This document shows positions 1 to 64,000 of a DNA stretch of 64,000 nucleotides, piece by piece. Source of the stretch: Mytilus galloprovincialis (lineage: Eukaryota; Mollusca; Bivalvia; Mytilida; Mytilidae); contig NC_134838.1 of assembly GCF_965363235.1 (NCBI RefSeq), positions 12,432,441 through 12,496,440 on the forward strand. The letters are read 5' to 3'. Position 1 is the stretch's first letter, and each line of letters begins with the position of its first letter. The position numbers and the translations under genes were made by a program. The notes beneath the pieces are model-generated. The model saw nothing but the letters and a program-made list of their open reading frames with translations. It searched no databases and had not been told where the DNA came from.

Positions 1-640
1 AAACCTCTATTCTTTTTAAAAAAAAAACTCAATAACTCTAAAATAAAAGTTTGAATCATCACCAAAAAGTATAGAGATCTTAAGATTAATATTAATAAGA
101 AGTGAGTAAAATTTAAACAATAATCATAAATAGGTTTTGAGATACATCGCAATAAGTGACCCCCCCTTTTTGTTTTACAAAAAAAAAATCAATTACTCTA
201 TTAAACCAAAATTTTAAACATCACCAAAAAGTAAACAGAAGTTTAAAAGATTTATATAACTAAGAAGTATGTAAAGTTTGATGTAGTTATAATACTTCGT
301 TTTTGAGATATGGAGCGACATGTTAAAAAACCCACATTCCTGTTTCACTTACATTTCCTGTAACTCAAAAAGATTTAATTTGATTTTCACTAAAAGGTTT
401 ACAGATCGTTTGACCATTATAAGAAATAACTATGTTAAATTTTAAGAAATAAGATAAGCTGTCCTCAAGTTACGGTGCGACATGTGTATGCTGGACAGAC
501 GGATAGACGGATAGAAAGACGGACGGACGGACGGACCGAATGACTGATAGATGGAGGAACGGACGGATGAAAGGACGGACGGACAGGTGGGCGGACAGAC
601 GGACAGACGGATGTATACAATAATACGTCCTGTCAAAATT
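1..640. repeat. Satellite-bearing element (pearl/Helentron-like), cut by window edge
   Basis: Three diverged tandem units of about 162-165 bp; the marker CATCACCAAAAAGTA recurs near 57 and 219, with a weaker match near 384. They are followed by a GACG/GACA-type microsatellite at about 490-612. This order (short satellite, then ACGG-like microsatellite) is that of bivalve pearl elements and Helentron-associated non-autonomous elements. The left end lies outside the window. No gene is visible; the open frame across the microsatellite is low-complexity. Confidence 0.6.
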
Positions 641-2690
641 GTTACGGGAGTGTAGAAATGGAAAAAAAACTCGTAATTAAAGGTCAATAAGTTTTATTAG
701 GATGTCGGCCAAGTCGACTTATTTGTATATTTTGTCTTCCTTATTATTTTTGCTATATAACTTTTATATATATTTGAAAAAAAATGTATAGAAATCGATA
801 AAAAGAACTTGAAATTCGTCACTTATCTCATAAAGTGTATACCGAATTAAAATATTGTAAGAAATAAGAAAACAGGAACATCCACGAAATCGGATTATGT
901 GAGTTGGATTATGTTTATTATAAACAAGAAAGAAATCTTTAGATCTGTGTACCATACTTGTATATGTTCCAGTCAAACCTTCTAACATTTGACATATGCA
1001 GCTTTATACAAATAGTTCAAAACGCTATGAATTCGAATCACTATGTCTCGCTTGTTTAAAAATATCAAGGAGAATGTTTATAATAAACATAATCCAACTC
1101 ACATAATCCGATTTCCCGGGTGTCCCTGTTTTCTCATTTCTTACAATATTTTAATTCGGTATACACTTTATAAGATAAATGGCGCATCTGGAAGACGTAT
1201 AGGTTGCACGCCCCCGACCCCACCTTTGGTTGCCAAAACTATATTGATTCATGTACTTAACGATTTTGTAAAGCAAAAAATAATCAAAATATTGTTCAAC
1301 TCGGCGGTTTATAAAAGCTGTTCGAATAACGTCCACTTTGAAATAAACTGAATCCGTCTGTCCGTATATATTGTCAAAATATATTGACCAACGTCAGTGT
1401 ACGATCATCATAACACAATGGCGACAGTACAGACCCTTTTTTTTTTTAGTAATGTTAACAAAATAATTATTATTGAATTTTGTCGATGACCTGAGCAGTT
1501 TATACTAATTTGTACATAGCAGTATAGTTACAATTAGTGATGAATAAATTTTATTTCAATGCATGGTAGTTGTAATCCTACATTCATTTTCTGTGTCGAT
1601 TATGCATGCATATACATTTGTCTTAATTTCAACGTTTATCCTTTAGAAGATTTATTTTTAACGATGATAGAAAAGATTACATACATAGAATGATTAGATT
1701 ACTTATAAAGGTGCCCATCCGAGGCTTTTGTGCGAGAAAATCACATATCAATTGTGTGTTTCGATTTTTAAGACCGTAAACTTTAATTTCAAGTTTAAAC
1801 TTGTTCAACATATTTTCCCATAACTCATATAGAAAACGCATATTTAGAGAGCTTTAACCTCAATCTCCTGTTAAAAAATTTCGGAATGCAAAGTAAAATT
1901 AAAATATTTGTGTTCTATAAGAGTAGGAATTCAATTGTTTGCTTATTATTTATTTGAATCTAAGACTCATATAAATAATAAGCCGTTGTCCGGTGAAAGA
2001 AGTTGTTTTCCAACAACCCACAAAACTCCTTTTCAACGCTGAAGTTAAATAATCAATTATAATGTAATGGGGTTATGCATTGTGAAATCTATGACGAAAC
2101 CGGGTGGTAAACATTGACGAAACCGGCCAGTTCCATTTTGACATGACCCTTTTCTTTCGTTCCATACACGGAGATACAAGTATTGAGATGCTCATAATGA
2201 CTAGTTTTGCCATCTCCGTGTCAGTATCTATCTTCCCGTACCTTTCTTTTCGTACAATGTGAACAATTTAACAAGAAATTAAACAATTTCGAGGCAAGGT
2301 TCACTCAATTCGTTATTTTGACATGCATTTTTACTTATTTCTCCGTTAATATAGAACAGTTGTAGAAATTAGTGCATATCACAATAGAAAATAGTTGTAT
2401 ATGTATATATATTCTTTGATATCATGAAAAAATAAGAAAATAGGGAGAAATCTATCTTTCTTCTGTCTATTGATGTTCCGTCATTGTGCCCGATGTTAGA
2501 TACCATCGAGTCCGAACAAATTTTGCCGGTGTGGTTTAGACACAGTGTCTTATAGTTCAGGTTTTCTGAACTTCTAAATTGTTCATGTACGCATACTACA
2601 AGCATGCATCTTATTTTTTACTTTTTTTTATTTCATGACTTAGTATTTGAAACTAAATTGCTAAAAAAACAAAAATCTCAAGTTGCTAAC
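641..2690. other. Intergenic, no gene seen; holds an inverted duplication
   Basis: I see no supportable coding exon. The stretch holds an inverted repeat with arms at 821-925 and 1076-1180 (listed separately). The rest is AT-rich single-copy-looking sequence. It ends just before the point where similarity between the 3' flanks of the two fucosidase genes begins (about 2690). Confidence 0.5.
821..1180. repeat. Inverted repeat, two arms of about 105 bp
   Basis: The left arm (821-925) and right arm (1076-1180) are near-identical reverse complements separated by about 150 bp. Short open frames seen on both strands come from the same sequence read in opposite directions, so they are not genes. 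This may be a foldback or MITE-like element, or an inverted local duplication. No target duplication was found. Confidence 0.7.
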
Positions 2691-2691
2691 A

Positions 2692-2697
2692 TTTATT
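2692..2697 (-). promoter_or_regulatory. Candidate polyadenylation signal of fucosidase copy A
   Basis: TTTATT on the plus strand is AATAAA on the gene strand. It lies about 1.4 kb beyond the stop codon. The equivalent signal with similar surroundings lies at 16241-16246 for copy B, and similarity between the two 3' flanks starts about here. That conservation is the main support; the resulting 3' UTR is long, so an earlier site is possible. Confidence 0.35.
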
Positions 2698-4131
2698 TTA
2701 ATAAAAATTAGGATTTCAATAAAATACAAAAATGTAAAGTAGTATATAGAACAATAAATAATGACAGAAATGTCATTGGAATGTATAATTATGCACATGC
2801 ATTTACACAAGATTGGTTAACAGTATTGATTTGAGTTACTCATGATGATTTTATAACTACCATCTCCATAGTCATGTTGTTTTTGCACCTATAATGCAGA
2901 CTAAAATGGCATAGAATTTCATCAAAATTACATTGATTAGCAAAATTGAAAAGGTCAATACTAATCTTTCCATTTGTTGATTGTTATATTTTATCACAGT
3001 AGGGTGCTATGTTACTTACATTTTTGTCATTTGTAACATCCAATGTTTACGAGATGAACGGAATTAAACAACTAATAAAAACTTGAGCTACCAAGCTGAA
3101 TCAGATCCCTCACAACTATTTATACATATTTTCAGATACACCTCCCATTTATTTCAACCAACATATTTTGGACATAATTTGTTGAGAGTTTTATTTTAAC
3201 ATTTTAGTGATATAAAATATCAGAAATCTATATGAAAAATCTTGCTGCATAAACAAATAATAGTTCTAGTTATTTCATTTATCTCTTTCTCAGTCTTAAA
3301 ACCTATAAGGCTGTGCTACACATACCATCAATGCCAAAGATCAAGAAATATTAAGATTTTGGGCAGATGACTTAAAAGAGTCAAAATATTCTATATTCAC
3401 ACAGAAATATAAGAATTTTTATATCTTTTGTTTTTATATATTTCTTCTGCATCAATTATGTTGGAAAATTCAAAGCACTAAATATCATATATTCATAAAC
3501 ATTGTATATTGCACTTTTCAATACAAATGTGTATCCACATTATTATGAGCATTAATAATATCAAACCAAATTTCACACTCTATTCATACATACAGTCTAG
3601 TATCAATTTTTTTGACTAAGTAACAAATATTCCCTTGATATGTAATCACATAAAAAAGACACTAAATAATAATAAATTCCACCATATCACACATTTTTGA
3701 TAATATTATTACATTAAACAATTCTGTTAAGATCTAAAAAAAACCAAACAAAACAATTGCAATAATATTAAATGGTATATCCCACATTTTTCATTAACTA
3801 AAAGGGATACATTTTTAGACATGGTTTAAGGTTTAATCATCCCTTATTTGAATTTTGAAGATAAGCAATAGACATCAAAGCAGAAGTATAAACCAGGAAG
3901 AGTGTTATATCCATACATTAATGCTTATATCATATTGTAAACTATAAAATAATTATCTTTCTACACGATTGAAAATATTTCTTCCTACAAGATTTCAAAC
4001 CATCCACATATATTTCAATTTTAACTACACATATAGGAATTCCTGCATAAAATTGTCTCTTACATTTTTACAGGTCTCTGTCCGTTTTGAAGTTTACCAA
4101 TATTGCTGGGAAAAAAGAAACACAATTCTGA

Positions 4132-5086
4132 TTAATTCTGTAAACCTGTCATTTTAAATGTCCACGCCCATTCACATGGCATTGTTTCCACAGACAATGG
4201 TGGTATCTGTATATTGATTCCCTTCCCACCAGCTCCAGCTTTCCATGTCACTTTGTCAGGATATCCCAACATACTGACAGTTGTGTCCTTTGATGTTATA
4301 GGAGCTCCAAGTTTTACCAAGTTACTGTCTGGCCATTCCAGCAGTATAGCATAAACATCAGTTTCTGTAGCTCCCTTCTTCATTGTATACCTAGAAAAAG
4401 ATGTATTCAATATTATATACTACAAGAATTTTAAGATTACAAAAACCATGAGACAAGATGTCAGACATTGTCTAAAATACTATTTGATATACATAAAAAT
4501 ACTTACAATCCATCTAGATAACTCTTTTCAACTTGGTTATTTGATCAAAAGTGTAAGTAGCAAAAAAATCTACCTAGTAAATTATCTGCATTTTCCATTA
4601 ACATCCCAGATACTTTTAAATAAATCATATGGCCTAATTTTTTTTTTTAATAAGATTGGATAAAATTAACCTTTATCACTGATCTATGAAATGAAATTGT
4701 GGTCAGATTAACCCTGTCTGACAGACATGTAGACCTGGCAAGGATCCAAACATCAAACATAAGTAGTTATCCTTTTATTCATAATTTAAAGCAAGTCAAG
4801 TTTTTGAAATGACAAAAAATATTCACTTTTTCTAGGAAATCACTGAACTAAGACGATTAGGTAAGGGACAATGGTCATATGACAGCAAAAACATTTTACT
4901 ATAAGGCATCTTTATACAAGGTGTGGGGCATACACATTTGTTTGTACCTTCTAAAGTATGAAGCTCTAAAAAGATATTTTATGCTGCAGCTGCTGTGGGA
5001 TTATCATTCTTATGTCTCGCATTTTGGGACTTTTGACCAAAATATAACTGTCTATAGGTTTAATCTGTTTACAAATAATTACTTAA

Positions 5087-5120
<34 letters not shown>

Positions 5121-8100
5121 CTTAGTTTGAAATTAAACTAGGGAGACTGATTTATATAAGAGCACTACTCTTGTTTCCTAATCCCTATTATTGCATCTTT
5201 TGTATATTTTGTATTTATGCCTTTACCCTTGTAGCTATATATATATATAACGATTTCTTAATTGTATATCTATTTTTATTAAATCTTAATTATTAGTTGT
5301 ACATCAGTGAACTATTTCTACATACCACACATTTTTAACAACAGTGTCATTCTGGTGAATCCAGGGTCTAGTTGCATAGATTCCATCTCCATTTACACGA
5401 AGCCATTGTCCCATCTGACGTAGTCTTTCTTCATAAATAGGACTGATCTTTCCATATTTTGTAGGACCAACATTCATCAGCATATTACCTCCGCAACTAA
5501 TGCAAAAATTGAAAAATACATCATGTCTACAAAATGTATACTTGTTTGTTAAAAATAAAGTAAGTCCTATTAATGAACAAATAAAAAAAAGAACAATTGT
5601 TTTTTTTTAAATCCATCAAGGTTCTGATGTGTAAATCATGACAAAGCAGGGTTCTGTTGGTTGTTTTTTTCATTGGCAATCATACATCTCCTTATTCTAT
5701 AGAGCCCACAAAAGACTATAGGATCCTACATCTCACTTAATGACTTATTTTCAAGGAGATAAAGTGGACTTAGTATAAAAACATTTATTTTGGAATGCCA
5801 AGTGCTTTCTTAATTACCTGACAGTAGAAATAAACTGTTTTAGAAGATCCTCTATTGTAAGGTAGTCTTCAAGCCTAGCGTTTCTACGGTATCCCCAGGA
5901 AAACTTGTCTATTGTCATAGCGTTTTCCCATTTGTGTTTCTGCAACTTGCCTTAAAACAAAAAATATATATATTCAATTAGGAAATAATAGATATAGGAA
6001 GATGTGGTGTGAGTGACAATGAGACAACTCTCCATCCAAATAACAATTTAAAAAAATTAAAGCATTATAGGTCAATGTACGGCCTTCAACACGGAGCCTT
6101 GGCTCACACCAAACAACAAGCTATAAAGGGCCCCAAAACTACTAGTGTAAAACCATTCAAACGGGAAGTTCATTTTCCACGTTCTATTTCTCTCAAGACA
6201 TACTACGTACACAATATACATGTTTGACTGATATTGACCTTTAACCTTATTACATGTAATTACTTTTTCACCTGTTATATAAACAGTTTTAATAATTCAA
6301 TGCTTTGTCGTACTTAATAATTCAAGTGAGTTTACTTAGCTTGTTTGCGTCCTGTCCATCAGAATCCAATAAACTTCTAATAATTATTAAAGGGAAACAT
6401 GATTATATCTCTCTTGGTATGGGTAACTATCTGTTACAATCAGTACATCAAAAATGAAAAGAAATTAGATATGACTTGCATAGTACCCTCAGTAGTCAAA
6501 GTATAATCCCTTATGTATAATAAAAGTAATAAAAAGCATTAAGTTAGGGAGAAATAAGCATATAACATTGTAAATACCTGGATTATATCTGTCAGAACAT
6601 GTATAAAATCCTCCATGTTTACAGGAACACCCAGATCCCCATCTATCATTGGTCACTACTGTATCTTTCACAGGACTGCAAAATTGAGAAAATTACTTAA
6701 CATATTGTATAAATCTTACTGAGAACCTTTATAATTAATAACTCTTACCAATCTGGTGTGATTTTTTTATTTATTTTAAGTGTTAACTTTAGTTCTGAAC
6801 TTGAGAAATACATAAAATAATCTAGAAAAAACCCAGTAGCGTATATATAAAAAAGAAGATGTGGTATGATTGCCAATGAGACAACTATCCACAAAATAAT
6901 CTTCTTTATCTAATGTTTGTGAAAACAATTTATGAGAATAAATGATGGCAAGTTTCAGATACAATATCTTATATTCCTATAGGCGCAATAAACTCACTCT
7001 GAAATACTTTGACAAGGCCAAGGGTTTCATATACAAAAACATTAATGTTTCTCTGCTCAGCAGATTTAAGAATTCAATTTGCCTCAAAAACATCTTTAAA
7101 AACGAAAATGTTGATACCATGGGGCAATCTCAGACTCAATATACATTACACTTGACAATTTGCTTGATATGGTCAAAATCATTGCCAAACAAATTTTAAG
7201 AAAATGTTTAGAAGTTTTAAGTTCATCAAAATCGTGGTCAATTTGAACACAGATTTCAAACATTATAAATTTAAGGTTTCAGTCTGCTACTTTTTATATA
7301 ATCTGCAGGTTGCTATTTTTGCAATTTGAAATGCATATGAAATATAACTAAAAACTTGAATATAGTGAAAAATTAAAGCCCTTTACCTGTTAAAACGTTC
7401 CATTCTGTAGTTACTCTTATAACTGAAGTTGATACTGACCTTTCATTATAAAGCCAAGCCAGGAAGTTGGTTGAATTCCAGTAGGCATCAGCAGCCTCCC
7501 AGTCTCCATCAGACCAAATAACTTCAGGCTTGTATGCATTCACCAGTTCATATAATTCAGGCATAGTCTTAGTCTGAAAAAGTAAATATAATCTAAAGAT
7601 AACTTTTACAGATACCTATACCTTACTCATAATCAGAAGAAGATGCAGGATACAAATGTACATTTATTTACTGTAAACAACTTATTTTCTTGAGCATTTT
7701 ATAAAGTATCCACAAAAGTAAGTTGGTTTACAGAATCCATGAATTCTGATGCTTAATCTCTGTTAAAAGTATAATATTACATTTCAGATAACTTTCAGTT
7801 TATAAAAATATATAAGTTAAACATCAAAGACTGCATCTTTGATAAATGTAAATAAAATTGCTTGACATATAGACATCCCAGTTGACAAAACAAAATAACT
7901 TATAAGTTTGTTACAAGAATGTGTCCAAAGTACACTGATGCCCCACTAGCCCTATCCTTTTCCATGTTCCATGGACAGTGAAATTGGGTAATTATCTAAT
8001 TTGGCATTAAAATTAGAAAGATCATATCATAAGCAACAAGTGTACTAAGTTTCAAGTTGATTGGACTTCAGCTTCATCAAAAACTACCTTGACCAAAAAC

Positions 8101-10088
8101 TTTAACCTGAAACTCCCACTTTCATTTTCTATGTTCAGTGGACCGTGAAATTGGGGTCAAAAGTCTAATCTGGCTTAAAAATTAGAAAGATCATCTCATA
8201 AACAACAAGTGTACTAAGTTTCAAGTTGATTGGACTTCAGCTTCATCCAAAAACTACCTTGACCAAAAACTTTAACCTGAACGGACGAACGGAACCACAG
8301 ATGGGCGGACGGACGAACGGAGCCACAGACCAGAAAACATAATGCCCCTCTACTATCGTAGGTGGGGCATAAAAACATTACCCTGACAAAATCTTGTTTT
8401 TTAAATCCTGAGTCTTTGTCATCCAAATATCTTGGATTAAACCATTCAAACAGAGAGTGGTACAGTCCAAACTTCATCTGGGTTTTAGCTCTCACTGCAG
8501 CTGCTAACTCACCTGTAAACAATAAGAATTTAAAGCTAATATGTTTATATTATTTATGTTACATTAGATAAAGTGTTTAACTTAATTGTACCAAGTAATG
8601 AAAAATATTTATAATTTACATTTAAAGTTCATTTCAGAATTGAATGCCTCTTTTTGTAACTTCATTGGGGTGTAAAAGCGTTGACCGAAGTACATTTTGT
8701 ATAAACCGTAGAAGCTGAGTGTAATAATTATTCATCAATAGATGCATACATGTATGTGACTATATTTTCAGGTGGACTTCTAACCACATCTCCCTTTATT
8801 CATATAACATGCAGTAAAGTAGTAATAAAATCTTACCAACAAGATCTCTGTTAGGACCAGTAGCATTAGAATTCCAGTTAAAGGAATACTTAGATGGCCA
8901 GTTGGTGTAACCTTCATGATGTTTACTTGTCAAAACAATATATCTATAAATGCAGTAAAATAACTGATTAAAAAAAATCAACATCAGAATGTATGATAAT
9001 TTATCATTGATAAATTAATGTACATGTAGTGTGACGAGATTGCTTCCCTTAGAAAAACTTAGTAGATACTTAGTCAGCCGTAAGCTGTTGAGCTAAGGAA
9101 GTACTTCTTTAGCTCAATCCGTTAGCGCGCTGCCTTGTAACACAGAGATCCCGGGTTCGAGTCCCAGTGGAGACAAGCAATTTTGTAATGAAATTCATGC
9201 ACTCTGGTTACATTGGCGCCCAACAATAATAACCCACGGTTAGAAGAATTACCTAGCCAGGTTAAAATTTAAATATAAAAAAGATGAAAATATCCTCATT
9301 ATAGAGTATGACTCTTGAGGTGTGGGAAGTGTGACAGGATTGCTTCCCTTAGAAAAACTTAGTAGATACTTAGTAAGCGGTAAGTAGTTGAGCTAAGGAA
9401 GTACTTCTTTAGCTCAGTCGGTTAGCGCGCTGCCTTGTAACACAGAGGTCTCGGGTGCGAGTCCCAGAGTAGACAAGCAATTTTGTAATGAAATTCATGC
9501 TCTCTGGTTACAGTAGCAAGATAATGAAAAAATATTTAGCAAAAATGCTGAACAACTGGTTTTATATTGAAAAAAATGTAAAGGGTTCTGCAGAACTCTG
9601 TGTCTGACTCTCACTCTGGGATTGCTACTGTCAGTCTTAATGTGTAATGTTGACTTTTAATTAAAAATATGATTCTTTAATATGATGATTTGTAAACATT
9701 ACAGAATTTATTTCCACACTTTTCTTCATTAGGACAGGAACAATTCTTACTTTGCACCAGAATCCTGAAACATTTCAGCCCATTCCTCTGGAACAAAAAA
9801 CTCAGTTGTGAACATAGCTGCAAAATCTGCATAAGTAAAATCTGGACGGTAGTTTTTCTGCATGTAATCCAAAACAGCCGGCATTGGCTGGCCTTTCCAT
9901 TGCCACCAAAACCACTCTGATGAAAAGGCTGGTACAGAAAATACACCCCAGTGAATAAATATACCAAGCTTAGCATCATCATACCATCCTGGAAGTGGTC
10001 TTGCATCTAAAGATTCCCATGTTGGGTCGTATTTCAATGAATTGACAAACGAAAATAGCAAAACAAAACAAACCAGGTAAGTGGCCAT
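4132..10088 (-). CDS. Alpha-L-fucosidase, GH29, tandem copy A (8 exons)
   Basis: Predicted to hydrolyse terminal alpha-L-fucose from glycans, in lysosomes or after secretion. Exons in coding order: 9751-10088, 8837-8943, 8382-8512, 7440-7573, 6578-6675, 5818-5950, 5326-5496, 4132-4390. All introns are GT-AG, phases agree, and the total is 1371 nt (456 aa plus stop), the usual size for animal FUCA1. Residues 1-17 form a signal peptide; the Met at 10088 is preferred to an in-frame one 24 nt upstream because the hydrophobic segment then starts properly. Family motifs seen: FIHWG with His46, SEWFWW (Glu58, Trp59), SKHHEGY (His121, His122), VIWSDGDW with the expected nucleophile Asp214, then [22 protein letters not shown] and SCGGN. 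The C-terminal exon encodes the beta-sandwich-like region. Copy B lies 8.7 kb away in the same orientation with identical exon lengths. Intron 1 carries an LTR mini-element and intron 3 a satellite element. Confidence 0.95.
5085..5120. repeat. Poly-T tract in fucosidase A intron 7
   Basis: About 30 consecutive T, between the last two exons of fucosidase copy A. A homopolymer; assembly length here may be unreliable. Confidence 0.8.
5995..6215 (+). repeat. Dispersed mussel-type repeat in fucosidase A intron 5
   Basis: Begins with a diverged form of GATGTGGTATGATTGCCAAT and runs through modules (AATGAGACAAC, GTCAATGTACGGCCTTCAAC, GGCCCCAAAACTACTAGTGT, CATTCAAACGGGAA) that recur at 20925-21090 (inverted), 41285-41470, 56810-57240 and 59010-59155. 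The same modules form the 3' tail of the reverse-transcriptase element at 57841-59155, so this is probably a truncated retroposed copy or a SINE-like derivative. The open frame across it is not a gene. Confidence 0.65.
6850..6905 (+). repeat. Short copy of the same tail repeat
   Basis: Contains GATGTGGTATGATTGCCAAT followed by GAGACAACTATCCACA, inside fucosidase A intron 4. Only the terminal module is present, as expected for heavily 5'-truncated retroposition. Confidence 0.6.
7905..8376 (-). mobile_element. Pearl/Helentron-like satellite element in fucosidase A intron 3
   Basis: In element orientation (minus strand) it starts near 8376 with TTTTTATGCCCC, forms a hairpin (8342-8370), has a TCCG/TTCG microsatellite (about 8280-8330), then two tandem units of about 170 bp whose core is AAAGTTTTTGGTCAAGGTAG, and ends near 7910 with GTGTACTTTGGACACATTCT. 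Related copies with the same core and end lie at 33290-33595 and 49560-50245. Its hairpin end lies only a few bases from the 5' splice site of exon 3 (intron starts at 8381). Confidence 0.7.
9030..9512 (+). mobile_element. LTR-type mini-element (TRIM) with tRNA-derived LTRs
   Basis: Two direct repeats of 183 bp, at 9030-9212 and 9330-9512, start TG and end CA and flank 117 bp of non-coding DNA. Directly after the first repeat is a primer-binding-site-like stretch (TTGGCGCCCAACAATAATAA) of the kind seen in Ty3/gypsy elements; a purine-rich stretch (GAGGTGTGGGAAG) directly precedes the second. The flanks share GTAG (9026-9029 and 9513-9516). Each LTR contains a tRNA-like region with A box TTAGCTCAGTCGGTTAGCGC (second copy), a TGT anticodon-like position and B box GGTTCGAGTCC (first copy). 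It codes for nothing and looks structurally whole. The LTRs resemble each other closely but not fully, so the insertion is moderately old. It lies in fucosidase A intron 1. Confidence 0.75.
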
Positions 10089-10400
10089 TTTGTTTTCACG
10101 TGATGAAAACAAAATTATGTCACATGATATGTACTCAGGTATGCAGACCAGAGGTTAAGCTTCAAGTCCGAGTCATGACAAAATATTGTACAAGTGATAT
10201 ATGTTAACACAGCAGAGCTATCAATTCGATGCTAAATATTCGTGACAAAGATGTTTTGTATATCCCTGTCGTTTTATCTACAAACCATACAGAAATAATT
10301 AATAGTATGCCACAACGGACGTTTAGACCACACACTCATCGAGCTCACCGAAATTAGACAAATACACAAATCTGCATGTAATTTTTTAACATTCAGTAAA
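10089..10400 (-). promoter_or_regulatory. Upstream region of fucosidase copy A, shared with copy B
   Basis: The stretch upstream of the start codon matches that upstream of copy B. The clearest block begins GTATGCCACAACGGACG (10306 here; equivalent near 29694) and continues past CAAATCTGCA. The duplicated unit therefore carried its own 5' flank. No TATA box is convincingly placed, so promoter function is inferred from position and conservation only. Confidence 0.45.
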
Positions 10401-10552
10401 GCCTTATACTTATCTTATTGTTGTTTGTTTGTCTATGGACTAATTCAATAATACTTTAATACCAAGAATGTTAAGGCATAATTGGAATGGACCCGGTTTT
10501 CCTATCTTTTACCAGCTCGTATTCAATTTCGTGATATTTTTTATATACAATA

Positions 10553-10581
10553 TATATATATATAAAAAAAATCTCTCTCTC
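10553..10581. repeat. Simple repeat (TA)n then (TC)n
   Basis: A short TA dinucleotide run is followed by an A run and CTCTCTCTCT. Low complexity. Confidence 0.7.
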
Positions 10582-10999
10582 TTTGACTTAAAGTTTGATA
10601 TGTCACCCTTGGTATTATCGCTTTTTTTACTGTTGACTGGTGATTCTTATTTCACTCATAGATCTACGTTTTTTTCTTTCTTATGGAAACAACCCAGCAC
10701 GTGTATAAAGTTGACTTGATTTTATATTCATGTTAAGTAAAATTGTTATTAAGCCTTCTTAAAGATGAGAAAGAAAATTACACTGTAAAAAACATCTTTT
10801 CACTTTCATATACATTAACTTTGTCCGTTTACTCATTTTAAGTTCTTTCCATTAAGTATCATTTTTTTCAAATATGTCCTAGATTTAAGATTTAAAACTT
10901 ATGATACTACATGGAAAAAAACAACTTTAACTAATTTATACCATTTTCTTTCACCTTGCAAACATCACGAGAACATACTCAGGAGCAGTCGTCCTTCCT

Positions 11000-11740
11000 T
11001 GCCCGTTTCAGTGCTGTTCCAGCATTAAAAATCAACATCAAAATGTGCACCTGCTCGGGTGATCGGTCTGAACTTGGAACTGGATGACTTACATGTACAT
11101 TGCTCCCGGTATTTAGTTCTTGTAACTGCTGTACTTTCACTGAATGGTGTTTTATCAGAGCTGTTGTAAAAGTATCTCATCTTCATTCCATTATTCATAC
11201 TTCTGTCCTAATGTTCATTAGTGATATATCTCCAGATCTCATCGCTTTTTCTCCATATCAACTGTGAAGACACTTCTGCTTGCCTACAGACTTATGAAAT
11301 AATCTTCTTCCTCTATGCTCCCACAACTCATAAGGTCATGAGAGCTTGTCATACTGTCTGCCCTGCTGAGACCTTGCAAGCTTATTCAATCTTCAATCAC
11401 CACGTCCTCCATTCCCGTTAATGACAATCCTCTACAAGCTGCTGGTATCCCATCCCATTTACCATCAGATGATGATCTTTCTTTCGTGGGCCTTATCCAT
11501 CATTTCTTCCCAAGGGACTGTAAGTTCAAATAAGACTGTCTGCCTTGTCAGAGCACAATATCTTGTCTTAGCAATGTTGATGCTATTTCCGCTGAGAAGC
11601 ACGTGCGTTACTGAATGTCGGCAGTCATATACCAGCAGTCTGTTGCTGTTGCAAGATCTTGCAAGGTTCCCCAGGCATTCTAGTGTTCTGTCTTTGTTCC
11701 GTTCAGCCGTCACAAAGTTTAACCAGATGCTCCGCAGGGC
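11000..11740 (-). pseudogene. Decayed mobile-element gene fragment (LTVPWEE-type ORF)
   Basis: A minus-strand open stretch at 11465-11713 encodes a protein with the phrase ELTVPWEEMMDKAHERK, preceded by a region rich in basic residues. From memory, proteins with the conserved LTVPWEE...A.ERK motif accompany mobile elements in cnidarians, molluscs and fish; I cannot name the family with certainty. The neighbouring sequence looks like decayed coding DNA. It is treated as a broken fossil, abutting the satellite element that starts at about 11746. Confidence 0.4.
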
Positions 11741-11745
11741 GTAGC

Positions 11746-13718
11746 TTTATACGACCGCAGAGGTTGAACCCTGAACGGTTGGGGCAAGTATGGACACAAC
11801 ATTCAAGCTGGATTCAGCTCTTAATTTGGATTGTGATTAAATAGTTGACACAGCATAGGTTTCTGACACAGAATGAATGTGTTCTAATGAACTTAAAATT
11901 TTTGTTTTCTCTTAGAGCAATTCACTATGCTGTTGAATATTAATCCTCTCAAAAAATGTTTGAAGAAATTTTCTTTTTTATTTATGAAATTTCAAATGAG
12001 AAAAATTGAACCCAATTTTTTTAATCACATCCCCCTTCCCCTTATTCCAAAACTAATCTCAATTAAAATTTCTAATGGAGTTTGCAACAATAACTACTCA
12101 TTTAAATACATCATAAAATATTAAGATGTAAAAAAACTGCTTGTTATCACTGAATGGTAAAGATTATTTTAATTTATCAGTTGGTAGTAAAAAGTGAATA
12201 TACATTGTATATTGTATATAACAAAGATTTAAGTTGATTCTGGACAAAGAAAGATAACTCCAATTAAAAAAAAATCTTGCTATTGCACAATATTTTGCAA
12301 TTAGATATTTCTTGCTTACTATTCTGGACAAAGAAAGATAACTCTAATTAATTTTTATTTTTGCTATTTCACAATATTGTGCAATTAGATATTTCTTGCC
12401 ATTGCGCAATACTGTGCAATTGAAAAGACTTGCTATTGCACAATACTTAATATAATAATTTTAGATCCTGATTTGGACCAACTTGAAAACTGGGCCCATA
12501 ATAAAAAATCTAAGTACATTTTTGGATTGAGCATAGCAAAGAACCCTAAGATTTCAATTTTTGTTAAAATCAGACTAAGTTTAATTTTGGATCCTTTGGA
12601 CTTTAGTGTAGACCAATTTGAAAACAGGACCAAAAATGAAGAATCTACATACACGGTTAGATTTGGTATTTGAAAGAACCCCATTTATTCAATTTTTGAT
12701 GAAATCAAACAAAGTTTAATTTTGGACCCCGATTTGGACCAACTTGAAAACTGGGCCAATAATCAAGAATCTAAGTACATTTTTAGATTCAGCATATCAA
12801 AGAACCTAACTGATTCATTTTTTGTCAAAATCAAACTAAGTTTAATTTTGGACCCTTTGGACCTTAATGTAGACCAATTTGAAAACGGGACCAAAAGTTA
12901 AGAATCTACATACACAGTCATGACAGTTAGATTCGGCATATCAAAGAACCCCAATTATTCAATTTTGATGAAATCAAACAAAGTTTAATTTTGGACCCTT
13001 TGGGCCCCTTATTCTGTTGGGACCAAAACTCCCAAAATCAATACCAACCTTTCTTTTATGGTCATAAACCTTGTGTTTAAATTTCATAGATTTCTATTTA
13101 CTTATACTAACGTTATTGTGCGAAAACCAAGAAAAATGCTTATTTGGGTCCCTTTTTGGCCCCTAATTCCTAAACTGTTGGGACCTAAACTCCCAAAATC
13201 AATACCAACCTTCCTTTTGTAGTCATCAACATTGTGTTTAAATTTCATTGATTTCTATTTACTTAAACTAAAGTTATTGTGCGAAAACCAAGAATAATGC
13301 TTATTTGGGCCCTTTTTTGGCCCCTAATTCCTTCACTGTTGAAACCAAAACTCCCAAAATCAATCCCAACCGTTCTTTTGTGGTCATAAACCTTGTGTCA
13401 AAATTTCATAGATTTCTATTAACTTAAACTAAAGTTATAGTGCGAAAACCAAGAAAATGCTTATTTGGGCCCTTTTTGGCCCCTAATTCCTAAAATGTTG
13501 GGACCAAAACTCCCAAAATCAATACCAACCTTCCTTTTGTGGTCATAAACCTTGTGTTAAAATTTCATAGATTTCCATTCACTTTTACTAAAGTTAGAGT
13601 GCGAAAACTAAAAGTATTCGGACGACGACGACGACGCAGACGACGACGACGCAGACGACGACGCCAACGTGATAGCAATATACGACGAAATTTTTTTTAA
13701 ATTTTGCGGTCGTATAAA
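11746..13718. mobile_element. Helentron-like satellite element with terminal inverted 14-mer
   Basis: The left end has TTTATACGACCGCA (11746-11759); its exact reverse complement TGCGGTCGTATAAA is at 13705-13718. Inside are an AT-rich part with repeated CTTGCTATTGCACAATA words (about 12270-12450), diverged blocks around TTTAATTTTGGACC (12450-13000), then four tandem units of about 155-165 bp containing GGACCAAAACTCCCAAAATC (about 13010-13600), and a GACGAC microsatellite (13617-13665). No transposase or helicase frame is visible, so it is non-autonomous. The short open frames on both strands in 12433-12684 and 13608-13832 are repeat-derived. Confidence 0.7.
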
Positions 13719-16240
13719 AAATATATTATCTTTATCTTCTTCCTCCTGATGATAATAATAAATACCCAACCTCGCTATTATTTTCAGTACACTATCATGT
13801 CTCCATGTGAATCTACAATTCTTTAGTGCCATTGGAAATCATAACAGCATACCATTTTTGTTTGTTCTTGCACAAGGTGCAGGGGCCTCAATGTCCGATT
13901 GGTATAAATAGTATAGCCTGTAAACACTAAGGTTTTCGTTCGAATCAAGCACGTGGTAGATGAGCTCCACTTCAATCTTAATTGTCTAAGATTGTCAGAT
14001 TTCTTCTGAAAGTCGGGGGTTTCTTTTCAGCTTCCTTCACCATTAAATTTGACCACCTCAAATTATCTTAATGATGCTGAAAGTGGCGAAAAATATCAAT
14101 GAATCAATTACAAGGTGCAGTTGGGTCTTCAATCAATCCCCATGTATAGAGCTCGAAGTTTAATGGAATGTGCAGGACATCATATACTGATCATAGTAGG
14201 ACGCCCATGCGGTATCCCTCAATACTCAATATCTCGCTCCAGATCAAGGTCCTGTTTCAAGCTCCCTGTCAGCTCACAAAGCTACCTTACTATGTCATGC
14301 CTACTGCCTTTAAATTCCTGCTCTCTTCTTCTTTCTGATGTATCTCCTGCTGTACTAGATCTGGTCTCTTTTGTTTTCTATCTGCTGTGTCCAATCTTGG
14401 TTTTGATGTCAAACCAAATCCGTGTCTGTCCAATGCTGTAACACCAAAAAATACAGTGTATTAGTCTTGTCTCTGCTTCTTTCACGACTCCTTCTGCTTT
14501 CATTTTTCTTACTGTCCTGATATTAGCATTCTTCTATAACTTTACATGTTTGCTGTCCCTCAATACTGGTATTATAAATTTCTGTATGACTTTAAACTCT
14601 TAAAATTCAACGACCTTCGTGGTAATCGCTGTTTAGTGCCTGTACAATATAAGCCAATGCTGCTGAAATTCCTTGGTATACCAAAACCATCGTCTGAGAC
14701 AAGCACGTCTATTTCCTCTAAAACCAACTTTCATATAACAATACTGATCATAATATCCTTTGCAAGACACGTGCACCATGTTGATATATCCAAGCATTAA
14801 ATCTTCCTGGCAAGCAACCTTTTTCTATCTTCGACAGCCAATCTGCTAACTGCTTTTCTATTTATAATCGTTTGTGTTTCCTCTGGCCGCTTTTGTAGCA
14901 TCGAACTTTTCCTCTAAGCCCTTCACTGGTCCATCCCCAACCATTAGTATCTTTCCCCTGCTAACTCAAAAGTTTCATCTTTTACCTTGCCTTTTCTCAC
15001 ATCCAAACCTCTTGATATATCGGGATTGATTTTCGTTCTGTTCCAAGTTCTCCCTCTATTAGTGTATTGGCTCTTACATTCAATCCCTCACTAATTGGTG
15101 GTTGTCTATACCTGATTAATCTCTACTGGAATTTTCCACGGACTTCACCAAGAGGTTCATGACTGGTGCAATTAATACCTTTGAACCAGTACACCCTGCT
15201 TTTTATATCCCTACTTCTTTGCTTATAAACTGAGGTGAAATTTCCTGCAGTGAATTTCATTTCAATATTATCGTAAGTAATCTTGCAGCACTACCCTGAT
15301 TATGGTTGGAACATATGGTTACCCTTGTAAACTAATGGATTGCTAGTACGTTTTAATACATAACTGATTAGCCTATGACTGCTTATGTCTACTACATTTG
15401 AACTGAGACAGATAGTTATTTCATTGACAATTGTATCGTATTTCCTTATTTTAATATAGAGATATTTTAACTTTGTAATAGATCCAACAATGTTACATTT
15501 CCATTAAAGTATATCTGCCATTGTTACATGTATATCATCTTCTCAACTTTGCTATTTTCAACTGACTTTGGAATTATATTATGGAATATGAATTTGAATT
15601 TTGAGTAAGGAATCCTTACACATGTTGGTGCATTGGGTCGTACTCCTATTTGAAGTTGATTAATTCAATTGCTTTTACTTGTCTGTTTGGACGTAGCATA
15701 TTGTTTCAACTGAAATGAGTTAGCTGACATTAAACTCTAAACTAGGAGCTTAACAATTTGAAAACACACATGCAATAAAATACACATTCTCAAATGATAT
15801 AATTATGGAATAATTATGGAACCATAACTGTTTAATAAAGGCAACAGTAGTATACAGCTGTTCGAAATTCATAAATCGATAGAGAATAAACAAATCCGAG
15901 TTGCAAACTAAAACATTCTTCTTGGTTCAAACCTCAATATCAAGATGTTATGACTCCACACGGTAATTCATGCAGAAGAAACTTCAATTTTTGACTTGTT
16001 CTTTATCATCACAGACTTTTCAAAACCTCTTACACATGAAGTTTGTTTAACCTCTCGATTTTTTATGTTTGTTGTTACTACTGATTTTTTTTATTGTTTT
16101 TTAACTAATGATTGAAATGGTTAAACTAAGACCAATCAAATTTCATGTTTCTCATATACTATGTTGCTATTGTTTCGCTGATGATAATGCACATATAAGA
16201 ATGTATTGACATTATAACAAACAGTCTTTCAGTTAAAACA
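13719..16240. other. Intergenic, decayed sequence, no gene supported
   Basis: Between the satellite element and the 3' end of fucosidase copy B. The part at about 14100-15250 has a less AT-rich, coding-like texture on both strands but no frame I can assign, so it may be the rest of the decayed mobile element at 11000-11740, split by the satellite element. I see no tRNA, exon set or clear terminal repeat. Confidence 0.4.
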
Positions 16241-16246
16241 TTTATT
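16241..16246 (-). promoter_or_regulatory. Candidate polyadenylation signal of fucosidase copy B
   Basis: AATAAA on the gene strand, in a context like that of copy A (2692-2697). It is about 2.6 kb beyond the stop codon, further than in copy A, partly because a LINE tail (about 17036-17275) lies in between. Confidence 0.35.
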
Positions 16247-17035
16247 TCAATAAAAAAAGGATTTCAGCAAAATAGAAAAATGTCAATTTGTAAAAAAAAT
16301 CAATAAGGATTTCAGCATTATCATGATTATGCAATATAAATGTATAAATTAGAAAAAACAACCCAACAAGAAATCAATAATAACCCAGAAGTCGTTAGAA
16401 TGTATAGTAATGGACATATATTAAAACAATAACCATCTATAGCCTAACATTCATCATGAAATCAATAATAACAGAAAAAATCTATGGAATGTATAGTAGT
16501 GTGCAATTATTAAAACAATAACAATCTCTATCATAATGTATGTTTTGCACTTACTTGAAATGATGCAGTCTCCGATGGTCAAAAATTTCATTCAATTTTT
16601 ATTAGATAGCAAAATGTCAATGATTCATTCCTTAATATACTGCATATTAGTTACAACATATTTAGAATAAAGATATGTAACCTTTCAAACTTTTACTTGT
16701 TATAATTACATTTTAATTTGACAACATTGAATTTTTACAACATGAAAGAAAATAATTAATATAATTAAGCTACCAGGCTGAATAAGCATGATAAGATTCC
16801 TTTAGACAAATGATGTGCTTTTTTTCAGATACACACTTTATTTATTTCATCCAACATATTTTATCCAAACTTATAATTTTTCCATGGTTTTTGTTAATCT
16901 GTATATAAATATATATGATATTATTGGTATTTTACGAAATTTTCCTTTAATCTTGGTGACTGATAATTTCCTTTCTCAGCAGAGTCGAGCAAGGGGGCAC
17001 TTGGCTTTGCTTATGAAATTGACAACGTTGTCATA

Positions 17036-17275
17036 GACATTAGACATTAGACATTATTTTATTATACCAATCATGGGCCCTTGTCGGGCAAGATACAAAA
17101 ACATCATAATACAATGATTATATAAACATTAGTGAAATAGGTCATAGGTAAAATAGCGATAAACAGATAATCATTGGTCATCTCAACTCGATTGTCTGTC
17201 TCACTTTCGCCGTCCAGGCTCAAGCAAGAAATCCAATCTCGTTGAGATGATCAAAGATAATCTATAGTTATATAT
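17036..17275 (-). mobile_element. LINE 3' tail fragment
   Basis: Read on the minus strand it ends with TAATAAAATAATGTCTAATG and more copies of AATGTCT, a short microsatellite-like tail typical of CR1/L2-type LINEs. Just upstream are ACGGCGAAAGTGAGACAGAC and CTTGCCCGACAAGGGCCCAT. There is no open frame, so it is a strongly 5'-truncated copy. It lies in the inferred 3' UTR region of fucosidase copy B. Confidence 0.5.
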
Positions 17276-18808
17276 CATTAGCCTTTGTCTATCATGTCTA
17301 TACAACAATCCTCCACAGCATCTATATACAATAGTCCTTAAAATGTATATTGCTGTACTGATAATACCATCAATATAAAAGATGAAAAAATATCAATGTT
17401 TGTTCATATCAATTATTAGTGTCATAATATTCTTCCTTTAGAATTTTGACATTATTTTTATCTAGCACTACAGATCATGAATTAACATAATATAAAATTA
17501 AATATGGCACTTTTCAATACAAATGTGTATACAAAAAAACTATACATATAATGAGTATAAATACAATAAAATAAAATGTTTACTCTCTATTTACACATTC
17601 TATAGTCCAGTATATAGTTTTATGACCCAGAAATAAGCATTATATGATATGTAATCTCATAAAAAAAAGTGTGGACACTTTAAAATGTCTCACCTGTGGT
17701 TCTCATCATATAATCATCATGATTGAATTAATGTTGAGTCTGTAATATGAAGATTTCACTTCAAGTATCACATACACTTAGCATTATAGCTAATCAATGC
17801 AAATGAGATCAAGATCAGATGAACCCTGTTTACAGAAATGTTCACCTTGCAATTGTATTATGCACAGTTAGCCTATTGCTTATCTTATCTGAGAAACAGA
17901 CCTCATTAAAAAAGTTGATCACAAACCAATGAAATATTTAAATTAAAATGAGGTCAAAGGTAAGATGAACCATGTTTAACAACATGTAAACCATGCAATC
18001 ATTTCTTTCAACTAATACAGTTGACCTATTGCTAATAGTATCTTAGAAACAGAGATAAACCTGTAAAACTAACATGACTAATGAACTATGAAAATGAAAG
18101 CAATATCAAAACAAACCATGTAGACCTTTTAATCATTCCATACACAAAATACATTTGATCTTATGGTTGAAGTATCTAAGATATAGATTTGACAATACAA
18201 CTTACACTTGCTCACTGATTTATGAAATGAGTTCATTACGCTACTGCTTGATTGTAATCCCAAGTCTCACATTCTGCAACCTTTGATGCACACTAACAAC
18301 AATATTAAATAGCATGTAACTTTTGTACTATAACATTTTTACATTACATGATTCTATTTAGCTATAAACAGCCCACTTCTTTTGCTTTTTGCTTCTAAGG
18401 AATGTCTTTAAACACCAATAAAATATCCAATTTTTACATATATAACCTTTTTTAGCATAGTGTGCAATGTGTTTTTATGGATCTGAATGTAGATAATTCT
18501 ACTACAGTACAAAAAAGTAACTGCAAAAATATTACACAAGGAAAAGTGTGTCATTATGTATTAAATTCACACATTATTTGCTTACAAATTCAAAGGTGAC
18601 TTTACTTGAAAATTGAATCAAAGGTTGCTGTTATATTTTTTTGAATAATCGATTAAAAATTTACAGCCAATTCACAATACTAAGATAGCTTTTTTTCTCT
18701 GTTCTTGATGAGCTTTTGAAATTTTAGTTTGAATGCTTAAGAAATGTCTTATCTTTGTCTCCTAATACAGTTTAAATCTATAATGGATACCATCCTAACA
18801 ATCATTGT

Positions 18809-21800
18809 TTAATTCTGTAAACCTGTCATTTTAAATGTCCACGCCCATTTACATGGCATTGTTTTCACAGACAAGGGCGGTATCTGTATATTGATTCCTT
18901 TCCCACCAACTCCTGTTGTCCATGTCACTTTGTCAGGATATCCCAACATGTTGACAGTTGTATCACTAGATGTTATAGGTGCTCCAAGTTTTACCAAGTT
19001 ATTGTCTGGCCATTCCAGCAGTATGGCATACACATCAGTTTCTGTTGCCCCCTTCTTCATTGTATACCTAGAAAAATGTATTGAGTATTGTATATAATTT
19101 GAATTTAAAGACTACAAATACTACTATGATAACAAGATGCAAGTTGATGTCTATAAAAATATTGAATACAGGAATAACAAACAACACCTCAAAACGTTTG
19201 TCTCACAATTTCAATTGTCATATTTTAGACATTGCAAGAGCAGATTTTGAGATTTACCTGTTTAATAGTAGGTAAGAGGCACATACGCAATTTCTCCAGT
19301 AAAGTGTGAGTTCCTAAGAACACCTAGATAACTTATGTGTAGTGTCGGAAATTTTTCAGAATAGTTATTTTAAATCAAATTGGTATATTCAAGACTCTAT
19401 ACCTCCCCTATGAAATAATCAAATAGTTATTTAGTAGGAAAAAAATCACTGTTTTAAGTCATATTTCACCTTGAATGTGTAATCTATGAATCTATTTACC
19501 AGTACATGAAAATAATGAATCAATTTAACTAATTCTTTATGATCTCTTGCTGAGATATTTTTTTACCCACGTGATCAGCTGTATATTATTGATTGTTCAT
19601 CAGTATACTATTTCTACATACCACACATTTTTAACAACAGTGTCATTCTGGTGAACCCATGGTCTAGTTCCATAGATTCCATCTCCATTTACACGTAGCC
19701 ATTGTCCCATCTGACGGAGTCTTTCTTGATATAGAGGACTAATAGTTCCATATTTTGTGGGACCAACACTCATCAACAAATTACCTCCACAGCTAAATAC
19801 AGATATTTATATAATTGAAATATGTTACATAAATTTATACTCCATGTACTGATTTGAACTAAATAAGATATATGTAAAGGGCAAATGAATAAATCAAAAT
19901 GATTGTGCAAATAAAAAGGTCAATACTTCAGTAAAATACAGAAAAAGCAAAACAAATATTTTGAAATTGTCTTCTCGAAGCTGTTGCTGGATTAGGAAAA
20001 TACTTCTGTCCAAGTTTCCTTAAAATTCCATTAAGATTTGAAAAAGTCATTAGACTGGAACACTTTCCCCACAATCTGTACCTAACTGTTGACAATGCAG
20101 GTAACTCTGTTTACAGAACATACACCATGTCTGGCCTTCATCACTGTTTTCTAACAGGAATAAAATAATTGTACTTTTAAAATACTAGCATGAAAACATT
20201 TAAGGAAGACTTAGTGCTTTGTTTATTACCTGACAGTAGAAATAAGCTGGGATAGAAGCTGTTCTATTGTTAGGAAATCTTCAATCCTAGCATTTCTGCG
20301 GAATCCCCAGGAAAACTTGTCAATTGTCATTGCATTCTCCCATTTATGTTTCTGCAGCTTGCCTTTTAAATATCATAAAATACAAATATATTTAGTTTTA
20401 AAATGAACTTATGATTCACAGTCTTCTAAAAGTGAAACTGCATAAGATATTATACAATGTACATTCCTTCACTGCTATTCTTCTTTAACCTCATTCCATG
20501 CAATAAGTTTTACAGCTCAGTGTTAGATAAACATGATAAACAGTTACAATTTTTATTCAATGCTTAGCCATACTTTTTAGTTTAAGTGAGTTTACATAGT
20601 TTGTATGATTCCTGCCTTTAAAGGAAAAATTAAAATTGATTTCCAGTACCTAACAGATACATGTGTATAACTCTCTCAGCATTTCCAATTAAATATTGCA
20701 TCATGAAGGAAAAGAAACTAAATTCAACTCTTTGAATAACACCCTTGGAGTGAAAGTAGTATCCTAGGAACAGTTAATAGGCAGAAGATACCAAGAGACA
20801 TTCAAAACTAAGAAGTTGAGGAGTAATTGACAAAGCCATGGCAATATTAGGGGAAAAAATTGATGAAAGACCAAAAGTTCTCAAATTGCTATATAGAAAA
20901 CTAAAACAAATAAGCATTGATTTCCCATTTGAATGGTTTTACACCCGTATTTTTTGGGGTCCGTTATAGCTTACTGTTTGGTGTGAGCCAAGGCTCTGTT
21001 TTGAAAACCTATAATTAGTTTACTTTTACAAATTGTACTTTATGACTTGGATGAAGAGTTATCTCATACCACATATTCTTATATTTATATTTCACACTAA
21101 TATTGTATATACCTGGATTATATCTATCAGTACATGAAAAAAATCCACCATGTTTACAAGGACATCCATGTCCCCATCTATCATTGGCAACTATTGTATC
21201 CTTAACTGGACTGCAAAGTTCAATAAAATTATAGATTACATATTGTACAGTTTTTACACTGAAATTTACACAGGTTCTTAGAACAAACCAAATTATAAGG
21301 ATGCCTACTTCTAAATAGTGTTGTGTGAAAATTTAAAAGATATAAATAAACCTCAATTAATTCTGGAATTGAGAAATGTTTCAATAAAATCTTGAAAATG
21401 AAGAAGTAACAAAATTGTGTATCTGATTCTTGTGAAAACATTTGTACGATAATAAGTAAAGGAAAATTTCATACACAATGTCTTATAAACATGATATGAG
21501 CAACAGCCTCACCAAAAAATGTACTTTGTTGAATGGAGGTCTCATACAAAAATGTTGATGTTAGTAAAATAGTCTCTATGGGTAAACCTGCTACTAAAAT
21601 TTATAAAAGGATATTAAATGCTTGTTGAAATTTCCAATTTTGAATTAAACAGGTTGGGAACAACACTCCAAATGAGGGGAAACCCTCATTGGAAGAACAT
21701 TACAACCCACTGTAAAAATGAGCACCTTTATATTCATATTATTTGATAAAACTTTTCATAAGAACTATGCATCTATCGAGTATTAAATGGACAAAACATG

Positions 21801-24800
21801 TCAAAAGAATTTTGTGATGTTTCTAACTTAAATATTCTTTATTAATTTGATCCCTCATTTAGAAAAGTTGTTCCAAATGAGTTTTCCCACTTTTGAGTTA
21901 AAAATAAAAAATCTTTAAAAAATTTCTTTCTTTATTTTTTCAACAGTAAAATGACCCCTTGTTTTAAGGACAGTCCCTCATTTAAGGGACACCACTCATA
22001 ATGGGGGGGGGGGGTCGGGGGGTCCCGATCTGTTTGTTGATCTTTCATCACCGGAAGTAACTTGCACGAGAGGCACTATTATGGGTTTTGTGCACAAGAT
22101 GCACCTGATATGGGTTATCAGCCCCGTGGAAAAATATGGCTTGTGAACTTCCGCTCATTACACATATGCAAAAGCTGTCATATCAATGCTAAGTATATGA
22201 TAAAATATTTAATTGGCACAAACGCATTTACAATAAATGGTAATGACCGAAATGGATAAACAATTTGCAATACATGGTAGTAAAATACAAACAATTATAT
22301 ATATATATACCGGTATGTGAATAAACAATGAAAGGTATAATGAAAATCTATTGCAATATTATAGATTACTTCTTGCATTTACAATTTGTTACGTAAGAGG
22401 AAGATAATTTTAGTGCCGTATAAGATGTATTATTAAGTATAAGATTTATTATTAAGTATAAGATTAATTTTATTTTTATCGCACAATATGGTTATATTTT
22501 TTCCTGTAATTTTGAACATTTTTAATACAAAAGTCTCTCTAATACTGGAGTAACCTCTGCAGTGTAGCAGCATGTGCTGTTCATTTTCAATTTCGCAACT
22601 TTTACAGATTTCACAAATTCTTTGATTTCTGGGCACTTTTGAATATCTTATAAAACATGATTGACAAGAGTAAAGAGAATGAACGCAGTGCGAACGTACT
22701 ATATGGGCGAAAGAACTCAGGACGAACAGATCAAGGGTGAACATGTAAAAATGTAAACAGGGCGAGTTGACCCGATACTACAAATATCTACATTAAAAAC
22801 ATCTGGTTACAAGTAAACAAATAACGTTCATCTAGATGAGATGAAATCTAATAATTTACATAAATAAAAGGGGATATATTTACGATAATGATTGTTTTTC
22901 AATCCTGATTTACAAATTAAATGATTCAGATGCTTAATCATGTGTCAAGAATTGGAAGTTGTTATGAAATTGTAATACACAGAAACGGATGCGGCATACG
23001 GATGTGGTAATGGTTCAATGATTTTACAGCCGGCACCATAGGCCTTCAGAAGACTTGAAGTCTTCTTCCACCAAAAAGGAGAGATACCATATAACAAAAC
23101 TTACAATCCATTTTTAACATAAATAACAGAATGGGAGATAGACAATTGCCCCTATTTTTGTGATTTACAACATACTACAAAAATTCAGATACCTGAAAAA
23201 TATGACCAATTGTAGCATACTATTCTGTACTTATAACTGAAGTTGATACTGACCTTTCATTATAAAGCCAAGCCAGAAAGTTAGTTGAATTCCAGTAAGT
23301 ATCATTGGCCTCCCAGTCTCCATCAGACCATATAACTTCTGGCTGGTATGCATTCACAAGTTCATACAATTCAGGCATAGTCTTAGTCTGAAAAAAAAAG
23401 TAATTTCATTAAGGCAGCAACCATTTGATTTTCTGGGGGGGGCTATGTTTTTTTTTGGAAAAAAAAGTTTGTTTCCAGTTTTTGGAGAAAAAAAAAATTT
23501 GTTTTTGATTCTGAGAAAAAAAAATTGTTTGTTTCACCCTCAGCTGCCACTATATGTAATGCTAAAATTGAAAGAAAAAAATTGTTTTCGACTTGTCGCG
23601 AAAAAAATAGATTGTTTTTCGCCACAGGCGAAAAAAAAAGTTTGCACAGAAAAAAAAACCATAGCCCCCCCCAGAAAATCAAATGGTTGCTGCCTAAGAG
23701 ACCAATTTTACAGATATTTACAGCTTACTCATATGTGTCATAAAATGTTTATAAAATTGAGAACAACAGGGGAAAGTGTCAAAGAGACAAAAATTCGACC
23801 AAAGAGCAGATCAAACCACAAATGGGTCTTCAACATAGCTAGGAAAATCCCACATCCAGATATGGGCTTTAGCTGGCCCCTAAACAAAAATGTTTACTGG
23901 TTCAGAAAAAAATAATATTTTTAGTTTACAATTTTTGCACTATACAAGGATATATATTGTATATATAAAACCCAGGGTCAGATCTAGCCATTTTAAAAGA
24001 GAGGGTTCCAAGTATATGTCCACATTCAAGAATGGGGGCACACAGCTTGTCTGTTTTGAAACATTTGGTTTGTCAATGCAATGAACATGTGTTTTAATTA
24101 CAAAATGTATGTAATTTGATTTCCTAAACTTTTGACTTTAAGTTTGATGGGAAGTGTTATTTGAGAAATATTCACACAGAAATCAATGCTGCAGGGTTTT
24201 CCCTCTAAAAAAAACCAGCTAAACAATCAAAAAATCAAATATCTTTTTATGATTATACTATATAAATATAAAAAAAACACACAGAGGATTAATTTTAGTA
24301 TATATTCTTGTAGTGGTTCAAAATAGAATAGTTACTAAAAACAATACCCTGACAAAGTCTTGTTTCTTAAATCCTGAGTCTTTATCATTCAAATATACTG
24401 GATTAAACCATTCAAACATTGAGTGGTATAATCCAAACTTCATCTGTGTTTTAGCTCTCACTGCAGCAGCTAACTCACCTGTAAAAATTTCTCAAATTTG
24501 TAATTGTTTACATTATATGATACAATACCTTATTTTTAGAACAGTTAACAAAAATATACCAGTTAAGAAAAACCTAAAGCTTGGGAATATATATAAACAA
24601 GAAGAAACTGGCAAAATTGCCAATATTGATCTTGACCCACATTTGTCATCAGTAACAACAACATATCATAAAATATGAAAAGCACTGGTTGCACTATTCT
24701 CAATTAAATGCACATGCAGAACATGCGCAGCAGAAAGAACACAATAAGCCATTTCCCATGCACTCAATAACCATAACTCCTGCAAGACAAATGTTAAATT

Positions 24801-27800
24801 TCTTCAATATCGAACTTGACCTCAATTTCATTATCAACAAAATTGGAAAAAAACCAGTGATAGAACAGTTTACAAGTTATTGCACTGAAACAGTTTGAGC
24901 TAAGTATATCTGCCTACCATACTACATCTTACTGTTTTTTCTAACAGAAAATAAGGTTAAAAATCTTGTCAAAAAAAAAAAAATCCTTTCAATTATAACT
25001 TCAGAATAAACAAAACTTACAATCCATTTTTATCATAAATAACAGAATGAGAGAAAGATAATTGCCCAATGGTGTTCAGCCAAAAATTACTTCATACATA
25101 TGTACCAGTTGATCACTGCAGGTGCTTGGGTATATGATGCAGATATTTAACAAATCAAAGAGCTGAAGAGCTCTGAGGGAAAAGACGGTCATTGTTTCAA
25201 TTTTTAGGGGGTATCTTTTGATAGTCTACATACAAAGAATGAGCAAAGAACAGCTAGAACATATAGAAAGGCTGACAATAATGAAACTAATTGTTGTTTA
25301 TTGTTTTTTCATTTCCTTAGTCAAGAATTCATCATAGAGACAATTTGGACCAATGAGATCTACACCTTCTAAATCAAAACATTTGATTAAAGTTGGGAGT
25401 TAATTATCTAAAATTGAATTGAATTGAACTACTACAATATATTTTAGAATTTTAATTATGTACAACTGAACGGCAGGCTAAGACCATTCTCAATTTTTTT
25501 TGACAGTATTCTCAAGAAAGTGAGGACTGAAAAATCTATTCAGATTTAATTTTCCATTGATAAAGTTCCCAGTTACAACTCTCATCACAGGGATACATGT
25601 ACTTATAAAATCAAATATGATTGATATAAGCTGTGTGAAGTTTGTTTCCAGATCCCACATTTTGATATATCTGTAAAATTCATGAATAAATAGCTTTAAA
25701 CTACAAAAAGCAATATTTAAAAAAGAAATGAGAAAAAAAATGACCACTTCAATAATTATGTTGGTACGCAAAATTATTTTTTAATTGATGACTACTCATC
25801 ATATATATACTTAATGTGACATTTTTAGTGTTCAGATACATTAACTTTCATTTTAGTGGGTAATTACTCATCAATTGAGGTGCTCCTTAATTGGAGAAAG
25901 ATTCTAAAAACATAACTTTACAGAAAGAATGAAAACTGCAGTTGCTCTCCCCAATCTCAATAGGTATAAACTACAAAAAGCAACATTTTTTTTCATTTTT
26001 TTTTAACAGTTTAACCATTTCAATAATTATGTTAGTACACAATTTTTTTTTTATAAATAGAATACTTATCATATACTAAATGTCACATTTTAAGTGTTCA
26101 GAAACATTTACTTTGATTTTAGTGTATAATTACTCATCAATTGAGGTGCTCCTGAATGGGAGGAAGATTCTAAAAATAGAACTTTACAGAAACAATGAAA
26201 ACTGCCGTTTCTCTCCCCAATCTCATGTATCCCCATTGACATTGTTTACCGTGAAAGTTGACCTACAAATTATCTGATTATAGCCTCAGATTAAAGCATT
26301 GCATGTTGGTGTGTGAATCATCTACACTACAGCAAACATCATTAGCTTACCTTTAGCAAATACGGATTTTAAATTAGTATACAAATACTGTGAATGATTT
26401 TTATAATGAATAAAGGATATCCCTGTGTAGTGTGGCATTCCAACAATGACGTCACTAGGTTAGATATATTTAGAATATTTCGTAATACTGATTTTTCCGG
26501 ACTGTAAAAGAAACGTATATAGTGTAAGGGAAAGCTCAATATACGATAATTTCACGAGAAACAGAAGGGAAATGTGTAAACAATGTATTTCAAGTCAATT
26601 TGTTCTCCTTGTCATCAATTTCAGTATGACATTTTGAGGGGTTTTCCAAACTATCAAAACAAAATGATTGACGTGAGGGAATGATACTCTGGCCAACCCC
26701 ATTAGGGAATTGATGGCTTGAAGCCGTCTTTCCCCAAAAAATATTTGTTGATTAAAATATCCAATTTTCTTTTTTTTCTCGTTTAAATCACTCGAAACTA
26801 GGTGAGACATGCACAGAAGGGATAGATATGTACTATAAATATAAAACATTGAATATTTTAATTAACAAAAAAAAAAAATAAAAAAAAAAATATCTGCATC
26901 ATATCCCCAAGCGCCTGTGCAGTTAATAACATAAAATACCATATAATCAAGATTACGGATGGTGCCAAAAAATTTGCTAAAACTGACATGAAACAATTTG
27001 CTCTTGTATCAATAGCTTAATTTATAAAATTGAGAATGGAAATGGAGAATGTGTCAAAGAGACAATGACCCAACCATAGAATAGACAACAGCAGAAGGTC
27101 ACAAACAGGTCTTCAATACAGGGAGAAATTCCCACACCCGGAGGCGTCCTTCAGCTGGCCCCTAAACAAATATATACTAGTTCAGTGATAATGAACATGC
27201 CATACTAAACTCCAAATTGTACATAAGAAACTAAAATTAAAAATAATACAAGACTAACACAGACTAGAGGCTGCTGACTTGGGACAGGCGCTGAAATGCG
27301 CAGGGTTAAACATGTTTATGAGATCCAAACCCTCCCCCTATACCTCTAGCCAATGTCGTCGGACAGTACATTCCATGATATTGGAATTCTCTATACTATT
27401 GTTGAACATGTTGAAGACTGTGTGTTGATCTCTACTACATTGTAACTAATTTTATTGCAAGGTGTTTAATTGACATCTACCCAGACTCAATCCTACATCT
27501 TAATCAATCATAATTCAGTGTTATAAAAAATCTTACCAACAAGATCTCTCTTAGGACCAGTTGCATTGGAATTCCAGTTAAAGGAATACTTAGATGGCCA
27601 CATGGTGTAACCTTCATGATGTTTACTGCTTAATACAACATATCTATAATATAAAAGCAATAAATTCAAATTAACCTAGAATCATACATGTACATTGTAC
27701 AACATCTTCTTATTTTTATATTTATTTACAATGTAAAATGTACCACAGTAAAAAGCATTTAGAGAGGGATTTATCAATTTTAAAATACATAAATGTTTTA

Positions 27801-29457
27801 CGTGTAATTTTCAAAAATACTGAGGAGATTTAAAAAAGGTACACTTATCAGAAAACAATAGATGAAGTACATGTTCACTAAGTGGTGGTAAAAGCTCTTA
27901 TTGGCCCTTTGAGACACTGACTTATTAAATGATTAATGTATCGCACTACAGACACTGACAGAGAATTGACCTGGTAGTCAGGATCATCGGACACATAATT
28001 TAAACTAGATACATTTGTGTACCTTAATGATGATTGTAGACAAGTTTGGTTGAATTTTGACCAGTTGTTTCATCAGAGAAGATTTTTGTAAAAGTTAACG
28101 ACAACAGCAACCTTCAGGCCAGCTGAGCTAAAAAATAATTGTTGGATGACATCAATTATTCAATGGTCACAAAATATCAGCCCAAGTCTCATAGGTTCAC
28201 AAACTGGGATATATATATACATCAGGCATGGGATTATTGTAATCAGTATTCATAATCAGCTGTAATCAATTACATTTTGTAGTGTAATCACATGTAATCA
28301 GAAACAATACAATTTCTAATTACAAGTCAATGTAACCGCAGATCAAGATTCTTTTTACAAAATCATCATTGTCTCCACAGGGACTCAAATTAAAACCAGG
28401 GACCTCTGTGTTACAAGGCAGTGTATACCTCAACTGAGCTAAAGAAGTTTAATCACTTAGGGCTGACTAAGTATCTACAACATTTACTAAGGGAAGCAAT
28501 CCTGTCACACATGTAGCGTCCTGGAATCCATGACAAAACGCCCCACACCTACATTTGTAACCGCCCCACTTTTTCACCAACTCGACCCACTTGTGAAATG
28601 GGTTAAATCCCGTTAATATTACTCATGGTACTCCTGCCATGATAACAAATTGCTGTTACCGGTCATTGAAAACCTTCAATTATTATGATATATCGCATTA
28701 TGATACAGTTAACCGGTTTCTTTTCAATTGTTATGCAAATAACATAAGCTTACAAGAATAAAGTTATTCTCCAACAATACGAAAATTATATATAGAATTA
28801 TAATTTCAGAAAGATAAACATCATTTAATTTCATTTTTCTGTATTTTGCGTGTAGATTAATTTTCATTAAAGTGGGGCGAGTTGGCAGACATGAAAATCA
28901 TAAATTAATCTATATATTACCCTTTTTATTAAGTGGGGCGAGTTTGCAGGAGTAATATTAACGGGATTTAACCCATTTCACAAGTGGGGCGATTTTTTTA
29001 AAAAGTGGGTCGACTTGGTAAACCAATTTAGGGCGATTTTTTTAAAAGTGGGTTGAGTTGCCAGTGGGGCGATTTGTCCTGCTTTCGCGTCCTGTTCATT
29101 GTACATGTTGTTTTCTTACTTTGCACCAGAATCCTGAAACATTTCAGCCCATTCCTCTGGATCATAAAATTCTGTTGTGAACATAGCTGCAAAATCTGCA
29201 TAGGTAAAATCTGGACGGTAGTTTTTCTGCATGTAATCCACAACAGCCCGCATCGGTTGCCCTTTCCATTGCCACCAAAACCACTCTGATGAAAAGGCTG
29301 GTACTGAATAAATACCCCAGTTAACAAATACACCAAACTTAGCTTCATCGTACCATCCTGGAAGTGGTCTTGCATCTAAAGACTCCCATGTTGGATCATA
29401 TTTTAATGAATTAACAAACGAAAACAGTAAAACAAAACAAACCAGGTAAGTGGCCAT
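18809..29457 (-). CDS. Alpha-L-fucosidase-like, GH29, tandem copy B, active-site His replaced
   Basis: Paralogue of copy A. Exons in coding order: 29120-29457, 27537-27643, 24348-24478, 23254-23387, 21113-21210, 20230-20362, 19622-19792, 18809-19067. Every exon has the same length as in copy A, and the total is again 1371 nt with no internal stop (456 aa). The signal peptide (residues 1-17) is identical to that of copy A. Retained: [21 protein letters not shown] with the nucleophile Asp214, and [14 protein letters not shown]. Changed: the family-invariant HWG is NWG here, so residue 46 is Asn (codon AAC). In characterised bacterial GH29 enzymes the equivalent His contacts fucose, so activity may be reduced or altered; a fucose-binding role is also possible. 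The intact frame suggests a maintained protein. Introns are larger than in copy A and full of mobile DNA. It is divergently placed 811 bp from the MEST-like gene. Confidence 0.92.
20925..21090 (-). repeat. Dispersed tail repeat, inverted, in fucosidase B intron 5
   Basis: Reverse-oriented, diverged copy of the repeat at 5995-6215 (modules TTGGTGTGAGCCAAGGCTC and GAGTTATCTCATACCACAT). The homologous intron of copy A holds a copy in the opposite orientation, so the two insertions were independent. Confidence 0.6.
22002..22024. repeat. G-rich run in fucosidase B intron 4
   Basis: Thirteen or so consecutive G, then TC and another G run, in otherwise AT-rich DNA. Possible G-quadruplex former on this strand; could also mark an assembly-sensitive spot. 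Confidence 0.6.
22430..22760 (-). mobile_element. LINE fragment, C-terminal end of reverse-transcriptase ORF
   Basis: The minus-strand open frame (22433-22744) encodes [20 protein letters not shown], then a stretch ending EQHMLLHC. PRNxRxCxxC...E.E.H.L.HC is the zinc-knuckle-like tail found after the reverse-transcriptase domain in many animal non-LTR elements. The catalytic domain is absent, so this is a 5'-truncated copy within fucosidase B intron 4. The Met start is incidental. Confidence 0.6.
23413..23694. mobile_element. MITE, PIF/Harbinger-like, 282 bp
   Basis: Long terminal inverted repeats begin GGCAGCAACCATTTGATTTT and continue through a G/C run; the right end is the reverse complement. 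The element is flanked by a 3-bp TAA duplication (23410-23412 and 23695-23697), the TWA-type target typical of PIF/Harbinger elements. The interior is A/T-rich with repeated GCGAAAAAAA/TTTTTTCGC words. The long open frames across it on both strands (KKNLF-like repeats) are low-complexity artefacts. Confidence 0.7.
23750..23925 (+). repeat. Dispersed repeat family (GTGTCAAAGAGACA) copy
   Basis: Modules AAAGTGTCAAAGAGACAAAA, GGGTCTTCAACATAGC, CTTTAGCTGGCCCCTAAACA and TACTGGTTCAG recur at 27010-27360, 54835-55140 and 57685-57840, and in part at 59785-59850. Non-coding. Possibly SINE-like; ends not resolved. Confidence 0.55.
25699..26240. repeat. Tandem duplication, two units of about 271 bp
   Basis: Units 25699-25970 and 25971-26240 both begin CTACAAAAAGCAA and share TTCAATAATTATGTT, AATTACTCATCAATTGAGGT and CTCTCCCCAATCTCA in the same order. 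They are clearly diverged, so not recent. Located in fucosidase B intron 2. Confidence 0.7.
27010..27360 (+). repeat. Dispersed repeat family (GTGTCAAAGAGACA), longer copy
   Basis: The fullest copy in the window: GAATGTGTCAAAGAGACAAT, then AACAGGTCTTCAATACAG, CTTCAGCTGGCCCCTAAAC, TGACTTGGGACAGGCGC, and ending near CTCTAGCCAATGTCG. The TGACTTGGGACAGGC and AGGGTTAAACATGTT modules also occur in the tail of the reverse-transcriptase element at 41540-41600, so the two families share a 3' module. Confidence 0.55.
28331..28509 (-). mobile_element. Solo LTR related to the tRNA-bearing mini-element
   Basis: Read on the minus strand it starts TGTGACAGGATTGCTTCCC and ends GGTTACA, matching the LTRs at 9030-9212 and 9330-9512, including the tRNA-like middle (CTTTAGCTCAGTTGAGG, CCTTGTAACACAGAGG). 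No partner LTR or primer-binding-like stretch follows, so it is a lone, older copy. It lies in intron 1 of fucosidase copy B; the intact element lies in intron 1 of copy A, in the opposite orientation. Confidence 0.7.
28524..29086. mobile_element. Foldback-type element with 8-bp target duplication
   Basis: GCGTCCTG occurs at 28516-28523 and again at 29087-29094, directly bounding the element. The ends are imperfect inverted repeats (GAATCCATGACAAAACGCCC against GAAAGCAGGACAAATCGCCC, 16 of 20 matching). Inside, longer inverted segments (around GGGTTAAATCCCGTTAATAT at about 28600 and its reverse complement at about 28960) and many GTGGGGCGA / TCGCCCCAC words alternate. An 8-bp duplication suits a hAT-type transposase. 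Non-coding. It ends 33 bp from the exon 1 splice donor of fucosidase copy B. Confidence 0.6.
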
Positions 29458-30268
29458 TTTGTTTTCACGCGATGATCACATGATATGTAAACTCGGGTAC
29501 TGTATGCACTTCAGAGGCTGCACTGAAATTCATATGAGAGGGTCATGTCAAAAGATATTGTTCAAATAACATGTAACATTTGAACAAAAAAGATTTATAA
29601 TCTGATGCTAAATATGCCTTGGCAAAGATGTTTTACGTGAACAACTAAACAATCCCTACCATTATGTCCATAGACCACAAAGGAGTCGTTAGCAGTATGC
29701 CACAACGGACGCTAGGACATCAAACACATATCGAGTTCACCGAAATGAGGCAAATGCACAAATCTGCAGAAAAAAGAGTTTTAAGACCCTCCCAACATTG
29801 ATCATTTCACAAATAGCCTTATATCAATGTCACTTGATTTTAAATATATATCATATATACCATTATTAAATATAACACAATTTACCTATTATAAACTCAA
29901 AATTTTTAGAAATGTCACTGGTCGCTTACTTCCATTTTCCCCCCCGTTTTCACAGATGTCTATCTCACTGAAACTTGTTATGTGGTAAATCTACATCAGA
30001 ATATCTAAAAAAAAATATGTATATCATACCTATTTCTGTTGTTAGAATCAATCAAAGCAGTCCTTCCAAGAAGGTAACCTTAATCTGTAAATTATTGTCC
30101 TGTCCTCAAGTACCAGTCTTCTTTAAGTTATCAATGACTTTGAGAGAAAGGCCATTCTGCCATATATAGCCTGCTTACTGGTAAAATCATTTATAATAAT
30201 GTAAGACATTGACTTGTATTTCAGTATACAAAAAGTTCTGAAAACATCAGTGTTGAAATAGGAAGAAA
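29458..30268. promoter_or_regulatory. Divergent intergenic region between fucosidase B and MEST-like gene
   Basis: Only 811 bp separate the two start codons, which point away from each other, so this stretch should hold both promoters. The part next to the fucosidase (29458-29770) is similar to the copy A upstream region, including GTATGCCACAACGGACG. The MEST-like side shows no strong TATA box or CpG-rich block. Promoter function is inferred from position only. Confidence 0.45.
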
Positions 30269-33200
30269 ATGGGTTTAAAAACATGGCTAGCTGCGATTAT
30301 TGTCATCATAAGTGTGATATTTATCATGTATCCAGAATCAGACTTGACTCCTAAGGTGACAGCATGGAAAGAAGGAGGGAAGTATCTTCAATACAAAGGC
30401 TACCAGATATTTTACAGGGGTAATAACACTTACTGACCTTTTGTTCAGTTGAAAACTTTTAATTATTTCAAAGAAGGGCACCCAAAATATACAGTAGATG
30501 CAATATTGCCACCAATCCTCCTGTGCCCATCTAGATTGATTGTAAATTTTATATCTCTTATGTTATAAAAATGAATGTTACTTCAGAAATATAAACTTAT
30601 TGTCTGACTTTGAAGAACAAGAATTTTTTTTATTTGAATTTATAAGAAGAAAAAAAATGGACGGGGATATGTGTGAAAACTCCTTTGAAAATAGAACAAA
30701 GTAGCAAGAAATCCAAGTAAATTTGTTCTAACTATAAAAAAACATCATCAAGCAAGCTGTGGGGGATGATTGTTTGGATATATATATTTATAAAAACTGA
30801 AACTTTATATTCTGAGGTTGGCTGGGAATCTCTTTTTGAAAGAAGAAGGAGAAGAAAATTACAGATGTTTTATAACATGAACCAAAAGCATGCACCAGAA
30901 TATTTATGTAATCTTGTACCTCCTTGTGTACAAAGTACAACCAACTACCCGTTGCGAAATGGTCATGATATTATTGTTCCATTTTGTAGACTTTCCCTTA
31001 CTACTGAATCGTTTATTCCCTCTACTATACATGAATGGAATAAACTTGATCCAAAAAATCGCAGTGTCGACTCTATTTCTAAATTTAAGAAAGAATTAAA
31101 AAACGATAGTCTATTATGTAAAATTGAAACGTTTTATTTGTACGGCCCAAGGAAATTAAATATAATATTAATGCAATTGTGATGTTCTGCTTCATTCTTA
31201 AACAATGACCTATTTAGAGCTAATATTATAGATGATCCTTCTTGCCATTGTGGATCCGATATTGAGGATGTCTACCATTACTTCTTTGTTTGCCCAAAAT
31301 ACACATTATGTAAAAAAACCTTATTCCATAACCTTAACTGGCTATCTGAAAACTTTGTTTTAGATACAAAAATATTAATTTGCAGACACTTGGAACTTTC
31401 GAACGAACAAAATATTCAAATTTTCAAAGATGTTCAAAATTTCATAAAAAGGTCAAACAGATTTCTTATGCCTTGATAGAGCGTTATTATTACTGACACG
31501 GAACGTCATCATTGTTATCAATTCACAAGTCATCGTCACAGAATTATACGACTTTTCAAACTTTCTTTTTCTCTTTTTACTTTCTATCCTCTTTGTTCAC
31601 CTATCAAAACTAGTATTATATTGCACAAATTGTTTGTTTTATATGCATGTCCATTATATTATACTATTTATTGTAACTTTATATTGTATTATGGAGAAGA
31701 CTTCATAAGTACGATTTACTTGTGTCTAATCCATTTTGCTTTAATTCAGCAAATAAAATATGTTTAAACTAATTGTTTGGAATGTGATTGTATAATACAC
31801 GTAGTGCATAAGCTCAAATTAAAGGAATTTATAAATACTTGCAACAATGTCTAAACAAAGGGAGATAAGTCATCCTTTTTCATGTGCTTTGATCAAAATA
31901 TTTTGATAATATTCATATTTTAGTATTAGGTCATCTTAATTCTCAATACAAATAGAAGGCTTTCCTTCCAATTTGGAAATGTTTTATTGTTTATGAGCAC
32001 CATCCATTTATTTAGCCAATCATTAGTTATATTTATTTATAATGGTTTTTTTTACTTTTAATCTTTTTGACATCCAATGATAGACATCTAAATTCAGGAT
32101 GATTATGCAACAGAAACTATGCAGATATTGTTTGATTCATTATTATTATCACCCAAAAGTCAGTTCAATTCTCTGTAATGGAAACAAAAAGTAAAAGTAC
32201 TGAATTACTGAATACTCACAACAGATTAATCTAATTATCTTGTTTATGAAAACATATTAAATCTTAAGATTTTGACATTGTTAACTTTATGAATTGATGA
32301 AAAATATGTTTTTTGTGGAATCGTAAAATATGGGAATCTTGTGAAAATATTGATTTATAGTGATTTATACATGTACTTTTTTCAGTGGAAGATGGAGTGT
32401 CAAAGGATGGGAGAACCTTACTTTGTCTCCATGGTTATCCTACATCTAGTTACGATTGGATAAAGGTACCTTTAACCATTTGTCTGTCAAAAGTTTGATT
32501 ATAATTTGATATCTACAAATCAGTCATCTTGACTTGTAAAAAATAAGAAGAACTTGGTATTATTGCCAATGCAATGAGATAACCCTCCACCAGGGACTTA
32601 ATAAAATACAAGTTAGCATCTAAAGGTCATTGTATGACCTTCTTACTTTTTGCCTGACTAAACATTCCATAACTTGGTCCAATAAACTGATTTGTGTGAA
32701 GTGGACATAAAAATTTATATATACAGAATATTTTTTCTTGTTGAAGAACTTTTACTAGGGTTAATCAATCAGTTCACACAAACAAAAGAATAAAAAAAAA
32801 AACCCAGACCAAGATCAATAGTTGCAGAGCTTGCAATATTCCATTAGCCTTGGCCTTTTATTAAAGGTATATGAAGTTTCTAAGACCTCATTTACATCGA
32901 TCAATGTTGATCATTGATAATGTTTATCTTATGTAAGACTGTTTCTCAAAAGACTTTTCAACATAGAATCAATCATAATCAGTAAAGCAGATGAGACATT
33001 TCAGTGTGTATGTCATGAAAAAAAATGAGACCTTCCATTGATAGACCAGTGGCGGATCCAGAATTTTTCATAAGTGGGGGCCCTCTGACTGACCTAAGAG
33101 GGGGCCTGCTCCAGTCATGCTTCAGTGATTCCCTATATAAGCAACCAATTTTTTTCCCCAAAAAGGGCCTGGGGGAGGGGGGGGGCCCTAAATCCGCCTC

Positions 33201-36200
33201 TGTAGACACACCCTGTTACCTTATGCACAATCTTTTATGATTCAAATGTAGAACTAAGGGTAAACCACTAGCTAAGTAACACATGTAAAACATGATATGA
33301 TTTTAATGCCACACGTAGGGTCATTATGTATTTTGGTCTGTATTTCTGTCTTATTGTCTGTCTGTTCTGTTTAAGTTTAAGTTTTGGGTTAAGGTTTTTG
33401 GTCAAGATAATTTTTGATGAAGTTGAAGTCCAATCAACTTGAAACTTTGCATACATGTTCCCAATGATATGATCTTTTTAATTGTAATGGCAAATTAGAG
33501 TTTTGACCCAAATTTCATAGTCAACTGAACATAAAAAATGATAGTGCTGATAGGGCATCCATGTAATATGGACACATTCTAGTTTTACCATGTATTATAA
33601 GGGTTATGGTGGTACAAATGTACATCCTATTTCTAAAGTGAAATTTATAACTTTAGATTTTCATGCAAAACAAATCAATATGTAAACTCTAATTTCAGAT
33701 ATTGGGTGGTCTTAAAGAACAATTTTCCAAAATCATCATGTATGACTACATTGGATTTGGTTTTAGTGATAAACCTGTAAGTATATCATTGTGGTTAAAA
33801 AAATTTAATATTCACTAATAAATAAATTTGTTGTATTTACTGTCTTCTGATTGGTTAAAAGTATTACTTTTATTTTCAATGTTGTCAATTTTTATGGGGA
33901 CAAGCTCACTCTGACGTTGTGTATTCATACGCAAACATGTGTGTATGTTGTTATTGTTAGTAAATATAGATAATATAATAAAAGTTCTTTGAGCCTTATT
34001 GTTGATAGAAATTTATCTATAATGAATGGCAATAATTTATTTTGAATTTATTGAACCAGAAAATTAATTTTTTACTCTTTAAATAGCTTTTATATAAATT
34101 TTTGAACTTTTGATTTTCAGGATAACCACACATATACTATAATGGAACAGGCAGATATAGGAGAGAGAATTTTAAAGGAACTTAAGGTCAATAAAGTTCA
34201 TTTCTTAGCACATGACTATGGAGATACAGTTGCATTAGAATTACTAGCAAGGTATATACATATAAGGTCAAAGTTGCTAAATTTGCATTAAATTATTTAA
34301 ATTTTGAGGCTCCTAAAACTCTGGGAAACTACTCAACTATATTTTTATTTTATTTAAAGATGCAATGTGCTAAAGAGAATTAAAATTATCAACCAAAATG
34401 CACCTTTTCTTTAGTATTAGCTTTCAGTTCACAACTCTATTTTTTTTTTTAAATTTGTATGGGGAGATAACTCAAGATAATTTAAATATAATAGATGAGA
34501 AATAGTAATCCTGCAGTTTGTTAATTTTCCAAAAGTATTGGATGTAAGCTATCATCTCTTACTTTATTTTAAAATTCTATCCTTTTAGTTTTATATCTTT
34601 TAACAGAATTATGTTTATCTACCATACTTTTTCTTGGAAACTGAACATGTTTCACAATTTGAAAGCAACATGTACATATAGTCATATAACTTTTATAACA
34701 GTTTTAAAATTTCATTATATCTTTATATATATTGATAAGGAAAACACTCTGATCATAATAAGGTTTAAACTATCTTATACACCAATAGAAACTTACTCTC
34801 AGTTTGTTGTAGATACATTGTACAAATTAATTGGTAGAGGGGAGACAACTCTGTTTAGCATATCTGCGATCTAGTAAATTATAGTCATTCCATGTAGTTT
34901 AAACATATGCATTGATCCAAATGGAAATTGGATCAGACATAAAGCTATAAGATCTTCTGCAAGTATTTGCTTGTGCTTTAACAGAAAATTTAAGTTTTTT
35001 AAAGTTTTTGTTTTGGGTGTTATAATATCTTTAATTCCTCAGTGGTTTTTGATTGTTTAATAAACTTAAATATATGTTTTCATAAATGAGCCAATGAGCC
35101 AATGAGCTCAAAGACTAAAAAAACATAAATTGGAAAAAACAATTAATTTTATTACATTTGTATTGCTGAAAACTTCTATTTTCACAAATCAAATTGAATA
35201 GACCACTTTCGAGTTCATCTGTCACCGGAAAAAACTCGTCAATTATACGCGCCTTTATGACGTCATTTACCAGATAGAGGGGGTCACCTGTATCCCTGCA
35301 CTATTTACGTTCTTCAAGCGTCTTAGTGATCATCATTGTGCAGGATAAACTAGAAATAATGGTTGTTCTGTAGGTACTTAATGACAATTCCCTAATGACA
35401 GCAATGCTGATTGTCAATTTTGAGAATTCAATTTGCCGAATAATTCGTATAATATAGAGTTATGGTTTTCCAACCACTCACTCAACATTGGAACGGAAGT
35501 GACAAAGCCCCTAAATGACAAATGACGTTCACTAAAACCAGAGTTTTTGACGGAAATGCATCGAACTTGAAAGTTGTCTATTAGTGATATGTTTTTCATT
35601 TGGTACTATTGTCAAGTTTTTTAGCATAATTTCAGCAGTTTGATACAAAGACTAGAATGTTAATATAAAGATGCACTTAATTTTACAAAAATTAATGATA
35701 GGACATGTCATGGGAATACAGCTCTCTTTTTGTTACCTATATATTTAATTTTAGATACAATAATAAAGAAAACAAAGACAGAATTCCCGAAATACAGACA
35801 CTTTGTCTGTCTAATGGAGGTAATGAAAAGATAATGTTTAATCAAGAGTACCATGAATTATTCATGGGAACCAATTTCTCAAAGATTAAAAAAAAAAAGT
35901 ATATTTGTTGTATGTGATTTCAGGTTTTGTACTTCCTATGAACATTAAAATTTGCAGTTCAACAGTCCCATCAAATCAAAAAAAAAATGGAAACATTCGT
36001 TACATACCAATTTTCATGGGTTTCATGGGTACAGATGAACCACGATTTCAAATGTTCAACGAATATCATATTTTCAATAGGCTTTGTTATAATACAGAGA
36101 TCGTCAAAACAATGAAATCTAAAATCCACAAATAGGCAAGTTTATTATCGATCCACGAAAATTGATACCCACAAAAATAAATGAATTCACAGTATACTGG

Positions 36201-39200
36201 ATCTGCAGAATTTAAATGATTAATAGATTTTTGCTTTACATCAAATGATTAATGTTAAAAGATCATTTAAGCCAAAAAGATTGTTGGAAAATTGATTCAG
36301 GTGGAAACATTCTTTAGAAGAAACATTTGCCAGAAAATAAAAGATCTTTATTACATTAAATGTATACTGGTATTATATTTTCCAATTTGGTGTATATTTC
36401 TTATATATATATATTTTACTTTTAAGGTATCTTTCCAGAAACTAATTCCCCTAGACCTGTTCAGAAAGTAAGTACATTGTTTAATTAACACTTTCTTTCA
36501 CCAATTTAAATAATGAATTATGTACTTTTATAGAATAAAATTGAGAATGGAAGAATACTTAGAAGTTGTTATCTGGAAGAGTTTCCTACTCTACAAATAA
36601 GTGTTCTGTCGAGGGGAGATTGGCGTTTAATCCACCAGCAACCTTAGTGTACAGTTACAAGTTCATACCTGCCAACTGTCACTATTTGTGGGGGATTTCA
36701 CACATGGAGGCTTCCAAATTGAAATTTTGAAAGAGCAATTTTGTCCACAATTTTAAACAAAACAATTAATTTTACAATGACATTAGGCTTATATTAGTGT
36801 GAAGAAGCCAAAAAATAAAAATTAAAATGTATTTGAAGGCCCCCTTGAAGGTTTTTTTTAGGACTATGACATACATCTTGGACGCAAAACTCCAATGGGT
36901 GTTTTGAAAAGTTGGCAGGTATGCATGTTGCCTACTAACAATATGGTGTTTCTATATTTTTAGTTACTTTTGAATCCTTATGCGGGACCAATAGCATCAA
37001 GACTTATGTTCTTCTTCATATTTAAAAAAACGTGAGTAAATCTTTCATATAACAATATATTTCAAAGTACTGTAAATTCAGAAATTATTGCAATTTTTTA
37101 TTTATGTGAATAATCTGACTGGATGAGTTTTGCAGTACATTGTAATAAGAACTCTTTATCTGATTTTGGTATGCAGATTTTCCTGAAATCACAACAAATT
37201 ATCTCATATTTTAGTCTATTTATCAAATTTGCAACAATTTCTGAATTTACAGTTACAGGTAGTAAATAGCAGCAGTAGCATCTTTTCACAAAAGGTCCAT
37301 ATAAACTGAGACTACTATAACACAATTAACAAGAAAAACAGATGAATTTGTGTGCAAGTTTTCTCTAGAAGATATGAAATAAATAAAATATATATAACTT
37401 GAAATGTAAGTTTGAAAGGGAAAAAATGATACTGAAAAGGAAAGAAAACACCAAGAAGCTTTTATCATCAAATTGTCAGTGAAAATCAAAAACTGTAAAA
37501 AAAAAAAAAATAAAATAAAAAAACAATACAAAATTGGTGAACTATATTGTAAATGTGACTGTACATAAAGTTCCAGGTTACAGCATATGTTTATAAGAAA
37601 AAAACTTTATGACAGTGATTTTTCTTTTTATTTTAAATATCACTGTTGATGTCATATATTTGTTAATAAACAAAATCTTACTCATATTAATCAGTAAGTA
37701 CTAGTGGTCCCTGCAATTATTATTTTACCTAAGTATTCACCCTTTTAATGTATCATATAAAATACACTTGCATGATCCCTTACAGAATTACACATCACCT
37801 TGAAAGTAAACGTTTCTCAAATTGATGTTATATGTAACCTCCATAAGCCTGGAAATGTCATGGTGATTACATATTTGCAAACCATTCTCATATAAAGGAA
37901 TTATCCATTAAAGATTTTTTTAATTTTTTTTTAGCTTTGGTGAAATATTTGGACCTGAAACAATTCCATTGGAAGATGATTTGTGGGACTTCTTTGTAAT
38001 TATAATGCACAAAAATGGTCATGTTATTAGTAACAGGTAATAACGTTTTTTCACAGTGGATATTGAATGACCACTTCCAAAGTATTTGAAAATGTTATTC
38101 AATGTGTGTTGGCAATGAAAAGTCATAATTTATATTTTTTGTATATAAGGGTCAGAATGTACCATTTACAAAATTTCACCTATGTTATAAATTTCCTTTT
38201 CAAATATTGTAATTTTGTGCACATAACCTTTCTCCTGTCTATTGTTAACCAGAAAATTAAAAACCATTGATGTACCTGAAACAATAACAGGAATTACCAA
38301 AAAACAGACTGACAGACTACATGATGACCAATACCCAACTCTTCCAACATAAATAGACTTTCAACAATGTATTTTAACAGAATACTGTTGCCTATAGATT
38401 TATTCCAACTTATTTTGATTGAAACCTACTCAGAGGTACAATGTATTAGAAAAAACTCATCTAAGATACAAGGCTATTAAACTGTACGCCAGATGCATGT
38501 TTTGTCTACAAAAGACTCATCAAGAACTCTTAAATAAAAAAAAATTGAAAGGCCAAATAAAGTTGATGAGCATTCATGAACCAAAGTGTATTTAATCAGA
38601 TTTACTGCTAATAGTGTACATACAATGCAAATAATTATGTGTGGTAGTTGAGTACATGTTAAAAAAGTACATGGATTTCAAAGTACACTTAAAGACAGTT
38701 TATCATAACAGTATGTTGAAAATATGATTTATTCACTCAGCATATATGTATATGTTCATAAACCAATACTCATCTTGATAACCAGGACCCTGTGACATTA
38801 AAACATAACAAGTCTTTCTAAACAAAATCAGATATGATATGAGCAGCACAGATAGAAATTGATCTTATGCAAATGAATATAAATACACCTTTTAACCTAT
38901 TTTGGGTTAAACTAAATCTCTATGGAAAGCCTGTAACTGTTTGAAAATTGAGCTGTTGTAAGAAAAATCTACACAACATACAAATTTCATCTTTTTTTCA
39001 TATTTGAACATTCCAAAAACAATTGAAGTCTTAAACATGCACTTACATAAGGTCCATTACTATTGGACGCAGCTCATATAATGCATGATGTATACTTTGA
39101 TACATTACCCTGCAAACGGTATGGATAAATAATTTTATACCAATAATTAACTCATTTATTTGTTTTATAGGCTAATGCAATATATAACTCAAAGAACAGA

Positions 39201-40971
39201 GTTCAATGACAGATGGGTTGGTGCCTTGAAAAATACACCAGTAAAAGGTATGACTAAAAGATAGATATATTTACTTTTCAATTCAAATGATGTTTCAGAA
39301 AACAGTTTAGAAATTAAAATACCTATATATAGTTATCAACCACACTAAAAAAACAATATGTAAAGTTCAATGGTGATACACATGTAATGGCATTTAATAT
39401 TTAATATGTTAAGGTTCTAAACATTACTTTAATGTTAATTAAACCACTTCTAATGTGTCAAGATAAGAAATTAAAAAAAATAAATTTGATAGGTTAAAAT
39501 TCTGTTAAAAGAAGTGGGATACATATAATGCAAAAGGGAGATAATCTTGGTTATACTTTTCATTGCCATTATATTTCCGTTAGTTTGCACTAAGTTTTCT
39601 TCCTTTAATGTGGTATGATAATTAAAAAAAAAAACACTCAGAAACACTCATTTAATAACTAGTTTTATTAAAAATAAATGGAAAAATTCACAATTCAATA
39701 TTTGTTGTTTGAATTTTCAGAAAAAGTTTCTAACAAAATATTCAAATGAAATTGTCATAATGATTGAAGTCCTACCTTTTCTGTGCTAGTTTGATAATTA
39801 TCTATAGGTTTTGGTTCTTTTCCTGCACATAAAAGATTGGCAAAAATAAATATCTAAGTTTGTAAAGATTTTTGAGTGATGATCTTTCTAATCTGTTTTG
39901 TTTTTTTCAGTTCATATGATTTATGGCCCTGCAGACCCAGTTAATCCAGATTCTTTTATTGACTTTTACAAGTGAGTATTTATATGTTTCTCAGAGACTT
40001 AAAAATGATTATATGATAAATAAAGATATGGAAAGATATGAACCCTAAAATACTAATAATCTTTTAAAAAGCAACAGAAAAGGATTTAAACCTCAATATG
40101 GCCTTCAACAATGTGCAAAACAATGCTTTTTATGCCCCTGCTATTTTGGAGGTCTGTCTGTTCGTCTGAAAGTCCACAAATTGATTTCCATTCTCTAATT
40201 TAAGTTTGCCTCAACCAAATGGTATGAAACATATACACAATCCTTATTACCACATAACAGATCAAGTTTGAATTTTTTGTGACATCGCGTTCACCATTCT
40301 ATAGTGGTGCCCCTTAACAAAGGGAAAATTGCTAAATTTTTCGTTTTTGTTCTCTTACTTTAGTTTGCCTCAACCAAATGTTATGAAATTTATACACAAT
40401 GCGTATAACCACAAAGCTCAGACCAATTACACATTTTGGTAGTGTCACATTTACCCTTCTTGAGTTATGTCCCTTAATAATGTTATATGCAAGCATGGGA
40501 ATCATCTATGTCCTATAAATATTTGCCACTGGACGTTAAGCAACCAACAATCAATCAATCTATGTAATATGGAAACATTCCCAATTTATTTTTTATTAAG
40601 ATATGAAAATCTGCATGCCAAAAAACAAGACATTGGTTTGATGTATGCCAATACATATTTAGTTATGTATTAATTTATTGATTTTCTGATGAAAAAAAAA
40701 GGTATTTATAGATGTAATAACAGTGTTTAATAGTATCTACTGAAGTCGATCACATTTTTGAAATGTATGTGTTTTACCCTAAGATATTATGAATGCATTC
40801 ATTACCTTAATGACCTTTTAATATAATGTTCAACATACTATTTTCAGGAAATCAGTACCACATCATAGTATTACTGTTCTTGACCGTAATATAGGTCATT
40901 ATCCACAATGGGAGACACCTACAGCATTTATTGAAGCTTATTCAACATTTATTATGAAATCCAAATCATGA
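30269..40971 (+). CDS. MEST: MEST/PEG1-like alpha/beta hydrolase (11 exons)
   Basis: Homologue of vertebrate mesoderm-specific transcript protein, an ER-membrane alpha/beta-fold hydrolase related to haloalkane dehalogenases and epoxide hydrolases; its substrate is not firmly established. Exons: 30269-30419, 32386-32465, 33699-33776, 34121-34251, 35755-35819, 36427-36467, 36964-37031, 37935-38036, 39171-39247, 39911-39971, 40848-40971. GT-AG throughout, phases consistent, 978 nt, 325 aa (human about 335). Residues 5-21 form one N-terminal membrane helix. Motifs: HGYPTSSYDW (oxyanion HGxP at 66-69), GFGFSDKP, AHDYGD with probable nucleophile Asp135, TLCLSNGG, NDRWVGAL, YGPADPVNP and GHYPQW with probable catalytic His302. 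The resemblance to MEST (LCLSNGGIFPET, RRWVGAL, IYGPLDPVNP, SHYPQLE) is strong along the whole length. Introns hold a LINE tail, MITEs and satellite elements. Likely polyadenylation signals AATAAA lie at 41109-41114 and 41154-41159. Confidence 0.93.
30766..31790 (+). mobile_element. LINE 3' end in MEST-like intron 1
   Basis: The open frame 30766-31182 encodes WESLFERRRRRKLQMFYNM, ...YLCNLVPP... and SFIPSTIHEWNKLD, typical of the C-terminal part of jockey/CR1-type LINE ORF2. A following stretch (about 31196-31320), in another frame, encodes the HCG...DVYHYFFVCP cysteine/histidine tail, so the frame is broken between the two. The copy ends with AAATAAAATATGTTTAAAC (about 31750-31770), similar to the tail of the LINE fragment at 46525-46956. 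It is 5'-truncated, lacks the catalytic domain, and is in the same orientation as the host gene. Confidence 0.7.
33047..33202. mobile_element. hAT-like MITE, about 156 bp, MEST-like intron 2
   Basis: The ends CAGTGGCGGATCCAG and CTAAATCCGCCTCTG are imperfect inverted repeats of the CAGWGGCGGATYYAG type common in hAT MITEs. The interior is G/C-rich compared with its surroundings. TAGAC flanks both sides, but I cannot fix an exact 8-bp duplication. The opposing short open frames across it are not genes. Confidence 0.6.
33290..33595 (+). mobile_element. Single-unit pearl/Helentron-like element, MEST-like intron 2
   Basis: Short TGTCTGTCTG microsatellite, then one satellite unit with AAGGTTTTTGGTCAAGATAA and CAATCAACTTGAAACTTTG, ending GCATCCATGTAATATGGACA. 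Same family as 7905-8376 and 49560-50245, in opposite orientation to the former. Only one unit instead of two or three. Confidence 0.6.
35197..35582. mobile_element. MITE-like element, about 386 bp, MEST-like intron 4
   Basis: The ends AATAGACCACTTTCGAGTTC and GAACTTGAAAGTTGTCTATT are inverted repeats with two or three mismatches. The interior is non-coding, with repeated AAATGACG / TGACGTCA-like words. Target duplication not determined. The minus-strand short open frame inside is not supported as a gene. Confidence 0.55.
36664..36923. mobile_element. MITE, 260 bp, MEST-like intron 6
   Basis: Perfect 14-bp terminal inverted repeats CATACCTGCCAACT (36664-36677) and AGTTGGCAGGTATG (36910-36923). 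The interior is non-coding. It sits 41 bp before exon 7 of the MEST-like gene. The superfamily is not certain. Confidence 0.65.
40128..40480 (+). mobile_element. Satellite element in MEST-like intron 10
   Basis: Starts TTTTATGCCCCTGC, has a short TCTGTCTGTTCGTCTG microsatellite, and contains two tandem units of about 170 bp sharing TAGTTTGCCTCAACCAAATG (second copy) and a nearly identical first copy. The TTTATGCCCC start is shared with the element at 7905-8376, while the satellite unit is different: same architecture, other core. Confidence 0.6.
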
Positions 40972-41284
40972 CAACCCTGATCATATCTGGGACTTCGATG
41001 ATGTGATGGTGTTTTATACTTTTGTGCCATAATGAACAGCAATATATTTTCTATATTTGCATTCAAATATTGGACTGTGATATTTATTTGTTTTTTTTTA
41101 CATTTCATAATAAATGATAAAATGTATCTATTTGTTTCTACTGTCTTTCCTACAATAAAGTCTATTATATTTTAGCCTAAAAAAATTGTAAGATGTACAT
41201 ATTATACATCTGAGAATGGTCAACTTATCAACAGGAATTAAAAAAAAATCTTGGACAGAACAAAATATGCATACCAAGCACAAA

Positions 41285-41667
41285 TATAAAAAAAAGAAGA
41301 TGTGGTATGATTGCCAATGAGACAACTGTCGACAAGAGATCAAAATGACAGACATGAACAACTATAGGTCACCTTACGGCCTTCAACAATGAGCAAAGCC
41401 CATACCGCATAGTCAGCTAAAAAGGCCCTGATATGACAATGTAAAACAATTCAAACGAGAAAGCTCACGACCTTATTTGTATAGATAAAATGAACGAAAA
41501 AACAAATATGTAACATAAACAAATGACAACCACTGAATTACAGGCTCCTGACTTGGGACAGGCACATACATAAATAATTTGGCAGGGTTAAACATGTTAG
41601 GGGGATCCCAACCCTACCCCTAACCTGGGACAGTGGTATAACAGTACAACATAAGAACAAACTATAA
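41285..41667 (-). mobile_element. 3' tail of reverse-transcriptase element (copy A), distal part
   Basis: Holds GATGTGGTATGATTGCCAAT, the TTACGGCCTTCAACAATGAG and TGACTTGGGACAGGC modules and ACCTGGGACAGTGGTATAAC, matching the reverse complement of the + strand copy at 58800-59155. It is separated from the rest of the element by the satellite insertion at 41668-42621. Confidence 0.65.
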
Positions 41668-42621
41668 CAAGAGGCTGTCACAACGACAGCAAACCGGATT
41701 TATTAATATTTATTTGTGTCCTGGCAATATCACAAGAACCATTACTGATGAATGGTGAAAGTGAAAATCGTCAATATCAAATTTGACCTCCATTTTGTCA
41801 TCAGTATCAACATCTTAAAATTTGAAAAGCTTAGATTGAATGGTTCATGAGTAAATGCAACAACATGAATGGAAACGCCATTTCACAATCTTTCAAGAAC
41901 CATAACTCCTGAACAGTAAAAGTCAAAATCGTCATAATTGAACTTGACTTTTAATTTGCCATCAGTAACAACATATAAAAATTTCAAAAGCTTTGGTTGA
42001 ATGGTTCATGAGAAAATGCACGGACACGACTGGAAACACCATTTTTCAATCTTTCAAGAACCATAACTCCTGAACGGTAAAAGTCAAAATCGTCATTATT
42101 GAACTTGACCTCCATTTTGTCATCAGTAACAACATATTAAAATTTGGGAAGCTTAGGTAGAACAGTTCATGCGTAAATGCACGGACACGACTGGAAACTC
42201 CATTTTTCAATCTTTCAAGAACCATAACTCCTGAACAGTAAAAGTCAAAATCGCCATTATTGAATTTGACCTCCATTTTGTCATCAGTAACAACATATTA
42301 AAATTTGGGAAGCTTAGGTAGAACAGTTCATGCGTAAATGCATGGACACGACTGTAAACTCCATTTTTCAATCTTTCAAGAACCATAACTCCTGAACGGT
42401 AAAAGTCAAAATCGCCATTATTGAACTTGACCTTCATTTAGTTGTCAGTAACAACATATTAAAATTTTAAAAGCTTTGGTTGAACGGTTCATGAGTTAAT
42501 GCACGGACAACATTTGATTCCCGCCCGCCCGCCCGCCCGACCGCCCGCCCGACCGACCGACCGCCCGCCCGCCGTACATCCCCAAATCAATAACCGACAT
42601 TTTTGTCACAAAAATCCGGTT
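41668..42621. mobile_element. Pearl/Helentron-like element with five satellite units and defined ends
   Basis: Starts CAAGAGGCTGTCACAACGAC; a hairpin GCTGTC-ACAAC-GACAGC lies at 41674-41690, followed by AAACCGGATTT (41691-41701), which is inverted as AAATCCGGTT at the right end (42612-42621). Between are about five tandem units of roughly 162 bp (marker CCATAACTCCTGAAC, at about 160-bp spacing) and a CCCG/CCGA microsatellite (42522-42573). The unoccupied site is visible in the sister retroelement at 58794-58804, where the flanking sequence is continuous. The two similar minus-strand open frames at 42046-42437 are satellite units, not genes. Confidence 0.75.
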
Positions 42622-45125
42622 AAAAATCAGTTGAAAAAGGCTTAACTCATCAAATGGACAAAAATACAAGTGGACGTGGCCGGGTACTTGTACATCCCAC
42701 CAACAAAAAGACACTAGGAACAGATCTGAGAGTACTCGCAGTTATCTGAAAGCTAGTTAAAGCCACAAACAACTAATAAAAAAATCATGCATCTAAGACT
42801 AAACTATCAATCCGTACCCATCCAACATCCAATAGATTTAGTGTAAAGACGTCATAAACAGTCAGAGAAAAACATGACTTTGTGCAATGCCAAGTTACAG
42901 GTATCGACAGATTGTAGATCCATGAATGTGTATATGTATATAACATACTAGTAATATTTAGTTTGCTTTTGATTTACTGATAACAAAATCAATATTTATA
43001 CCAATAAAAACAATATTCAATGATCTTATTACAGTGTTGAGTTGGTAACCTTTTAGAATAAGTTTATTTAAAGGAGCGATGAGTTTATAAGGATCATTTC
43101 TAAATTTCCGGCACAATTAACAATATTTCCCTAAAAATGAGGATGTGCTATCCCGATTGAAATAAGTTTTTTACAGGTACAACCAAATTTCAAAACCAAA
43201 AATTTAGTAAAGGTTTTAAGTAATTTATGGTAAATTATCCCTGGTTTAATAATTTACCAGTAATACAAAGATTGTGTTCGTTAAAATAAAAAAAGTCACA
43301 ACAGACACGGGCATAGCAAACGAGCTGTGAAATATAATTACCAATAGGGAACGAACAGAGTTTCCTGATTAAAACCAAAATATCTAAATCCAGGAAAGGA
43401 CGGTTATTACCGTATAAATTTTATTAATTTAAAGTTAGTTTCTTGGAATAAATTTCAGCAGTATATTGAGAAAATTCTTGATTATTTAACGAAAAAAATA
43501 TCATCAAGATAACGGTAAGTGATGTTGAATTTATCAATTAAATGCAATTTCGGCGAGTCTTTACTGAGTTCAGTCATAAACTGTGATTCGTAACAGTACA
43601 AACAAAAGTCTGCTATTAAAGGGGCACAATTAGTGCCTATGGGGATACCTACAACCTGTCGATAAACTTTGTTGCCGAAATGTACATAAATATTATCAAG
43701 GAGAAAAACAGCTTCAATCATCTCATCACACCTCCAATAGGTATATCTAGCATATTTACCTTTCTCATTAGAGAAGACCATTTAATTAATTAGGAAAACT
43801 TTTAGTGTGGAAGAGTAGTGTAAAGAGTAGAAAAATTAAAACTGTCGACAGAATTAAAAGGACCATCAAAAGTAAGTAATTCATCTAAAACATCCAAAGA
43901 ATTTTTTACACTCCAAAAATAGTTTATACCACTATGTTCACATATTTTATTAGAATAGTTTATGTCATAACAAAATCATTTTTGTCTTACAAAACTATGT
44001 GATACAGACTTGTTTTATGAGAACTTCAATTTTGTGATGACAAAATTCATTTTTGTCATGACAAAATTCATTTTTGTCGACAAAATTTATTTTTGTAGAC
44101 AAAATTTATTTTTGTCATGACAAAAGTCAATTTTGTCAAAAAGGTATGCAAATATAAACTTATTTGCATACAAAATTGACTTTTGTTACCTGATATGGAA
44201 ATTAAAACACAAAAGTCAATTGTGTGAGACAATTAGTGCCTATGGGGATACCTACAACCTGTCGATAAACTTTGTTGCCGAAATGTACATAAATATTATC
44301 AAGGAGAAAAACAGCTTCAATCATCTCATCACACCTCCAATAGGTATATCTAGCATATTTACCTTTCTCATTAGAGAAGAAGGCTTTAAATGAGTTTCAG
44401 CAAATATATCTGCATTCAGCTTTACCAAACGACCATTTAATTAATTAGGAAAACTTTTGTTTAATAAGATAGTGTGGAAGAGTAGTGTAAAGAGTAGAAA
44501 AATTAAAACTGTCGACAGAATCAAAAGGACTATCAAAAGTAAGCAATTCATCTAAAATATCCAAAGAATTTTTTACACTCCAAAAATAGTTTATACCACT
44601 ATGTTCACATATTTTATTACAATAGTTTATGATAAGCTCTTTAATAGCAGTTAATGAACTTGTTAAAAGCACTGAAAGATTAGTTGTAGGACACTTACTA
44701 GAGGGCTAGGTGAAACGATGTTTTTTGTGTAGTTTGGGTAGCCAATACATAGTAGGGACCTTCAAATGTTCAGAAGAAGCCTTATTAAGCTTTGATGACA
44801 TCATGTGGTTGTGATATGTTTGTTTGCTATACGACTCTCTGTGGAGCGTATGGACTTGAATGTAGATGAATTTAAAATTTCATTCTTAAGATCGTCCGTG
44901 TAGTATTTATGGCATACCACCACCACATTGTTGGCTGCTTTGTCTGCCAGTACAAACACAAACCCCTTTGAAAGTTCTTGGAGTTTATTTCTTATTCTGG
45001 AAATAGGTGTAATATGTACTCTATTATTTACTTCAAATTATTTTCAAATGTGATATTCCCTTATCTACCACATTCATACATTTATTTAAATAAGCATCAA
45101 GAGATTTTTTATCAGATTTTTTCCT
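42622..45125 (-). mobile_element. Reverse-transcriptase retroelement copy A, central part (broken)
   Basis: The minus-strand frame 43482-43781 encodes VYRQVVGIPIGTNCAPLIAD and RYLDDIFF, a reverse-transcriptase core with YLDD; 44445-44672 encodes the upstream part ending DSFNFSTLYTTLPH. A piece of the core region is present twice (around 43628-43960 and 44228-44700), with a fragment of the foldback element in between. The phrase GIPxGTNCAPLxADLFLYCYE is familiar from bivalve retroelements; I suspect a Penelope-like or other non-LTR lineage but cannot prove it. No LTRs seen. It is a fossil with several breaks, also split by the insertions at 41668-42621 and 45131-47847. Confidence 0.65.
43965..44227. 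repeat. Fragment of the palindromic foldback element
   Basis: Starts GTCATAACAAAATCATTTTT and runs through ACTATGTGATACAGACTTGT and GGTATGCAAATATAAACTTA to AAAGTCAATTGTGTGAG. The same order, with more palindromic units, is found at 45180-45500 inside the full element. It has no terminal repeats and is flanked by the duplicated piece of the reverse-transcriptase element. Confidence 0.7.
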
Positions 45126-45130
45126 GTTTA
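45126..45130. repeat. Target-site duplication GTTTA (left)
   Basis: GTTTA directly left of the foldback element; the same five bases follow its right end at 47848-47852. Confidence 0.7.
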
Positions 45131-47847
45131 TACGGGGCGCCGAATGGGACTCTTGTGGTTTTGTACAAAATTCAATTCTGTCATAACAAAATCATTTTTG
45201 TCTTACAAAACTATGTGATACAGACTTGTTTTATGAGAACTTCAATTTTGTGATGACAAAATTCATTTTTGTGATGACAAAATTCATTTTTGTAGACAAA
45301 ATTCATTTTTGTGGACAAAATTCATTTTTGTGGACAAAATTCATTTTTGTGGACAAAATTCATTTTTGTAGACAAAATTTATTTTTGTCATGACAAAAGT
45401 CAATTTTGTCAAAAAGGTATGCAACTATAAACTTATTTGCATACAAAATTGACTTTTGTTACCTGATATGGAAATTAAAACACAAGTCAATTGTGTGAGA
45501 CAAAATTGACTTTTGTGAGACAAAATTCAATTTTGTCAGACAAAATTCAATTTTGTCAGACAAAATTCAATTTTGTGAGGCAAAAGTCAATTTTGTGAGA
45601 CAAAATTCAATTTTGCGAGACAAAAGTCAATTTTGTGAGACAAAAGTCAATTTTGTATGCAAATTTGTTTAGTTTGGATTCTGTGAACTAATTTGAATAC
45701 AAAATCGACTTTTGTGAGACAAAAGTCAATTTTGTATGCAAATTTGTTTAGTTTGGATTCTGTGAACTAATTTGAATACAAAATCGACTTTTGTGAGACA
45801 AAATTGACTTTTGTGAGACAAATTTGACAAAATTGAATTTTGTCTCACAAAATTGAGTTTTGTCTCACAAAAGTCAATTTTGTCTCACAAAAGTTAATCT
45901 TGTCTCACGAAAGTTAATTTTGTCTCACAAAAGTCAATTTTGTGACGCCAAATTCAATTTTGTGACGACAAAATTCAATTTTGTGACGACAAAATTCAAT
46001 TTTGTGACAACAAAATTGACATTTGTGAGACAAAATTCAATTTTGTGAGACAAAATTGACTTTTGTGAGACAAAACTCAATTTTGTGAGACAAAATTCAA
46101 TTTTGTGAGACAAACTTCAATTTTGTCAATTTTGTGTCACAAAAGTCAATTTTGTCTCACAAATGTCAATTTGACAAAATTCATTTTTGTAGACAAAATT
46201 CATTTTTGTAGACAAAATTCATTTTTGTAGACAAAATTTATTTTTGTCATGACAAAAGTCAATTTTGTCAAAAAGGTATGCAACTATAAACTTATTTGCA
46301 TACAAAATTGACTTTTGTTACCTGATATGGAAATTAAAACACAAGTCAATTGTGTGAGACAAAATTGACTTTTGTGAGAAAAATTCAATTTTGTGAGACA
46401 AAAGTCAATTTTGTGAGACAAAAGTCAATTTTGTGAGACAAAAGTCAATTTTGTGAGACAATAGTCAATTTTGTATGCAAATTTGTTTAGTTTGGATTCT
46501 GTGAACTAATTTGAATACAAAATCCTTCTAAACTGTCCCAATTATCATCGAACTCGTGAAGCCCTCTTTGTTAACCTAGTTGGTACACTTAACATAGATA
46601 CGTTACTATATGGGGATCCGAACATTACCGATATAGACAATAAAAAGAACTTTCTTATTGTCCAAGACTATATATTGAAAACTAAGAGATTCACATAATT
46701 ATTCTTGTTGGCCCAACAACATGTCACCCAATATTAAAAATACTATCTGCATTATATTTTAATTTCCATTACATTTGATTTCTTTTTCCATGATATTACA
46801 TTATATAGTTGTACATTTTCTGTCCATTGTAATTGATTTTGCCATTTAAAAGGAGAGGAATTTGTATAAGTGACTTGTCACTTGTTTTCCAATCCATTGT
46901 ATTGTATTTATGTTCGCATTTATTTATCTGTTTCTGAATAAAATATTGTTTACACTAATACAAAATCGACTTTTGTGAGACAAAATTGACAAAATCGAAT
47001 TTTGTCTCACAAAATTGAGTTTTGTCTCACAAAAGTCAATTTTGTCTCACAAAAGTTAATCTTGTCTCACGAAAGTTAATTTTGTCTCACAAAAGTCAAT
47101 TTTGTGACGCCAAATTCAATTTTGTGACGACAAAATTCAATTTTGTGACAACAAAATTGACATTTGTGAGACAAAATTGCCTTTTGTGAGACAAAATTGA
47201 CTTTTGTGAGACAAAACTCAATTTTGTGAGACAAAATTCAATTTTGTGAGACAACTTCAATTTTGTCTCACAAAAGTCAATTTTGTCTCACAAATGTCAA
47301 TTTTAAGTCGATTTTGTATGCAAATTAGTTCACAGAATCCAAACTAAACAAATTTGCATACAAAATTGACTTTTGTGAGACAAGACAAAACTCAATTTTG
47401 TGAGACAAAATTCAATTTTGTCAATTTTGTCTCACAAAAGTCAATTTTGTCTCACAAATGTCAATTTTGTCTCACAAATGTCAATTTTGTCTCACAAAAG
47501 TAAATTTTGTCTCACAAAAGTAAATTTTGTCTCACAAAAGTAAATTTTGTCTCACAAAAGTCGATTTTGTATGCAAATTAGTTCACAGAATCCAAACTAA
47601 ACAAATTTGCATACAAAATTGACTTTTGTCGCCCAATTTTCAAATTAGGTAACAAAAGTAAAGTCTGTGTTACAAAAATGAATTTTGTCATGACAAAAGT
47701 AACTTTTGTCCACTGAAAGATAATTTTGCATGACAAAATTTTAAATTTGTAGTATGCTACAAATTTTGTTAAACTGGACTAATTTTTGTTGAACAAAACT
47801 CACTTTTGTCCGTACAAAATCACAAGAGTCCAATTCGGCGCCCCGTA
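45131..47847. mobile_element. Foldback element of palindromic words, 2.7 kb, with 36-bp TIRs
   Basis: The left end 45131-45166 and the right end 47812-47847 are inverted repeats of 36 bp with two mismatches, both starting TACGGGGCGCCGAAT. GTTTA is duplicated on both sides. Nearly the whole interior is built from dozens of near-palindromes of the form ACAAAA-(5 bases)-TTTTGT (for example ACAAAATTGACTTTTGT), joined by GTGAGAC on one side and its reverse complement GTCTCAC on the other, so arms at many scales are inverted. Interspersed longer modules (GGTATGCAACTATAAACTTA; AGTTTGGATTCTGTGAACTA) recur in both orientations. No coding frame: the short plus-strand frame at 45860-46048 is repeat-encoded. 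Superfamily unknown. It sits inside the retroelement at 41285-47990 and itself contains a LINE tail at 46525-46956. Confidence 0.85.
46525..46956 (+). mobile_element. 5'-truncated LINE tail inside the foldback element
   Basis: Encodes at its start a LINE-like C-terminus (LLNCPNYHRTREALFVNLVG, then an end near KTKRFT), followed by a 3' UTR ending CTGAATAAAATATTGTTTACA. It is flanked by an 11-bp target duplication AATACAAAATC (46514-46524 and 46957-46967). The uninterrupted version of the target (TTTGAATACAAAATCGACTT) is present in a sister module near 45709. The tail resembles that of the LINE in MEST-like intron 1. Confidence 0.75.
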
Positions 47848-47852
47848 GTTTA

Positions 47853-47971
47853 CACCACTTTTTACAAAACGAGGAAAGAGCATCTTTGGTGACTTGACGA
47901 CACTGTTTCCAATCCATTTTAGATAAAGGACGATATTTTGGTCAAAAAGTTTCTAACCTCTCTGTCCTAGA
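47853..47971 (-). mobile_element. Reverse-transcriptase element copy A, upstream part
   Basis: Continues the retroelement on the far side of the foldback insertion. The minus-strand translation shows a basic stretch (MDWKQCRQVTKDALSSFCKK) as in the N-terminal part of such proteins. It is then cut by the hAT-like element starting at about 47972. Confidence 0.45.
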
Positions 47972-49338
47972 CAGGGGCGTAGCTAGGCAATTTTGATGTG
48001 TACGCAATGCCGGAGAAGGAAGTCATACGGCCGAGGGCGAAGCTCTGGGATAAATGGTGCAAAGTCCTGCATTCTCGCAATTTCTGAAGACTTAAAATGA
48101 CCTCACAGAAATCTTACTTTCAGGAGAAACAAGTCAACTTTGGAAATAAATAATCAGAGAAAAACAAAGAAACTCGTACTGTTGGCTTAACAATTTGTTT
48201 TTTCTTTTGTAGTGGGTTAAAATGGCTTGATTAGGTATATTTTATTTGTTACGTAATCATGCTGAACCCACTTTACATTAGAAAACAAACTAATTTCTAA
48301 GCCAACATCGTGCAACTTAAATGGTATTTTTTTTTATTGAGAAAATACAAATAAAAATTCGAATCAGACACATATCTTTATGTTTTATTTTATGAGTGTT
48401 TTTCGGCTTTTTTTCTCTGTCAAAGTTAATTCTGAAAAATCAATGCCCATTTCCTTTCTTTTTTTTTCTACTAAAGATGTCCAAAACCGTGTCTACTTTT
48501 TTTTCTTTCTTAGTATATGTTCAAAAGACCGAGTCCAGATAAACGATTCGTTTTCATTGTATTTCTCAACTAGGTCTTCACTCAGGCTTCTCATGATACT
48601 TCTCATGATACTAAAGAACCGTTCTGCCCGCGTTGTCGTCGAGACCGGCATACATGCAAATAGATTAGTATCTGAAAGATTCCCGGATATCCTTGGTTAT
48701 AACATTTAATGTTTCCTGCAGCTTGTTAGGAATGTTATCAAAATATCCAGTCCATTTTGCTAACCATCTCCGAATTTTGATCTTGAAATTCGTCTTTTGT
48801 AACATGGGCATCATCTGCATTTCATTACAGATTATGTCCCCAACAGCTAAAGTAAGTTGGTCAATGTTTTTTTGGGATTAATTTTTGTGCGACATAACGT
48901 GGCTCTGCTGTCAGAAGTCTTGTAATCAAATGATCGACGAAAGGTAGATACATGTTCAGTTTCATAAGAATGAATTGATGTCCATGGTCTCTTAAGAATG
49001 TCATATTTTATTTCATCAGTTATTTTGGAATTTTCAGAAAAGATGTCAGGGTGATGAGACGTGACAATTGTGTTTTGACACCCGGAGGACTCGGCCATTT
49101 TAAATTGTTTGTATCAGCAACAGAATCACGATGCTGATTTCGTAAATGAACAGGGAAGACTAGTTTTCGGAACGGAATATAGCTACAAAGTGATCATTAA
49201 CATATTTGTATATATTTTTTTATAAACTTCATTACTTAAGTTAAATTCTGACTAGATTTACCATTTTTTTTTTATTTTTGTGAGCTTTTCGATGTGTACG
49301 CAACTGCGTTTTTGCGTACGGGTTGCTACGCGCCTTCT
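47972..49338 (-). mobile_element. hAT-like DNA transposon remnant
   Basis: The left end CAGGGGCGTAGCTAGG and a right end whose reverse complement contains GCGCGTAGCAACC resemble hAT termini, though the exact right end and target duplication are not resolved. On the minus strand, about 48560-48666 encodes ACMPVSTTTRAERFFSIMRS, matching the hAT dimerisation-domain pattern (MPVST..AERSFS..R); 48690-48880 encodes IRRWLAKWTGYFDNIPNKLQ, in register with the pre-dimerisation region, and a stop separates the two. 48847-49098 is open and starts MAESSGCQ, perhaps the N-terminus. The catalytic body is missing, so it cannot be autonomous. Confidence 0.55.
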
Positions 49339-49559
49339 AGAATCAAAGGTATAGCCTCTGGTGGGTGCTAAATGATGTTCTTAAAGTTTGGGTTCTATCT
49401 CATTGAACTTGAAATAAAGAATACCACAGAATCACTTTCCTCTGCCTCATATTTTGGCTAATATATCTAGAAACTGAGGATCGTTTTTGAACAAAAAGGG
49501 ATAATTTCATCATCCAAATTGTAAATTTTCCTTTTCAAGTTTTATTTGACGGGACGTAT

Positions 49560-49592
49560 TATGGTATACAAATGTCCGGGGTCCGTCCGTCC

Positions 49593-49660
<68 letters not shown>

Positions 49661-50245
49661 GCCCTTCCGTCCGTCCGTCCGTCTGTCCCGCTTCAGGTTA
49701 AAGTTTTTGGTCAAGGTAGTTTTTGATGAAGTTGTAGTCAAATCAACTTGAAACTTAGACTAGTTAACATGTTCCACATGATATCATCTTTCTAATTTTA
49801 ATGCCAAATTAAAGTCTTGACCCCAATTTCACAGTCCACTGAACATAGAAAATAATACTGCGAAGTTCAGGTAAACGTTTTTGTTAAAGTTTTAGTCAAG
49901 GTAGTTTTTGATGAATTTGAAGTCACATCAACTTGAAACTTAGTACACATGTTCCCCATGATATGATCTTTCTAATTTCAATGCCAAATTAAAGTTTTGA
50001 TTTCAATTTCCCGGTCCGCTGAACATAGAAAATGATAGTGCGAAATTGAGGTAAAGTTTTTGGTCAAGGTAGTTTTTGATGAAGTTAAAGTCGCATCAAC
50101 TTGAAACTTAGTATACGTGTTCCCTATGATATGATCTTTCTTATTTTAATTACAAATTAAAGTTTTGACCCCAATTTCACGGTCCACTGGAACACGGAAA
50201 ATGAGAGTGCGAGTGGGGCATCCGTGTACTATGGACACATTCTTG
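49560..50245 (+). mobile_element. Pearl/Helentron-like element, three satellite units
   Basis: A (GTCT)n/(GTCC)n microsatellite (49577-49684) is followed by three tandem units of about 175 bp starting near 49692, 49866 and 50046, each with GTTTTTGGTCAAGGTAGTTT or a close variant, and the terminal GCATCCGTGTACTATGGACA ACATTC-type end at 50218-50245. Same family as 7905-8376 and 33290-33595. The minus-strand open frame over the microsatellite (TDRQTDRQ) is an artefact. Confidence 0.7.
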
Positions 50246-50849
50246 TTCAATCTTTTTTATTTCAATTTTATCTACCCTTATTTTTTTTTTTTTTTTTTTT
50301 TTTTTTTTGTAAAGTTCAATACTTTACTTCTTTACATTTTAAACTTATTGTTGCGAATTTACATATTCTTTTTCTAATTTACAGTGTAAGCTTCATTATA
50401 ATCTTGAAGATTACAAACATTTGACGGCATTTATTGATTGTTTTATTTGATCTAATAATTCGTATTTACACTTTTAATTTTTCTGATTACAAAATCTTTT
50501 ATTATGTGAACATTTTTCATACCCCGGTACACTTTTTACTTTGTGTCATGATTGCAATCAAATTTTATGACTACGTAATGGTTTAAAAATCTTTGAGATT
50601 TAACAAATTCAATCAAAGGCTTTGATTGGCAATTAATCAAATAATTAACAAAAGCTTTACAAGGTGGACAACGAGTTGAACTCTGCTTACACAGTTTGAG
50701 TAATGAGCTGAGCAGGATTCCCAATTAGAGACCGAAATCACTTATTGTCAATTCAAAAATCTAATATAAAAAAAATCACAATTTTAAAAATTCAACATAA
50801 AACATTCAGATAGTAGAACCTGACAGTCAGAAATCACAGAACAACAATT
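50246..50849. other. Upstream region of the CDC25-like gene
   Basis: Starts with a T run of about 29 bases (50281-50308); the rest is AT-rich with no exon seen. It should contain the promoter and 5' UTR of the CDC25-like gene. No canonical TATA box or cell-cycle element (CHR/CDE) could be placed with confidence. Confidence 0.4.
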
Positions 50850-51725
50850 ATGCTTACCAAAAGGTTATTCGACACAGATTGTGACTTTGATACAATCTCA
50901 GACTCTGTATCAACTCTGAGTTTTGATTCTACTCCAGTAAAGGCCGATAATCTTATGTGTGTGATGACTCCAAACATCAAACGAAGTCTGTTTCCTGATG
51001 ATGACGAGGATTCTGGTCTTGGTATGGATGATCATATTACTTTTACACCTAGCTTGACGAAATCTGCCAAGAGACAGCGTACAGAAGATGTCAACTCAAC
51101 ATGTTCAAAAAGACCAAAAGTTTGTACCGATATAAAAGCTGTGGTAACAAAACTTGAAGAGAACGAGGACTTGATTGCCGATGGAAGTAGATTGTATACT
51201 TTACCAACTGTTACTGGAAAGCATACTGATTTGAAAAGCATCACTCCACAAACACTTACTGATGTTTTAAACGGGGGCTACAATGACGTCATCAGTGACT
51301 ACAAGATCATCGACTGTCGATACCCGTATGAATTTGAAGGTGGGCATATCAGAGGAGCAGAGAATATGTATTTGCACGAGACCATTTTAACTCTGCTTCA
51401 GCAACCAACGAAAGATAAACAGATCGTCATCTTCCACTGTGAGTTTTCGTCTGAAAGAGGTCCTAAAATGCTTCGATTCCTTAGAAGTAAAGACAGAGAA
51501 CTCAACAAAGAAAACTATCCATCACTGAACTTTCCAGAAGTTTATTTATTAGACAGTGGTTACAAGGCATTCTTTAATGAACAATCAGATCTATGTGACC
51601 CAGTGAGCTATCGACCAATGCTTCATTCCGACCACTCAGAAGATTTGCGCCATTTCAGAGTCAAGTCAAAGTCATGGACAGCTGGAGAAAAGAGAAGATA
51701 TGCAAGAAAAGCTATGAGATTTTAG
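50850..51725 (+). CDS. CDC25-type dual-specificity phosphatase, intronless
   Basis: Predicted M-phase inducer phosphatase that removes inhibitory Thr/Tyr phosphates from cyclin-dependent kinases. One open exon of 291 aa. The catalytic rhodanese-like domain spans about 125-255: IIDCRYPYEFEGGHI (153-167), then the P-loop HCEFSSERG, with His196, catalytic Cys197 and Arg203 (HCX5R), then YPSLNFPEVYLLDSGYKAFF and the C-terminal KSKSW tail. The regulatory N-terminus is short (about 120 aa; vertebrate CDC25s have over 300) but holds four Thr-Pro sites (28, 40, 66, 132), basic clusters KSAKRQR and KRPK that could be nuclear signals, and an acidic DDDEDSGLGMD stretch like the DSG-type degron region of CDC25A. 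Vertebrate CDC25 genes have many introns, so this could be a retrogene; no poly-A tract remains. ATTAAA at 51853-51858 is a possible polyadenylation signal. Confidence 0.92.
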   Translation: MLTKRLFDTDCDFDTISDSVSTLSFDSTPVKADNLMCVMTPNIKRSLFPDDDEDSGLGMDDHITFTPSLTKSAKRQRTEDVNSTCSKRPKVCTDIKAVVTKLEENEDLIADGSRLYTLPTVTGKHTDLKSITPQTLTDVLNGGYNDVISDYKIIDCRYPYEFEGGHIRGAENMYLHETILTLLQQPTKDKQIVIFHCEFSSERGPKMLRFLRSKDRELNKENYPSLNFPEVYLLDSGYKAFFNEQSDLCDPVSYRPMLHSDHSEDLRHFRVKSKSWTAGEKRRYARKAMRF

Positions 51726-51859
51726 AACTTTGATATACTGGTGAATTATAAATAGTGCTACGAATAATCTGTGATACAATACTTTCAGTGCTTTGTCATA
51801 TTTAAACCTTGTTTTATGTTTTTTGTTATTTATATGAACATATTATTTATATATTAAAG

Positions 51860-53634
51860 GTTACATATATATATATTTATCTGCTTCATTTTTTCCTAAC
51901 AAATGTGGACACAGATCAGTGTGGATAGTAATAGTCGTGGTTCTTTGGGACTTTCATACTGAAAGTGCAAAATACAAAAAGTAAAATAATATAGAGGTAT
52001 ATGTCCTCCGCATAAAACACATGAAAGCAATATGAATTATATATTAATAACCACACGCCTATAAGTGTATTTTTGATTGAATTAGTTGGCTTAACTACAA
52101 TGAACATTTAGTACATGGTGTTCACCATCTTAGTATCATTTGTGCATTGTCTTGTTTAGCGAGTTATAAATGTGTTCTTAGGGGAGGAATAGTTTTGAAA
52201 TGATTATCCTGGTCTTGTTACACCGAAATAATCTTTCCTAAAACAGGATTAATGAAAAGAAAAAATGATGCCCCACGTGTGATTTAATATAGCAGGCTAA
52301 ACGAAGTGAAAAAAATATACCCCCCCCCCCTTTTTCACACACACACCCACTCCCAGAAAATCAAATGAACGTCTCCAATATTGATTTTAACCTACTTCGT
52401 CATAATGAAAATAGGGCTTATAACTGATAATGGCTATGACAGGACATAATAATAGCTAAAACATTATAATAAAGAGAGTAGATGATTTAATTGTGCATCA
52501 TTCCTGCAATTTAGTTATGCTATAAATTAAACCTTTCATTATATATTCAAATACATAAGTATGTGATAAATATGAATCTAGAAAACAAACCACAAAGTTC
52601 ACCGATCTATTGGATAGTATTCATTTAAATATCTTCTACCATTTACCGTTCCAACCTACTGTGGAAATATTAAAGCTCACAAGGTATCTGTAAAGTTTGA
52701 ATATATGCTGTTTATTTATTTTTGGTGAACACACTTCAATTACACGAAAAGATCTTCAGTTTAGAAAAAAGAGAAATTTTAGATTTCGATTTATTGATAA
52801 ATTCCTTAAAGTATAATACATAACTTATTTATTTTCATTATATTTGCTTTTAATCGTCAAAATATTTTCAAAGTACTAAGCCTTATATTATTATACACAA
52901 AAACATGTCCAGTACAAAAAAATGTGGTATAATTCTAAGAGTTTACAAGCCATAAGAGGTAAAACTTTAACAAGGTAAATGTACAAAGAAGTTAACTACA
53001 GTGTCCACAGTCGTTTTTCATACATTTTCGTTCAGTTTTCCAATGTTGAAACGTTGGTACCGCGTCATGCTGTTGTAATTCTTATTTTTACATTAGAGCT
53101 ATTTTCCTATTGCTTGTTATTTTAAAGTTTGCGAAAGAAAGTCGAGAGATTCCGGAAATGTTTATTCAAACTCATAAGTCAACAGAAAACTGAAAACACT
53201 TGGGCGAGAAAACGAAAAACAAACAAAAGACAAACGACCGACCGTTTAAGAAAAAAACAAAACAAAATCGTTTCGTTAAACTTAATGGTAATTTTAATGT
53301 TCCAACATGTTTTATATTTTTTTTTTGTAACACAATAAATCCACAACTTGCGCACAAAATCTTTAATTATATTCATTGTTTAAAACTAATCATTTTAGAT
53401 TATTTTTTATTCTGGAACATACTGATCATAAAGCAATGCAAATGCTATCACTCTGAAGTAGACATTGTACAAGTTATATACTGGTCATTGGTCGTGTGGT
53501 TATTAATAGAATCCTATTTTTTTCATATGTAGTACAGATTTTGAGGCTGACGGAACAGTTGATAACAGAAAAGTTTTAACCTGAAGAATGTGGCAATAGA
53601 ATTTTTCTACCAATAATACTGCTTTGGTCGTATC
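51860..53634. other. Intergenic between CDC25-like and GPCR genes, no gene seen
   Basis: AT-rich. There is a C run (about 52320-52332) next to CCCAGAAAATCAAATG, which resembles an end of the MITE at 23413-23694, so a decayed partial copy is likely at 52310-52370. The overlapping short frames at 53129-53532 on both strands are A/T-rich and unsupported. The promoter of the GPCR gene presumably lies near 53500. Confidence 0.45.
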
Positions 53635-54543
53635 ATGGATATGATGGCACCATTTAGTTTCTTTCTGGCGATGTTGGCTGTAGTTCTGAACGTCTTATCA
53701 TTTATAATTTTACTGCGATCGACGACCCTGCGCAAGAAACGATTTTACTGTCTGGCGTTATATCTAAGCATTAGTAATGCTGTTATTGGTTTAGAATTTC
53801 TCATGTTTATTATTGTTGAGGCATATTTAAAAAGCGCTCTTGCAGTCATCACATATACCAGTTTATGTACAATAGTGAAAGTATTATGTGCAGGTACAGT
53901 ATTATTTTCAATTTATCAGAAATTGACGATATGCTTGGAACGGTTTAATGCCACGCTGCAAATTTCTAACAGAGTGTTGAAACAATTAACCAGTGGTAAG
54001 GCGATAACACTGGTTTTCGTTGTTGCACACATCTATCCAAGTATGGCGCCAATAACAGAACACATACGAAATGAAAATACTTGTGTTGTATTATCTTCTA
54101 CAGTCAGAATACTGGCATTTGAAATCCCTGCCATGCTACTAACAATCCTTACTGTTGGTTTCTATTCTCTAACAATTGCACGTGTCATAAGGAGACATAA
54201 CAAAAATCAAATTGCAATTGCACCAACATCTTCTAGTTCACAAAGTCAACAAGGTCCACAAGGTCAATCTGGCCATGGAAAGGAATCAACCAAACGAATG
54301 AAGCGAAATGTGTTTACTCTTGGTTTCATCATTGTGCTGGGTCTAGTTTCTATTCTTCCTATATGTTGTACATCCTTAATTGCTATTCTGAATGAAAATA
54401 CCGCAAGTACCACTACAGCAATGAAGTATGGAAACCAGTTTCTGTTTATTAATGCAATATGTGATCCTATTGTATACACATTGAGAATCAGACAGTTTCG
54501 ACAAAAACTGCAATGTTCATTTTGTATCCATTCAGTTCAATAG
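53635..54543 (+). CDS. Divergent class A (rhodopsin-like) GPCR, intronless
   Basis: Seven-helix receptor of 302 aa encoded by one exon; ligand unknown. An in-frame stop at 53614-53616 just upstream supports the Met chosen. Helices at about 6-28, 38-63, 70-100, 122-140, 155-185, 227-252 and 264-284. Family landmarks are present in altered form: the DRY position at the end of helix 3 reads ERF (102-104, in TICLERFNATL), helix 7 has DPIVY (277-281) in place of NPxxY, and Cys78 with Cys150 could form the usual helix 3 to loop 2 disulphide. The extracellular N-terminus has only about five residues, with no glycosylation site. The third inner loop (186-226) is rich in Ser, Gln and Gly (SSSSQSQQGPQGQSGHGK), then basic. 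The C-tail is short with Cys294 and Cys297, possible palmitoylation sites. Likely one of the many lineage-expanded orphan receptors of molluscs. Confidence 0.85.
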   Translation: MDMMAPFSFFLAMLAVVLNVLSFIILLRSTTLRKKRFYCLALYLSISNAVIGLEFLMFIIVEAYLKSALAVITYTSLCTIVKVLCAGTVLFSIYQKLTICLERFNATLQISNRVLKQLTSGKAITLVFVVAHIYPSMAPITEHIRNENTCVVLSSTVRILAFEIPAMLLTILTVGFYSLTIARVIRRHNKNQIAIAPTSSSSQSQQGPQGQSGHGKESTKRMKRNVFTLGFIIVLGLVSILPICCTSLIAILNENTASTTTAMKYGNQFLFINAICDPIVYTLRIRQFRQKLQCSFCIHSVQ

Positions 54544-56597
54544 ACTAGTCTTCATGGTTTTTATCTGTTGTAATTTGTAAACTCAATATGCTTTCATGCA
54601 GTGTTTGACATTTCATCATAAAAAAGTGAACTCAAAATCAGCTTTATAAACTTATAATATTACCCTCAATTAGAACATGGTGCGGAGGATTGACAATACT
54701 AGTGCCATGGACTTATAACATTTTTTTTTAAAAATCCAGTCCTTAGCAAGGAAGAAGAAGAAGAAAACGATATCTCCATGGTCAATGAGTTTCTCGTTCC
54801 TCTATTAGATTACCAAATTAGACAATAGATAAGTAGAGAATGGAAGTACGTAATGATTTAAAGAGACAACAACTCCACCAAAGAGCAGAAAACAGCCGGA
54901 CGCCCCTTTTTGTGTCTGCAACGCAGCGAGAAAAAACCGCAACTGGAGGCGGGCTTCGGCTGGTTCATATACAATAATGTATACTAGTTCAGCAAAATGG
55001 ACTAAACTCTAAAACACGTACAAATGAACCAAAATAGAAAATACCCACACAAGACTATAACAAGAACGGCAGTCGCAAAATGTGGCGATGTAATATGTCC
55101 TGTGAGATTGCGACCTTTTTCTATATCTCTAGCCAATGTGGAATTAAAAATAAACACACCGTAATACCGTGGGCACTGTGAAAATCAATTTTAAAACAGT
55201 CCGTGTCCTATGAAACAGAAGAATCAAAGAAAAATAACAACGATCAACATAAATTAACAATGGACTACTAGCAGTTACTGATATGCTAGATCCAGGCTAT
55301 TCTAAAGTCAACCACAATTCTTCTCTTTACATTCAACAATGATTATAATCTTTGGTGTTCCAAAGGATCCGGTATATTTATTTCCAAAGGATCTTCAACC
55401 ATTTTATCATAAATAAACCAGGGCTTGTGCTTATAGGATTGGCGAAAATAACACAGATATTTAAGATACTATTGAATCCAAACTTAACAAACAAATCCAG
55501 TAAGAATAGCATTCTGATGATTTTTACGCAGATTTGCTAGTTGTTTTTGACACAATGTAAATACCAATACCAATCATAACTATTGCAGATACATAGGTAC
55601 AGAGAGAGAGTGCAAAATGTGTGGTATGATAGCCAATGAAACAACTGTCAACCAAAAATCAACTGCTTTACATTTGTGATTTCGGGGCCTGTTATTTTTT
55701 GTGTCATTTGGTCTCTTATTCATAGAGAGTTGTCTCATTGGCAATCATGCATACCACATCTTCTTTGATATTTTACAAAAAAGTTAGCAACTAAAGGTCA
55801 CCGTACAGCCTATAACAATTGACAACAGTTAATAGCAAAAAAGCATTGACAATTGAAATAGTAAACTGACAATAATTAAGTAAGAGTGAAAGTTGTATTC
55901 AAACGAAAAAAAGACTACAAATATGTATTGACAGATGAAAAATTAATAATGTCCACGAACATAGAGATTTTTTTTTCTTTTTAAAAATAGACGTATACAG
56001 ATTTTGTCAATAAAAAACAATCATTAATACATTTGTAGTGATTTTTGAAATGACTGGCAAACTGCTTTTCAAAAGTGTGGTCATATGCCTCAGTGTTATA
56101 ACTTATTACAATTTAATCACATTAAAATTAAGATAAGTATTTGTTTTTTTTTGTACATAGGTATCACTAAATGATTTATAGCATGCCAGACTGACGGACC
56201 GAGAAAAAATAGTATTGATCCTCAATGTCTTGCCTATTACAGAATAGGCACATGCGTTGTTTTCTTTCACTAATGGAATAACGCCACTCCCAATTGCTAG
56301 AGAATGAGCACTGAGTTTAAATTTTCAAAAAAAAATAGGTTTTAATTTATCAAGTATTTTTCCATTTCTTTAGTCTTAGCATGGAAGTATTATATTAACG
56401 ATATAATACTTCCATGGTCTTAGAGAAAAGGAATTGAGTTTTTCACATTCAACAATAGAACAGTACATAGTTTGATAAGCCTGGTCAACGATTAATTTCT
56501 TTTAATAGGCTCAAAAGTATAAGATAACAAAACTCTAGACTAAGTTTATGTAACCAATCTTCTACAATGTTAACCCATTTACTAGTACTTGTTTTAC
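54544..56597. other. Intergenic, repeats only
   Basis: Contains a diverged copy of the GTGTCAAAGAGACA repeat family (54835-55140; ends CTCTAGCCAATGTGG) and an inverted pair of the GATGTGGTATGATTGCCAAT-type tail (arms near 55615-55660 and 55725-55770, palindromic). No exon or RNA gene seen. Confidence 0.5.
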
Positions 56598-56603
56598 ATT
56601 ATA

Positions 56604-56775
56604 CAGGAAAAATTGCAACGTATGTTTTTCATATGATTTTAAAAACATATGTTTTTCATATGTTCGAAAACATATGTTTTCATGTCGGGCCTAAACATAT
56701 GTTTACATATGTTTTCAAGCATATGAAAAACATATGTTAAACATATGAAAACATATGTTGCAATTTTTCCTATGT
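56604..56775. mobile_element. Foldback MITE of CATATG words, 172 bp
   Basis: The ends CAGGAAAAATTGCAAC and GTTGCAATTTTTCCTATGT are inverted repeats, and ATTATA flanks both sides (56598-56603 and 56776-56781). The interior is a near-complete palindrome made of about a dozen ACATATGT/CATATG words with a small GTCGGGCCTAA centre. Its design mirrors that of the larger palindromic-word element at 45131-47847, with a different word. Confidence 0.75.
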
Positions 56776-56804
56776 ATTATAATAGATAATTGGATTAGGT
56801 GATA

Positions 56805-57250
56805 AATAAAAAGATATGATATGAGTGCAAATGAGACAACTTTCCATCAAAGTCCCAATGTGTAAAAAGAATCCAATTAAGGTCAAAGTACGGTCTTCAA
56901 CAAGGAGCTTTGCTTACACCGACGAGTAAACTATAAAGAGCCCCAAAATGGCTAGTGTAAGACCATGTAAAAAGGTGTTTTATTTGTAGTTTAGAAATAT
57001 TTTTAGATGAAAGTTGAATTTTTAAGTGCAAATAAGTTCTGTTTGTCCCAGCTAGACTAGCTACATTTTTGTTTTGCACTGTACCCGTAAAATTTTCTTG
57101 ATAAATTTTATATGTAAATGTTCAAATGGATCTTAATTTTTGAACACTTTGCAATTAACATTTAACAACGACAAAAACCAATATCGTATAGCATGCTATC
57201 AAAGGTCCTGTCGTGAAAAATTAAAACATTCAAACGAGAAATTAAGGGTC
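56805..57250 (+). repeat. Dispersed tail repeat, split copy
   Basis: Starts AAAGATATGATATGAGTGCA and AATGAGACAACTTTCCATCA, continues through AAAGTACGGTCTTCAACAAG and GAGCCCCAAAATGGCTAGTG, is interrupted by about 200 bp of other sequence (about 56970-57175), and resumes with TTCAAACGAGAAATTAAGGG. Same family as 5995-6215. Confidence 0.5.
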
Positions 57251-57684
57251 TACTGTATGTACAAATCAATAAACGATAATCAAATCTGATAAACATTTAT
57301 ATTACAGCAACAAACGACAAATGAAGGCAACAACAAGCAACTTTACATGCAATGAAACTATTATTATGAACAAAAAGATATATGTTGTCTTCACTGGTTT
57401 CATGAGTGGTCCTAGTCTTTCAAACTTGTCGATGTTACCTTCAAAAGTTGGTTTCACTACTGTCATACACATGGATTACATCTTTGCCTCTGAATATCTA
57501 GTGTGAATATATATAACATAATCATCTTGATTATATTTTACTGATGGTTAAATTTGACATTCAAACGTGCACATAAGAGCATTTGAAACTACAAAGAAAC
57601 TTAACGCATGTCACTATGTATCGTTTTCCAAGAAAAGGAGCGAAGGTAAATTGATTTAAAAGATGATTCAGATATCATACATAA

Positions 57685-57840
57685 AATTGAGATTGGAAAT
57701 AGAGAATGTGTCAAAGAGACAAGTCAACAACCCGAGCAAAGAGTAGAATCAACGACTGAAGTCACTAATGGGTCTTCCACACAGCGAGAAAATTCTGCAT
57801 CCGAAGGCGGGCTTTAGTTGGTCCATACACAAAAATGTGA
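57685..57840 (+). repeat. Dispersed repeat (GTGTCAAAGAGACA) fused to reverse-transcriptase element
   Basis: Contains AGAATGTGTCAAAGAGACAA and GGGTCTTCCACACAGCGAGA, then passes at about 57840 directly into the reverse-transcriptase reading region. The open frame that starts at 57768 in this repeat and runs into the reverse transcriptase is chimeric. Confidence 0.5.
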
Positions 57841-59155
57841 ACGAAGCTGTTAATTTTCTCCTTTATAATACTTATGCACGTTTCGGCAACAAAGTTTATC
57901 GACAGGTTGTAGGTATCATTATGGGCATTAATTGCGCCCCTTTAATAACAGACTTGTTTTTGTACTGTTACGAATCACAGTTAATGACTAGACTCAGTAA
58001 AGACCCGTCGAAATTGCATTTAATTGATAAATTCAACAACACTTACCGTTATCTTGATGATATTGTTTCTTTAAATAATCAAGATTTTTTTAATATACTG
58101 CTGAAATTTACCCCAAGGAACTTACTTTAAATAAATCAATTTTAAAAGGAATAACTGTCTTTATTTCAGTTTTAAACGGGAAACTCCACACTAAAATTTA
58201 CGACAAAAGGGACGATTAATCGTTCCCTATTGTTAATTTTCCATTTTGGAATTTCCTGTAGAACCATCTTACGGTGTTTATATTTCACAACTATGTTCGC
58301 TATGCCCGTGTCTGTTGTGACGTTTTTGATTTTAACGAACGTAATCTATGTATTACTGGTAAATTATTAAACCAGGGATATCGTTACCATAAATTACTTA
58401 AAACCTTTCCTAAATTTTTCCATAAATATTTTGATTTGGGTTTAAAGTTTGGTTGTACCTGTACAAAACTTATTTCAAACGAGATAGAACATCCTCATTT
58501 TTACGGAAATGTTGTTAACCGTGCCCGGAAATTTAGAAATGATCCCGGTAAACGTGTCGTTCCTTTAAATAAACTTATTCTAAAAGGTTACCAATTCAAC
58601 ACTGTGTTAAGATCATTGAATATTGTTTTTATTGGTATAAATATTGGTTGTTAGTATTTTTAAATTAGCTGTCAGTTAACTGCAAGTACTCTCAGATCTG
58701 TTCCTAGTGTCTTTTTGTTGTCGGGATGTACAAGTACCCGGCCACGTCCACTTGTATTTTTGTCCATCTGATGAGTTAAGCCTTTTTCGACTGATTTTTA
58801 TAGTTCGTTCTTATTTTGTACTGTTATACCACTGTCCCAGGTTAGAGGGGGATTGGGATCCCGCTAACATGTTTAAACCCGCCACATTATCTATGTACGT
58901 GCCTGTGCCAAGTCATGATCCTGTAAATCAGTGGTTGTCGTTTGTTTATGTGTTACATATTTGTTTTTACGTTCATTTTTTTTTTATATAAAGAAGACAG
59001 TTAGTTTTCTCGTTTGAATTGTTTTACATTGTCATTTTGTGGCCTTTTATAGCTGACTATGCGGTGACTATGGGCTTTGCTCATTGTTGAAAGCCGTACG
59101 GTGACCTATAGTTGTAAATTGTCTCATTGGCAATCATACCACATCTTCTTTTTTT
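57841..59155 (+). mobile_element. Reverse-transcriptase retroelement copy B, 5'-truncated (broken)
   Basis: Plus-strand frames encode VYRQVVGIIMGINCAPLITD, RYLDDIVS and, further on, VRYARVCCDVFDFNERN, LLNQGYRYHKLLKTF and a basic C-terminus near 58654. They are followed by a 500-bp 3' tail including TGACTTG-like and GATGTGGTATGATTGCCAAT modules (the latter in reverse complement, about 59120-59155). It matches copy A (41285-47990) along its length. It lacks the N-terminal half and is a fossil with a few breaks. It preserves the empty target site of the satellite element found in copy A. Confidence 0.65.
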
Positions 59156-59585
59156 ATAGTTCAGTAAAAATGGACGTCACACGTATCTCCGAAACATATA
59201 GATGAACTAAAATTATCCCATATAAAGTAAAAAAAAATATGAGAAGTTCTCACTCGGACACATACTCCATTATCTTGTATATTATAAGATCATAACATGC
59301 AGCACGGAGAGGAACTATACTTTCTCTAATTTCTGTGCTATTTTCACATTTCCTGACCGGTGTGAGAAAAATATTTCTCCTCACTAGTGAAAAATCTGCA
59401 TGTTCTCGGCATGATTGGTTGTAATTAAATTGTGACGTTAAATCTTCTTGTTTTCATCTGAATTTTCTTATTGTGACGTCATGAAAAAAGGCGACCCGAT
59501 GATGCATGATGACGTCATATCAAAAGTACACAATTTTCATCAAATCTTTGAAAAGAAAGGATAAAAATCATAAGAGAAACATATT

Positions 59586-59736
59586 CCACCACTGTAACTC
59601 GTGTATTACGATATTTCTTCCCTCTCAACAGTTAAATTTTAATTATTTAAAAAGCTCGGCAAGCCTCGCGCTTTAAATATCAAAATATAACTTCTCGAGT
59701 GGAGAAATATCGTAATACACTTGTTGCAGTTGTGGA
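59586..59736. repeat. Foldback/MITE-like inverted repeat
   Basis: Arms of about 38 bp: 59586-59623 (CGTGTATTACGATATTTCT inside) and about 59698-59736 (AGAAATATCGTAATACACTT inside), with several mismatches. Spacer of about 75 bp with AAGCTCGGCAAGCCTCGCG. Target duplication not determined. Confidence 0.6.
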
Positions 59737-61524
59737 ATCTATATGTATCCACACAGCAATAAAGATAAACCCCTTAAAATGAAATTGGGAACCATGGACA
59801 TGGAGAACGTGTCAAATAGAAAACAACACGACCAAATAGCAGAAAACAGTCAAATGCCACTATACTTGTTTTTTTTTTAAATATTGTGTTTAGCACCATT
59901 AACATAAGCAATATATAAAATTAACGAGTGTAAATTCAAAAAGGTGGTTTCATATCCAAAAGTTTATACTTTAAATGAAACTCTAAAGTGTTAAACAATT
60001 ACTCACGTTTCAAGAACCCAGTAAGATTCCAGTTGATCCAAGCCGGGGTTGTGTTTTTTTCTTTCTTTCTTGAAATAGATCTTTTACTTGTATTTAAGTA
60101 TTTGAAATAGAAATGTAGCGAAAAAGCAAGTTAACTTTTTCAAAATGTTATCATGTGAAAAAACAGTCATCATTGTGTTCATTTATAAGTTAAAAAATAG
60201 GGCTTTACATAGCTACTCATTTAAGGACATACTTTTCATTGAGATAAAAAATAAAAGTTTACCAATCATTAAAAGAAATATTACTTGAGTGAAGCTGGGA
60301 ACAGCATATCATATATATGTTCCTGAGTAAAGATAAAATGCTATTGTATCACGAAACAAATTGATTTATAGTTTACATATCAATTTTCCAAAATACACCT
60401 TACTGTTAAAAGTTACAGGCACTTCAATGTCTCTGGAAAAAAATAACATAACAAGTAATATCTAAGTAGATAAGTACTGTTTTCAGAGACAAGTGCCTGT
60501 GGGTTAAGTTTATTTATCAACTATTGATTTACTAACAGATTATTATCTAACATGTGATTTATCATGAAATTCATTTATAAGAACATCTTTGCACATAAGG
60601 ATCCATAAGCAATTTGTTACAGAGAAAATATTGCAGATACAGATCAAGCTGTACAATCTAAACATATTTCTTTCCGTTTGAAGCATTCGTTTCCCCGCAA
60701 AAATCGGCAAATTCGTTTCTTAAGTATTATATAAATATTTAACACAAAATATTTAAAGGTCGTTATTGTCTTTAAATTATAAAATTTTCATGCTGGTACA
60801 TAGCTTGATTGTAAAGTTCGGAAATCTCAGGTAATTTCGTCGATCAATGAAAAGATCAGAGAAAAACGTCAACAGAGATGTCGTCCTCCCTGTCTGAGGA
60901 TGAATTTCATCGAATGCAGGTGCCTACTACTGATTTTTAGCCCCAATGCCACTGAATTATTTACAAATAAAGATAAATGACACTTAAGATGAATGCAGCG
61001 AAATGAAAAGTTTCTGAATTATCCAATAAAAAATAGGTTGGGGACACACAATTTGCACAAAAAGTCAAAATTATAAATGAATTCTAACTTCCAACTGGTA
61101 CTTTTTCCCGGGAAAATTGACGCTTTATAGAAAAAATCTCTTAGTCACTATGTCCCCAGAAAGACTCTTGCAAATGATTCATAAAATGAAAATAGAAAAA
61201 CTCATCTTTTATGGGACTAGAGAGACTGTACACCTTATCGTATTTGTCCACCATTACTGGATATCACACAGGTTCCTGTAAAATTTTGACGTCATAAAAC
61301 AAAATATCTGATGCCACAATGGAAAAGTGATTGTTGTATGCGTCAAATGCGATAAGCAGTGTATTAAAGTTCTTTCAAATTCATGCATTTTACCTTTCCA
61401 ATCAATCAATGTATTTACACTTTATGTATTTGACCTATGTATTTAGCTGAATTTTGTCTCCAAATGGCACTTAGATCTGTCTCCAATTAACCTTTTGACG
61501 TCAGCCACATTTTTGAATCATGAC

Positions 61525-61570
61525 GTCAAATTTTACATCAAAATTTTAAAAATTTGATGTAAAATTTGAC
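61525..61570. repeat. 46-bp near-perfect palindrome
   Basis: GTCAAATTTTACATC starts one arm; the other arm ends with its reverse complement GATGTAAAATTTGAC. No spacer beyond the AT-rich centre, so it can form a hairpin or cruciform. The surroundings contain two further GACGTCA words. Confidence 0.75.
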
Positions 61571-62271
61571 TGGAAATTGTGTGATGGCAGACTCATTTGC
61601 ATACAAGTGTATTGTAAACACATCTATTTGAAAGTTATTATGTCAGATTCTTTAGATTCTTTATTTCTTATAATACCAAGTTAATGGTTCAAAGAAAGAT
61701 ATTTTTACATATAATAACATAATAATAACATACAGATTCTGCCCATGACAAGTTTGGTAGAAATAGTCACTTGTTCAATGCCTTAATTCATATTTCATAG
61801 CTATCACTGACCTCAAGTAAATCAGTACAACCCATTCATTAATAAGAAAAGAATATTAAGTTGATGTTATTACTAATGTAAAAATTGGACTCTTTTTTTG
61901 TTGATAATGTTATAACTATTGATTACTTAATCTTCCATTCGAAATGAATTTCACTCAATGGAACATAAAACATTCCTAAAAAAAATGTAAATCATTTTTG
62001 TAACTGGTTAAGTTAAAAACATATGATCTTGAATAAAATAATATTATTGAGATACTCATCCATTCTCATTATTCACAAGAACAAGAATTTCTCAAAAAAG
62101 TCTGAATTTACAGTACCTTTTCTACATTTTACTATATAGCTACCTGGCCTAAAAAATGAAAGATATTTAGAGTATTGAAACATTGGATTGTTGTCCAAAT
62201 ACTTACTGTCGAAAAATAACTTAGAAATGGAAGACATTTTTAAAGGTATTACACACACTATTTTTTTTCAG

Positions 62272-62338
62272 TTGCAGTTAATTGATTTAAGAACAACAAA
62301 TTATGAATTGGATGGAAAGTGCAAGAAACTTGAAAGAG
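62272..62338 (+). CDS. Probable coiled-coil exon of an unfinished gene
   Basis: Preceded by a long pyrimidine tract and CAG, followed by GTATGA. Translates as LQLIDLRTTNYELDGKCKKL then ER, leaving one base in phase. The text is charged with heptad-like leucines. With the exon at 62960-63021 it gives a continuous coiled coil. I do not recognise the protein. Flanking exons probably lie beyond the window edge or are too short to find. Confidence 0.45.
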
Positions 62339-62959
62339 GTATGAATACATGTATATTCAGAACCAAGATATTGAAGAAAGTTTAATAACCAACTTCAAAT
62401 ATCCCAAAACTTGCCAGTATTAGTAAAAGAAGCTTGTGCATTTGAACATTTGTTGTGTACCTGTATAAAAACCTGCTGTAAATATCTGATTTAAAATATT
62501 TTCAACTAAACAGATGGCAATGATTTATTTAAAAAAATGTTTCTTTATAATTTGGGTTAGTATATGAAAATTATGTACTGGTTACTTTGATACAGTGTTT
62601 TTTTGTGATAATTTGATATTTGTGATATTTCTGTGAAATTTGCATTACAAAAATTGAACTTGAAATTTGTCAGAAAGCATTAATTTTTAGATTCCTATTA
62701 AATAAGAACAGTACTGAAAAATAAAATATATAAACAACAAAAAAACAGGTTACTACTATGCTGATTTTTGTGTAAAATTTTATAGGTATCATGACCAGTT
62801 CTTGTCACTTTTGAATTTGTCATTAATTGATAGAGTCTACACTAATCAGGAAATTAATCATATACAATTCGAGCAGGCACTTTACCATTCTGACCATTAA
62901 ATTGGAAAATTATAAAAATTTAAAATTGACTTCAAGTGATTTATTGTTTTCTTTATTAG

Positions 62960-63021
62960 AAACTATTGCTTTGAATGAGAAAAATGAAAATATAGACAGA
63001 CAACTACAGAATGCAAACAAG
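62960..63021 (+). CDS. Probable second coiled-coil exon
   Basis: Bounded by TTTATTAG and GTAAAT. In the phase left by the previous exon (67 nt plus 62 nt = 129 nt) it reads ETIALNEKNENIDRQLQNAN then K, with no stop. Coiled-coil-like composition (E, K, N, Q, L). Phase compatibility between the two exons is the main support; the gene's identity is unknown. Confidence 0.45.
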
Positions 63022-64000
63022 GTAAATATATAGTATTGTAGTTTGATTGTATATCACAAGTATCTGTATAAAATGGTTACTCTGGAGATCAAAGAAAACT
63101 GACCTCATGAGAGAGTTAACCTTGGAAATAAGATTCTTATGCATACATGTAGGTACAATTACAGCTAAAAAAAATTAGGGCTACTGGTAAAGAACTTTTT
63201 TTTGCTTAATATGTATTATTTTCAATGACAGCATCTTGACCTGAACTAAATATAAAATGAGAGAAGGGTGAACATGGTGAATGAGAGAATATCTTGAAAT
63301 CTGATAAAATATCTAGTGTTACTCCATATATCGTTGGAAATAAGTGAGATAAATCTCCATACTGATATTTTCATGTAGTAAGTACACACAGTAACCTAAG
63401 CTATAGTATAAATAGATGATTTATAATGAGGTTATCATTTTCTAATGTTATAAAGCTGAAAGGTTGCTAAACATTTACAAAATTTATTAAAAGTTCTAAA
63501 AAGTGAATTTTACTGCAAAATAGTCCACCATAATGTAATTAGATTAAATACTACATGTTTATTGAGAATTACTTTTCCCATACATTTGCCATATGAATAT
63601 GAAACCAAAATTTGAATATATTTACCTGATATAAGTACTTAGGAAATATGTTTTTATTGTCACTACATGCTGAGACTACTATAACACAGAGATTGGTCAC
63701 TTCCTGTACTGACCAGTCAAATCGTAATTATTTTTGTGTCATCGATAACATCCGAGTCACGTGATCTGATGAGATTGACAAGATGGACAAAATGCGCCAT
63801 CTTTGACTGCTGAAGAAAATTAATTAATTAGCGAATGTGACTTTTTGAAGAGGTTTATATTTAGGTAAGTGTGAATATAACATTTGAAATAATCATTATT
63901 TGTTTGTTTATAATCACTTTAAATAGAAAAGAGTGCAGTTATAGACTTGAATTTACTGACTAAATTGGAAGGTAACCTCGAATTTTTACCAGTCTATGGG
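63022..64000. other. Window edge; possible further exon or 5' UTR
   Basis: A strong splice donor (TTTAG|GTAAGTG, at about 63864) follows GTCACGTGATC (E-box CACGTG near 63757) and GCGCCATCTTTGACTG, which could be a promoter and first non-coding exon. AAATAG|AAAAGAGTGCAG...TTGGAAG|GTAACC (about 63928-63972) has exon-like borders, but its phase does not continue the coiled-coil exons. Both are weak. Confidence 0.2.

What the first reader, a model, noticed from the sequence alone, without database searches (positions are those of the whole stretch)
9030..9512. LTR mini-element whose LTRs carry a tRNA-derived pol III promoter
183-bp direct repeats start TG and end CA, are followed by a gypsy-type primer-binding-like stretch and preceded by a purine tract, as in a TRIM; the LTRs also contain tRNA-like A and B boxes and a TGT anticodon-like position. 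Plant Cassandra TRIMs carry 5S rRNA in their LTRs in an analogous way; an animal tRNA-LTR version would be a notable parallel. The tRNA-like part has weak acceptor pairing, so it is a derived promoter and not a working tRNA.
Basis: partly seen in the sequence, partly recalled or inferred. Interest (0 to 1): 0.85.

Follow-up and report, generated by a model that had tools for sequence, protein, structure and literature searches.

The report
Mussel mini-retrotransposon with tRNA-like promoter
This is one old copy of a family of tiny jumping elements, most likely in a mussel, whose end repeats carry a tRNA-derived switch; the kind was described in 2024 as Helenus, but a few copies have a mirror-image end that seems to record where their RNA begins.

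Summary
Window 9030-9512 is LTR (183 bp), internal part (117 bp), LTR (183 bp), flanked by a GTAG target duplication. An LTR/primer-site pattern gives 95 genomic places against 0 in the reversed control; 94 of 95 hold this element. Of 45 copies where a script found both outer LTRs complete, 38 have an exact 4-bp target duplication. The LTRs hold a degraded tRNA-like stretch with A and B boxes, below Rfam's tRNA cut-off. The primer site matches host tRNA-Lys(CUU). The kind is published: Kojima 2024 (PMC10886601) named it Helenus, with Mytilus in its host table.

Not seen in my literature searches: at 6 of 96 junction places the 5' LTR begins with an inverted U5/R segment. In three it reaches back to LTR position 70-76, and in a fourth the direct part starts at 73, about 8 nt before box A, as expected if the RNA starts there. 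One of the six has a provable target duplication. Pol III transcription and the autonomous partner remain unproven.

The parts
9026..9029 (.). left copy of the 4-bp target duplication GTAG
9030..9212 (+). 5' LTR (183 bp), TGTGAC...GTTACA
9081..9124 (+). near-palindrome at the inferred U3/R boundary (LTR 52-95); centre between 9102 and 9103
   Evidence: in the family copy L002 18 of 22 inverted match, 0 of 2000 shuffles as good; in the window also repeat finder I4
9103..9103 (+). inferred RNA start (LTR position 74)
   Evidence: inference from breakpoints of inverted 5' LTRs in other copies; not shown by RNA data
9110..9121 (+). box A-like (LTR 81-92), TAGCTCAATCCG
9154..9164 (+). box B-like (LTR 125-135), GGTTCGAGTCC
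9181..9184 (+). TTTT, the only run of four or more T in this LTR; candidate pol III stop
   Evidence: these columns do not vary in 89 LTRs
9213..9329 (+). internal part, type A, 117 bp
9214..9224 (+). [quoted passage not shown]
9320..9329 (+). purine tract GTGTGGGAAG before the 3' LTR (GGGGGAAG in many copies)
9330..9512 (+). 3' LTR (183 bp); 14 of 183 bases differ from the 5' LTR
9513..9516 (.). right copy of the target duplication GTAG

Best explanation
An old copy of a Helenus-type TRIM: a non-coding LTR retrotransposon of about 0.5 kb with a tRNA-derived stretch in its LTRs. Its RNA most likely starts inside the 5' LTR at about LTR position 74, 8 nt before box A, driven by boxes A and B and RNA polymerase III, reads through the single TTTT of the 5' LTR and ends at the TTTT of the 3' LTR, so that R is about positions 74-155. 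tRNA-Lys(CUU) would prime the first DNA strand at the PBS and the purine tract the second. Reverse transcriptase and an integrase that makes 4-bp target duplications would come from an autonomous LTR element, probably of the Gypsy type. Shown here: anatomy, copy number, target duplications, solo LTRs, tandem forms, primer complementarity. Inferred: polymerase, RNA ends, partner.
For: 95 junction places against 0 in control, 94 of 95 with element parts; 38 of 45 copies with an exact 4-bp duplication, including 4 of 4 arrays of 3-4 LTRs; five solo LTRs with it; PBS complementary to host tRNA-Lys(CUU); full-length alignment of LTR 74-146 to the Rfam tRNA model; one TTTT run per LTR in the three copies checked, invariant in 89 LTRs; match to published Helenus anatomy, 4-bp duplications and host genus; breakpoints of inverted 5' LTRs near position 74.
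Against: The tRNA-like stretch scores below the Rfam cut-off (26.7 against 29) in three of four loci and not at all in the window's copy. The TTTT lies in the 5' LTR too, so a full RNA needs read-through. Boxes A and B vary only slightly less than the LTR mean (0.017 and 0.022 against 0.030). No partner element was identified. 7 of 45 copies lack the exact 4-bp duplication (two are mis-chained array units).
Confidence: 0.88

Rival explanations
1. A tRNA-derived SINE that inserted twice 300 bp apart.
For: The repeat unit alone resembles a tRNA-headed element, and single units exist (five solo LTRs).
Against: The two-unit form recurs at many places with an outer 4-bp duplication (38 of 45); an internal part with PBS and purine tract is shared; the five solo units have 4-bp duplications, as LTR-LTR recombination leaves them.
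Confidence: 0.01
2. Same element, but the RNA is made by RNA polymerase II from the U3 region, and the tRNA-like part is a passenger (a TRIM with a dead SINE or tRNA insert).
For: The tRNA-like part is below the Rfam cut-off and does not fold like a tRNA; no RNA data exist here.
Against: Box B and a near-complete box A are kept in the family; the breakpoints near position 74 lie 8 nt before box A; one TTTT run per LTR.
Confidence: 0.2
3. The inverted 5' LTRs are not reverse-transcription products but later rearrangements at the palindrome, unrelated to the RNA start.
For: Position 73/74 is the centre of a strong near-palindrome. Two of six inverted segments end elsewhere (83 and 124). A provable outer duplication exists in one of six; L069 shows none.
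Against: L014 keeps AAAG on both outer sides, outside an inverted left end TGTAAC. In L014, L069 and L122 the direct part resumes far from the palindrome (108, 175, 169). Five of six left ends begin exactly TGTAAC, the inverted end of U5.
Confidence: 0.4

Closest known systems
Helenus (Kojima 2024, PMC10886601; parts 1-5 of 6 and passages read)
   Same: TRIM under 1 kb with a tRNA-derived sequence in the LTRs; PBS and purine tract; 4-bp duplications in animals; tRNA-Lys among bivalve primers; tandem arrays and solo LTRs reported; Mytilus galloprovincialis and M. coruscus in Table 1
   Different: The paper's main text does not contain the word 'inverted' or 'transcription start'; inverted 5' LTRs and a mapped RNA start are additions here. 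Identity with one of its 51 bivalve families was not checkable.
Cassandra (plants; as described in PMC10886601)
   Same: TRIM with a small-RNA-gene promoter in the LTRs; RNA said to start in the 5' LTR and stop in the 3' LTR; tandem arrays
   Different: 5S rRNA-derived, not tRNA-derived; plants; its pol III transcription is called validated there, here it is not
biv-TRIM (PMC6934838; first part and passages read)
   Same: Bivalve TRIM with tandem and solo forms, reported in Mytilus
   Different: Terminal repeats 202-218 bp, internal 77-80 bp, purine tract GGGGAGA, no clear PBS; here 183, about 120 or 103, GGGGGAAG, clear PBS
tRNA-derived SINE (SINE2)
   Same: tRNA-like head with boxes A and B
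   Different: No LTRs, PBS, purine tract or short integrase-type duplication (recalled definition)
Self-priming of HIV-1 minus-strand strong-stop DNA (PMC4668388, passages read)
   Same: Strong-stop DNA primes on itself instead of transferring; would give inverted R-U5 copies
   Different: Here seen as integrated genomic copies of a TRIM; the mechanism is inferred

Membership tests
Helenus | Under 1 kb, two LTRs, non-coding (TRIM) | tested here: met
   483-493 bp in the first eight best matches; LTR-internal-LTR at many places
Helenus | tRNA-derived sequence with boxes A and B in the LTRs | tested here: met
   LTR 74-146 aligns to the whole tRNA model in 3 of 4 loci, 26.7 bits, below the gathering score of 29; none in the window's own copy
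Helenus | PBS just after the 5' LTR | tested here: met
   11 nt complementary to host tRNA-Lys(CUU) with CCA
Helenus | Purine tract before the 3' LTR | tested here: met
   GTGTGGGAAG in the window, GGGGGAAG in many copies
Helenus | 4-bp target duplications (animal Helenus) | tested here: met
   38 of 45 complete copies; five solo LTRs
Helenus | PBS shared with an autonomous Gypsy element of the same genome | tested here: inconclusive
   Six other LTR-like places with the same PBS; one with a 354-residue open frame, no significant Pfam match for its first 120 residues
Helenus | Transcription by RNA polymerase III (expected, not shown, by its author) | not testable with these tools
   No RNA data
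Helenus | Identity to a named Repbase family | not testable with these tools
Cassandra | 5S rRNA sequence in the LTR | tested here: not met
   No 5S match in the window at gathering threshold, nor in four loci at E up to 1
biv-TRIM | Terminal repeats 202-218 bp, internal 77-80 bp, purine tract GGGGAGA | tested here: not met
   183 bp, 120 or 103 bp at the mode, GGGGGAAG; definition
SINE | Single unit without LTRs | tested here: not met
   Two-LTR copies with outer target duplications

The most novel reading that the evidence does not exclude
At a small share of places (6 of 96) an inverted copy of U5 plus R replaces the start of the 5' LTR. These are fossils of reverse transcription: minus-strand strong-stop DNA primed on itself or served as a template, and the product was integrated because the inverted U5 end TGTAAC is a proper integrase end. 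Their breakpoints map the RNA 5' end of a tRNA-promoter LTR element from genome sequence alone, at LTR position about 74, 8 nt before box A. The fixed near-palindrome at U3/R may itself be an old product of the same error.
Probability: 0.5. Interest if true: 0.6.

Novelty: already known. Interest (0 to 1): 0.35.

Why it matters
It supports, in one whole genome, that a published but experimentally untested group (Helenus) behaves as a true LTR retrotransposon family with recent insertions (four two-LTR copies with no LTR-LTR mismatch). If the inverted 5' LTRs are strong-stop fossils, RNA starts and reverse-transcription errors of such elements can be read from genomes, which would make the open pol III question for Helenus testable by sequence comparison.

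Tried and rejected
SINE inserted twice: rejected by outer target duplications. biv-TRIM and Cassandra: rejected by anatomy. A functional tRNA: not supported.

Autonomous partner. The family's LTR end plus PBS gave 81 places; two were not in the list, and both (L069, L070) proved to be this element. A purine-tract/LTR-start pattern meant to exclude the family gave two places, both family copies (L090; L089). A pattern excluding the family's LTR end gave six other LTR-like places; frames were read (one 354-residue open frame) and its first 120 residues gave no significant Pfam match (best E 0.23). Partner not identified.

Source of the tRNA-like part: one exact pattern for the same core preceded by a non-T gave 0 places, a narrow test. 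tRNA genes near insertions: none by ARAGORN in the 46 loci given, but ARAGORN also does not call a host tRNA-Lys copy that carries an insert, so this says little.

Literature: searches (inverted, strong-stop, self-priming; Helenus, TRIMp3) listed nothing reporting inverted 5' LTRs of such elements; listings only, in an open-access library.

Full report
WHAT IS THERE. The window carries two direct repeats of 183 bp (9030-9212, 9330-9512) around 117 bp. They start TGTGAC and end GTTACA. The internal part starts T-TGGCGCCCAAC and ends GTGTGGGAAG. GTAG stands on both sides, a 4-bp target duplication. The two LTRs differ at 14 of 183 bases, so this copy is old. It lies between two coding pieces of an alpha-L-fucosidase-like gene on the minus strand (PF01120 in 9747-10094 and 8214-8549), so it most likely sits in an intron, antisense to that gene.

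HOST. The genome has 1.385 Gb in 331 contigs. A myticin model (PF10690) matches 17 places over its cut-off and 0 of 14 control genomes.

THE FAMILY IN THE GENOME. A 24-nt LTR/PBS pattern with up to 2 mismatches gives 95 places and 0 for the reversed control. An LTR-start pattern gives 131 against 0 (only part of its places are listed, and 30 loci were fetched). I placed all 95 junctions in fetched DNA and annotated each: 94 hold parts of the element and 1 (C12:29224299) does not. A script rule found 45 copies with both outer LTRs complete; 38 have an exact 4-bp target duplication, against 1 in 256 by chance. The 45 include 4 arrays with 3-4 LTRs, 4 of 4 with the duplication. Of the 7 without it, two (L085, L088) are array units that the rule chained wrongly, and one (L022) has a 7-bp repeat TTGTGAG instead. 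The other 50 of the 95 were set aside by the rule: 24 with a 5' LTR that is incomplete or inverted (the non-member is in this class), 19 with an incomplete 3' LTR, 7 inner units of arrays. A count on the first loci had given 15 of 17, five loci being left out as duplicates. Among 89 distinct complete LTRs, 39 are 5' LTRs, 35 are 3' LTRs, 5 lie inside arrays, 5 are solo with a 4-bp duplication and 5 were unclassified; by their printed flanks those five look like 5' or 3' LTRs with a changed PBS or purine tract. Of the 41 two-LTR copies by rule, 4 have no mismatch between their LTRs and the median is 3 of 183, so recent insertions exist.

TWO INTERNAL TYPES. Type A (42 complete, most often 120 bp, range 105-130) and type B (30 complete, most often 103 bp, range 96-105) share the PBS end and about the last 27 nt before the 3' LTR but not the middle, while their LTRs are alike. 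Exchange of internal parts between co-packaged RNAs would explain this (inference).

tRNA-LIKE PART. cmscan aligns LTR positions 74-146 to the whole tRNA model at 26.7 bits in 3 of 4 loci given (gathering score 29); the fourth, the window's own copy, gave none. ARAGORN finds no tRNA. The 82-nt stretch of L002 folds no better than shuffles (z +1.29). Box A (81-92) and box B (125-135) vary a little less than the LTR mean (0.017 and 0.022 against 0.030). This is weak evidence, since copies of one family share descent. On the sense strand the three copies checked have exactly one run of four T per LTR, at 152-155, and none in the internal part. Those four columns do not vary in 89 LTRs. If pol III stops there, R would be about positions 74-155, and the RNA must read through the same signal in the 5' LTR.

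PRIMER. One copy read in full ends GTTGGGCG. With CCA added (established knowledge) this is complementary to 11 nt of the PBS. That copy has an insert in its anticodon region and ARAGORN does not call it, so that one copy may not be a working gene.

PARTNER. No autonomous element with the same LTR ends and PBS was found. Six other LTR-like ends with the same PBS exist; one has a 354-residue open frame downstream, with no significant Pfam match for its first 120 residues. The longer stretches were not fetched.

INVERTED 5' LTRs. At six places the element begins with an inverted U5/R segment: L014, L019, L069, L077, L097, L122. Five are among the 94 junction places that hold the element; the sixth, L069, is one of the two further places; hence 6 of 96. 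The inverted segment runs from LTR position 183 (181 in L122) back to 70-74 in L014 (the palindrome blurs the end), 74 in L069, 76 in L122, 83 in L077 and 124 in L019. In L097 the script's alignment runs on through the palindrome to 60; read by eye, the inverted part ends at 83 and the direct part starts at 73. The copy then goes on in direct orientation from 108 (L014), 147 (L019), 140 (L077, after a second inverted piece), 169 (L122) or 175 (L069) into the PBS. Five of six left ends begin exactly TGTAAC, the inverted end of U5. L014 has AAAG on both outer sides. For the others no duplication could be shown: the right end is lost (L019, L122), rearranged (L077) or degraded (L097, L069). The reading I prefer: minus-strand strong-stop DNA, which runs from the PBS to the RNA 5' end, primed on itself or was copied during reverse transcription, and its U5 end served as an integrase end. 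Position 74 then marks the RNA start, 8 nt before box A, as fits a tRNA-type promoter. Self-priming of strong-stop DNA is described for HIV-1 (PMC4668388, passages). Against it: position 73/74 is also the centre of a strong near-palindrome (18 of 22 in L002, 0 of 2000 shuffles as good), two of the six inverted segments end elsewhere (83, 124), and only one place has a provable outer duplication.

WHAT IS KNOWN. Kojima 2024 (PMC10886601; parts 1-5 of 6 read; passages) describes Helenus: TRIMs with tRNA-derived LTR sequence, PBS, purine tract, 4-bp duplications in animals, PBS similarity to Gypsy, tRNA-Lys among bivalve primers, seven bivalve families able to encode tRNA-Thr, tandem arrays in zebrafish, 51 bivalve families, and Mytilus galloprovincialis and M. 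coruscus in Table 1. The element here meets the Helenus features that could be tested, except that a Gypsy partner was not confirmed. Whether it is one of the 51 families could not be checked. biv-TRIM (PMC6934838; first part, passages) is different. PMC9278108 (passages) deals with asymmetric HIV-1 LTRs, not inverted ones.

VERDICT. The kind is already published, in the likely host genus. The inverted 5' LTRs are the part worth following.

Noticed in passing
G000:C3:91582337-91660645; locus L134: An array of tRNA-Lys(CUU)-like matches (61 places, about 1.13 kb apart); the one copy read has an insert in its anticodon region that repeats GAGCACGAGACTCTT.
   Followed up: partly
Locus L022 (G000:C6:8925265): A complete copy flanked by a 7-bp repeat TTGTGAG instead of a 4-bp duplication.
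   Followed up: no
Loci L048 and L002: Same LTRs with two different internal middles (type A and type B), as if internal parts had been exchanged.
   Followed up: partly
Locus L068, 264-1533 (minus strand): A copy whose internal part holds an insert with GGGTTGGCAAAAACCCGGG-like inverted ends, which looks like a nested MITE.
   Followed up: no
Locus L096 (G000:C14:18656127-18659144): An LTR-like end ATCACA followed by the same primer site and, downstream, a 354-residue open frame with no significant Pfam match for its first 120 residues.
   Followed up: partly
window 4132-10094, minus strand: An alpha-L-fucosidase-like gene in pieces around the element; a second similar C-terminal-like frame lies at 18809-19111.
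   Followed up: partly
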